From Actinomycetota bacterium (GTDB taxonomy: Bacteria; Actinomycetota; Actinomycetes; Nanopelagicales; Nanopelagicaceae): a DNA stretch of 43,204 nucleotides. The notes beneath the pieces were generated by a model that was given only the letters and a program-made list of their open reading frames with translations, had not been told where the DNA came from and searched no databases. The stretch covers positions 1 through 43,204 of the forward strand of contig WLHC01000001.1 in NCBI GenBank assembly GCA_009702925.1. Direction: 5' to 3'. Positions 1-43,204 of the stretch are shown here, piece after piece. A program made the translations under genes and the position numbers. Each line of letters opens with the position of its first letter. Positions within the stretch are counted from its first letter, which is position 1.

Positions 1-250
<250 letters not shown>

Positions 251-274
251 GTTGCTACGCGTCCACTGATTGGC

Positions 275-295
275 TCTCGAGATACGGTCTCGAGA
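275..295 (+). other. Hairpin in 23S-5S spacer (likely rRNA processing stem)
   Basis: TCTCGAGA occurs at 275-282 and again at 288-295. The octamer is its own reverse complement, so the two copies pair into an 8-bp stem around the 5-nt loop TACGG. It lies just after the mature 23S end, where RNase III-type processing stems are usual. The pairing is seen directly; the processing role is inferred. Confidence 0.45.
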
Positions 296-307
296 TCCAC
301 GATCAAT

Positions 308-329
308 AAAAAGGGTTTGACCCCTTTTT
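308..329 (+). terminator. Terminator-like hairpin inside the 23S-5S spacer
   Basis: AAAAAGGG at 308-315 pairs with CCCTTTTT at 322-329 around a 6-nt loop. A GC-topped stem ending in a T run has the shape of an intrinsic terminator, yet it lies upstream of the 5S gene in the same transcription unit. It may be an attenuator overridden by rRNA antitermination or only a processing stem. The T run is part of the stem, which weakens the terminator reading. Confidence 0.4.
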
Positions 330-353
330 ATTTAGACCGAAAACTCAATAGCG

Positions 354-471
354 TTTCGGCGACCATAGCGAGAGGGAAACACCCGGTCCCATTCCGAACC
401 CGGAAGTTAAGCCTCTCAGCGTCGATGGTACTGCAAGGGTGACCTTGTGGGAGAGTAGAACGTCGCCGGAC
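354..471 (+). rRNA. rrf: 5S rRNA
   Basis: About 118 nt with the standard 5S layout. The terminal helix forms between CGGCGAC (357-363) and GTCGCCG (462-468). The conserved loop A/helix III stretch CCCATTCCGAACCCGGAAG lies at 389-407, and a GGGAGAGTAG-type helix IV/V region precedes the 3' strand. It lies about 100 nt after 23S, as in a normal 16S-23S-5S operon. The ends are set by the terminal helix and may be off by 1-3 nt. Confidence 0.95.
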
Positions 472-481
472 TTCTTTTATA

Positions 482-513
482 AAAAGGGGCGCTTTAATCA
501 GCGCCCCTTTTTT
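482..513 (+). terminator. Intrinsic terminator of the rRNA operon
   Basis: AAAAGGGGCGCT at 482-493 pairs perfectly with AGCGCCCCTTTT at 500-511 around the loop TTAATC, and the T run extends to 513. This 12-bp GC-rich stem is the strongest intrinsic terminator in the window and follows 5S by about 10 nt. Confidence 0.93.
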
Positions 514-531
514 ATTTCCCAGAAGAAATAT

Positions 532-563
532 TTTTGATGCGAAAGTTATTTTTCACATCAAAA
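532..563. repeat. AT-rich inverted repeat between the rRNA operon and the first gene
   Basis: TTTTGATG at 532-539 and CATCAAAA at 556-563 are perfect inverted arms separated by 16 nt. The element sits in the 143-nt non-coding stretch 514-656 that must hold the promoter of the TPR gene. It could be an operator or chance pairing in AT-rich DNA. I see no convincing -35/-10 pair in that stretch. Confidence 0.25.
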
Positions 564-656
564 TAAGAACGAAATATATGAATTAAACTAAACTCATTGC
601 TGACTTTGATTCAAAAAGAACACATAAATTTCATAAAGGAACTGGAGGCGTAGCTG

Positions 657-1523
657 ATGGTTGAGAGACGGCCGCGTTCAGATAAACCTTCAGGTGATTC
701 ACCGCGCAAACCAAGCGGTCCAAATTCATCCCGGAGAAGAGAAGACCTTCCAGCGCGAGGTGGTTCTTCATCAAGGCCAGGAGCTCCCCGCCAAACAAGG
801 GACGGCTCAAACCCACGCGGGGCAAGGCCTGTGCCCATGGAACGGGAACAGTCAAGATTGCGTCCACGAATTTTTGAACCCGATATTCCGGAGGATGTAA
901 CTGGTGAAGAGTTAGAAAAAAGCGTCCGGGCTGAGTTACTTAGTCTTTCACCGGAAAATGCAAAAGTTGTATCTCGACATTTAGTTTGCATAAATCTGTA
1001 TCAAGACAGTGATCCATTGTTGGCCCACAAACATGGAATCGCCGCTGCTCATCATGCTGGGCGGTTAGCAGTTGTTCGTGAAAGTGCTGGCTATGCTGCA
1101 TATAGAGCGGGATATTTTGAGATTGCATTAAAGGAACTTCGAGCGGCCTTTAGAATCTCAGGTGATGTTTCTTCAATGGCGGTAATGGCCGATTGCGAAC
1201 GAGGTTTAGGAAATCCATTAAAGGCGTTGGCACTGGCCGGATCGCCAGATGTTAAGCGGTTAGCAAAACCTGAAGAGATAGAGATGCGAATAGTGGCAGC
1301 TGGTGCAAGACGTGATCTTGGTGAATTCGATGCAGCAGTTGTTACGTTGACTTGCAAAGAGTTAAAAAATGAATCAGATGAATGGGCAGTTCGTCTACGC
1401 TATGCATACGCAGATGCCCTGAGTGCTGCTGGGCGCAAAGATGAAGCCGCGATATGGTTTGCAAAATGCGCTGAGTTAGATAACGACGATTCAACGAATG
1501 CGGCTGAACGCGCCGAAGGCTAG
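657..1523 (+). CDS. TPR-repeat protein with basic disordered N-terminus (Rv1691-type)
   Basis: This 288-aa cytoplasmic protein has two visible parts. Residues 1 to about 70 are low-complexity and rich in Arg, Pro, Ser and Gly, so probably disordered. Residues from about 80 to the end are helical, with Ala-rich helix pairs typical of tetratricopeptide repeats, for example ESAGYAAYRAGYFEIALKEL near 142-161. There is no signal peptide or enzyme motif. The start is ATG 657 with a good Shine-Dalgarno GGAGG at 643-647. Position ahead of tlyA-nadK-recN matches the actinobacterial gene Rv1691, whose function is not established. TPRs usually mediate protein contacts, and the basic tail suggests nucleic acid or ribosome contact, which is inference only. 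Confidence 0.8.
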   Translation: MVERRPRSDKPSGDSPRKPSGPNSSRRREDLPARGGSSSRPGAPRQTRDGSNPRGARPVPMEREQSRLRPRIFEPDIPEDVTGEELEKSVRAELLSLSPENAKVVSRHLVCINLYQDSDPLLAHKHGIAAAHHAGRLAVVRESAGYAAYRAGYFEIALKELRAAFRISGDVSSMAVMADCERGLGNPLKALALAGSPDVKRLAKPEEIEMRIVAAGARRDLGEFDAAVVTLTCKELKNESDEWAVRLRYAYADALSAAGRKDEAAIWFAKCAELDNDDSTNAAERAEG

Positions 1524-1603
1524 TTGCCCACAGCTTCTAGCGTTTGGGCTCTTGATTACCTGCGCTCCAACATCATTAGGACTAGATTTCTAGCGTATTT
1601 AGG

Positions 1604-1609
1604 TAGGCT
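1604..1609 (+). promoter_or_regulatory. -10 element of a likely leaderless promoter
   Basis: TAGGCT is followed by exactly 7 nt and then ATG 1617. This fits the actinobacterial TAnnnT -10 consensus with transcription starting at the A of the start codon. No Shine-Dalgarno is present before this ATG. Start-site mapping would decide. Confidence 0.5.
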
Positions 1610-1616
1610 AAACCTC

Positions 1617-2027
1617 ATGAGCACCAACAACGATCTCAAGTCAACTCTTAAATCTTTGGCTGACAATCTTGCCTCCGGGAATAAATCGGCATCCGATGTT
1701 GCCGGATCCCTTAATCTTTGGTTAAAAGAGGGCGGCGAGGCATTGCGCGTCAAAATAGAAGATGAAGTTGAACGCTCGGTTTCGAAGATGGGTTTTATAA
1801 AACGCGGTGAGTTTGAAGCATTAAAGCAACAGGTGGCCGAACTTACCAGCGCCGGTCTGATTGGTACTGAAAAAGTTAAAAAGGAACAAGGTTCAAAAAA
1901 GTCCGCAAAGCAAAAAGTAAAGACCGATGTTAGTAAAAAAACTAACAAGAAAACTGACAAGAAATTAAAGAAGAAATCCACCGATCAAAAAAACTCCAAG
2001 ACCACCAAAACGAAGAAGGTAAAGTGA
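1617..2027 (+). CDS. Phasin-like helical protein with Lys-rich, histone-H1-like tail
   Basis: A 136-aa protein in two parts. Residues 1 to about 80 are amphipathic helix ending in KMGFIKRGEFEALKQQVAEL, which resembles the end of the phasin-like granule-associated family. Residues from about 85 to 136 are almost only Lys, Ser, Thr, Asn and Gln and strongly basic, like the C-terminal tails of histone H1-like or PhaF-type proteins. There is no membrane segment. An in-frame start at 1524 exists, but ATG 1617 is preferred because a -10 hexamer lies 7 nt before it. The stop overlaps the next start by 1 nt, so it is translationally coupled. The role is unknown; DNA or granule binding is a reasonable guess. 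Confidence 0.7.
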   Translation: MSTNNDLKSTLKSLADNLASGNKSASDVAGSLNLWLKEGGEALRVKIEDEVERSVSKMGFIKRGEFEALKQQVAELTSAGLIGTEKVKKEQGSKKSAKQKVKTDVSKKTNKKTDKKLKKKSTDQKNSKTTKTKKVK

Positions 2028-2212
2028 TGGAAAACAACATGGGTCAGGATACGAATGCCGTACTCCCTGATGTTAATCCGGAGAATCTGGTAGCTGAAGT
2101 CAGAGCCGAGTTAAGCGAAATTGATAATATGGAAGTGAGTGAACACGCTGCCCGCTTCGAAGAGCTTCATCAAAAGCTGAATACAGCTCTTTCTTCGATC
2201 GACGGTATGTAA
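2027..2212 (+). CDS. Small conserved actinobacterial protein upstream of tlyA
   Basis: A 61-aa acidic helical protein ending in HQKLNTALSSIDGM, a pattern I recognise from small hypothetical genes just upstream of tlyA in other Actinobacteria. ATG 2027 overlaps the previous TGA by 1 nt. GTG 2024 is an alternative start and would overlap by 4 nt. An AAGAAGG Shine-Dalgarno lies at 2013-2019. No catalytic motif or membrane segment is visible and no function can be assigned. Tight coupling on both sides makes it a real gene rather than a chance ORF. Confidence 0.7.
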   Translation: MENNMGQDTNAVLPDVNPENLVAEVRAELSEIDNMEVSEHAARFEELHQKLNTALSSIDGM

Positions 2213-2220
2213 ATACATCT

Positions 2221-3009
2221 ATGAAAACTAGGTTAGATGCTGAGTTGGTAAGACGTGAACTGGCGCGATCTAGAGATGCTGCCGCCGACTTGATCGAAAA
2301 GCGCTCTGTTTTAGTCAATGGAATTCCAGCCACTAAACCAGCTACGCAAGTTGATGCAGAGACTTCAATTGTCATAGCAGGGGATCGAGATGACTTTGTT
2401 TCACGAGGTGGCCATAAACTAGACGGTGCTTTAACAATTTTTGATGGGGTTACGGTTCAAGGCAAACGGTGCCTTGATGCCGGTGCATCAACTGGTGGTT
2501 TTACGGATGTACTTCTTCGCCGGAGTGCAGCTCATGTTGTTGCCGTTGATGTTGGTTATGGTCAACTTGCTTGGGAGTTACGCCAAGATGAGCGTGTAAC
2601 AATTTTAGATCGCACAAATATTCGTCACTTGACAGGCGATATGGTTGGAGAACCTATTGATTTAGTCGTTGCTGACCTTTCATTTATTTCTTTAACTCTT
2701 GTTCTACCTGCCTTAGCGGCAGTGTCGAAGTCAGATGCTGATTTTGTTGTGATGGTTAAACCACAATTTGAAGTCGGACGTGAAAAACTAGGCGCAGGCG
2801 GTGTTGTTCGGGATCCGGCCTTACGTAAATCGGCAGTAATAGATGTGGCTGAGTCCGCATATGACGTCGGCCTTGGAACCTTAGGTGTCACGGCTAGCTC
2901 TCTTCCAGGTCCTGCTGGCAATGTAGAGTATTTTCTATGGTTGCGCAGAGGTGCACCTGAAATAGATCGAAAAGCAATTGATGAAGCCATTGAGAAGGGA
3001 CCACAATAA
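2221..3009 (+). CDS. tlyA: TlyA rRNA 2'-O-methyltransferase / hemolysin family
   Basis: 262 aa, normal for the family. An N-terminal S4 RNA-binding domain (about 1-60, RRELARSRDAAADLIEKRSV) is followed by an FtsJ-type Rossmann methyltransferase with the SAM-binding stretch LDAGASTGGFTD near 81-92, then VVADLSF and VKPQFEVG. In mycobacteria TlyA methylates the 2'-OH of C1409 in 16S and C1920 in 23S rRNA and governs capreomycin sensitivity. It sits in the usual order before nadK and recN, and its TAA overlaps the nadK ATG by 1 nt (TAATG). Identification is firm; which rRNA site is modified here is inferred. Confidence 0.93.
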   Translation: MKTRLDAELVRRELARSRDAAADLIEKRSVLVNGIPATKPATQVDAETSIVIAGDRDDFVSRGGHKLDGALTIFDGVTVQGKRCLDAGASTGGFTDVLLRRSAAHVVAVDVGYGQLAWELRQDERVTILDRTNIRHLTGDMVGEPIDLVVADLSFISLTLVLPALAAVSKSDADFVVMVKPQFEVGREKLGAGGVVRDPALRKSAVIDVAESAYDVGLGTLGVTASSLPGPAGNVEYFLWLRRGAPEIDRKAIDEAIEKGPQ

Positions 3010-3857
3010 TGCGTAGCCTCCTTATTGTTTGTAACCCATCTCGCAAGGACGCCGTAAGTGCAGCAGTTGAACTTCAAAAAGCTTTTGAATCTACATTTGA
3101 TCTATACACAATCTCTGACGTTGAAGTTAATGGAATAAATCATGTCAGTATCGCTGATTTACCTGAGGTAGAAGTTGCGGTGATTCTCGGTGGGGATGGA
3201 ACAACGCTACGAGCTGCCGAAGTCGCACATGTTCGAGAGATACCCTTGCTTGGCGTGAATCTTGGTCATGTTGGTTTTCTATCTGAAGTAGAAGAGTCTA
3301 GAATTTCTGAAGTTATTGCAGCGGTTGTAGACAAAAGCTACGTTATTGATTCGCGAATAACCCTTAAGTATGAAGTGGTCCGAAATGGGAAAACCGTTGA
3401 TTCAGGTTGGGCGCTCAATGAGGTAACAGTTGAGCGCGAAAAAGCGACAATGGTTGAACTCTTTCTTGAAATAGATGGCCGCCCAATTTCGAGGTGGGGG
3501 TGCGACGGTTTAATTTGTTCCACACCTACTGGCTCTACGGCCTACGCATTTTCAGCCGGGGGACCAATACTTTGGCCAGAAGTAGATGCCTTGGTAGTTT
3601 TGCCTATTTCGGCTCATGCTCTCTTCTCGCGACCTCTTGTTATTTCCCCAACGTCGAAAATTGTGGTTGGTATCGAGTCGGCTGAAGCTTTTCTTTCGGC
3701 CGATGCCTTGCGCAAATTCCCATTAATGGAGAAAGATAAAGTGTTGGTAACTAAAAACGCTGGAATCATAAAACTTGCGCATTTAAAAAACACTTCATTT
3801 AGCGACCGTTTAGTTGCCAAGTTTAAGCTTCCCGTTGAAGGCTGGCGTGGTGAGTGA
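3009..3857 (+). CDS. nadK: NAD kinase
   Basis: 282 aa, the usual length. It phosphorylates NAD+ to NADP+ using ATP or polyphosphate in the cytoplasm. Diagnostic motifs are GGDGTTLRA at 61-69, the following GVNLGHVGFLSE, and STPTGSTAYAFSAGGPI in the C-terminal half. ATG overlaps the tlyA stop by 1 nt, and the end overlaps the recN GTG start by 8 nt. The trio tlyA-nadK-recN is a widely conserved actinobacterial operon (Rv1694-Rv1696). Confidence 0.96.
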   Translation: MRSLLIVCNPSRKDAVSAAVELQKAFESTFDLYTISDVEVNGINHVSIADLPEVEVAVILGGDGTTLRAAEVAHVREIPLLGVNLGHVGFLSEVEESRISEVIAAVVDKSYVIDSRITLKYEVVRNGKTVDSGWALNEVTVEREKATMVELFLEIDGRPISRWGCDGLICSTPTGSTAYAFSAGGPILWPEVDALVVLPISAHALFSRPLVISPTSKIVVGIESAEAFLSADALRKFPLMEKDKVLVTKNAGIIKLAHLKNTSFSDRLVAKFKLPVEGWRGE

Positions 3858-5550
3858 ACGCACATTTCTCGAAGAGATAACTATCCGCTCCATAGGAGTT
3901 ATTGATCAATCTGCTTTAGAGATCTCCAAGGGTTTAACTGTTCTGTCTGGTGAAACAGGGGCTGGAAAGACAATGATCTTGACTGCGTTGAATCTGATCT
4001 TAGGTGGCAAGGCAGATAGTTCATTGATTAGAAAAGGCTCTGAGAGATTAGTGGCAAGTGGAAGATTTGCGATACCTAAGGCCAGTGAGAATTTGTTTGA
4101 AGACTTGATCATAGATAATGGGCAAATAATCATTACTCGCACGGTTAATAATGATGGTAAAAGTAAGGCAACTAGCAACGGCGTTAATGTCACAGCTTCG
4201 ATGCTTAGTACGGTCGCAAGCCAACTCGTGGAAGTACATGCGCAATCGGCCAATCAGAGCATTTCAAAAAGCGCTAAACAAAGAGAACTTGTTGACAGAT
4301 TCGCACAGCTAGATTTGTCGGCATATTTGAGTTGCCTAAACGCATACCATGAAATGAAAGCTCGAATTACAGCGCTGACAAAGTCGATTGCTCAGAAAGA
4401 ATCAGAGCTAGCAGAATTAGTTGAATTCTCAGGTGCTTTTGCAAATATAAAACCGAGGGCAGGTGAATTGCTAGAAATCGAAGCTGAGATTTCACGTTTA
4501 TCTAGTGTTCAAGAACTTGGTTTAGCAACGCAAGAGGCTTTGTCTGCGATTTCACAAGATGAATTTGGGGCTTTAACCCTCCTTGGTAACGCAAGACGAG
4601 CTTTAGAGAAATCCAAAGAGAAGGATCAATCATTAGAAGTGATTTACCAACAAGTGAGTGAAAGTTTCTTCACACTCGATGATGCAAATAGTGCACTAAA
4701 TTCATACACGGGTTCACTTGAAGCCGATCCACAGCGTTTAGAGTTTCTTCATAACCGTAAGGCAGATTTGATTGCTTTTGTGAAACGTTTTGGAGATTCT
4801 CAAGATTTTGAGGAAAGTATCAAAGAATTAGTAATTAAGTACAAGAACAGTACTGATGCGATTGCAGATCTCAACGGCGGAGATGAACGATTGGTGCAAT
4901 TAGAAAATGAGTTAAAGAGTATAAAAAAGAGACTTCTATCTGCGGCACAAGAAGTAAGTTCTGTGCGTGTGAAAGCAGCCGAGAAATTATCTAAGGCAGT
5001 GACGTTAGAAATTCAAGCGCTTTCGATGCCTCACGCAAGTTTTATAACTCATGTCGACTCCCCAGATTACAGTTCGCCTAAAGAATCTCATTTTTCAAGT
5101 AGTGGGTGCGATGAAGTTTCAATGCACATTCAGTCACATAAAGATGCGCCATTGGTAGCTCTTGCAAAAGGTGCCAGCGGTGGAGAAATGTCGCGTGTAA
5201 TGCTTGCACTCGAAGTAGTGATCGCTTCAACTCATCCTGTCGGTACCTATGTATTCGATGAGGTCGATGCTGGGGTAGGTGGTAAGGCGGCCATAGAAGT
5301 TGGGCGTAGGTTGCATGAACTTTCCAAGCATGCACAAGTTATTGTTGTCACTCACTTACCGCAGGTAGCAGCATGGGCGGATTCGCACTTTGTTGTTCAA
5401 AAAAATAGCGATGGTTTAGTAAGCCAAAGTGACGTACAAAAAGTTGAAGGCGAACAGCGCATTCAGGAAATTGCTCGAATGTTGGCCGGTTTGGAAGGTT
5501 CTTCAAGTGCGCGTGAGCACGCCACGGAGTTACTAGCGCTTAAGATGTAA
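3850..5550 (+). CDS. recN: DNA repair protein RecN
   Basis: 566 aa from GTG 3850, typical for RecN (550-590). This SMC-like ATPase acts early in double-strand break repair. Walker A GETGAGKT is at residues 34-41, a long coiled-coil-like middle follows, the ABC signature ASGGEMSRV is near 440 and Walker [10 protein letters not shown] near 467. The ORF extends to 3814, but GTG 3850 is chosen because family members begin at the strand [12 protein letters not shown], and GAAGG lies 8 nt upstream. It overlaps nadK by 8 nt, so it is co-translated. No own promoter or SOS box is visible. Confidence 0.95.
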
Positions 5551-5571
5551 GGTCTCTGCCTCGAAAGATGA

Positions 5572-5577
5572 TAGGTT
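5572..5577 (+). promoter_or_regulatory. Candidate -10 element for pyrG
   Basis: TAGGTT ends 8 nt before ATG 5586, slightly longer than the usual 6-7 nt leaderless spacing. It lies in the 35-nt gap after recN. If used, the mRNA would carry a leader of 0-2 nt, and the earlier ATG 5568 would be upstream of the transcript. Confidence 0.35.
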
Positions 5578-5585
5578 TGTCTTCC

Positions 5586-7217
5586 ATGGGCCAAGCACAT
5601 GTGACTAAACATTTATTCGTAACAGGTGGAGTTGCCTCAAGTTTAGGCAAGGGTCTAACAGCTTCTAGTTTAGGGCGATTGTTAGTAGCACGCGGTGTTC
5701 GAGTGACAATGCAAAAGCTAGATCCATATTTGAACGTGGATCCAGGAACGATGAATCCATTTCAGCACGGTGAAGTTTTTGTAACCGATGATGGCGCCGA
5801 GACAGATTTGGATATTGGCCATTATGAGCGCTTCTTGGACAGAAATCTGCATGGCTCTGCGAATGTAACCACTGGTCAAGTTTATTCTCGAGTTATTGCG
5901 CGGGAGCGACGTGGCGAATACTTGGGCGAGACAGTGCAAGTGATTCCACATATTACCAATGAGATTAAAGAGCGCATTATTGCGATGGCAGGACCAGAAA
6001 TAGACTTAGTTATTACTGAAGTTGGTGGAACTGTCGGAGATATTGAATCACAGCCTTTTTTGGAAGCTATTCGACAGATTCGCCAATCTGTCGGTAGAGA
6101 TAACGTTTTCTACCTACATGTTTCATTAGTGCCTTACATTGGGCCTTCAGGTGAGTTGAAAACTAAACCGACTCAGCACTCTGTTGCAGCGCTACGAAGT
6201 ATTGGTATAGCCCCCGATGCGATCGTCCTTCGTTCTGATCGCGAAATTCCAGAGGGAGTGAAGAAGAAGATCTCACTAATGTGCGATGTCGACGCCGAAG
6301 CTGTAGTTGCTGCCGTGGATGCTCCATCAATTTACGACATACCTAAAGTTCTGCACTCAGAGGGTTTAGATGCATACGTAGTTAAACGTTTAGGTTTAAC
6401 TTCACATGATGTGGTTTGGGGTGAGTGGGATGCTTTGTTGGAAAAAGTTCACCATCCAAAACACCACATCAAGGTTGGTCTTGTCGGAAAATATATTGAT
6501 TTGCCCGATGCTTACTTATCGGTTTCTGAAGCGTTACGTGCTGGCGGCTTTGCAAATGATGCAAAGATTGAGATTGTTTGGATTGCAAGTGATGAGTGCG
6601 AAACTGAACAAGGTGCTTCCAGATTATTATCTGATCTAGATGCTATTTGCGTACCAGGTGGATTTGGAATCAGAGGGATCGAAGGAAAAGTTGGTGCGTT
6701 GAAATTTGCTCGCGAGAAAAAGATTCCTACCCTCGGTTTATGTTTAGGATTGCAATGTATGGTGATTGAAGCCGCAAGAAATTTGGCTGGCATAAAGGAT
6801 GCGATTTCGGCTGAGTTTTCAGATACGGGAACGCCAGTGATTGCGACTATGGATAATCAAAAAGAAGTTGTTTCTGGCAAAGCCGATATGGGCGGAACTA
6901 TGCGATTGGGCCTTTATAAATCAGATTTACTGGAAGGTTCTGTTGTTGAATCTTTGTATGGATCGAAAGAGATTTCTGAGAGACATCGGCATCGATATGA
7001 AGTCAACAATCAGTATCGGGATCAAATCGCACAAGCTGGTCTTGTTTTCTCAGGCATGTTTACTGAACGTGATTTAGTTGAATTCGTAGAGCTTCCAAAG
7101 GAAGTTCATCCATTTTATGTTGGTACACAGGCTCACCCAGAACTTCGTTCGCGCCCAACACGGCCACATCCTTTGTTTATAGGCTTGATTGCAGCGGCGG
7201 TAGCTGCAAAGAAGTAG
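5586..7217 (+). CDS. pyrG: CTP synthase
   Basis: 543 aa, normal. It makes CTP from UTP, ATP and glutamine in the cytoplasm. The synthetase half opens with [17 protein letters not shown] and carries [13 protein letters not shown] and [10 protein letters not shown]. The glutamine amidotransferase half has the nucleophile elbow LGLCLGLQC (Cys near 386) and the catalytic HPE in AHPELRSRP near the C-terminus. An in-frame ATG at 5568 would add six residues. ATG 5586 is preferred because homologues start just before TKHLFVTGG and a -10 hexamer overlaps the extra codons. In mycobacteria steA and mctB separate recN from pyrG; both are missing here. Confidence 0.97.
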
Positions 7218-7268
7218 AAGTGCTTTGTCACAGGCAAGACCCCACAGGAAAATGCGGAGAGTCAATGA

Positions 7269-8180
7269 ATGAATTATGACTTAGCAACCGAGGCTTTTCT
7301 GAATCATCTTCAGATCGAGAGAGGATTAGCTAAGAACACAATCGCGGCCTATAAACGTGATCTAGCAAAATTCAGTTCGTTTTTAAAAGATAAAGACTTA
7401 AGGTCAGTCACGCCAGAAGAGATCACAAGATTCGAGGCATCGCTTCGAGTTGATAATCTTTCAACAGGAACAATTAATCGAATAGATTCGACATTGCGAT
7501 CCTTCTTCAAACACTTACAAGCAGAACACGGGCTTGCCGATCCGACACTTGAGATTGCGTCAGGTAAATCTGTCAGGCGTCTACCTAAGGCGTTAACTAT
7601 CACGCAGATACTGGCAATGATTGAATCGGCTTACATAGAGAGCGAACCCATCACATTAAGAGACCAAGCGATGCTGGAACTTTTGTACAGTAGTGGAGCT
7701 CGTGTGAGCGAATTAATCGGTATTAATGTAAATGATCTAAGCACTACCGCTACCAGTGATGGTGAGATAACCACTTTAAAGCTACGTGGTAAAGGATCTA
7801 AAGAAAGAATTGTTCCACTCGGATCATTTGCAACCAAAGCGATTGAGAACTACTGCGTGCGCATCCGTCCGGATCTTGTTACTAAGGGTCGAGAAAGTAC
7901 TTCAGCATTGTTTGTTAATGCACGAGGCGGGAGAATCTCACGTCAATCGGCCTGGCAAATGGTTTTAAATTCGGCTAAAGCTGCAGGAGTTACCGATCAT
8001 GTTTCGCCACACGTTTTTCGACACTCCTATGCAACTCACCTATTAGATGGAGGAGCAGATATTCGTGTCGTGCAAGAGCTTTTGGGCCATGCATCTGTAA
8101 CAACAACACAGATTTATACATTGATCACAATCGATAAGGTACGAGAGAGTTATTCTCTAGCTCATCCGCGAGCAAAATAA
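7269..8180 (+). CDS. xerD: Tyrosine recombinase XerD
   Basis: 303 aa, the usual length. With XerC it resolves chromosome dimers at dif. The N-terminal SAM-like core-binding domain spans about 1-90 and the catalytic domain about 105-300. Active-site residues are visible: R145 in SGARVSEL, H248 and R251 in HVFRH, H274 in LLGHAS and the nucleophile Y283 in TQIYTL. ATG 7269 has GGAGA at 7256-7260. Its neighbours parA and scpAB are the normal actinobacterial context, so this is the housekeeping XerD rather than a mobile-element integrase. Its stop lies 3 nt from the convergent gene's stop, with no terminator between. Confidence 0.95.
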   Translation: MNYDLATEAFLNHLQIERGLAKNTIAAYKRDLAKFSSFLKDKDLRSVTPEEITRFEASLRVDNLSTGTINRIDSTLRSFFKHLQAEHGLADPTLEIASGKSVRRLPKALTITQILAMIESAYIESEPITLRDQAMLELLYSSGARVSELIGINVNDLSTTATSDGEITTLKLRGKGSKERIVPLGSFATKAIENYCVRIRPDLVTKGRESTSALFVNARGGRISRQSAWQMVLNSAKAAGVTDHVSPHVFRHSYATHLLDGGADIRVVQELLGHASVTTTQIYTLITIDKVRESYSLAHPRAK

Positions 8181-8183
8181 GTT

Positions 8184-8600
8184 TTACTGACCGCGTAATC
8201 TGCGAGCTAAAATACTCTGATCACCTTTTGCTTCAAGATCGGCAATAATTACGGCGATAGATTCGCGAACTATGCGTCCGCGATCAACAGCTAAACCTAG
8301 ATCGCCACGCATCTGTAATCTCGCCTGATCCAAGTCGAATAGTTCATCTGGTGAGAGGTAAACAGTAATTTTTTCATCATGTCGCTCACGGCCTGAGGGG
8401 GAGCGATCAACTGTTGTCACTCGTCTTCGGGCAATTGTGCGGACACCTTTTTTCGAAGACGGTGCCTTTGGTGTTGCTATTGCAGGTGGAACAAGAGGAG
8501 CGGCCACTTCGGTGTTTGTTGGTGTTGGGACCGCAGAAAGTGCAGGAGAGGTTGAGCGAAAAAGTTCATCGGCTCCTGGAAGATTGGCTCTGCGTGTCAT
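8184..8600 (-). CDS. Ribbon-helix-helix-like protein, partner of the ParA-type ATPase
   Basis: 138 aa. Residues 1 to about 75 are low-complexity, Pro/Ala-rich, then basic (KKGVRTIARRRVTT). Residues from about 77 to the end show a ribbon-helix-helix pattern: strand KITVYLS, helix PDELFDLDQARLQMRGD, and helix DRGRIVRESIAVIIADLEA. Such domains bind DNA as dimers and are found in centromere-binding partners of ParA ATPases. ATG overlaps the parA stop by 4 nt (ATGA), so the two are translationally coupled. The role as a DNA-binding adaptor for ParA is inferred. It is not a canonical ParB: there is no ParB nuclease or HTH domain. Confidence 0.7.
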   Translation of the reverse strand: MTRRANLPGADELFRSTSPALSAVPTPTNTEVAAPLVPPAIATPKAPSSKKGVRTIARRRVTTVDRSPSGRERHDEKITVYLSPDELFDLDQARLQMRGDLGLAVDRGRIVRESIAVIIADLEAKGDQSILARRLRGQ

Positions 8601-9481
8601 CGTGCGCCTCCTCTGGCGATTAACTCTCTGGCCAAGCGGCGGTATGAAGCCGCTCCACCAGATGAAGTAGCATATTTTGTAATTGGTTCGCCAACAACTG
8701 TGGTTTCAGGAAAACGAATTGTTTTTGCAATTATTGTTTCAAAGACATCTTCAGGGAACTGTTCTAATAAGCGCTCTAGCACCTGACGATTATGCGAAGT
8801 TTTTTTATCATACATTGTTGCCAAGATGCCTATCAATCGTAACTCTGGGTTCAGAAAGCTCTTTACTTTGTCAAGGTTTCCTTTGAGTTCGATGAATCCA
8901 TGAAGTGCAAAGTACTCACATTGCATAGGAACAATGACTTCATCTGATGCAACTAATGCATTTATCGTAAGTTGACCCATAGTTGGTTGGCAGTCAATCA
9001 AAATGACATCGTAAAAATCTTTCAGTGGTGCAAGTGCACGCTTTAGGTATTGCTGTCCACCAATTTCAGCTCCCAGAGTTGTCTCTGCAGTACCAAGATC
9101 TCTATTTGCGGGAAGGAAATCAAGCCCAGCAACGGAGGACTTTAAAACGATGTCATCTATTTTTGCTGTTGGAGTCATTAATGCGTAGTAGACAGTTTGT
9201 TCTAACGGTAAAGAGTGGGCATTTACGCCAAGACCAAGAGATAGACCACCTTGTGGGTCAAAATCCACCAATAAAACACGGCGGCCAAGTTCGGCTAAAG
9301 AAGCTCCCAGATTGATAGTGCTCGTTGTTTTTCCAACACCACCTTTTTGATTGAAGATTGAGATAATTTTTGCGTTGCCATGGTTAACCAAGGCCGCAGG
9401 CGCAGGGAAGTTTTTAGCTTTTTTGCCGAGCAGGTTGGCTGTGGTAGCAACCTCTTCTGCAATTGTCGATTTAGCGCTCAA
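8597..9481 (-). CDS. ParA/Soj-family chromosome-partitioning ATPase (Rv1708-type)
   Basis: 294 aa. The deviant Walker A KGGVGKTT lies at residues 46-53, followed by the P-loop partner strand LLVDFDPQGGLS and the switch stretch VILIDCQPTMGQLT. An N-terminal extension of about 37 residues precedes the ATPase core. These dimeric ATPases position DNA or protein cargo on the nucleoid. Context (xerD on one side, scpA divergent on the other) matches the second actinobacterial ParA, Rv1708/PldP, rather than parAB at the origin. The start is TTG 9481 with GAGG 8 nt upstream. It is co-expressed with the ribbon-helix-helix gene downstream. Confidence 0.88.
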   Translation of the reverse strand: MSAKSTIAEEVATTANLLGKKAKNFPAPAALVNHGNAKIISIFNQKGGVGKTTSTINLGASLAELGRRVLLVDFDPQGGLSLGLGVNAHSLPLEQTVYYALMTPTAKIDDIVLKSSVAGLDFLPANRDLGTAETTLGAEIGGQQYLKRALAPLKDFYDVILIDCQPTMGQLTINALVASDEVIVPMQCEYFALHGFIELKGNLDKVKSFLNPELRLIGILATMYDKKTSHNRQVLERLLEQFPEDVFETIIAKTIRFPETTVVGEPITKYATSSGGAASYRRLARELIARGGAR

Positions 9482-9511
9482 TCTTCAAACCTCTTTCCTG
9501 ATATAGCCGTG

Positions 9512-9517
9512 AGCCTA
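9512..9517 (-). promoter_or_regulatory. Candidate -10 for the parA-like gene
   Basis: On the minus strand TAGGCT ends 30 nt before the TTG start, leaving room for a short leader with a GAGG Shine-Dalgarno. It shares the 79-nt divergent gap with the scpA promoter. No clear -35 is visible. Confidence 0.3.
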
Positions 9518-9548
9518 GGCGTTACATAGAAAACAGGCAAGCGTGAAG

Positions 9549-9554
9549 TAGGGT
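9549..9554 (+). promoter_or_regulatory. -10 element of a likely leaderless scpA promoter
   Basis: TAGGGT, then 6 nt, then ATG 9561. There is no Shine-Dalgarno at usable distance. The spacing matches leaderless start sites. Confidence 0.5.
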
Positions 9555-9560
9555 GCGCCA

Positions 9561-10433
9561 ATGGAGATTTCATTAAAGGAATCAACCGATGTAAATCCCG
9601 CATCGGGTGCTTTCTCTGTCCATCTAGATAATTTCGATGGCCCTTTTGATCTTTTGCTTCAGCTCATTTCTAGGCACAAAATGGACGTTACTGAGGTCGC
9701 CCTCAGCGCCGTGACCGATGAGTTCATCTCATTTATTCGAGAGTTGGAGAGTTCAGGTAAAGGGTGGGAACTAGATCAGGCCACTGAGTTTTTAGTAGTA
9801 GCGGCAACTCTTCTGGACCTGAAGGCGGCCCGGCTGCTTCCAAGTGGCGACGTTGAGGACGAGGAAGATTTGGCGTTGCTGGAGGCACGAGATCTCTTGT
9901 TTGCGCGTTTGCTTCAGTACCGTGCTTTCAAGCAGATCGCGGCTACCTTTAGCGAGCGCATCGCTGCAGCCGAAAAATCCTTTCCGCGAGTTGTGGCTCT
10001 AGATCCGGCTCTTTCGGCCCTGTTGCCTGAGGTGCTGATTGGGGTAGGGGCGGCCCGTTTTGCGGCCATCGCCGAGCGCGTGCTAACACCCAAAACCACG
10101 CCTGTTGTTGCGCTCGAACATCTTCATTCGGCCATGGTCAGTGTTGCTGAAGAGTCAAAGACCGTGATTCAAGCTCTACGAGCCGGGAAAACAGTAAGTT
10201 TTAGGCACCTAATCTCTGATGCGGACAATACCCTTGTAGTTGTAGCTCGATTTTTGGCTTTGTTGGACCTCTATCGTCAGGGAGTTTTGCGCTTTGAGCA
10301 GGTAATAGCGCTGGGAGAGCTTCAAATAAGCTGGACTGGAAGCCTGGAAGGTGAAGTTGAAATTACCGATGAGTTCGACGTTCCGGTCGTTCTGAATATG
10401 CAAGATTCGACAGAAAGCGGCGATAATGTCTAA
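9561..10433 (+). CDS. scpA: Segregation and condensation protein A
   Basis: 290 aa. This is the kleisin subunit that bridges the SMC dimer and binds ScpB for chromosome condensation. The N-terminal hallmark FDGPFDLLLQLI, followed by KMDVTEVALSAVTDEFI, is near residues 24-51. The C-terminal winged-helix part ends in a stretch typical for ScpA (LLDLYRQGVLRFEQ). The end overlaps scpB by 8 nt. GC content is visibly higher than in flanking genes (35 of 60 bases at 9961-10020 by hand count). Confidence 0.94.
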   Translation: MEISLKESTDVNPASGAFSVHLDNFDGPFDLLLQLISRHKMDVTEVALSAVTDEFISFIRELESSGKGWELDQATEFLVVAATLLDLKAARLLPSGDVEDEEDLALLEARDLLFARLLQYRAFKQIAATFSERIAAAEKSFPRVVALDPALSALLPEVLIGVGAARFAAIAERVLTPKTTPVVALEHLHSAMVSVAEESKTVIQALRAGKTVSFRHLISDADNTLVVVARFLALLDLYRQGVLRFEQVIALGELQISWTGSLEGEVEITDEFDVPVVLNMQDSTESGDNV

Positions 10434-10977
10434 TGTAGAAGTCGAGCGTTCTATCGAGGCGATCCTAATGGTCGTCGATGAGCCGCTTAGTGAGGTAGTA
10501 CTGGCTCAAGTTCTTGAACAACCCGTTGAAGTTGTAGAGGCTGCTTTAGCCGTTCTCGAGACAAGTTATGAAGATCGTGGTTTCTCTCTACGCAAGATCA
10601 ACGGGGGATGGCGCTTTTATAGCAATCCCAACTATTCAGCCGTGGTAGAAAAGTTCGTCTTAGACGGTCAGCAATCACGGCTAACCCAGGCCGCACTTGA
10701 AACCCTGGCTGTAATCGCTTATCGACAGCCAGTCTCCAGGGCACGCGTGTCGGCCATTCGAGGCGTGAATGTGGAAGCCGTAATGAAGACCTTAGTTACG
10801 CGAGGCTTAGTGGAAGAATCGGGCCTCGAGCACGAAACAGGTGCCATTTTGTACAAAACGACTAGCTACTTTCTAGAGCGCTTAGGCTTAAACTCTCTGG
10901 AAGATTTGCCCGCCCTGGCGCCTTACCTTCCAGATCTAGAAGGCCTTGACGAAATACTCGATTCGCTAACCGACTAA
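10426..10977 (+). CDS. scpB: Segregation and condensation protein B
   Basis: 183 aa, normal. It forms tandem winged helices that dimerise and bind ScpA in the SMC condensin. The first domain begins VERSIEAILMVVDEPLSE. The second contains SRLTQAALETLAVIAYRQPV and SRARVSAIRGVNVEAV, the most conserved ScpB stretches. It overlaps scpA by 8 nt, so the subunits are made together. The smc gene itself is not in this window. Confidence 0.95.
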   Translation: MSNVEVERSIEAILMVVDEPLSEVVLAQVLEQPVEVVEAALAVLETSYEDRGFSLRKINGGWRFYSNPNYSAVVEKFVLDGQQSRLTQAALETLAVIAYRQPVSRARVSAIRGVNVEAVMKTLVTRGLVEESGLEHETGAILYKTTSYFLERLGLNSLEDLPALAPYLPDLEGLDEILDSLTD

Positions 10978-10986
10978 CCCTTGGGC

Positions 10987-10992
10987 TAACCT
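10987..10992 (+). promoter_or_regulatory. Candidate -10 for rluB
   Basis: TAACCT lies in the 42-nt gap after scpB and would start transcription near 10999, giving a leader of about 20 nt that includes the GGGAGGA Shine-Dalgarno at 11008-11014. It overlaps the 5' arm of the hairpin listed next, so promoter and hairpin readings compete. Confidence 0.35.
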
Positions 10993-11017
10993 AGCCTCCT
11001 GACTGTCGGGAGGATAG
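10991..11017 (+). promoter_or_regulatory. Hairpin that would sequester the rluB Shine-Dalgarno
   Basis: CTAGCCTCC at 10991-10999 pairs with GGAGGATAG at 11009-11017 with one G-A mismatch and a 9-nt loop. The 3' arm contains the Shine-Dalgarno of rluB (ATG 11020). It can form only in transcripts reading through from scpB, because a start at the TAACCT element would omit most of the 5' arm. Confidence 0.4.
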
Positions 11018-11019
11018 CC

Positions 11020-11733
11020 ATGGCCCAAATGAGGCTCAACAAAATAATTGCCGATGCCGGTGTTACTAGCAGGCGCGGGGCAGATGAACTGATCGAATCA
11101 GGCCGAGTAAGTGTCGACGGCGTCGTTATCCGTGAGATGGGAAGTAAGTTCGATCCGACCATATCTGAGGTGATGGTTGATGGTGAGACAATTAAGCCAA
11201 TTTTGTCTAAGAGTTATTTAGTACTTCATAAACCAAAGGGCGTTTTGTCAACCATGTTTGATCCAGAAGGCCGCCCCTCTTTAGATGACTTTATCGATCT
11301 TCGCAAAGAGCGCCTTTTTCACGTTGGTCGCCTGGACAAGGATTCAGAAGGACTAATCCTGCTCACAAATGATGGTGATTTGACCTTCCGGGCTACCCAT
11401 CCTTCCTTTGGACTTGAAAAAACCTACATCATCGAATTCGATGGAGTCCTACCTCAGGGCATTGATAAGGTGCTTCTCAAGGGGGTTGAACTGGAAGATG
11501 GCATGGGCCGAGTCTTGAGCTATAGGCAGATTTCGCCTCGGTGGATCGAGGTCTCGATACATGAGGGTCGGTATCACATCATTAGACGTTTGATGGAGGC
11601 GGTCGGCGTGGACGTTCTTCGGTTGGTCCGAACAAAATTTGGTCCAATATCTTTGGGGGATACACCCGAAGGCCGCTGGCGAGATCTCAACAATACAGAA
11701 TTGCTAAATCTACAAAAAGCTTTAAATCTTTAA
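11020..11733 (+). CDS. rluB: 23S rRNA pseudouridine synthase RluB/RsuA family
   Basis: 237 aa. An N-terminal S4 domain (MRLNKIIADAGVTSRRGADE, about 4-23) is followed by a pseudouridine synthase core with the catalytic motif GRLDKDSEGLILLTNDGD near 108-125. It isomerises a uridine in ribosomal RNA. In Actinobacteria the gene following scpB is annotated rluB; the exact target base is not deducible here. ATG 11020 has a strong GGGAGGA Shine-Dalgarno. Gene order scpA-scpB-rluB-aroH-tyrA-cmk-der follows Streptomyces. Confidence 0.9.
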   Translation: MAQMRLNKIIADAGVTSRRGADELIESGRVSVDGVVIREMGSKFDPTISEVMVDGETIKPILSKSYLVLHKPKGVLSTMFDPEGRPSLDDFIDLRKERLFHVGRLDKDSEGLILLTNDGDLTFRATHPSFGLEKTYIIEFDGVLPQGIDKVLLKGVELEDGMGRVLSYRQISPRWIEVSIHEGRYHIIRRLMEAVGVDVLRLVRTKFGPISLGDTPEGRWRDLNNTELLNLQKALNL

Positions 11734-12014
11734 CTTGTTTAGGTTTTATTAATAAATATTGCTCATACCGTTTAAACGATAAATCTATATTTGTTGGAGA
11801 TTATGTGGATATATCTATATTTGGGGTTCAAATTGAACACCGAAATTTCCAAAAATATGGTTTTATCGATAATTAAGACTTTAGGAGTGAGTAAATTGGG
11901 AACCTGCGACTGATCAAGTAAAAATCGTAAAACAGGTATATCGACAAATGGTTTAATTGCCTCTAGGTTTTCTAACATCCCGCCGGATTGAGACAAGGCG
12001 GGTATCCTTATCCC
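11734..12014. other. 281-bp AT-rich non-coding gap with palindromes and a direct repeat
   Basis: This is the longest gene-free stretch between protein genes here. It contains TTTATTAATAAA (11745-11756), CGTTTAAACG (11769-11778), and GTTCAA/TTGAAC arms around one A (11826-11838). ATCTATATTTG is repeated at 11783-11793 and 11813-11823, 30 nt apart. Near aroH, CCCGCC (11979-11984) and GGCGGG (11997-12002) form a 6-bp stem. No ORF with coding character is seen. The only long frame (minus strand, 11772-12047) runs into aroH and lacks protein-like sequence. Confidence 0.6.
12003..12008 (+). promoter_or_regulatory. -10 element of a likely leaderless aroH promoter
   Basis: TATCCT, then 6 nt, then ATG 12015. 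No Shine-Dalgarno is present. The hexamer directly abuts the CCCGCC/GGCGGG inverted repeat, which could be an operator. Confidence 0.5.
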
Positions 12015-12377
12015 ATGGCAACGCGTGCGATTCGAGGGGCAATCCAAGTGGAGGCAAATACCTCTGCGGAAATAGCCTCTGGTGTTCAGGAGTTGATTAG
12101 CTCGATTTTGGCATCTAACTCCATATCTCCAGATGATGTGATTTCGGTTTTCTTTACCTCTACGGCCGATCTAACGGCTGCTTTCCCTGCGGCAACCTGT
12201 CGCGAGATGGGTTTTGCTAACGTCCCTTTACTTGGTTCGGTCGAGGTCCCGGTACCAAATGCGTTGGATCGCACAGTGAGGGCGCTTTTGCTCGTTGAAA
12301 CTGAGCTCCCACGTGAAAAAATTACGCACGCATATCTTCGCGGAGCGGCTGCACTTCGTCGCGATATAGCTCAGTGA
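12015..12377 (+). CDS. aroH: Chorismate mutase, AroH type
   Basis: 120 aa, matching the monofunctional AroH class of Bacillus subtilis. It converts chorismate to prephenate, the first committed step to Phe and Tyr. Catalytic residues align by position: R7 in MATRAIRGA, E77 in GSVEVPV and R89 in RTVRALL. ADLTAAFPAATCREMG is the conserved middle. An in-frame start at 11988 is less likely because the family begins just before IRGA and a -10 hexamer precedes ATG 12015. The GTG of tyrA overlaps its stop by 4 nt, so the two consecutive enzymes are coupled. Confidence 0.93.
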   Translation: MATRAIRGAIQVEANTSAEIASGVQELISSILASNSISPDDVISVFFTSTADLTAAFPAATCREMGFANVPLLGSVEVPVPNALDRTVRALLLVETELPREKITHAYLRGAAALRRDIAQ

Positions 12378-13474
12378 GCGGGATTGCAGGCTCCGAGGGG
12401 CTAAAAAGCCAGCCGAAAAAGAGTGTTTCTCAGGTCCGAATAGTTGGTTCCGGGCTGATAGGAACCTCTATCGGTTTGGGCTTAGTTCAACATGGAATTC
12501 ACGTGGAAATGGTTGATTCAGATCCTAAAACCCAGTCCTTAGCCTCCGATTTGATTGGTTCAAAAGCAATCAAATCACCTGAGGTAGTTATTCTTGCATT
12601 GCCAACGAGGCAGCTTGAAATGGTTTTGCAAGGTGAATTTGATTTAAACCCTCAGTCGACGTTTATGGATGTTGGTAGCGTTAAGACTGAAGTTTTGGTA
12701 AAGGTTGAAGCTATTTCCGGTATGGCCTTGAGATTTGTGCCGAGCCATCCCATGGCGGGACGCGAAATTGGGGGAGCGAGTTCGGCTAGGGCAGATCTAT
12801 TTATCGGACGAAGTTGGGTGGTTACACCGACAAAGTCGACAGAATCAGAAAGTACAGAAATGGTCAAAGATTTGATTTCTCTATTAGGGGCATCTCCAGT
12901 GGTTTTTTCAGCCTCTGATCACGACTCCGCGGTGGCAAAGATTTCGCACCTGCCTCAAATAGTTTCGTCACTTCTGGCAAAGCAACTCATCGGAACTAAT
13001 CCTGAATGGATGGAGCTATCAGGTCAGGGATTGCGGGACACAACAAGAATTGCAGCTTCGGACGAACAGCTGTGGAAAGAGATCATTTATTCAAACCGAA
13101 ATGTCCTGGCAGTCTTGCTCAAGGATCTACAGATAGATTTAAAGATATTGATTGATAACCTTGAAGATCCTTCTCAAATTGAAAAAATCTTGTTGCAGGG
13201 CCGCAAAGGACGAGAGTTAATACCAGGCAAGCATGGTGGTAAAGCGAGGGAATACAGTCACCTTCCCATAGTAATTGACGATAAGCCGGGTCAGCTTGCA
13301 GCAATTTTTAACGAGTGTTCATCTCTGGGTGTCAATGTTGAAGATTTGATTATTGAACACTCACCTGGCCAATTAAGCGCACTTATAACACTGGCTCTTT
13401 CGGCCCCAGATGCCCGCAAACTATCCGATCATCTTGGCTCAATTGGTTGGAACGTTCATCCAATTCGCAATTAG
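12374..13474 (+). CDS. tyrA: Prephenate dehydrogenase with C-terminal ACT domain
   Basis: 366 aa. It oxidatively decarboxylates prephenate to 4-hydroxyphenylpyruvate for tyrosine synthesis, using NAD(P)+. The Rossmann motif GSGLIGTSIGLGL is near residues 26-38. The catalytic region includes FVPSHPMAGREIGG, with His and Gly-rich turns typical of TyrA. An ACT regulatory domain lies at about 298-366 (IVIDDKPGQLAAIFNECSSL), implying amino-acid feedback, probably tyrosine. GTG overlaps the aroH stop (GTGA). Confidence 0.93.
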   Translation: MSGIAGSEGLKSQPKKSVSQVRIVGSGLIGTSIGLGLVQHGIHVEMVDSDPKTQSLASDLIGSKAIKSPEVVILALPTRQLEMVLQGEFDLNPQSTFMDVGSVKTEVLVKVEAISGMALRFVPSHPMAGREIGGASSARADLFIGRSWVVTPTKSTESESTEMVKDLISLLGASPVVFSASDHDSAVAKISHLPQIVSSLLAKQLIGTNPEWMELSGQGLRDTTRIAASDEQLWKEIIYSNRNVLAVLLKDLQIDLKILIDNLEDPSQIEKILLQGRKGRELIPGKHGGKAREYSHLPIVIDDKPGQLAAIFNECSSLGVNVEDLIIEHSPGQLSALITLALSAPDARKLSDHLGSIGWNVHPIRN

Positions 13475-13477
13475 AAG

Positions 13478-13483
13478 TAGGCT
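13478..13483 (+). promoter_or_regulatory. -10 element of a likely leaderless cmk-der promoter
   Basis: TAGGCT, 6 nt, ATG 13490. The same hexamer and spacing occur before the diacylglycerol-kinase-like gene on the other strand (27263-27268). There is no Shine-Dalgarno. Confidence 0.5.
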
Positions 13484-13489
13484 CTTCAC

Positions 13490-15451
13490 ATGGGCATAGT
13501 TGTAGCAATAGATGGTCCAAGCGGTGCAGGAAAATCCACTGCTGCTAAGGCTATAGCTCAACGTGCCGGTTGGAACTATTTAGATACTGGTGCACTCTAT
13601 CGCGCTGTAACTTGGCTAGCTTTAGAAAATAACTGCGAAGAAGCGTTTTCGATTCTACAGTTATTGAAAGATCATCCCATTCGCTTTGAAGCAGATCCTG
13701 TTTCTGCAAATGTTTACGCTGGTGATGTTCAGATCACTCACTCAATACGAGGGCACTCTGTTACTGAAAATGTGTCACGAATTAGTGCTATGCCCGAGAT
13801 TCGAAAAACCCTCCTAGCAATGCAACATCAAATCATTGATGCCAGTGAGCGCGGCGTGGTTGTAGAGGGCAGAGATATTGGAACTGTTGTAGCACCAGAT
13901 GCAGGACTAAAAATATTCTTAACGGCAGATTTAGATGCAAGAGCCAAGCGCCGCGAGGATGAAGTTGAGGATAAATCAGTTGATATCAAGGCATCTCTAG
14001 GCTCAAGAGATTCCATCGATTCCACTCGTGTTCACTCTCCTTTGGCAATGGCAAATGATGCGGTGGAGATTGATTCCACAAATTTAGATTTAGAGGAGAC
14101 GATAGATCGTATTTGGGAACTGCTCAAACAAAGGAATCTTCTCGGCCTACCAATAGTTGCGATTCTAGGCCGACCTAACGTAGGAAAGTCCACACTAATC
14201 AATAGATTCTTAGGCCGACGAGAAGCGATAGTTGAAGATGTTCCAGGTGTAACTCGTGATCGTGTTAAGTACGAATGCGAGTGGGGTGGAAGACGCTTCA
14301 TTATTATGGATACAGGTGGTTGGGAAGCAAAGCCCGATGGAATATCCGTTCAAGTAAGTGCCGGTTCAGAATTAGCAATGGCCGATGCTGATGTTTTAGC
14401 TTTCGTCGTTGATGCACAGGTTGGTGCTTTAGATGAGGATGACATTTTAGTTCAACATCTTCGCAAGGCTAAGAAGCCAACCATTCTCATTGGAAATAAA
14501 GTCGACGGCGAACGAGAAGAGGCAGAGGCGCACGGTTTGTGGAGTTTAGGTTTAGGGGAGCCGAGATTTGTTTCCGCACTCCACGGTCGAGGCAGTGGAG
14601 ATTTACTCGACCATATCGTTGCAGTTTTACCTGAAGTTGGTAGAGCTCAAAATCAGGATGGATATCGAAAAGTTGCATTGATTGGTAGACCAAACGTCGG
14701 GAAGTCTTCCTTGTTTAATGCAATTGCAGGGGAGTCTCTTTCGATAGTCGATGATGCAGCAGGAACAACGCGCGATCCAGTCGATTCACTTCTAGAGTTT
14801 GGAGGATCGGTTTGGAGATTTATCGACACAGCAGGATTAAAGAAGAGAGCGAATCAAGATTCGGGGACAGATTATTATGCTTCACTTCGAACAACTACAG
14901 CACTTGAACGTTGTGAAGTAGCAGTCGTTGTTTTAGACGCATCAGAGCCAATTACCGAACAAGATCTTCGAGTCATCACAATGGTGGAAGAAGCTGGAAA
15001 AGCCATGGTGATTGTTATGAACAAATGGGATCTAGTGGATGAGGATCGGCGCATCGCACTAGATAGGGAGATCGATCGCCACTTAGATCAGGTTGAGTGG
15101 GCTCAAAGAGTTAACATTGCCGCGAAAACTGGTTGGCATAGAGATCGCTTGGCACCGGCATTACGCACTGCACTCGATAGTTGGGAGCGACGCGTACCTA
15201 CGGCGAAATTGAATTCATTCTTGGGCGCGCTCATTGGGGCTACCCCGCCACCGGTTAGAGGGGGCAAGCAACCCAAAGTTTATTACGCAACGCAAGCGGG
15301 CATCGCTCCACCAAAATTTGTTGTTTTTTCTAGTGGATGGATCGAGGCTTCCTATCGTCGCTTCATAGAAAGACGTTTACGTGAGGAGTTTAAGTTCCCT
15401 GGAACTCCGGTGCAAGTAGCGATTAGAGTAAAAGAAAGAGACAACCAGTGA
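13490..15451 (+). CDS. cmk-der: Fused cytidylate kinase / GTPase Der
   Basis: 653 aa, the sum of Cmk (about 215) and Der (about 438) in one frame. Residues 1-215: CMP/dCMP kinase with P-loop GPSGAGKST at 9-17 and the GRDIGTVV motif. Residues from about 218: ribosome-assembly GTPase with two G domains, first P-loop GRPNVGKST near 224 and second GRPNVGKSS near 401, each with NKxD ([15 protein letters not shown]), then a KH-like domain. The genes are adjacent in most Actinobacteria, and fused forms are known in several. No stop, frameshift or internal start with Shine-Dalgarno was seen at the junction. The stop overlaps the next gene by 4 nt. Confidence 0.94.
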
Positions 15452-16020
15452 GCACTCTGATTACTGTTCCTAATGCTCTAACTTTTTTACGATTTCTAGG
15501 CATCCCAGTTTTTATACATCTTGCATTAAATCTTGAAGCAGATGGTTGGGCGATAGTCGTTTTGGTAATTGGGGGAGCTACAGATTACTTTGATGGAAAA
15601 CTCGCCAGAGCCTGGAATCAAACTTCACGATTTGGCGAGTTAGCCGATCCTGCAATTGACCGACTTTACATATTTGCCATACTTATCGTTTTTCTTGTTC
15701 GTGAGATCTTACCGCTATGGATGATTCTTATTTTGATTGCTCGCGATCTGGTTCTCGGTTTTCTAACAATTTTGATGGCACGAAGGTCAATCCCGGCTTT
15801 CACTGTCACATACTTGGGTAAAGCAGCAACTTTTAATTTGATGTATGCATTCCCTCTTCTGCTTCTTGCACAATCTAATGGCGGGTGGGGAGACATAGCT
15901 TTTGTTACTGGATGGAGTTTTGCAATATGGGGATTTGCGCTCTACATTTCGACAGGTATTGGTTATGCGCGTCAGGCTCTTTTGCAGCTAGGGGATAAAT
16001 ATGTCTTCGATTCCGAGTAA
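15448..16020 (+). CDS. CDP-alcohol phosphatidyltransferase (PgsA2-type)
   Basis: 190 aa, an integral membrane enzyme with about five hydrophobic segments. The family motif D..DG..AR........G...D...D is complete in [10 protein letters not shown] followed by [11 protein letters not shown] (about 47-71), which binds CDP-diacylglycerol and metal. It transfers a phosphatidyl group to an alcohol such as glycerol-3-phosphate. Which alcohol cannot be read from sequence. Context (upstream of gcvH and garA) matches Rv1822 (pgsA2). GTG overlaps the cmk-der stop by 4 nt, and its own 3' end overlaps gcvH by 20 nt. Confidence 0.85.
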
Positions 16021-16375
16021 TGTTTCTTATACAAAGGAACATGAGTGGGTCAGTATCGACTCATCAATCTGCACCATGGGAATCACCGACTATGCCCAGG
16101 CTGCCCTGGGCGACATCGTTTATGTTCAACTTCCAAAGGTGGGGGATCAAGTTACGGCTGGACAAGTGTGCGGCGAAGTTGAGTCAACGAAAAGTGTTTC
16201 AGATATTTATGCACCAGTTACTGGAGTAGTTGTTGAGATCAACCTGTCGCTATCTGATTCACCAGAGACAATAAACTCAGATCCTTATGGGCAAGGTTGG
16301 CTGGCAAAGATAGAAGTAAATGGTCAACCAGATGACCTTCTAACCTCTCTCGAGTATGCAGAAATCACGGCTTGA
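16001..16375 (+). CDS. gcvH: Glycine cleavage system H protein
   Basis: 124 aa, normal length. It is the lipoyl carrier that shuttles the aminomethyl group between the P, T and L proteins. The lipoylated lysine is K64 in GEVESTKSVSDIYAP. The N-terminus YTKEHEWV and the end motif DPYGQGWLAKI are typical. ATG lies inside the upstream phosphatidyltransferase gene (20-nt overlap), so translation is coupled. gcvP is 2.5 kb downstream; gcvT is not in the window. Confidence 0.97.
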   Translation: MSSIPSNVSYTKEHEWVSIDSSICTMGITDYAQAALGDIVYVQLPKVGDQVTAGQVCGEVESTKSVSDIYAPVTGVVVEINLSLSDSPETINSDPYGQGWLAKIEVNGQPDDLLTSLEYAEITA

Positions 16376-16394
16376 CCAAAGGATTTTAGCCCTC

Positions 16395-16400
16395 TACTGT
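16395..16400 (+). promoter_or_regulatory. Candidate -10 for the FHA gene
   Basis: TACTGT would start transcription near 16408, giving a leader of about 25 nt with the strong Shine-Dalgarno AGGAGGT (16420-16426) before ATG 16433. This is one of the few leadered arrangements in the window. Confidence 0.4.
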
Positions 16401-16432
16401 CACCCTTAGGTTGACGGTCAGGAGGTGGTGGC

Positions 16433-16882
16433 ATGGTTGCTGAGGCGCCAAAGAACGAACTCACCACGACCCTGCATCTAAATCTTCGAGAGGTTAGTAA
16501 TTCCCCATCTAACAAACTCGATGAAATCATTGCCGGGCTACCGGTCGAGGATCGCGAGGTCATCGCAGCTATACAGGCTTCCAAATCTGAAAAATCAATG
16601 ATCATTATTGCTCGTGGACCAAACAAGGGATCACGCTTTCTTATTTCATCAGAAGGCGTAACCATTGGAAGATCGACAGAAAGTGACATATTTTTAGATG
16701 ACATTACGGTGTCACGTCTGCACGCGAGGATCACAAAAGTTGATGATGGTTACGTTTTAACCGATCAGGGTTCACTCAACGGCACATATTTTGAAAATGC
16801 GCCAATTACAGAGCGCACAATGTTTTCGGGAGATGAGTTTCAAATTGGTAAGTTTCATTTATTGTTTATTGGAAGTAAGTAA
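16433..16882 (+). CDS. garA: FHA-domain protein, GarA/OdhI homologue
   Basis: 149 aa. The C-terminal FHA domain (about 60-149) is complete: GRSTESDIFLDD, SRLHARI, GSLNGTYF and GDEFQIGKFHLLFIG, close to mycobacterial GarA. GarA/OdhI bind and inhibit 2-oxoglutarate dehydrogenase and regulate glutamate metabolism, and are switched off when kinases phosphorylate an N-terminal ETTSVF threonine. Here the N-terminus is KNELTTTLHLNL (residues 7-18): the threonines remain, but the rest of the motif has drifted. Position between gcvH and the MerR gene is the same as Rv1827. Identity is firm; intact phospho-control is uncertain. Confidence 0.88.
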   Translation: MVAEAPKNELTTTLHLNLREVSNSPSNKLDEIIAGLPVEDREVIAAIQASKSEKSMIIIARGPNKGSRFLISSEGVTIGRSTESDIFLDDITVSRLHARITKVDDGYVLTDQGSLNGTYFENAPITERTMFSGDEFQIGKFHLLFIGSK

Positions 16883-16947
16883 GAAGGCAGTTATCAAGGA
16901 TTAAGGAATTTGTTTTAACAAATTGATCGATTTCTAGGGGAGTAGAC

Positions 16948-17670
16948 ATGGCAGTTCCAGCACGGGCTTACTTGAGCATAGGTGAAGTTCTCAACCGATT
17001 GCGGGGTGACTTCTCCGATATTACGATTTCAAAGATTCGCTTTCTCGAATCCGAAGGATTAATAGAGCCGCAAAGAACGCCATCTGGATATCGAAAATTC
17101 ACGACCTCTGATCTAGACCGTCTTCGTTATGTCTTGCTCGCACAACGAGACCAGTATCTTCCTTTAAAGGTCATTAAGGACAATCTCGATGCGATAGATC
17201 GCGGCCTGCAGCCGGCTCAGGTTGGAGCAGTTGCTACACCTCGCCCAACAATTAACATTGCCACCATCGATGGTGAAATGGCTCCAAGCACCTTTGGGGA
17301 AGTCAGCGAGATGCGTTTGTCTCGAGACGAACTGCTAAAAAATAGCGGCCTGACGGAAGAACAATTAGTCGAGCTAGAAGGTTACGGGCTTATTGCTCCT
17401 CGTGGTCGTCATTACGACGGGGATGCATTGGCCGTCGCGAAAGCAGTAACTGAGATGGGTGGATTTGGGATTGAACCAAGACATCTTCGATCCTTTAAAT
17501 CTGCGGCAGATCGAGAGATAGGTTTGATTGAGCAGGTAATTACTCCGTTGACTCGACAGAAAAATTCTGATTCCAAAGCTCGCGCCCAAGAGGTGCAAAA
17601 AGAGATCGCGTCATTGTCGATCAGACTTCACGCGGCTCTTGTTCGTGGTGGCCTCAACAGAGTTCGTTAG
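16948..17670 (+). CDS. ftsR: MerR-family regulator FtsR (Rv1828-type)
   Basis: 240 aa. The N-terminal MerR helix-turn-helix is LSIGEVLNRLRGDFSDITISKIRFLESEGLI (quoted in part: ITISKIRFLESEGLIEPQRT), followed by YRKFTTSDLDRLRYVLLAQRDQYLPLKVIKD. The C-terminal part resembles the effector or dimer domain of FtsR, reported in Corynebacterium as an activator of ftsZ. There are no metal-binding cysteines. ATG 16948 follows GGGGAG at 16937-16942. It lies between garA and the bifunctional nuclease, the fixed actinobacterial order. Confidence 0.88.
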   Translation: MAVPARAYLSIGEVLNRLRGDFSDITISKIRFLESEGLIEPQRTPSGYRKFTTSDLDRLRYVLLAQRDQYLPLKVIKDNLDAIDRGLQPAQVGAVATPRPTINIATIDGEMAPSTFGEVSEMRLSRDELLKNSGLTEEQLVELEGYGLIAPRGRHYDGDALAVAKAVTEMGGFGIEPRHLRSFKSAADREIGLIEQVITPLTRQKNSDSKARAQEVQKEIASLSIRLHAALVRGGLNRVR

Positions 17671-17680
17671 AACTTCCACA

Positions 17681-18166
17681 ATGCTGATACCCATGGAAGT
17701 TGTAGGGGTTCGTGTAGAGATGCCCTCAAATCAGCCCATCGTCCTTCTCAAAGAAATTAACGGTTCAAGATTTCTTCCCATTTGGGTCGGAACTGGAGAA
17801 GCAACGGCGATCGCTTTTGCTCAACAAGGCTTAGAACCGGCTAGACCCTTGACTCATGATTTATTGAGCAACACTCTGGATCTTTTAGAGGCAACACTCA
17901 CTGCAGTTCATGTAACCGATCTTGTGGATGGTGTTTTTTTCGCCACCTTGCTTATCCGAGACCAGTCATCGCAAGCATTAACCCTTGATGCCAGACCTTC
18001 AGATGCCATCGCCTTAGCAATTAGAACCCACAGCAATATTCTGGCCACTGCAGAGTTGCTCAATAAGGCCGGGATAGAGATGCCGGCGGGGGATGGAACA
18101 AATCAAGAGGTCGAGAAATTCAGAGAGTTCCTAGACCAGATTAACCCCGAGGACTTCATCAGCTAA
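17681..18166 (+). CDS. Bifunctional nuclease family protein (DUF151, Rv1829-type)
   Basis: 161 aa from ATG 17681; ATG 17693 (MEVVGVRVEM) is an alternative. Conserved DUF151 stretches are VVGVRVEMPSNQPIVLLKE, FLPIWVGTGEATAIAFAQQG, RPLTHDLL and DARPSDAIALAIRT. Plant and Thermotoga members have been described with nuclease activity; the role in Actinobacteria is not established. The gene always sits between the two MerR genes in this group, and here it starts 11 nt after ftsR. A frame-compatible extension to 17639 overlaps ftsR and is not supported. Confidence 0.85.
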   Translation: MLIPMEVVGVRVEMPSNQPIVLLKEINGSRFLPIWVGTGEATAIAFAQQGLEPARPLTHDLLSNTLDLLEATLTAVHVTDLVDGVFFATLLIRDQSSQALTLDARPSDAIALAIRTHSNILATAELLNKAGIEMPAGDGTNQEVEKFREFLDQINPEDFIS

Positions 18167-18289
18167 AGGCCGTTCATTGAGGCTTGCTAAAGACTAAACC
18201 TCAACTAGAGGGTTCGATCGTGTCGGTTCTTGTATCCAAGATGTGTAGCCCGTACCTTTAACCATTCCCCAAGAGAATCGAGAATTCCC

Positions 18290-18790
18290 GTGTCCCCACA
18301 GGATTTAGAGATCGGCTACAGAGGCGCGACAGCATGCTCTGCTGCAGGTATTTCATATCGGCAGTTAGATTATTGGGCGAGAACGGGTTTGGTCGAACCA
18401 AGCATTAGAACCGCCAGTGGATCTGGAACACAGCGACTGTATGGCTTCAGAGACATTTTAGTTTTAAAGATTGTTAAGCGGTTATTGGATGCAGGAGTCT
18501 CGCTACAAAACATTCGTACAGCGGTTGATCACTTGCGCAACAGTGGGGTAGTTGAGCTAGAAAGAATCACGTTGATGAGTGATGGAGCTTCAATCTATGA
18601 ATGCACTAACTCGGATGAGATTATCGATTTATTACAAGGTGGTCAGGGAGTTTTTGGCATAGCAGTTGGTAAAGTTTGGCACGAAGTCGAAGGTTCACTG
18701 TCGGTTCTGCAAGGTGAAGTGGCTGGTCAGTTTGTAAGTGGTGAGAATAACGACGAACTTTCATTGCGTCGAAAGAGCAAAGGCGCGTAA
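18290..18790 (+). CDS. MerR-family transcriptional regulator (Rv1830-type)
   Basis: 166 aa from GTG 18290. A MerR DNA-binding domain, [20 protein letters not shown] then [19 protein letters not shown], is followed by [20 protein letters not shown]. The second half ([20 protein letters not shown], then FGIAVGKVW) is near-identical in style to Rv1830. TTG 18230 would lengthen it by 20 residues without homology. It immediately precedes gcvP and may regulate it, which is inferred from position. The gap 18167-18289 holds no other gene. A TACCTT hexamer at 18253-18258 is a weak -10 candidate. Confidence 0.85.
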
Positions 18791-18792
18791 GG

Positions 18793-18798
18793 GATAAT
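18793..18798 (+). promoter_or_regulatory. Candidate -10 for gcvP
   Basis: GATAAT sits just after the MerR stop and would give a leader of about 48 nt to GTG 18853. That leader contains a short hairpin (AGCCC 18813-18817 with GGGCT 18824-18828). It is too short for a glycine riboswitch aptamer. Confidence 0.3.
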
Positions 18799-18852
18799 AC
18801 TCTTGCGCCCATAGCCCGACCTGGGGCTTTTGATTTTGGGCGAGGTGATGTT

Positions 18853-21729
18853 GTGGGCTCCCATGAGTCTTTTGAAAATCGGCACATAGGGCCCAACGAG
18901 GTTCAAGCGTCAACAATGCTCATGGAGCTTGGTTACTCCAGCCTCAAAGATTTTATTGCAGAGGTTGTGCCTCAGAATATAGCCATCACCGAAAAGCTTG
19001 AAAATGTTCTGCCACAACCTCTCACAGAGATCGAAGCGATCGCAGCCCTTCATGATCTTGCAGATAAAAACAGTGTTTTCACATCTTTGATCGGATGCGG
19101 CTATTACTCAACTATTACTCCGCCAGTCGTGCTGAGGAATGTTTTAGAGAATCCAGCTTGGTATACGGCCTACACGCCGTATCAGCCGGAAATTTCACAA
19201 GGACGCTTAGAAGCATTGTTCGCATTTCAAACAGTTGTATGTGAACTCACTGCTTTGCAAACTGCAAATGCATCGATGCTAGATGAATCTACAGCTGCTG
19301 CTGAAGCGATGACGTTAGCTAGAAGAGTCTTTAAGGGAAGCGATGATTCAGTTTTCTTGGTGGACCAGAAAGTCCATCAACAAACCCTTGCAGTGGTTTC
19401 AACACGAGCTAAGCCGTTAGGGATTACTGTACAAGTGGTTGATTTCTCTGATCCTAATTCTCTTTCACAGTTGTCGAATGAAAATGTCTTTGGGGTACTA
19501 GTGCAATATCCAGATTCATCTGGAGAGATTCGAAACTACTCGCAGATCGCTAAATGGGCTCATGAGAAAGACGCGTTACTCATTGCCGCAGTAGATCTTC
19601 TATCTTTAACTGTACTTAAAGCTCCAGGGGAGTGGGGAGCAGATATTGCAGTGGGCTCAGCGCAACGATTCGGTGTTCCTATGGGTTTTGGTGGGCCTCA
19701 TGCAGGTTTTCTCAGTGTTCGATCCGGTTTGGAACGCTCCTTACCTGGCAGATTAGTTGGGCAGAGTTTGGACGCACATGGCAATCCAGCTTTTCGACTA
19801 GCACTGCAAACTCGAGAACAACATATTCGTCGCGACAAAGCGACAAGCAACATTTGTACCGCGCAGGTTTTGCTCGCAGTTATGAGCGCGTTCTATGCGA
19901 TGTGGCATGGTCCTTCGGGTCTTAAAGCAATTGCAAATAAAATCAATGCTCAGACTGCAGCGTTAGTCGCAGCTCTGACATCAGCTGGTTTTGAAGTTCA
20001 AACAATCGATTTTTTTGACACCATTATCGTGAAAGTACCCGATGCATCAGCGATACATTCTGATAGTCGAAAATTGAGAATCAACTTACGCGCAATAGAT
20101 GAGCATCATGTTGGAATCTCTCTTGATGAAACAACTAACGATCAGGTTCTGCAAGCCCTGTCGCAGATATTTAAAACGCAAATGATCGTCGTCAATCAAA
20201 CTGTGTTGCCTAAAGAGTTGTTGCGAACTTCAACGTTTTTGCAGCATCCAGTCTTTAACACTCATCGTTCCGAAACATCCATGTTGCGCTACATTAGAAC
20301 ACTTTCTGATCGAGATCTTGCGCTAGATCGCACGATGATTCCTTTAGGTAGTTGTACGATGAAGTTGAATGCAACAACTGAGATGGAGGCGGTAACTTGG
20401 CCTGAGTTCTCATCAATTCATCCATTTTCTCCTATTGAGCAGAGCGCTGGATATCGGCAGCTAATCGCAGAACTATCATCATGGCTGATCGCGATTACCG
20501 GATATGACGCAGTGAGTTTGCAACCAAATGCCGGAAGCCAGGGAGAGTTTGCGGGACTACTGGCTATAAGAAATTACCACGATTCAAGAGGTGACAATCA
20601 GAGAACGATTTGTTTGATTCCATCTAGCGCCCATGGAACCAATGCAGCAAGTGCCGTTATGGCAGGAATGAAAGTTGTTGTTGTTGAGTGTGATGAATCT
20701 GGAAACGTAAGTCTTGAAGATATTAAGGACAAGATTGCAGAGCATTCCAACAATCTTGCGGCAATTATGGTTACGTACCCATCAACACATGGCGTTTTCG
20801 AATCTGCAATTACCCAGATTTGTGAATTGGTGCACAACGCTGGGGGACAAGTCTACGTTGATGGGGCGAACTTAAATGCGCTGGTTGGGCTTTCACAACC
20901 TGGCAAATTTGGCGCCGATGTTTCACACCTAAACCTTCATAAAACATTCTGTATCCCTCACGGCGGTGGAGGACCAGGTGTTGGCCCCGTAATTTCCAAA
21001 GCTCATCTTGCTCCTTTCTTGCCAAATCACCCGATGGATCAAACAGCAGGTCCTAAAACTGGCCCTGGTCCAATTAGCGGTGCGCCATTTGGATCAGCAA
21101 ACATTTTGCCAATTTCGTGGGCATATATTCGAATGATGGGGGCAGAAGGTTTAACGCGTGCAACATCGATAGCAATTTTGTCTGCAAACTACATGGCAAC
21201 AAAACTGGATCCATATTTTCCTGTTCTATATACGGGGGAGAAGGGTCGAGTTGCACATGAATGTATCTTGGATCTTCGTGAGATAACGAAGTTAAGTGGT
21301 GTCACCGTCGATGATGTTGCAAAAAGGTTGATGGATTATGGTTTCCATGCTCCTACAATGAGTTTTCCTGTACCGGGCACACTGATGATTGAACCTACAG
21401 AAAGTGAAGATCTTTCAGAGATTGACAGATTTATATCTGCAATGGTTTGTATTCATGGAGAGATCCAGGAGATTATCGACGGATTGGTCAGCGTAGAAGA
21501 GTCAGCTTTAAGACATGCTCCACACACAGTTGAAGCGGTTATCTCTAACGATTGGAACCGTTCATATACCCGTGAATTCGGTGCATTGCCTGAAAAAAGG
21601 GATGGTTTAATCGCTGGTGAAATTATTGGCCTAAAGGGTAAGTATTGGCCGGCAGTGGGGCGTATAGATGGAGCTTATGGGGACCGAAATCTGGTCTGTT
21701 CCTGTCTACCAATCTCCGAATTCGCATAA
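18853..21729 (+). CDS. gcvP: Glycine dehydrogenase (decarboxylating), P protein
   Basis: 958 aa, the long fused bacterial/eukaryotic form. This PLP enzyme decarboxylates glycine and loads the aminomethyl group on lipoyl-GcvH. It opens with the typical ENRHIGPNE. The catalytic PLP lysine is K697 in [17 protein letters not shown]. Also visible are GSCTMKLN (near 497-504) and [13 protein letters not shown] 18853 is preceded by GAGGTGA. The gene converges with lnt 25 nt away, with no GC-rich terminator. Confidence 0.97.
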
Positions 21730-21731
21730 CT

Positions 21732-21744
21732 TTACATAATGTAA
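21732..21744. repeat. Palindrome between gcvP and lnt stops
   Basis: TTACAT and ATGTAA flank a single A. It lies in the only 25 nt between two convergent genes. It has no GC and no T run, so it is a poor intrinsic terminator. It may be a protein site or chance. Confidence 0.3.
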
Positions 21745-21754
21745 CTTATCGGCA

Positions 21755-23122
21755 TTATCTATACGCTCGGCGGGCTATCAAGATCAAAATGCCTATGGTT
21801 ATAAACATTGCCCAACTACCTAGTTTATCTCTGGGCGTCTGTCCATCTAAGAGTTCAACTTTGGCGCGAATGCTTTCTGCGGTTCCCATTGATGTTTGTT
21901 GAAAAACTTTACCATTTCGATCAATTACAGCTGAGTATCCGGTGGTAGAGACGGAAATAATGTTTCTGCCATGTTCTATTGCACGAACTCTAGTCATGGC
22001 CAACTGTTGTGCGCTTTCAGCCGACATTCCAAAGGTTGCACTATTGGTTTGAACCGCTAAAAGATTCGAATTTTTTGCAGCATGGTGCAGTATTGAATCA
22101 TCGAGGAGTTCAAAGCAAATAATGGGAGCGATCTTTGCTTCCTTAATTGTAAAGACGCTATTAGCGCCGTCTCCAGGCTCGAAATCCTTCACGCGATCTA
22201 CCAAAGGTGAAACTAATTTCGCGATGGAACGTATCGGGATATATTCACCAAATGGAGTTAAATGTTGTTTGATGTAGATCTTTGGTTCCGTCTCATCCCA
22301 AAGTATCGAGGTATTTTGCAGTTTTTCGCCCTTAACTAGAACTGCGCCAATAATCAAAGGCTTATCTATTTTATTAAGGGCATTTGAAATATCTGGATAG
22401 ATAAATGGATCAACGTCAACTGAATTCTCTGGCCACAAAATAAAATCGACATTTGAGTTTTTGGATAATTCATCATTCGTCAGATTCAGGTGATTATTAA
22501 ATACTGCTTTAGCTCTAGAGTTGAAATCCAAACCAAATTTTGGAACATTTCCCTGAATCATTAGGACTTCAGTTGTGCCAGGAATCTGTAACTGAAACGG
22601 AACTAGTAAAAATACTACTGGTGCTATTGGTAGAAGGGTGAACCGCTTTTGATAGAGTATAAAAAGAAACAGCGCTATCAACAATACGAAACTGGATAAT
22701 GCAATGGATCCCCCGATGGCAGCAATCCGTGCATAAGGCGCATCGGCCTGGGTGTAAGCCAGTCTTGTCCAACCAAATCCCCCGAATGGAAAATGATTTC
22801 TGAACTCTTCCATTATTATGAAAACTATCGGATAAATCGAGATACCCCAGCGTGACACCAACGCTAAAGGTATGTAGAAAACCGCTAATCCAATGGAAAG
22901 AATTAACCAAGGCAATGAGCCCACAAATGTACTGCTCCAATGTAGAACAATCGCATTAAATACGAGTGCGAATACAAACGCCGAGATTAACTTGCCTTTA
23001 GTAAGGTGCATTGAATACATATGCAAACCTATTGCTAATGGTGCTATCCACCACTTCCCCACTGGTTCATAAGCAAGTGATAAAAGAAGTCCGGAGAGAG
23101 CCGAAAGTAGAACCCCTACCAA
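21755..23122 (-). CDS. lnt: Apolipoprotein N-acyltransferase
   Basis: 455 aa, with a membrane-embedded N-terminal half (six or more hydrophobic stretches to about 180) and an extracytoplasmic nitrilase domain. The catalytic triad is visible: E232 in LWPENSV, K285 in YIKQHLTPFGEYIP and C336 in PIICFELL. It adds the third acyl chain to lipoproteins. The start is TTG 23122, overlapping the exonuclease stop by 7 nt; no better in-frame start exists. In mycobacteria Lnt is fused to or beside Ppm1, whereas here it is the last gene of the trmI-to-lnt operon. Confidence 0.93.
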   Translation of the reverse strand: MVGVLLSALSGLLLSLAYEPVGKWWIAPLAIGLHMYSMHLTKGKLISAFVFALVFNAIVLHWSSTFVGSLPWLILSIGLAVFYIPLALVSRWGISIYPIVFIIMEEFRNHFPFGGFGWTRLAYTQADAPYARIAAIGGSIALSSFVLLIALFLFILYQKRFTLLPIAPVVFLLVPFQLQIPGTTEVLMIQGNVPKFGLDFNSRAKAVFNNHLNLTNDELSKNSNVDFILWPENSVDVDPFIYPDISNALNKIDKPLIIGAVLVKGEKLQNTSILWDETEPKIYIKQHLTPFGEYIPIRSIAKLVSPLVDRVKDFEPGDGANSVFTIKEAKIAPIICFELLDDSILHHAAKNSNLLAVQTNSATFGMSAESAQQLAMTRVRAIEHGRNIISVSTTGYSAVIDRNGKVFQQTSMGTAESIRAKVELLDGQTPRDKLGSWAMFITIGILILIARRAYR

Positions 23123-24018
23123 CCTAATGCACTGATCAAACGATCGACGCTAGCCCCCAAGGCATAACGCTCCTTAAATTGATAGATTGATGAAAGATCA
23201 GCTGGCGCCTTTGGAAGTGTTAGATCTACCTTCGGCAAAGGTGCATCCCTAGCAACACGAACTAAAGTTGGCGCCATCTTTAGATAGTCAGCCCCAGCAA
23301 TTATTTTTTTAGCCAACGCGGGCGCAAGATTCTCGTGGGCATTTTTCGCTCCCTCTAAGGCCTCTTCAACGGTAGCAAAGGAGTTAGCAATAATTGCTGC
23401 TCCCTTCTCACCGATTCCTTTTACTCCGGGCAGTCCATCTGAAGGATCTCCGCGAAACATTGCGAAAAGATCGTATCTATCCCCCGGAATAGAGTATTTA
23501 TCCGCAACGTATTTAATATCGACCAAGTCATGTTGTGATAAACCCTTAGCAAGGTAAACGACTTTTACATCTTTCTTATCGTCTACAACTTGAAAAAGAT
23601 CTCGATCTCCCGTGACTATTCGAATAGGACCCTTTTCTATATGTGCATAGGTAGCCATGACATCATCGGCTTCATAGTCATCGACTCCAACAACCGGAAT
23701 TCCAAAAAGATCAAGCAGATCTAAGAGAATTGGAATTTGCGGAGTTAATGTTTCGGGCTCCTCTTCTTCATCACCGTCTTCTTCAATACGGTTAGCTTTG
23801 TACTCCGGAAATATGTCAACTCGCCAACTTGGACGCCAATCGCCATCAAGGCAGGCAACCAATCGGTTTGGTTTATATGCTTGAACTAATCGAGCGATCA
23901 TATCGATATAACCGCGCACTGCATTCACCGGTATGCCCTCAGGTGAAATCATGGTGTCGGGCATTCCGTAATAGGCGCGATACCAAAGTGAAGCACTATC
24001 CAAAAGCATCAGAGTCAT
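23116..24018 (-). CDS. 5'-3' exonuclease, PolA N-terminal-like (Rv2090-type)
   Basis: 300 aa, a stand-alone FEN-like nuclease that removes 5' flaps or RNA primers. Acidic metal-binding motifs are present: LLDSASLWYRAY, FPEYKANR, DDYEADDVMA, VTGDRDLFQ and the helix-hairpin-helix GDPSDGLPGVKGIGEKGA. An extra acidic loop, EEDGDEEEEPE, lies at 79-89 right after the Lys/Arg arch motif. ATG 24018 overlaps the helY stop (ATGA). The ORF can be read 20 codons upstream, but that lies within helY and has no homology. Confidence 0.9.
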   Translation of the reverse strand: MTLMLLDSASLWYRAYYGMPDTMISPEGIPVNAVRGYIDMIARLVQAYKPNRLVACLDGDWRPSWRVDIFPEYKANRIEEDGDEEEEPETLTPQIPILLDLLDLFGIPVVGVDDYEADDVMATYAHIEKGPIRIVTGDRDLFQVVDDKKDVKVVYLAKGLSQHDLVDIKYVADKYSIPGDRYDLFAMFRGDPSDGLPGVKGIGEKGAAIIANSFATVEEALEGAKNAHENLAPALAKKIIAGADYLKMAPTLVRVARDAPLPKVDLTLPKAPADLSSIYQFKERYALGASVDRLISALGW

Positions 24019-26390
24019 ATGTCCCCCATTAGATATGCAACAACACCACGATCGATTTTTTTTACAGCTTCTTTGCAAGCAGGTCGCAAACTCTCACTTG
24101 CACCAGCAATTTGATTGAGAAGATCTATAAGCTGTTTTGTGGACCTAACAAAATCTCCAACAGACATGTCGCTACCTTTAAGAACATTGCTTAAAGAGTT
24201 TCCCATAGCCCAACGATAGGAAACGAATACAAATCCTGCATCTGGTTCACGCTGAGTTTTGACCCCAAAATCACTTTCGATTTTTTCAAGTTCTGCCCAG
24301 AGAGCGATTACTTCTGTGATCGTAGATGTGACTTTCGCACTTGGCATTTTTGGCGCAATATTTTCTGCCGATCTTGACTCAAAGATCATGCAAGAAGCAA
24401 CTGATAGAAGTTCAGCACTATTCAAATCATCTAGCAAGCCTCTTCGAATAGATTCGGTAAGTAGAAGATCTGATTCGGCATAGATTTTTGTCAGAATTTT
24501 CCCTTGTGCAGAAGGCTTTTCTCCATGGATGTAATCCAGGTGATCAAGCACCTGGCAGATCTGATCAAATGTCTTGGCAATGACGTGCGTTCTATTTTCT
24601 ACTCTAGATGTCAATCCGTCATTTTCTCTAGTTAATCGTCCTGCTCGTTCTGCCAAACGAGAATGATCTTCACGTTCGGCGCAACCGTGACAAGGATGGC
24701 TCTTCATGTTTTTTCGAAGTTCAGACAATTCCCCCTCAAGATGGCCTCGTTGTCTGTTGTCGAAGGTCTTACGCTGATCACGCCTGCTTAACAAAACTTC
24801 GACTTCTTTTATCGATCTGCGAATCCGTGCATACTCGGCAAAATCACCCATATGACACGTTGCATCCTTCATTAACTCTTGAATAGATGCTTCATTTTTT
24901 CGAATCTGTCGAGTAAGTCCAACAACGGCTCTATCGGCTTGAAACTGGGCAAAGGATGATTCCAGGGACCTACGGGCCCTCTCTCTACCAAACTGTGCAA
25001 TCAAGTTAATTGACATGTTGTAAGAAGGCGAAAATGATGAACGCAAAGGATATGTACGTGTGGATGCCAAACCTGCGGCCGCTGCAGAGTCGACAGTTGG
25101 TGACCATTGAATGACTGCGTTTCCCTCGATATCGATTCCACGGCGACCTGCACGACCTGTTAATTGTGTGTATTCACCTGGAGTAATGGGAACATGAGCT
25201 TCACCATTAAACTTTACAAGTTTTTCTAGGACCACAGTTCTGGCTGGCATGTTGATACCTAACGCTAAAGTCTCTGTTGCAAAAACTGCTTTTACTAACC
25301 CTCGTTGAAAAAGATCCTCAACTGCGCCCTTAAAACTTGGAAGCAATCCAGCATGGTGGGCAGCGATGCCACGTTCCAAAGCGGTAAGCCACTCAGAAAA
25401 ACCGAGGACTTCTAAATCTTCTTCTGCAATGTTCTGTGTGTAGCGCAGGGCCGTAGCCCGAATTTCCTCTCGCTCTTGAGGTGAAGTTAAGCGAAGGCCA
25501 GCATGTAAACATTGCTTAACTGCGGCATCACATCCAATTCGAGAAAAAATAAAAGTTATCGCAGGCAGCAGACTCTCTCCCTGAAGTTTTTCAATAATGT
25601 CAGATCGTGAAAGACGATCACTCGAATCATCAAAGCGCGATCTGCGGTTACGACCTAATGAGGTTCGTCTTATCGCCTCCCTTTCTCGTTTCAGGATTTC
25701 AGGATTAACATGACCTGGTTTCTCAAAAAGATCTAAAAGGCGATTCCCGATCAACACATGCTGGAAAAGAGGTATCGGTCGAATTTCACTGACAATGACC
25801 TCGGTTTCGCCGCGAATCTCTCCCAGCCATTCGCCAAATTCTTCAGCGTTTGAAACTGTTGCAGAAAGTGAAATAACTTGCACGCTTTCCATTAGATGGA
25901 TCAATACCTCTTCCCAGACGGCTCCACGAAATTTATCTGCCAGATAATGAACTTCATCCATGACAACGGCACCTAAATTTGTAAGGGTATTTGATCCCGC
26001 ATACAGCATGTTTCTAAGGACCTCTGTGGTCATCACAAGAATATCTGCCTCGGAGTTGATACTCGTGTCTCCAGTTAACAAACCAACTCGATCCTCACCA
26101 AATTTCTCTGCAAACTCAGCATATTTTTGGTTAGAAAGTGCCTTTATCGGAGTTGTGTAAAAACATTTCTTTCCAGCTTGAAGTGCAAAATACGCAGCGA
26201 ACTCCCCCACAACTGTTTTTCCAGCACCCGTTGGCGCTGCGACCAGCACACCTTTTCCATCTTCAACCGCGTGACAAGCGGAAATTTGGAATGGATCAAA
26301 CTCAAAATCAAAAGTTTGGACGAAAGCGGTAGTAACAGGATGCATTCCTCGTTTTTTAGCCGCCGCATATGAGGCTGCCGGCGTGGTCAT
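24015..26390 (-). CDS. helY: DEVH-box superfamily 2 RNA helicase HelY
   Basis: 791 aa, a Ski2/Mtr4-like helicase. Motif I APTGAGKT is at residues 52-59, motif II is VVMDEVHYL, motif III is SATVSN and motif VI is QLTGRAGRRGID. The C-terminal third is helical, with a middle CHGCAEREDH stretch shared by actinobacterial HelY. It probably remodels structured RNA during decay. ATG 26390 overlaps the upstream stop by 4 nt (ATGA) and is preferred over in-frame ATG 26399 and the longer start at 26423. Confidence 0.92.
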   Translation of the reverse strand: MTTPAASYAAAKKRGMHPVTTAFVQTFDFEFDPFQISACHAVEDGKGVLVAAPTGAGKTVVGEFAAYFALQAGKKCFYTTPIKALSNQKYAEFAEKFGEDRVGLLTGDTSINSEADILVMTTEVLRNMLYAGSNTLTNLGAVVMDEVHYLADKFRGAVWEEVLIHLMESVQVISLSATVSNAEEFGEWLGEIRGETEVIVSEIRPIPLFQHVLIGNRLLDLFEKPGHVNPEILKREREAIRRTSLGRNRRSRFDDSSDRLSRSDIIEKLQGESLLPAITFIFSRIGCDAAVKQCLHAGLRLTSPQEREEIRATALRYTQNIAEEDLEVLGFSEWLTALERGIAAHHAGLLPSFKGAVEDLFQRGLVKAVFATETLALGINMPARTVVLEKLVKFNGEAHVPITPGEYTQLTGRAGRRGIDIEGNAVIQWSPTVDSAAAAGLASTRTYPLRSSFSPSYNMSINLIAQFGRERARRSLESSFAQFQADRAVVGLTRQIRKNEASIQELMKDATCHMGDFAEYARIRRSIKEVEVLLSRRDQRKTFDNRQRGHLEGELSELRKNMKSHPCHGCAEREDHSRLAERAGRLTRENDGLTSRVENRTHVIAKTFDQICQVLDHLDYIHGEKPSAQGKILTKIYAESDLLLTESIRRGLLDDLNSAELLSVASCMIFESRSAENIAPKMPSAKVTSTITEVIALWAELEKIESDFGVKTQREPDAGFVFVSYRWAMGNSLSNVLKGSDMSVGDFVRSTKQLIDLLNQIAGASESLRPACKEAVKKIDRGVVAYLMGDI

Positions 26391-27256
26391 GGTCTCCATC
26401 CAAGCATCGCACCAGGAATACATTCGGCATTTACGGGCAGTTGTCCAATTCGTTCTCCGTCACTGTAAGCCACGGCCTTTGAATCAATGCGGACTTTCTT
26501 GCTTCGTACGATCTCCACTGAAGGATGATCGACATGCGCCCCAATAAAGACAGAAGGAAAAGTTTTGATGAATTCAATTTTTGAAACAGGATGTAGGACC
26601 ATCACATCAAAAAGCCCATCGCTCATATTAGCATTGGGACAAACGAGCATTCCGCCACCATATGAACGCCCATTACCTACGGCTATCAACATGGCTTGCG
26701 TAGATATAGTCCGATCATCTAATTGAATTTCGTAATCTTTTGGTTTAAACCTTGGAAGTTCAATGGCGATACTCACGTTGTATTTCATAGGACCTTTTGG
26801 CCAACTAAGTCGATTGGCTCGTTCGTTGACTATCGCATCAAAACCTGTGGAAAGAACACTTGCAAACCATTCTCCATCAACCAAACCTAGATCCATTGGA
26901 GTTGGATCATTATTAAGCACATGGTTAAGTTGGGTATCAACATCGGTAAGGTCCCATCCCAGTGACCTGACAAAGTCATTACCTGTACCTGCAGGAATAA
27001 CCGCGATCGGAACATGAGCTGGAATAACCTTTTGCAAAACTATATGAAGCAGCCCGTCTCCTCCGACCGCAATAACCCCCTGACATCTTGGATTAGCCTT
27101 CAGGAAAGTTTCTAAATGATCACTTAGCGCTATCGATGATTTTCCAGTGACGATTGCATACGGCACAGATGCATTCTTGAGATAGCCAGCAACGTAGGTT
27201 CCAACTACTGCCCCTTTACCCTGACCCGAAACAGGATTAATCACCAGGGCCCACAT
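26387..27256 (-). CDS. Diacylglycerol kinase / lipid kinase family protein
   Basis: 289 aa with a DAGK catalytic domain: INPVSGQGKG near 7-16, the nucleotide loop VGGDGLL near 66-72 and AVIPAGTGNDFVRSLG. The C-terminal lipid-kinase half has VGNGRSYGGGMLVCPNA and DGLFDVMVL. It probably phosphorylates diacylglycerol or a related lipid to feed phosphatidate synthesis; the true substrate is not deducible. It has its own -10 hexamer 6 nt upstream, so it can start a sub-operon with helY, the exonuclease gene and lnt. Confidence 0.87.
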   Translation of the reverse strand: MWALVINPVSGQGKGAVVGTYVAGYLKNASVPYAIVTGKSSIALSDHLETFLKANPRCQGVIAVGGDGLLHIVLQKVIPAHVPIAVIPAGTGNDFVRSLGWDLTDVDTQLNHVLNNDPTPMDLGLVDGEWFASVLSTGFDAIVNERANRLSWPKGPMKYNVSIAIELPRFKPKDYEIQLDDRTISTQAMLIAVGNGRSYGGGMLVCPNANMSDGLFDVMVLHPVSKIEFIKTFPSVFIGAHVDHPSVEIVRSKKVRIDSKAVAYSDGERIGQLPVNAECIPGAMLGWRP

Positions 27257-27262
27257 GGCACG

Positions 27263-27268
27263 AGCCTA
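27263..27268 (-). promoter_or_regulatory. -10 element of a likely leaderless internal operon promoter
   Basis: On the minus strand TAGGCT, then 6 nt, then ATG 27256. It sits in the 16-nt gap after tatC. The identical hexamer and spacing occur before cmk-der. Confidence 0.5.
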
Positions 27269-27272
27269 TCTT

Positions 27273-28088
27273 TTAATCTGAGATAGAAGTCGGAGATTCG
27301 ATTGACGAACTTCCTACTTCGGTTTTATCGACTCTTTTATCGCGGGCCCTATCCACTAACACAGCAATAAAACCAGCCATGAAGTACAAAACCATGATCG
27401 GTATGGCAAGTAGAAGCATCGTAAATGGATCGGCAGTGGGGGTAAATGCAGCGGAAAAGAGAAAAATACCAAATATCCAGATTCGCCAAGGTCGAAGAAT
27501 CGTCTTTCCTCTTAAGAAACCAATTAGGTTGAAAGTTAAAAGGAAGACCGGTAATTCAAAAGCCAGACCAAACAAGAGGATTATCCGAAGAACAAAGTCC
27601 AAGTAGTCATCAAAGCGAACCAAGTTGTTCAGAGCCTCTGGTGTAAAGCCGAATAAAACTTTTATTGCCAAAGGCAAGATCAAATACCCCAGGGTTGCAC
27701 CAAATGCAAAGAAAGGTGTGGCGGACAAGATAAAAAGAAAACTATTCCGCTTTTCCTTACGATGTAATGCCGGAGCAATGAAAGCCCATAATTGATAAAG
27801 CCAGAACGGCGCTGAGATTATTACACCGGTTAGTAGCGCTACTTTCATCTGTAGATTCAATGGCCCCAAAACGCCACTGATGTATAGCGCACCACAATTT
27901 TCTGATCCTGAAAGTTGTGCCGTTTTTAAGTCACAAACTGGCTCGGCAAGCGTTGTGATGATGGTGTTGTAAAAATACCACCCTGCACCCGAAGCAAGAA
28001 ATATCGCTATAGCTGCGCGTACAATTCTTTTACGAAACTCCCGTAAATGATCTAGTAACGGCATCCTCGCGTCATTGGTAGACGCCAT
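27273..28088 (-). CDS. tatC: Sec-independent protein translocase TatC
   Basis: 271 aa, with six predicted membrane helices. It binds twin-arginine signal peptides and forms the Tat translocase core with TatA. The family signature is complete: MPLLDHLREFRKRI near 9-22, with LTFNLIGFLRG and RPWRIWIFGIFLFSAAFTP further on. ATG 28088 is chosen because homologues start just before this motif and AGAGAAG lies upstream. ATG 28118 would overlap tatA. It follows the tatA stop by 4 nt. The C-terminal tail after about 255 is polar. Confidence 0.95.
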   Translation of the reverse strand: MASTNDARMPLLDHLREFRKRIVRAAIAIFLASGAGWYFYNTIITTLAEPVCDLKTAQLSGSENCGALYISGVLGPLNLQMKVALLTGVIISAPFWLYQLWAFIAPALHRKEKRNSFLFILSATPFFAFGATLGYLILPLAIKVLFGFTPEALNNLVRFDDYLDFVLRIILLFGLAFELPVFLLTFNLIGFLRGKTILRPWRIWIFGIFLFSAAFTPTADPFTMLLLAIPIMVLYFMAGFIAVLVDRARDKRVDKTEVGSSSIESPTSISD

Positions 28089-28092
28089 TGGT

Positions 28093-28275
28093 TTACTTCT
28101 CTGAATTTCCTTCTTCATTGACTGGCTTGTCGTCAGCCTTCATTTCCTTCATCTCACTCTTGAAGATACGCATAGAGCGACCGAGAGAACGTGCTGAATC
28201 TGGAAGGCGTTTTGCACCAAAGAGAACCAAAACCACTACAAGTAGGACGATAATTTCGCGTGCGCCTAGATTCAT
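28093..28275 (-). CDS. tatA: Sec-independent protein translocase TatA
   Basis: 60 aa, among the shorter TatA proteins. One membrane helix ([20 protein letters not shown]) is followed by the amphipathic helix with the invariant FG and the stretch [16 protein letters not shown]. The acidic C-tail is short. No TatB is seen, and actinobacterial TatB is often encoded elsewhere. GGAG lies 6 nt before the ATG. The 69-nt gap after pafC holds a possible promoter. Confidence 0.94.
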
Positions 28276-28288
28276 TTAAAACTCCAAC

Positions 28289-28317
28289 CGTGGTCGTTTG
28301 TAATTACCACGAGTTTA
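28289..28317 (-). promoter_or_regulatory. Inverted repeat and candidate -10 upstream of tatA
   Basis: CGTGGT (28289-28294) and ACCACG (28306-28311) are perfect arms with an 11-nt loop. On the minus strand TAAACT (28312-28317) could be a -10 whose transcript would begin inside the repeat. The repeat could be an operator or a weak terminator after pafC. Confidence 0.3.
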
Positions 28318-28344
28318 CACCAGGTTGATAACTTCTCCTAGGCG

Positions 28345-29304
28345 CTATTTTCGGGCGTAGCGATCCAATAGGTTTAGAGCACGATCGGCAATTTCTTTGC
28401 GTAATTCTGGAGGAGAAAGCAGCTCCACATCCGATCCAGTTGCTAATACGGCACGTTGAATCCATTCTCCCGAGAAGGATGACAACTCGACAGTTATCTC
28501 TTCGGGCTTGGCATTCTCCTGAAGCAGCTGAGCTAAATCGAATCTTTCAATGACATCGCGTGTCAGCCGCTTAATTCGGATCGTGTAAGAAATCTTGTCT
28601 TTTCCAATATCGTCTGCGCTTATGAAATCCTTAGGTGCAACTGAGCCATTGGGATCGCGCAAGGATTTTGATAAAGTCAAAATACGATCAATACGAAATA
28701 CTCTTAACGCCTCTGCATTTCTACAGAAAGCACGGAGATAACTATTTCCATCTTCTTCATAGATCGCTAAAGGAGTTACTTTTCTATCGGAAATCTCATC
28801 AGAATAGAGTGAGTGGTAGGAGATCTCAACATCTTGTGAGGTATTAATTGCTTCTATCAGCGGAGAAACTATCTCGGGCTTTATAGCGTGCGAAATTGTC
28901 ACGGCCCTAGGAACTCCAATTTGCACAGAGAATCGATCCTTTAGAACTTCTATCTCTGCTAGCAAATCTCGCCGATCGACAGGTATCTGTTGCTGTAAAA
29001 GTTCAAGGCCAAGCATCAAGGCCAAACCCTCATCGAAAGAAACATTTCGAGGTTTAGAAAGGGTTAGGGCATTTCGAATCGTTACATATCCGGACTCAAA
29101 CTCTAAATCCATTAACTCCAGTGGTGTGTAGCCTGGCAAGCCACACATCCATAGCGTGGTGAGGTCAGAATTTATCTGTGCAGTTGAAACACCAAAATCC
29201 TTTGCCAAGTCTTGGATAGAAATACCCTGATTTGAGTTCAGATAAGGAACTAGGTCTAACAATCGCGCCGTTCTTAAAAGAGGAGCTGATAAATTTTTAT
29301 TCAT
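28345..29304 (-). CDS. pafC: WYL-domain transcriptional regulator PafC
   Basis: 319 aa. An N-terminal winged helix (about 5-60, ISIQDLAKDFGVSTAQINSD) is followed by a WYL domain and a WCX C-terminal domain. PafC works as a heterodimer with PafB, activating LexA-independent DNA damage genes in mycobacteria. The WYL core shows the variant ISYHSLYSDEISDRKVTPL and LRAFCRNAEALRVFRIDRI. ATG overlaps the pafB stop by 8 nt, consistent with fixed stoichiometry. Confidence 0.9.
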   Translation of the reverse strand: MNKNLSAPLLRTARLLDLVPYLNSNQGISIQDLAKDFGVSTAQINSDLTTLWMCGLPGYTPLELMDLEFESGYVTIRNALTLSKPRNVSFDEGLALMLGLELLQQQIPVDRRDLLAEIEVLKDRFSVQIGVPRAVTISHAIKPEIVSPLIEAINTSQDVEISYHSLYSDEISDRKVTPLAIYEEDGNSYLRAFCRNAEALRVFRIDRILTLSKSLRDPNGSVAPKDFISADDIGKDKISYTIRIKRLTRDVIERFDLAQLLQENAKPEEITVELSSFSGEWIQRAVLATGSDVELLSPPELRKEIADRALNLLDRYARK

Positions 29305-30238
29305 GATCTACCAAAATTTCTTGGAGTGAGGTTTTAATCATGTCGAGAAGATCTTCAGGTGCTCTCACTACAACGTCATGTCCATGCCACAAAGCAAGTG
29401 AACACAAATTCTCCATGTTAACAATTGGAACTTCCAAACGATCCCACTCCCCTAGATCTATCGATGAAGTTGCGATGTTTCGTATGAGTTGGCCTTTTCC
29501 CTTTTGAACATCGAAAACTGCAGACTTGTTTGAATGCAAATTTTTCAAAGAGTTATGGAAATCAAAATCCTGGGGTGCTTCGAAATCCTTTTGCGGTGAA
29601 GCCTTCTCAACGTTACCAATCATTCGATCTAACCTGAAGATGCGAACCTCTTGGTTATCTTGATCCACGCTAGCGACGTACCAAAATCCCAGATGAGTAG
29701 CTAAGGCAAATGGAATAACCGTACGACGATGATTTTCTAGATTCTTGGAGATGTAGTTAAAACTTAACAACGAATGATCTGAGATAGCGCTACTAATGAT
29801 TTCGATGTCATGACCACTAGTGGAGAGCTTTGAATGAATCGCCGGAAGATCCAACTCATCTGCCGGAATACCTATTGAACGAAGTTTACGTAACACTCGA
29901 TGTGCCGCTTGATCAAGAGCCGCGCCTTGCCAACACTGCGCCGCTAAGGAAAGTAAGGAAAGATCTAGAGGCGAAAGTGAACCTAGATTCAACTGATACG
30001 TATCAGAGTTTATTTTGTAACCGGCCTCGTCTTGAAATAGGGGATCAAAACTTCCGACCGAGATTTCAATTCCCAAGGCCCTAAGGTCGTCCTTGTCTCG
30101 TTCAAACATGCGCTCTTTTGTTTCCGGTGTTCCCTCATAGCCTTCAACTGTTCTAAAAATCTCAGCCTTTGTTATAAATCTCTTCGTTGCCAGAAGTGCG
30201 ATTGTTAAGTTAACTAATCGTTCAATCTTCCGAGACAC
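29297..30238 (-). CDS. pafB: WYL-domain transcriptional regulator PafB
   Basis: 313 aa from GTG 30238. It opens with the typical KIERLVNLTIALLATKRFIT, then a winged helix, then ERMFERDKDDLRALGIEI, and a WYL domain (LLSFNYISKNLENHRRTVIP, FWYVASVDQDNQEVRIFRLD). GTG 30238 overlaps trmI by 17 nt and matches family starts. The ORF reads further up to 30286, but only through trmI. In mycobacteria pafA and the proteasome genes lie between trmI and pafB; here nothing does. Confidence 0.9.
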   Translation of the reverse strand: MSRKIERLVNLTIALLATKRFITKAEIFRTVEGYEGTPETKERMFERDKDDLRALGIEISVGSFDPLFQDEAGYKINSDTYQLNLGSLSPLDLSLLSLAAQCWQGAALDQAAHRVLRKLRSIGIPADELDLPAIHSKLSTSGHDIEIISSAISDHSLLSFNYISKNLENHRRTVIPFALATHLGFWYVASVDQDNQEVRIFRLDRMIGNVEKASPQKDFEAPQDFDFHNSLKNLHSNKSAVFDVQKGKGQLIRNIATSSIDLGEWDRLEVPIVNMENLCSLALWHGHDVVVRAPEDLLDMIKTSLQEILVDHE

Positions 30239-31073
30239 CGTATGCACCTTTAGCAGGACGTCGACGCCTAGCCAAAACTTGAACACCAGGTGCCATACGA
30301 CGACTTTGAATCAGAAAACCAGTATGCCCAATCATTCTCTGTTGAGGCCTGACTGCAAGACCTTCGTGGTGCCAACCGCGTACCAAAGTTTCAGAACTTT
30401 CGGGTTCAGTAAATCGACCGTCATTTTTCAGGGCTTCTGCAGTGGCGGAAAGCTGAGTTGTGGTGGCGACATATGCCAGAAAAACACCACCTGGTCGAAG
30501 AGCCTGCGCTGAAGTATCGATGCATTCCCATGGTGCGAGCATGTCAAGTACAACTCGATCGTATTTCGCGTCAAAAGTTTTATCTTGCAAGTCTCCAACA
30601 TCTAGCGTCCAGTTTTTGACCTCTCCAGAGAAATAATCCTGGACATTTGTTTGTGCAATTTTGGCGAAGTCATCACGACGCTCGACTGAATGAACAGATC
30701 CACTATCTCCAACAGCGCGCAGTAACGAGATCGTTAAGGCACCACTTCCAACCCCTGCTTCTAGCACTCGCGCACCTGGGTAAATATCTGCAACCCCAAT
30801 GATCATTGCCGCATCTTTTGGATAAACAATCGTTGCACCGCGGGGCATTGTTAAAACAAAATCCGACAGTAAAGGTTTGAAAGCAGAAAAAGACAATCCG
30901 GCTGTCGTGCTGACAACTGAACCTTCCGGTAAACCGATTAGATCATCGTGTGTGATCCAGCCCTTATGTGTATGCCACTCTTTTCCTGGAGTAATAGTGA
31001 AGCTGTACAACTTTCCCTTTGGATCGGTTAATTGAATCCGATCGCCTGCGGCAAAGAAACCAAGATTAGACAC
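30222..31073 (-). CDS. trmI: tRNA (adenine-58-N1)-methyltransferase TrmI
   Basis: 283 aa. An N-terminal beta domain precedes a Rossmann methyltransferase with SAM motif VLEAGVGSGALTISLLRAVG and the catalytic-region motif VVLDMLAPWE. It makes m1A58 in the T-loop of tRNA and is known as a tetramer in mycobacteria (Rv2118c). A basic tail, LARRRRPAKGAYG, follows. The start is GTG 31073 with a TAAGAT hexamer 6 nt upstream, so it is likely leaderless and probably the first gene of the nine-gene operon ending at lnt. Confidence 0.94.
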   Translation of the reverse strand: MSNLGFFAAGDRIQLTDPKGKLYSFTITPGKEWHTHKGWITHDDLIGLPEGSVVSTTAGLSFSAFKPLLSDFVLTMPRGATIVYPKDAAMIIGVADIYPGARVLEAGVGSGALTISLLRAVGDSGSVHSVERRDDFAKIAQTNVQDYFSGEVKNWTLDVGDLQDKTFDAKYDRVVLDMLAPWECIDTSAQALRPGGVFLAYVATTTQLSATAEALKNDGRFTEPESSETLVRGWHHEGLAVRPQQRMIGHTGFLIQSRRMAPGVQVLARRRRPAKGAYGVSED

Positions 31074-31079
31074 GGGAGC

Positions 31080-31085
31080 ATCTTA
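31080..31085 (-). promoter_or_regulatory. -10 element of a likely leaderless trmI promoter
   Basis: On the minus strand TAAGAT, 6 nt, GTG 31073. It shares a 51-bp gap with the divergent nuclease promoter. Confidence 0.5.
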
Positions 31086-31111
31086 GGCGAATTAAACCGC
31101 TTCGGTAGGAG

Positions 31112-31117
31112 TATCTT
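31112..31117 (+). promoter_or_regulatory. -10 element of a likely leaderless promoter for the RecB-like gene
   Basis: TATCTT, 7 nt, ATG 31125. An AGGAG at 31107-31111 lies too far (13 nt) to be a good Shine-Dalgarno and is upstream of the predicted start site. Confidence 0.5.
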
Positions 31118-31124
31118 GCGCAAC

Positions 31125-31889
31125 ATGAGTTTTAATCAACCGCTACGTCTGTCCCCTAGCGCTGTGAGTGAGTATCAAAACTGTCCACTTTTATATCGTT
31201 ACCGCAAGATTGATAAGTTGCCCGAGCCTCCTTCTTTGGATGCCGAAAGGGGAACGCTAGTACACACAGTTCTGCATGACCTTTTTGAATCGATTGCTGT
31301 GAACAGGACCCCCCAAACTGCAGTAGAACTTCTTCCTTCGCGATGGAAAGCGCAGATCGAGGCGAAACCAGAATTGAGTAACCTTGTTACAAACGAAAAA
31401 GAGTGGCTAGATCGAGCAGCTTCGCTTCTTGAAACATATTTCACCGTTGAAGATCCTAAGTCATTCGAGGCCACTCATAGAGAGATACATCTAGAAAATG
31501 ACTTAACAGAATCCATCTACTTGCATGGATATGTGGATCGCTTAGATGTTGCAAAGACCGGAGAAGTTCGAATCGTTGACTACAAATCAGGAAAGGCTCC
31601 AAAGCCGGGCTGGGAAGAGAAAGCACTTTTCCAGTTGCGGGTGTATGCACTTCTATACTGGAAGAATAAAGGTGTTCTCCCACGGTTGTTACAACTGATT
31701 TACCTTGGTGACGGAAAGCTTGTAAAAAGTAACCCAACGTTGGCCGATCTAGAGTCAACGGAAAAAACCCTCATGCGTGTTGCAAATGAGATCTCAATCT
31801 CAATTGAAAAAGATTATTGGCCACCTAACCCTACGAGGTTATGTGATTGGTGTTTCTTTAAAAAGATTTGTCCTGCACACAATAGCTAA
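31125..31889 (+). CDS. RecB/Cas4-like PD-(D/E)XK nuclease with predicted 4Fe-4S cluster (Rv2119-type)
   Basis: 254 aa, a single-domain exonuclease. Cluster ligands are C20 (QNCPLLYRYR) and C240, C243, C249 (LCDWCFFKKICP), the C-CxxC-C pattern of AddB and Cas4. The nuclease core shows GYVDRLDV (Asp near 137) and IVDYKSGK (near 150-157), the D...DxK motif. It has no helicase domain and no CRISPR nearby. The ORF extends to 31032, but only through trmI; ATG 31125 matches family starts. It is adjacent to trmI in many Actinobacteria; its role, probably DNA repair, is not established. Confidence 0.85.
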   Translation: MSFNQPLRLSPSAVSEYQNCPLLYRYRKIDKLPEPPSLDAERGTLVHTVLHDLFESIAVNRTPQTAVELLPSRWKAQIEAKPELSNLVTNEKEWLDRAASLLETYFTVEDPKSFEATHREIHLENDLTESIYLHGYVDRLDVAKTGEVRIVDYKSGKAPKPGWEEKALFQLRVYALLYWKNKGVLPRLLQLIYLGDGKLVKSNPTLADLESTEKTLMRVANEISISIEKDYWPPNPTRLCDWCFFKKICPAHNS

Positions 31890-32557
31890 ATCGCTATGGA
31901 AAAGTCAGCTTTCAATAACTTGAGTTTTTCAAACGATAACTCTGTAAGAGATTTAATACTTCTAACTCGCGCACTTTCCTGAATTTGAACCATATGAGGA
32001 ACCGCAATCAACCAGGCACCACAATCGATTGCAGCTTTCATCCCAGGAAGTGAGTCCTCGAACACAAGACAATTCTCTATTTTACTCTGGGAAATTGCAG
32101 CTGCTTTTATGTATCCCTCTGGATCTGGCTTAGTATTTAGAACATCATCGCCACTAATTGAAAAAGGAAAAAGATCTTCGCCAATATTCTCGAGGACCGC
32201 ATCGATGATCACGCGAGGACTAGCTGAAACTAAGGCGGTTTTAACTCCATTAGCTTTAAGAGAATGTATAAGTTCTACCGCACCTGGCATTACAGAAGTG
32301 TTGCTTCGCATTCTCTCTGCCTGCCGCTTGATTAATTGTTCAACAAAATATGCAGACGGTTCAACATTTTTGCACTTTTGGGACATATAGTTGCCCAGTT
32401 TTTCAAGTGGCCCACCTAAACACGCCACTTGATCTTCTTGTGTCCACTCATAGCCAAAAGGAGCAACTACCTCACGTTCAGAAATCAGCCACTGAGGTTC
32501 TGAATCAACTGTTAGGCCATCCATATCGAAAAAAACTGCCTCGAAAAAATCCAACAT
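31886..32557 (-). CDS. HAD-superfamily phosphatase, beta-phosphoglucomutase-like
   Basis: 223 aa. Motif I FFDMDGLTVDSEP is at residues 9-21 with nucleophile D11, then a helical cap, motif II VSASPR, and motifs III/IV with K and SGDDVLNTKPDP and FEDSLPGMKAA. This is subfamily IA with a cap 1. It dephosphorylates a small metabolite that cannot be named. It lies 5 nt after metH, so is co-transcribed. Its TAG overlaps the stop of the convergent nuclease gene (shared CTAA). Confidence 0.85.
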   Translation of the reverse strand: MLDFFEAVFFDMDGLTVDSEPQWLISEREVVAPFGYEWTQEDQVACLGGPLEKLGNYMSQKCKNVEPSAYFVEQLIKRQAERMRSNTSVMPGAVELIHSLKANGVKTALVSASPRVIIDAVLENIGEDLFPFSISGDDVLNTKPDPEGYIKAAAISQSKIENCLVFEDSLPGMKAAIDCGAWLIAVPHMVQIQESARVRSIKSLTELSFEKLKLLKADFSIAI

Positions 32558-32562
32558 GCTAT

Positions 32563-35500
32563 TTAGTTCGCATTGAAATATTTTGCTTCTGGATGGTGAA
32601 CAATGATGGCCGAAGTTGACTGTTCAGGATGCAGTTGGAACTCTTCTGATAGTTCAACGCCAATACGCTCAGGCTCTAGCAATTCGCACAGCTGCACTTG
32701 TTGCTCTAGATCAGGACAAGCTGGATAACCAAATGAGTATCTAGAACCCCTATAGCCTTGATCAAGCACTGCTTGAAGTTCAGGTGCATCTTGATCGTTA
32801 ACGTGAAGTTCTTCGCGCATACGAGCGTGCCAATGTTCCGCAAGCGCCTCAGTAAGTTGCACTGATAAACCGTGTAGCTCTAAATACTCACGGTACTTAT
32901 CTGCTGCAAAAAGCTTTGCCGCTGCGGCACTTACAGAGGCTCCCATAGTCACAACATGAAAGGCGACTACATCTGTTTTGCCAGATGCCTTCGATGAGAA
33001 AAAGTCACTGATACAGAGTCGACGATCTCGACGCTGCCTTGGGAATGTGAACCTAAGACGCTCTTGTCCTTTGTTAGCGCCTTCATGATGGAGTATGACC
33101 AGGTCATTATCTTCGCTGTAGCAAGGAAAATAACCGTAAACAACAGCTGCATTTAGCCATCCATTGGATTGAACTTCATTGATTAATGATCGAAGACGAG
33201 GACGACCTTCTTTTAAAACCATTTCCTCATATTCACCGCGATTACCTTTTAGGCCCCATTGCCCCACAAACAGCGCGCGCTCATCCAACATTCCAGAGTA
33301 GTCAGCTAGTGAAATTCCCTTGACAACTCTTGATCCAAAAAATGGTGGAGTAGGTATTGAAACATCAATGCTGACATCGCTGCGTGCAATATCAACCGGC
33401 AAATCTACTTCTTTTATACGAGTATTAGCAGTCTTTCGCTCCTTCAAAGGCGGTAGAGCTGCACCTGCCTCTCCTCGCTTTACTGCCATTATCGAATCCA
33501 TTAAACGCAGACCTTCGAAAGCATCACGTGCATAACGCACCTCGCCAGGAAAAATACTGGCTAAATCCTGCTCAACATAGGCGCGAGTCAGTGCTGCTCC
33601 CCCAAGAACTATTGGCCAACGTTGATCGAGTCCACGAGAGGTAATTTCCTCTAAATTCTCTTTCATGATTACCGTAGATTTAACCAGTAGACCACTCATT
33701 CCGATCGCATCTGCTTTGCTTTCTATAGCACCATCAATGATCTGATTAATACTCTGTTTTATACCAATATTTGCTACTCGATAACCATTATTCGTCAGAA
33801 TGATATCAACGAGGTTCTTACCAATATCGTGAACATCGCCCTTAACTGTTGCTAGCAACATTGTTCCCCGACCTTTATCACCTGTTTTCTCCATGAATGG
33901 CTCGAGTATCGCAACCGCCGTTTTCATCACTTCGGCGCTTTGAAGAACGAAAGGCAATTGCATCTCGCCTTTACCAAAGAGTTCGCCGACAACTTTCATA
34001 CCCTCTAAAAGATGATCATTAATTATTTGCAAAGGCTTTGTTCCTTGATCCATAGCGGATTTGAGATCATCCTCCAATCCAACTTTCTCACCATCGATTA
34101 TTCTGCGTTGCAAGCGATCAAATAGCGGCAAAGCGGCCAAAGCTTCCGCGCGTGCATTTTTGCTCGAAGCAAGCTCCACGCCGTCAAAAAGCTGTAGAAA
34201 TTCTTGAAGAGGATCGTAAGTACATTCTGAACCTTCGAAAACTCGACGATCGTAAATGAGATCAAGGGCTACTTTCTTGGCTCTTTCATCAATTCGATTC
34301 ATCGGGGTAATTTTCGAGGGGTGAACTATTGCAGAATCCAATCCAGCTTGAACGCATTCATGAAGGAAGACCGAGTTGAGAACGATTCTGGAAGCAGGAT
34401 TAAGACCAAAAGAAACATTACTTACTCCTAGAGTTGTCTGAACCTCTGGAAACTCTTCTTTAAGTTTTCTGATTGCATTTATCGTCTCTATTCCATCCTT
34501 GCGCGTTTCTTCCTGCCCTGTAGCTATCGGAAAAGTGAGACAGTCGATCAAAATATCTCCAACATTCATATCCCAGTTATCGCGCAAATCCACAATCAAT
34601 CTACGTGCAACTCTTAATTTCCAGTCACAGTCTCTTGCTTGACCTTGCTCATCAATCGTAAGTGCAACAACACCGGCGCCATGTTCGCGCACTAAAGGCA
34701 TTATTTTCGCAAATCTAGAATCTGGTCCATCTCCATCTTCATAGTTGACGGAGTTGATCACACAACGTCCACCAAGGTGTTCAAGACCAGCCTTTAGAAC
34801 TGCGGGCTCAGTCGAATCTAAAACAATTGGCAAGGTGCTAGCAGTTGCAAATCGAGACGCAAGTTCTGCCATGTCAGCTGCACCATCTCTGCCGACAAAA
34901 TCAACGGACAGATCTAACATATGTGCGCCTTCTCGGATCTGATCTCTTGCAATCTCGACGCATTTCTCCCAATCTTGCGACAGAAGTGCATCACGAAATG
35001 CACGCGAACCATTTGCATTGGTGCGTTCACCGATCGCTAAATATGTTTTATCTTGCCTAAAGGGCACATACTGATAAAGCGAGGAAGCGCCGGGTTCAAT
35101 TGTAGTTTGTCGTTTAGGAACAGCCCTGCGATCCAACTTCTTAACAACTGCTTCTAGATGTGCTGGAGTTGTTCCGCAACATCCTCCGATGAGAGTGATT
35201 CCGTAATCCTTAACAAAAGTATCCAAAGCCATTGCTAATTCATCTGGCCCAAGAGGATAGCTGGCACCTTTTGGTCCTAGAACTGGCAGTCCAGCATTTG
35301 GCATCACTGAAATTGCTACATCTGCATTTTTGCTTAAGTATCGAAGATGCTCCGACATTTCGGCAGGTCCAGTTGCGCAGTTGAGGCCAATGAGATCAAC
35401 TCCGAGAGGTTGCAAGGCGTTAAGTGCTGCGCCAATTTCCGAACCCACCAACATCGTGCCGGTTGTTTCAACAGTAACTTGGGCAATTAAAACTATGTCT

Positions 35501-36069
35501 CGACCAGATTCTTCTATTGCTAAACGTGCTCCATTTATGGCGGCCTTCACCTGTAAGAGATCTTGGGCAGTTTCAATGAGTAAAGCATCGCTGCCACTGT
35601 CTGTAAGTCCTTTTGAAGCGAGGTAGTACGCACCTTTGAGTTTTTGATAACTTGTATGACCAAGGCTAGGCAACTTCGTTCCTGGCCCTAATGAACCTAA
35701 AACAAATCGTGGTTTATCAGGAGTAGAAAAAGAATCCGCGGCCTCTCGCGCAATCAGCCCTCCGACATAAGCAAGTTCATAAATACGATCCTCAATGCCA
35801 TACTCCGCCAAATTGGCCCAGTTGGCCCCGAAAGTATTCGTTTCGATTGCATCGACACCGACTTTTAAATAGGCATCGTGTACCGAACGCACAATGTCTG
35901 GACGGCTTACATTTAGAATTTCATTACAACCCTCATGGTTTTGAAAGTCTTCCAACGTTGGATCAGCGTCCTGGAGCATCGTTCCCATCGCACCATCAGC
36001 GATCACTACCCGCGTAGAAAGGGCTTTCCGAAGCAATCCCTCGGCCTGTTCCAACTTTCGCGTGTTCAC
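32563..36069 (-). CDS. metH: Cobalamin-dependent methionine synthase
   Basis: 1168 aa, a complete four-module MetH. The homocysteine domain has zinc ligands C231 (LNCATGP) and C297/C298 (GGCCGTTP). Then come a pterin-binding domain (AIGERTNANGSRAFRDALL), a B12 domain with DVHDIG near 745 providing the lower-ligand His, and a C-terminal activation domain with YSFGYPACPD. It transfers the methyl of methyl-THF to homocysteine and needs B12. GTG 36069 is preferred over TTG 36120 because TAACCT lies 7 nt upstream and conservation starts later. A leaderless start leaves no room for a cobalamin or SAM riboswitch. Confidence 0.95.
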   Translation of the reverse strand: MNTRKLEQAEGLLRKALSTRVVIADGAMGTMLQDADPTLEDFQNHEGCNEILNVSRPDIVRSVHDAYLKVGVDAIETNTFGANWANLAEYGIEDRIYELAYVGGLIAREAADSFSTPDKPRFVLGSLGPGTKLPSLGHTSYQKLKGAYYLASKGLTDSGSDALLIETAQDLLQVKAAINGARLAIEESGRDIVLIAQVTVETTGTMLVGSEIGAALNALQPLGVDLIGLNCATGPAEMSEHLRYLSKNADVAISVMPNAGLPVLGPKGASYPLGPDELAMALDTFVKDYGITLIGGCCGTTPAHLEAVVKKLDRRAVPKRQTTIEPGASSLYQYVPFRQDKTYLAIGERTNANGSRAFRDALLSQDWEKCVEIARDQIREGAHMLDLSVDFVGRDGAADMAELASRFATASTLPIVLDSTEPAVLKAGLEHLGGRCVINSVNYEDGDGPDSRFAKIMPLVREHGAGVVALTIDEQGQARDCDWKLRVARRLIVDLRDNWDMNVGDILIDCLTFPIATGQEETRKDGIETINAIRKLKEEFPEVQTTLGVSNVSFGLNPASRIVLNSVFLHECVQAGLDSAIVHPSKITPMNRIDERAKKVALDLIYDRRVFEGSECTYDPLQEFLQLFDGVELASSKNARAEALAALPLFDRLQRRIIDGEKVGLEDDLKSAMDQGTKPLQIINDHLLEGMKVVGELFGKGEMQLPFVLQSAEVMKTAVAILEPFMEKTGDKGRGTMLLATVKGDVHDIGKNLVDIILTNNGYRVANIGIKQSINQIIDGAIESKADAIGMSGLLVKSTVIMKENLEEITSRGLDQRWPIVLGGAALTRAYVEQDLASIFPGEVRYARDAFEGLRLMDSIMAVKRGEAGAALPPLKERKTANTRIKEVDLPVDIARSDVSIDVSIPTPPFFGSRVVKGISLADYSGMLDERALFVGQWGLKGNRGEYEEMVLKEGRPRLRSLINEVQSNGWLNAAVVYGYFPCYSEDNDLVILHHEGANKGQERLRFTFPRQRRDRRLCISDFFSSKASGKTDVVAFHVVTMGASVSAAAAKLFAADKYREYLELHGLSVQLTEALAEHWHARMREELHVNDQDAPELQAVLDQGYRGSRYSFGYPACPDLEQQVQLCELLEPERIGVELSEEFQLHPEQSTSAIIVHHPEAKYFNAN

Positions 36070-36076
36070 TTGGACA

Positions 36077-36082
36077 AGGTTA
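36077..36082 (-). promoter_or_regulatory. -10 element of a likely leaderless metH promoter
   Basis: On the minus strand TAACCT, 7 nt, GTG 36069. It is only 3 bp from the divergent -10 of the PAC2 gene. Confidence 0.5.
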
Positions 36083-36085
36083 CCG

Positions 36086-36091
36086 TAAGGT
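36086..36091 (+). promoter_or_regulatory. -10 element of a likely leaderless PAC2-gene promoter
   Basis: TAAGGT, 7 nt, GTG 36099. The AAGG within it could also act as a Shine-Dalgarno on a longer transcript, so the leaderless reading is not exclusive. Confidence 0.45.
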
Positions 36092-36098
36092 TGCTTTC

Positions 36099-36962
36099 GT
36101 GGAGATTCTTCAGATACCAATGCTGCGCAATCCCGTTATGTTGATTGCTTTTTCTGGTTGGAACGATGGTGCTGAAGCCGCATCGGGTGCTATAGAACAC
36201 CTCTTGTCAGCATGGCAAGAATCTAATGATGATGTTGTACCCGTTCTAATTGCTCAGGTGGACTCTGAAGATTTCTATGACTATCAAGTATCGCGTCCAC
36301 AAGTACGAATAAACGAGTCTTCTCAAAGGGAAATCACGTGGCCAGGAACTCAGATTTTCGGTCTTTCAATTCCTTCCATGGACAGGGATCTGGTTATCGT
36401 CACCGGTGTCGAACCATCTATGCGTTGGAAATCTTTTTCTCGTGAAATTCTAGATATTGCAGATGATTTAGAGGCAACTTTAGTTATTACTGTCGGTGCA
36501 ATGCTCTCGGATTCACCACATACTCGTCCGATAAAAATTATCGCTACAACGGCCAGTTCTAGCCTAGGTATAAAGTTTGACTTACAACCTTCGACATATC
36601 AGGGTTCAACAGGAATTATCGGCGTCCTGCAAGATGGCTGCACAAAGCGTGGTGTTGATTCTCTCTCACTCTGGGCGTCGGTTCCTCATTACGCACCCAA
36701 CGCACCATCACCGAAAGCCTCCTTAGCTTTGATTCAAGCAATTGAGGAATACCTAGAGATAACGATTCCACTCGGTGACTTACCAGAACAAGCCGAGGAA
36801 TGGGAGGTATCTGTTACTCAACTTGCATCAGAGGATGCAGATGTTGTCGAATATGTGAAATCTCTAGAAGCCAGCAAGGATGCTGTAGAACTTCCTGAAG
36901 CATCTGGTGAAACGATAGCAAAAGAGTTCGAAAGGTATTTGCGGCGCCATCAAGAAGACTAA
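36099..36962 (+). CDS. PAC2-family (proteasome assembly chaperone 2-like) protein
   Basis: 287 aa from GTG 36099; ATG 36120 is an alternative. The core begins VMLIAFSGWNDGAEAASGAI and has TVGAMLSDSPHTRPI, DSLSLWASVPHYAPNAPSPKA and an acidic helical C-terminus. This matches actinobacterial Rv2125-type PAC2 proteins. The family shares a fold with eukaryotic and archaeal proteasome assembly chaperones, but its role in bacteria is not established, and it occurs in Actinobacteria lacking proteasomes. It converges on mshC with 3 nt between stops. Confidence 0.87.
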   Translation: MEILQIPMLRNPVMLIAFSGWNDGAEAASGAIEHLLSAWQESNDDVVPVLIAQVDSEDFYDYQVSRPQVRINESSQREITWPGTQIFGLSIPSMDRDLVIVTGVEPSMRWKSFSREILDIADDLEATLVITVGAMLSDSPHTRPIKIIATTASSSLGIKFDLQPSTYQGSTGIIGVLQDGCTKRGVDSLSLWASVPHYAPNAPSPKASLALIQAIEEYLEITIPLGDLPEQAEEWEVSVTQLASEDADVVEYVKSLEASKDAVELPEASGETIAKEFERYLRRHQED

Positions 36963-36965
36963 ATT

Positions 36966-38207
36966 CTAAATGCTAAAGCCTAAAAGATTTTTTAACACTG
37001 CAGATATCTGCTGATAATCCCCACCAGTTTCACCATTTAAACTTGCATTGACCCATTTATTTATCGCTTTTACAACTGATGATGTGTCTAAATCGTCTGA
37101 AAGAAACTCGATGATACTTATCGCGAGCTGGTCTGTAGGCGCAACAGTCTGGGATTTCATAACGTTATTCAATTGTTCAACTTCTATAGCTGCTTGATCT
37201 AGCAATTCATTGTTCCACATTCGTTCACTCTTGTAATGATCGCTCATTAATGCCCATCTAATTGCAAAGGGATCGATACCACTTGCCAATAGGGATGAGA
37301 CAAAGACCAAATTTCCCTTACTCTTGCTCATCTTCTCGCCATCTAGACCTATCATCCCGGCATGAACGTAGTGTGTTGCAAGTTCTTTACCTGATATAGC
37401 TCGAGCTTGAGCGGCGCACATTTCATGATGAGGAAAAATTAAATCACTTCCACCACCTTGTATATCAATTAATTCCTCCTCTGCGGAATCAGGTTTAAGG
37501 AACTCCATCGCGATGGCGGTGCATTCGATGTGCCAACCTGGACGACCGGAACCATGGGTTGAAGACCAACCTGGTTCATTCGGGCGCTGTTGCATCCAAA
37601 TAAGACAGTCAAGTGGATCCCTTTTGCCTGACAATGTTGGGTCCCCGCCTCTTTGTGAAAACAGCTCGAGCATTTCTGATTGGGTCAGGTGCGACAGACT
37701 TCCAAACTTCCCATCATGATTGACCGAAAAATACAGGTCTTTATCGACTTCATACGTACTTTTGTTGCTGGACATAATATCTATAGCTTGTGTAACAAGT
37801 GGGATTGATTCAATTGCTCCCACATAGCTAGTTGGTGGAATGACCTGAAGCGCCGTCATATCTTTTCTAAATAGCTCAATTTGATCTGCTGCTAATTCAT
37901 CCCACTTTACGCCATCTCGATTGGCTCTTTCTAAGAGTGGTTCATCAATGTCAGTAATGTTTTGTACATAGTTTACTTTCGCTCCACTTGCCAGAAGGAG
38001 GCGATGAATTAGATCAAAGGAAAGATATGTCGCTGCGTGCCCTAAATGAGTTGCGTCATACGGAGTTATTCCACACACATACATCCGATACTGTTTCTTC
38101 TTGGTAAGCACTTTCTTTGAGGAAGTGGCAGTATCTGTAAGACGAATTGCTGGAAAAACCATGGACGCCGAAAGATCATTTACCGTTATCGGACTCCAGG
38201 CTTTCAT
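36966..38207 (-). CDS. mshC: Cysteine--1-D-myo-inosityl 2-amino-2-deoxy-alpha-D-glucopyranoside ligase
   Basis: 413 aa. This is a class I CysRS paralogue that ligates cysteine to GlcN-Ins in the third stage of mycothiol synthesis. YVCGITPYDATHLGHA (43-58) has zinc ligand C45 and the HIGH-like HLGH. The C of WHIECTA and the paired His in FPHHEMC complete the metal site. KMSKS is near residue 293. It lacks the anticodon-binding tail of true CysRS, which separates the two. Its presence implies mycothiol as the redox thiol. The leaderless promoter is independent of the upstream trio. Confidence 0.95.
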   Translation of the reverse strand: MKAWSPITVNDLSASMVFPAIRLTDTATSSKKVLTKKKQYRMYVCGITPYDATHLGHAATYLSFDLIHRLLLASGAKVNYVQNITDIDEPLLERANRDGVKWDELAADQIELFRKDMTALQVIPPTSYVGAIESIPLVTQAIDIMSSNKSTYEVDKDLYFSVNHDGKFGSLSHLTQSEMLELFSQRGGDPTLSGKRDPLDCLIWMQQRPNEPGWSSTHGSGRPGWHIECTAIAMEFLKPDSAEEELIDIQGGGSDLIFPHHEMCAAQARAISGKELATHYVHAGMIGLDGEKMSKSKGNLVFVSSLLASGIDPFAIRWALMSDHYKSERMWNNELLDQAAIEVEQLNNVMKSQTVAPTDQLAISIIEFLSDDLDTSSVVKAINKWVNASLNGETGGDYQQISAVLKNLLGFSI

Positions 38208-38213
38208 ATTCGA

Positions 38214-38219
38214 ATTCTA
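38214..38219 (-). promoter_or_regulatory. -10 element of a likely leaderless mshC promoter
   Basis: On the minus strand TAGAAT, 6 nt, ATG 38207, in the 32-nt gap after the kinase-like gene. This is the closest of the set to TATAAT. Confidence 0.5.
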
Positions 38220-38239
38220 TGTCAGATTCAGATTAAAGA

Positions 38240-38977
38240 TTAAAAAGCAGGCCAAGGTACAGCAGGCCAATGTGGAGATGGTTCCGGAAACATCCGGCTT
38301 TCCAAAAGCCGATCAACTCGATTGACTATCGCCTGAATCTCATCCTCTGTTAAGAGCGGCGAAAGAATGTCACCCAGTTCACCATTTATGCCCTGTTTGC
38401 ATTTTTCAAGTAAGTCAATCTCTGTGTCCGTAAGCTCTTTACCCGACCATTGCCAGAGCACGGTTCGCAATTTGTCGTCCTTATGAAAAGTTACGCCATG
38501 ATCGCAACCGAAGAGACCATGACTGACTGTCGGCAGTATGTGACCAATTTTGCGATCTGTATTGTTAACGATGGCATCAAAGAGAGCCATTCTCCGGAGA
38601 TCAGGGTGGTCTTGAGGAAAATACTCTGATAAATCAATTGATTCATCGATGTCTATCCACTCTTGAACCATTCCTTGACCATAGGGACCATCTCTCAAAA
38701 CAGTGAAGGGCACTAAATCAAGTGAAAGGTAGTTGCTAACACAGTACGCAGCGAATTCGCGATGAGCAAGACATCCTTGATCAAAATCCCAAAGCGGGCG
38801 TTCCCCAGCAATTGGTTTGTAAATGCAGATGATCTTTTTATCTTCATGAATAACATGGGCATAAAGGGTTGCATTTGATGCGTCAACTAAACGCCCAGTA
38901 ACGGTGAGTTCACCATCTGAAATGGCAGATTGTTTGTTCTGACTGCTGATCATTTCTTCACTATCGTTTGTAACCAT
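38240..38977 (-). CDS. SCO1664-family PI3/4-kinase-like protein
   Basis: 245 aa from ATG 38977; ATG 38953 is an alternative. Kinase-like features are K54 in CIYKPIAGERPLWDF (nucleotide-binding Lys), the catalytic-loop-like NNTDRKIGH at 138-146 and DHG at 159-161, resembling the metal-binding DxG. An extension up to 39163 is possible in frame, but it lies within the DUF3090 gene and is not protein-like. It overlaps the DUF3090 stop by 17 nt. This family is one of a conserved actinobacterial trio with DUF3090 and an MSMEG_4193-type phosphatase. Substrate and function are unknown. Confidence 0.82.
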   Translation of the reverse strand: MVTNDSEEMISSQNKQSAISDGELTVTGRLVDASNATLYAHVIHEDKKIICIYKPIAGERPLWDFDQGCLAHREFAAYCVSNYLSLDLVPFTVLRDGPYGQGMVQEWIDIDESIDLSEYFPQDHPDLRRMALFDAIVNNTDRKIGHILPTVSHGLFGCDHGVTFHKDDKLRTVLWQWSGKELTDTEIDLLEKCKQGINGELGDILSPLLTEDEIQAIVNRVDRLLESRMFPEPSPHWPAVPWPAF

Positions 38978-39470
38978 TTGCTCGAGGACACAGATGACCC
39001 CGTGGGTCAATCGGTATCGAACAGAACGGACATGGAATACGCCCTGCATTAACAACTGCTTTAGAGCGTTGCGCAAATGATTGAGCGGTTCCCAAACTAA
39101 CAGACAAACATAGAATTTGATCATCAGGTCCATCCGATTCGGTTGAACCTTCAAAAAATTCAAACTTGATCGATTTCACTTCGTTGTCCCATGAGATTGA
39201 GATTGCCCCAGTCACAAACATCGCATCAACTGGTGTATCTAGCGGAGCGTCATCGACTGGGGCTATTTCAACAATTTCAAATGGATTTGCTCGCTTTATC
39301 TCTGCGATGATTATTTCTAACCTTGAGACGATCGCCCGAACTTGGTCTTTCTCAATGGCCACTGAATAGACATTTCGATCTTTTCGTACCTGGACAAAGA
39401 AAGCTCGCTCCCCAGGCGCACCCACCGTTCCTACAACAAAACGATCAGGTCCTGAGATGTCATACCTCAC
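38961..39470 (-). CDS. DUF3090 family protein
   Basis: 169 aa. Nothing is known of its activity. The N-terminus (MRYDISGPDRFVVGTVGAPG) is the conserved beginning. The C-terminus holds a possible small zinc site, C147 and C150 in PCPFCSIP and H159, C161 in GHLCPRANG, and ends in the family-typical NGYKR. GTG 39470 overlaps the phosphatase stop (GTGA) and has a very strong Shine-Dalgarno, GGAGGAGGT, inside the upstream gene's last codons. It is translated between a phosphatase and a kinase-like protein, so a shared phospho-metabolite or phospho-protein pathway is a fair inference. Confidence 0.85.
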   Translation of the reverse strand: MRYDISGPDRFVVGTVGAPGERAFFVQVRKDRNVYSVAIEKDQVRAIVSRLEIIIAEIKRANPFEIVEIAPVDDAPLDTPVDAMFVTGAISISWDNEVKSIKFEFFEGSTESDGPDDQILCLSVSLGTAQSFAQRSKAVVNAGRIPCPFCSIPIDPRGHLCPRANGYKR

Positions 39471-40144
39471 TTACCTCCTCCGCCCCCAAGAAGATTTGTC
39501 GCTCTCTTCTTTGCGATTAAAAGATCGGTCACAACTGCTCGATTGTCATTGAGTAGGAGCACGCGAGGTTTTGCAAGAGAAAAATCAATAACACTAATCG
39601 AAGATGGATCAATAATGATTCGTTGGAACTCATCGATGTGCATCCCTAGAGATGCGGCAACAATTGACTTGATGACATCGCCGTGACTGACTATCACTAG
39701 CGGGGCTTTTGCTTTCTTGTCGATGCTGTTATGAATAGATTGCAAGGCCCTGGTTTGCATCTCGAGGATGCCTTCGCCTTTTGGGAAGTACATTTGACTT
39801 GGCGTGTTTTGAACAACAGTCCACAATTTATTTCTAGAGAGCACCGAGAGTTTCTTTCCTGACCAATCGCCATAATCGACCTCATTTAAACCATGATCAA
39901 TTACTAGTTTCTGTTTGAAGGTTTTTTGATTGCTCTTTTGATTTAGCCAAGGATTGATGGTTTCTAAACACCGTTCCATAGGAGAAATTCGAATCTCATG
40001 AGGCGTAAAATCACCGAGCCTTCGGGCAAGATCTTTTGCCTGTTCAATACCTTCTTTTGAAAGATGAACATTTGGACGTCTACCAGATAACACACCTGCC
40101 AAGTTCGCTTGTGAATGTGCATGTCTGATTAAAACCACTCGCAT
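39467..40144 (-). CDS. MSMEG_4193-family histidine phosphatase / phosphomutase
   Basis: 225 aa of the histidine phosphatase superfamily. The phospho-acceptor is H8 in LIRHAHSQAN, a variant of RHGxT. The second-half signature VIVSHGDVIKSIVAASLG supplies the other catalytic His. It ends in LLGGGGGK, a poly-Gly tail encoded by the Shine-Dalgarno of the next gene. It is the first gene of the trio, with a leaderless-type -10 at 40152-40157. Whether it is a phosphatase or a mutase is unknown. Confidence 0.85.
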   Translation of the reverse strand: MRVVLIRHAHSQANLAGVLSGRRPNVHLSKEGIEQAKDLARRLGDFTPHEIRISPMERCLETINPWLNQKSNQKTFKQKLVIDHGLNEVDYGDWSGKKLSVLSRNKLWTVVQNTPSQMYFPKGEGILEMQTRALQSIHNSIDKKAKAPLVIVSHGDVIKSIVAASLGMHIDEFQRIIIDPSSISVIDFSLAKPRVLLLNDNRAVVTDLLIAKKRATNLLGGGGGK

Positions 40145-40151
40145 AAATCAA

Positions 40152-40157
40152 AGGTTA
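40152..40157 (-). promoter_or_regulatory. -10 element of a likely leaderless promoter for the trio operon
   Basis: On the minus strand TAACCT, 7 nt, ATG 40144. The same hexamer and spacing occur before metH. Confidence 0.5.
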
Positions 40158-40183
40158 TCGCAGCTTTGCTAGCTCTGCCTTGC

Positions 40184-40189
40184 TATCGT
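40184..40189 (+). promoter_or_regulatory. -10 element of a likely leaderless aldo/keto reductase promoter
   Basis: TATCGT, 6 nt, ATG 40196. No Shine-Dalgarno is present. Confidence 0.5.
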
Positions 40190-40195
40190 CGCCCC

Positions 40196-41140
40196 ATGGA
40201 AAAACGACGCGCAGGTAGTAGCGGATTGGAATTATCGCGCTTGGGCTTGGGGACAATGACATGGGGACGAGACACGGATGAGATTGAAGCTGCCGATCAA
40301 TGCCGGGCCTATCTCGATGCTGGAGGAAATTTCCTAGACACATCTCCTACCTATGGAGACGGTGATAGCGAGCGTTTGATTGGTGGTCTTATATCCACTC
40401 TCTTTAAACGTGAAGAGGTTGTAATAGCTAGTAAGGCTGGAATCAATCTCAATGAAAATGCTCGAAGGGTTAACGCAACTCGACAGTTTTTAATATCTGA
40501 TCTGGATCGAACCTTGGAAAGATTAGGAACAGATTATGTCGATCTGTGGCAAATACACAGCTGGGATGAATTGACTCCCCTAGATGAAACTTTGTCGGCG
40601 CTGGATTATGCATACACAAGCGGCCGTGCAAGATATGTAGGAGTGAGTAATTATTCAGGTTGGCAGTTAGCAAGAGCGGCTACCAAGCAGCAAAGTAACA
40701 GCATGAAAGCTCCACTTTCTTGTGCCCAAAATGAATATTCACTATTGAACAGAGACGCAGAGAATGAAATTTTGGACGCTGCGGAAAATTGTGGATTAGG
40801 TTTTATCGCTTGGGCTCCACTTGGAAGAGGAGTATTAACGGGCAAATACCGCAATGGAATCCCAAGTGACTCACGTGCAGCTGCGCCCCATTTTGCCAAG
40901 CAAGTAGAGCCCTATCTGGATGATCATTCTGCTCGCATTGTCGAAGCAGTTGTCGTCGCTGCGCAAGGATTGGGCTTCTCCCCCCTTGAAATAGCTTTAG
41001 CCTGGGTTAGAGATGCTCCTGGAATAACAACTGCTTTAGTTGGAGCGCGCACTGGCGCACAACTGCGCGGAATATTAAAGAGTGAAGAAATTGAACTTCC
41101 ATCTATAGTTCGTTCAGCACTAGATGACGTAAGTTTTTAA
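40196..41140 (+). CDS. Aldo/keto reductase
   Basis: 314 aa, an NADPH-dependent TIM-barrel oxidoreductase. The catalytic tetrad is visible: D48 and Y53 in LDTSPTYGDGDS, K80 in VIASKAG and H121 in LWQIHSWDE. GVSNYSGWQL and the C-terminal cofactor stretch TALVGARTGAQL fit the AKR family of Tas/YghZ-like enzymes. The substrate is unknown. ATG 40196 is chosen over the ORF start at 40166, which lies upstream of the -10 hexamer. Its TAA shares TTAA with the convergent peptidase stop. Confidence 0.92.
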   Translation: MEKRRAGSSGLELSRLGLGTMTWGRDTDEIEAADQCRAYLDAGGNFLDTSPTYGDGDSERLIGGLISTLFKREEVVIASKAGINLNENARRVNATRQFLISDLDRTLERLGTDYVDLWQIHSWDELTPLDETLSALDYAYTSGRARYVGVSNYSGWQLARAATKQQSNSMKAPLSCAQNEYSLLNRDAENEILDAAENCGLGFIAWAPLGRGVLTGKYRNGIPSDSRAAAPHFAKQVEPYLDDHSARIVEAVVVAAQGLGFSPLEIALAWVRDAPGITTALVGARTGAQLRGILKSEEIELPSIVRSALDDVSF

Positions 41141-42450
41141 GCGTTTTCCAAAAAATCTTTCAAAACGAGAACTCCAAAACTTAAGCCATCTATCGGCACT
41201 CGCTCATCGACGCCATGGAACATTGCCATGAAATCAAAGTCGGCCTCCAATTTCAAAGGCGAGAAGCCATAACCAATGATTCCTAGGTCGGCCAAAGCTT
41301 TATTGTCAGTGCCACCGCTCATGACATATGGGACCGGGATGGCATCAGAATCGTGCTTTAACAAGGAGCGACACATTTGATCAACTAGATCACCTTCAAA
41401 GGCAACTTCCAAGGCCTTATCCCTTGTAATTGTCTGAATTGAAATATCTGGACCAACAATTTTTCTAATTGTTTCGTTTAATTCATCCTCATATCCTGGA
41501 ATGAATCGACCATCTATCACCGCCGAAGCCGAACCAGGAATGACATTTGCCTTATAGCCGGCCTCCAACATTGTTGGATTGGCGGTATTTTGTAATGTCG
41601 CACCGATCATTCGTGATGCAAAACCAAGCTCAGAAAGAAGTGGTTGTAAATTTTTGTCATCATATTCTCGCCCAGTAACTTGAGCAACTCGCTGGAAAAA
41701 AACTTTTACTGTTTTACTATATCTCTGTGGCCATTGATAGGTACCGATTTTTGCTACAGCTTCTGAAATTCGAGTAATTGAATTCTCTAGATTCATCACG
41801 GAACCGTGACCGGCGCGTCCTTGCGCTGTTAAACGCATCCAATGAATACCTTTTTCGGCAGTTTCAATAAGGTAAAGCCGTTTGCCATTAGGAAGAGTTA
41901 CAGAAAACCCCCCAACCTCAGAGATCGCCTCTGTGCAACCGCTAAATACTTCAGGATGCTTGTCAACCATAAAGTGAGATCCAAAAATGCTGCCGGCCTC
42001 TTCATCTGCAAAAAATGCTAAAACAATATCGCGTTCTGGTATGAAACCGACCCGCGCCCAATGTCGAACAGTAGCAATAATCATTGCATTCATATTCTTC
42101 ATATCTACGGCGCCTCTGCCCCAAATGTAGCCATCTTTTATCTCTGCTTCGAAGGGATCAACCGACCAATCCTGTGCATTTGCCGGAACCACATCTAAAT
42201 GACCATGAACAACTAAGCCTGGACGTTTGCTATCACTACCCTTTATGCGAGCAATTACATTGCAACGACCAGGGGCAGATTCATAAACTGTTGTTTTGAT
42301 TCCAACTTCTTCAAGAAGTTTCACCACATGTTCAGCTACTTCTTTTTCATTTCCATTTCCATCGCCATAATTAACACTCGGGATTTGAATCAGTTCCCGG
42401 CAGATTCGAATGGTTTCGTCGATGATCTCCGTTGAGGTGGAAGAAGACAT
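41137..42450 (-). CDS. M20 family metallopeptidase (Rv2141c-type)
   Basis: 437 aa. Zinc-site motifs are VHGHLDVVPAN, WGRGAVDMKNMNA and FFADEEAGS (general base Glu), and a late His in FHGVDERVP. A lid/dimerisation domain sits between. Members are dipeptidases or N-acyl-amino-acid hydrolases (DapE/ArgE-like); the substrate cannot be read. It is cytoplasmic with no signal peptide. The position matches Rv2141c. Upstream, minus-strand CACAAT with 6 nt before ATG (42457-42462) is a weak leaderless -10. Confidence 0.9.
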   Translation of the reverse strand: MSSSTSTEIIDETIRICRELIQIPSVNYGDGNGNEKEVAEHVVKLLEEVGIKTTVYESAPGRCNVIARIKGSDSKRPGLVVHGHLDVVPANAQDWSVDPFEAEIKDGYIWGRGAVDMKNMNAMIIATVRHWARVGFIPERDIVLAFFADEEAGSIFGSHFMVDKHPEVFSGCTEAISEVGGFSVTLPNGKRLYLIETAEKGIHWMRLTAQGRAGHGSVMNLENSITRISEAVAKIGTYQWPQRYSKTVKVFFQRVAQVTGREYDDKNLQPLLSELGFASRMIGATLQNTANPTMLEAGYKANVIPGSASAVIDGRFIPGYEDELNETIRKIVGPDISIQTITRDKALEVAFEGDLVDQMCRSLLKHDSDAIPVPYVMSGGTDNKALADLGIIGYGFSPLKLEADFDFMAMFHGVDERVPIDGLSFGVLVLKDFLENA

Positions 42451-42474
42451 TTCGCTATTGTGTCACTGGATTGC

Positions 42475-42480
42475 TATCCT
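42475..42480 (+). promoter_or_regulatory. Candidate -10 of the tRNA-Leu promoter
   Basis: TATCCT with a possible -35 TTCGCT at 42451-42456 (18-nt spacer) in the 43-nt gap after the divergent peptidase gene. Transcription would begin near 42487, a few nt before the tRNA. Confidence 0.4.
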
Positions 42481-42493
42481 TGACCATCACTTT

Positions 42494-42577
42494 GTCCGGG
42501 TGGCGGAATTGGCAGACGCGCTAGCTTGAGGTGTTAGTTCCCGCAAGGGATTAGGGGTTCAAGTCCCCTCTCGGACA
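42494..42577 (+). tRNA. tRNA-Leu(GAG)
   Basis: 84 nt including the discriminator A. The acceptor arms GTCCGGG (42494-42500) and CTCGGAC (42570-42576) pair with one G-T. The anticodon stem CTAGC/GTTAG encloses TTGAGGT, anticodon GAG, reading CTC and CTT. A long variable arm (TCCC/GGGA) marks a class II leucine tRNA. The T arm AGGGG-TTCAAGT-CCCCT is canonical. CCA is not encoded: the next bases are CATG, and the ATG is the apt start. Confidence 0.97.
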
Positions 42578-42578
42578 C

Positions 42579-43106
42579 ATGCATATTGATCAGGCCCTGC
42601 AACTTATTCGAGATGTCCCGAATTTTCCAAAACCTGGAATTCTTTTTAAGGACATTACTCCTTTACTTTCAAATGGGGCAGCTTTTAATTCAGTAACCAA
42701 AGAATTCGCTTCATTTGCCGATTCATCAACAGTAATTGCTGGTATTGAAGCGCGAGGTTTCATATTCGCATCCGCCGTGGCAAATAGTTTGGGTAGCGGA
42801 TTCGTACCGATCCGGAAAGCAGGCAAACTCCCGCACGAGAGCGTTTCGGCAAAGTACGGACTTGAATATGGTGTCGATACTCTGGAAATTCATAAAGATG
42901 CCGTTAGTCATGGTGCTAAGGTTTTGCTCATTGATGACGTTCTTGCGACGGGTGGGACTATTGCCGCTGCGATAGATTTAATTCAAAGAATTGGTGGCGA
43001 TGTAGTTCACGTCCTCGCACTTCTTGAAATATCGGGTTTATCTGGTCGGCAAAAGATCAACGAAACCTATCCACAGATTCCGATCACCTCCTTTTTAGTT
43101 TCATAG
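42579..43106 (+). CDS. apt: Adenine phosphoribosyltransferase
   Basis: 175 aa, normal length. It salvages adenine to AMP using PRPP. Conserved stretches are PNFPKPGILFKDITPLL near 14-30, IEARGFIFASAVA, GFVPIRKAGKLP and the PRPP loop VLLIDDVLATGGTI. ATG 42579 is the only start that keeps the family N-terminus, and it lies one nucleotide after the tRNA-Leu discriminator base. No Shine-Dalgarno can exist outside the tRNA body, so it is expected to be translated leaderlessly after tRNA processing. It is not linked to relA or secDF here, unlike in many Actinobacteria. Confidence 0.95.
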   Translation: MHIDQALQLIRDVPNFPKPGILFKDITPLLSNGAAFNSVTKEFASFADSSTVIAGIEARGFIFASAVANSLGSGFVPIRKAGKLPHESVSAKYGLEYGVDTLEIHKDAVSHGAKVLLIDDVLATGGTIAAAIDLIQRIGGDVVHVLALLEISGLSGRQKINETYPQIPITSFLVS

Positions 43107-43178
43107 CTCTCCTTTCTGCTGCGCAACCAGAATCAGCCTTCTAGGAAAAAATCCTTCCGCTGTGGCAGGATGCTCACC

Positions 43179-43204
43179 ATGGCTGAGTTGATCTACTACT
43201 GCGG
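43179..43204 (+). CDS. Start of a truncated gene, possibly thymidine kinase
   Basis: Only nine residues are visible, MAELIYYCG, cut by the window end. They resemble the start of actinobacterial thymidine kinases (MAEL..F.G then a P-loop). CAGGAT ends 7 nt before the ATG, fitting the leaderless pattern except for its first base. The call rests on very little sequence. The 72 nt after apt contain no other gene. Confidence 0.35.

Follow-up and report, generated by a model that had tools for sequence, protein, structure and literature searches.

The window analysed here, a stretch of 43,204 nt at the beginning of a contig from a Nanopelagicaceae actinobacterium, places the start codon of apt a single base behind a tRNA gene, and this raises the question of where the apt mRNA begins and how it is translated. 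The layout described in an earlier note on this DNA (discriminator at 42577, ATG at 42579-42581, no encoded CCA in the tRNA gene) was confirmed by ARAGORN, by direct reading of the pairing and by the open reading frame (ORF) (Table 1). The acceptor stem of tRNA-Leu(GAG) is formed by GTCCGGG (42494-42500) and CTCGGAC (42570-42576), and the ARAGORN span, 42494-42578, includes the C that follows the discriminator A42577. Since no ATG, GTG or TTG occurs in the apt frame between the TAG inside the tRNA and the ATG at 42579, no earlier apt start is possible, and the ATG is supported as the start because its Met aligns with the start of relatives that carry a leader. The same junction was found in eight species at 62-100% apt identity, which excludes an assembly error. 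The presumed promoter, the extended -10-like element TTGCTATCCT, lies about 14 nt 5′ of tRNA-Leu(GAG) and is identical or nearly identical in 11 of the 11 near relatives that retain the region. At the place of a leaderless -10 element of apt (6-7 bp 5′ of the start codon) the bases are CCTCTC, which is not a -10 element. When the RNA of the tRNA-apt start region was folded with modifications ignored, the minimum free energy structure lost the tRNA fold (z = -0.55).

Table 1 Features of the tRNA-Leu(GAG)-apt junction in the window.
Feature	Position	Strand	Basis
Presumed promoter of the tRNA-apt transcript, extended -10-like element	42471-42480	+	Sequence conservation
tRNA-Leu(GAG), first base to discriminator A73	42494-42577	+	ARAGORN; Rfam RF00005, 47.6 bits; pairing read directly
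In-frame TAG closing the apt frame 5′, inside the tRNA	42552-42554	+	Sequence reading
Encoded C74, single base separating discriminator from apt start codon	42578	+	C74 present in every CCA-less tRNA gene checked
apt, adenine phosphoribosyltransferase, 175 aa, ATG adjoining C74	42579-43106	+	ORF; homologues lie 3′ of tRNA-Leu(GAG) at every genus locus checked

On the evidence described below, we consider it probable that the cut that matures the tRNA 3′ end also makes the mRNA 5′ end for a set of genes in this family, including apt, so that tRNA punctuation yields leaderless mRNAs. One transcript would begin 5′ of tRNA-Leu, RNase P would trim the 5′ end of the tRNA, and an endonuclease other than RNase Z would cut beside C74. 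The CCA-adding enzyme would then add CCA (or CA) to the tRNA fragment, while the mRNA fragment, beginning with a 5′-monophosphate AUG if the cut falls after C74 or with C-AUG if it falls before C74, would be translated by the leaderless route common in actinobacteria.

The single base between discriminator and ATG was examined in other tRNA genes. Every CCA-less tRNA gene checked carries a C directly behind the discriminator (27 of 27 in the complete relative G015, 21 of 21 in the genome of the window and 26 of 26 in G054, a class relative of 9.2 Mb), indicating that the spare base is part of the tRNA gene and not a random spacer. Recognition by RNase P and a C74-dependent cut are possible reasons for its universality. 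The idea that C74 is an adaptation to the loss of RNase Z was rejected, since C74 is equally universal in the RNase Z-bearing G054.

The gap between tRNA and apt was then compared among relatives. In the 30 best-matching apt loci of the genus, tRNA-Leu(GAG) lies 5′ of apt (29 by ARAGORN; one is cut by a contig end). Counted from the discriminator, the gap is a single base, C throughout, in eight species (G000, the window's genome, and G016, G032, G029, G035, G010, G011 and G024) and 18-19 nt in four near species (G015, G008, G004 and G017); the remaining loci have gaps of 24 nt or more. The 18-19 nt spacers carry GTTAGGATG directly 5′ of apt (L007, L008 and L009), which can be read as a Shine-Dalgarno (SD) sequence (AGGA) as well as a -10 element of the leaderless type (TAGGAT at -12). 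In the apt tree, the 1-nt species and the 18-19 nt species share one clade (support 82/85), and at least two changes between the 1-nt and leadered states are needed. The earlier note had proposed this comparison and held that a variable gap in close relatives would refute its idea. The four sister species formally show such variation, but their longer gaps carry an SD; they are therefore read as a change in the way initiation occurs, which leaves the processing idea standing. The nearest public record, JAIXXJ010000019.1 (L086; apt 95% identical), is titled Streptomycetaceae, a label that is probably wrong, as its closest relatives are small-genome freshwater actinobacteria.

Junctions of a tRNA, a C and a start codon recur at unrelated gene pairs. 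In the window's lineage they occur at Leu(GAG)-apt, Ala(TGC)-ppiA, Leu(CAA)-response regulator, Asn-Rieske/ACT, Ala(GGC)-leuS and Arg(TCT)-orn. A scan of the tRNAs of the window's genome (G000; assembly of about 1.06 Mb, 77% complete, 26 tRNAs found) and of G015 gave gaps of 1 nt in the window's genome and 4 nt in G015 at Ala(TGC)-ppiA, 1 nt at the Asn-Rieske-like protein pair, 3 nt in both genomes at Ala(GGC)-leuS, and 1 nt in G015 at Leu(CAA)-response regulator. Pairs verified in addition, with gene names taken from reading of the N-terminal sequence, were Arg(TCT)-orn, Asn-ACT protein, Met-homocysteine S-methyltransferase-like, Pro(GGG)-pgsA-like, Val(TAC)-Nif3-like and Leu(TAG)-DedA-like. 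These genes are functionally unrelated, which does not fit the special link to purine salvage that had been proposed, and the 1-nt junction, earlier regarded as extreme, is found more often than any other gap where such pairs are linked in the window's family. Genus-wide, 74 junctions in five pairs, rows that represent related species and are not independent events, fell into gaps of 1 nt (n = 32), 3 nt (n = 8), 4 nt (n = 3) and at least 18 nt (n = 31). No gap of 5-17 nt occurred among them; starts were assigned by alignment to a reference, and one row (L314) could be 5 nt rather than 65.

The two gap classes differ in their initiation signals. Short gaps (1, 3 or 4 nt) had neither an SD (0/43) nor a leaderless -10 element TANNNT at -14 to -11 (0/43), whereas an SD was present in 17/31 and TANNNT in 6/31 of the long gaps (at least 18 nt). 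These counts bear on the possibility that transcription of every junction gene starts at its ATG, driven by a separate promoter within the tRNA gene, and thereby yields a leaderless mRNA. Leaderless mRNAs initiated from a -10 element about 12 bp 5′ of the start codon are indeed common in G015, where TANNNT occurs 120 times at -12 and 62 times at -13 over a background of about 10 per position among 1203 starts; judging from this promoter signature, leaderless initiation is common in the window's lineage. The complete lack of TANNNT at the short junctions nevertheless makes internal promoters very unlikely there, with the reservation that positions -14 to -11 belong to the acceptor and T-stem of the tRNA and are not free to vary, and that a promoter could lie farther 5′ in the tRNA.

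The start codon is also anchored to the tRNA end. Of the 19 genus loci of Leu(CAA)-regulator, 15 have the C-ATG junction, with a variable N-terminus of 3 to 14 codons before the conserved RILVAEDE, and the junction is found in three further genera of the family (four in all; L300-L317 and L422-L438). Likewise, in family f36, which has larger genomes, the ATG of glmU sits with its C on the end of tRNA-Gln(TTG) in eight loci (L398-L401, L404, L406, L407 and L409), again with a variable N-terminus. The strongest sign that selection keeps the junction is this fixation of the ATG at the tRNA end despite a variable N-terminus. The regulator adjoining tRNA-Leu(CAA) is an ANTAR-type response regulator (778035-778687 in G015). 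Its counterpart behind tRNA-Leu(CAA) in the genome of the window (L314, contig C12, around 9373) could start 5 nt from the discriminator, giving a 20-codon extension, or at an alternative start 65 nt from the discriminator that is preceded by an SD.

Two other accounts have to be weighed against this anchoring. Chance abutment without function is hardly credible. With C74 fixed, an ATG is expected after about 1.7% of tRNA genes, and the single case among 39 in G015 alone is unremarkable, but 3 of the 26 tRNAs in the window's genome are followed by C plus an ATG that leads into an ORF of 60 codons or more (binomial P = 0.009 for the ATG alone; only 21% of ATGs open that far), and the junction is kept in the eight apt species, at 15/19 of the regulator loci and across four genera. 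Alternatively, genome streamlining alone could have deleted the spacer, with apt translated from the unprocessed transcript behind a tRNA leader, or from a mixed population, and processing irrelevant to expression. The genome is small and dense (93% coding in a crude ORF call of G015), and ACAT repeats flank the 18-nt spacer of the sister species, where slippage would yield the exact junction. Spacer deletion does not readily explain why gaps of 5-17 nt are missing and an SD is absent throughout the class of 4 nt or less, or why the ATG stays at the tRNA end while N-terminal length varies, and it would leave a start codon against a folded acceptor stem without an SD. We therefore regard streamlining alone as improbable, albeit less so than chance or internal promoters.

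The distribution of the junction was surveyed with a T-arm...C-ATG pattern search of 297 genomes of the class, with the reversed pattern as control. In the window's family (f1; genomes of 1.1-2.2 Mb) the pattern was found in 28 of 28 sampled genomes, with 57 matches, compared with 4 for the reversed pattern. It was also found in 159 of 269 genomes outside f1, mostly larger ones, where many matches are not tRNAs. Much of the count outside f1 may be chance, although the glmU and Nif3-like junctions there are real ORFs.

If processing of the tRNA 3′ end frees the apt mRNA, the nuclease matters. The earlier note had assigned the cut to RNase Z, which would cleave after the discriminator and leave apt with a one-base C leader. 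CCA-less tRNA genes are the classic substrates of this enzyme, and tRNA-Leu(GAG) is of this type. However, no RNase Z/BN was found in the complete G015 by tblastn and a scan for the metallo-beta-lactamase motif; only three ORFs carry the motif, and they read as ComEC-like, glyoxalase-like and RNase J-like. Nor did a credible RNase Z emerge from the window's genome or from 12 other genomes of the genus, whose matches to the HMM TIGR02651 were weak fragments of ComEC-like or RNase J-like proteins, from nine further genomes of the family, or from four of the five f36 genomes tested. Behind this absence stands a completeness of 77% for the window's genome and of 99% for the relatives G014 and G015, and the same search recovers full-length RNase Z in several class relatives. 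RNase Z therefore has very little probability as the enzyme. What stands of the earlier proposal is that apt would be co-transcribed with the tRNA and released by tRNA 3′ processing in leaderless or near-leaderless form, a reading indirectly supported by the only conserved promoter element lying 5′ of the tRNA, by the lack of an SD and of a -10 element at the leaderless position inside the tRNA and by the recurrence of the junction at many unrelated genes; the RNase Z step does not stand.

Published 5′-end maps of other actinobacteria report that Cutibacterium acnes has no obvious tRNase Z and that its CCA-encoding tRNAs are cut between the two Cs (PMC3848588), and that most CCA-encoding tRNAs of Streptomyces coelicolor are cut between C74 and C75, with sites a few nucleotides downstream in its CCA-less tRNAs (PMC4681348). 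A cut after C74 at the apt junction would give exactly a 5′-AUG mRNA end, so a one-base leader is not a certain product, whereas the downstream sites of the CCA-less type, if applied here, would place the cut inside apt. G015 encodes RNase PH, RNase E/G, RNase D and a CCA-adding enzyme (tblastn), and most of its tRNA genes lack CCA. The presence of RNase PH and RNase D argues against tRNA punctuation, in that exonucleolytic maturation would destroy the mRNA. The leading candidate for an endonucleolytic cut would be the RNase E of actinobacteria, an enzyme that cleaves on the 5′ side of cytidine; the mycobacterial enzyme prefers RR/CNU (slash, cut site; PMC10641625). The apt junction reads A/CAU, with one purine rather than two before the cut, and cleavage there would produce a C-AUG end. 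The motif R/CNU is present at the junctions, and U at +3 occurs in 16 of 49 other tRNAs, which is not an enrichment (P = 0.23). Because the general tRNA set lacks this enrichment, RNase E is a candidate only, and the CNU motif was dropped as a general tRNA signal.

Translation of such a fragment would be in keeping with what is known of actinobacteria. For translation in mycobacteria, an ATG or GTG at the very 5′ end is enough (PMC4633059), and leaders of up to 5 nt count as leaderless (PMC6448022). The junction genes resemble the leaderless mRNAs of Mycobacterium, Corynebacterium, Streptomyces and Cutibacterium in having an ATG or GTG start at or near the predicted 5′ end and no SD. In these known mRNAs the 5′ end stems mostly from transcription that begins right at the start codon, whereas tRNA processing is proposed here and a monophosphate end is predicted.

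The arrangement can be set beside several known systems. As in the tRNA punctuation of animal mitochondria, the tRNA end would set the mRNA start with almost no leader, followed by leaderless translation, and the start codon lies within the mitochondrial range of 0-3 nt from the tRNA 3′ end (0 nt after C74). Unlike mitochondria, this is a free-living bacterium in which a minority of tRNA genes and short separate transcripts, rather than a whole genome strand, would be involved; moreover, the mitochondrial 3′ cut is made by RNase Z (ELAC2), and no RNase Z was found here. As this hallmark enzyme was not found and the cut itself is a prediction, the junction is not assignable to the mitochondrial system. 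With the C74-C75 cleavage of C. acnes and S. coelicolor it shares an encoded C74 and, with C. acnes, the lack of an evident RNase Z, the cut here being predicted; the relevant parts of those reports concern CCA-encoding tRNAs and do not tie the cuts to making mRNA starts (PMC3848588, PMC4681348). Co-transcription of tRNA and protein genes, as would apply here, has been reported for eight tRNAs in Corynebacterium glutamicum (PMC3890552). The start codon in our case adjoins the tRNA. Known bacterial tRNA-mRNA co-transcripts, by comparison, normally keep a spacer with an SD. The Escherichia coli MazF system likewise makes leaderless mRNAs by endonucleolytic cutting, as would occur here, but it is a stress toxin that generates 5′-hydroxyl ends and involves no tRNA. 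In the open literature we found no bacterial leaderless mRNAs made from tRNA transcripts, only mitochondrial, archaeal snoRNA or unrelated cases.

These comparisons allow a broader but tentative proposal, which we rate as distinctly less secure than punctuation within the family: in actinobacteria that lack RNase Z, one C74-side endonuclease may both mature tRNAs and make exact 5′-AUG mRNAs for a shifting group of housekeeping and regulatory genes (apt, ppiA, orn, glmU and the ANTAR-type response regulator), tying their expression to tRNA maturation. If true, gene callers and operon predictors would be warned that a start codon on a tRNA boundary is real. The junctions would also serve as direct reporters for the nuclease that, where RNase Z is absent, acts beside C74 on the tRNA 3′ ends of actinobacteria, a question raised by the C. 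acnes and S. coelicolor maps cited above. A start codon would need no leader, SD or promoter of its own, and tRNA excision could make mRNA starts in free-living bacteria, as it does in mitochondria.
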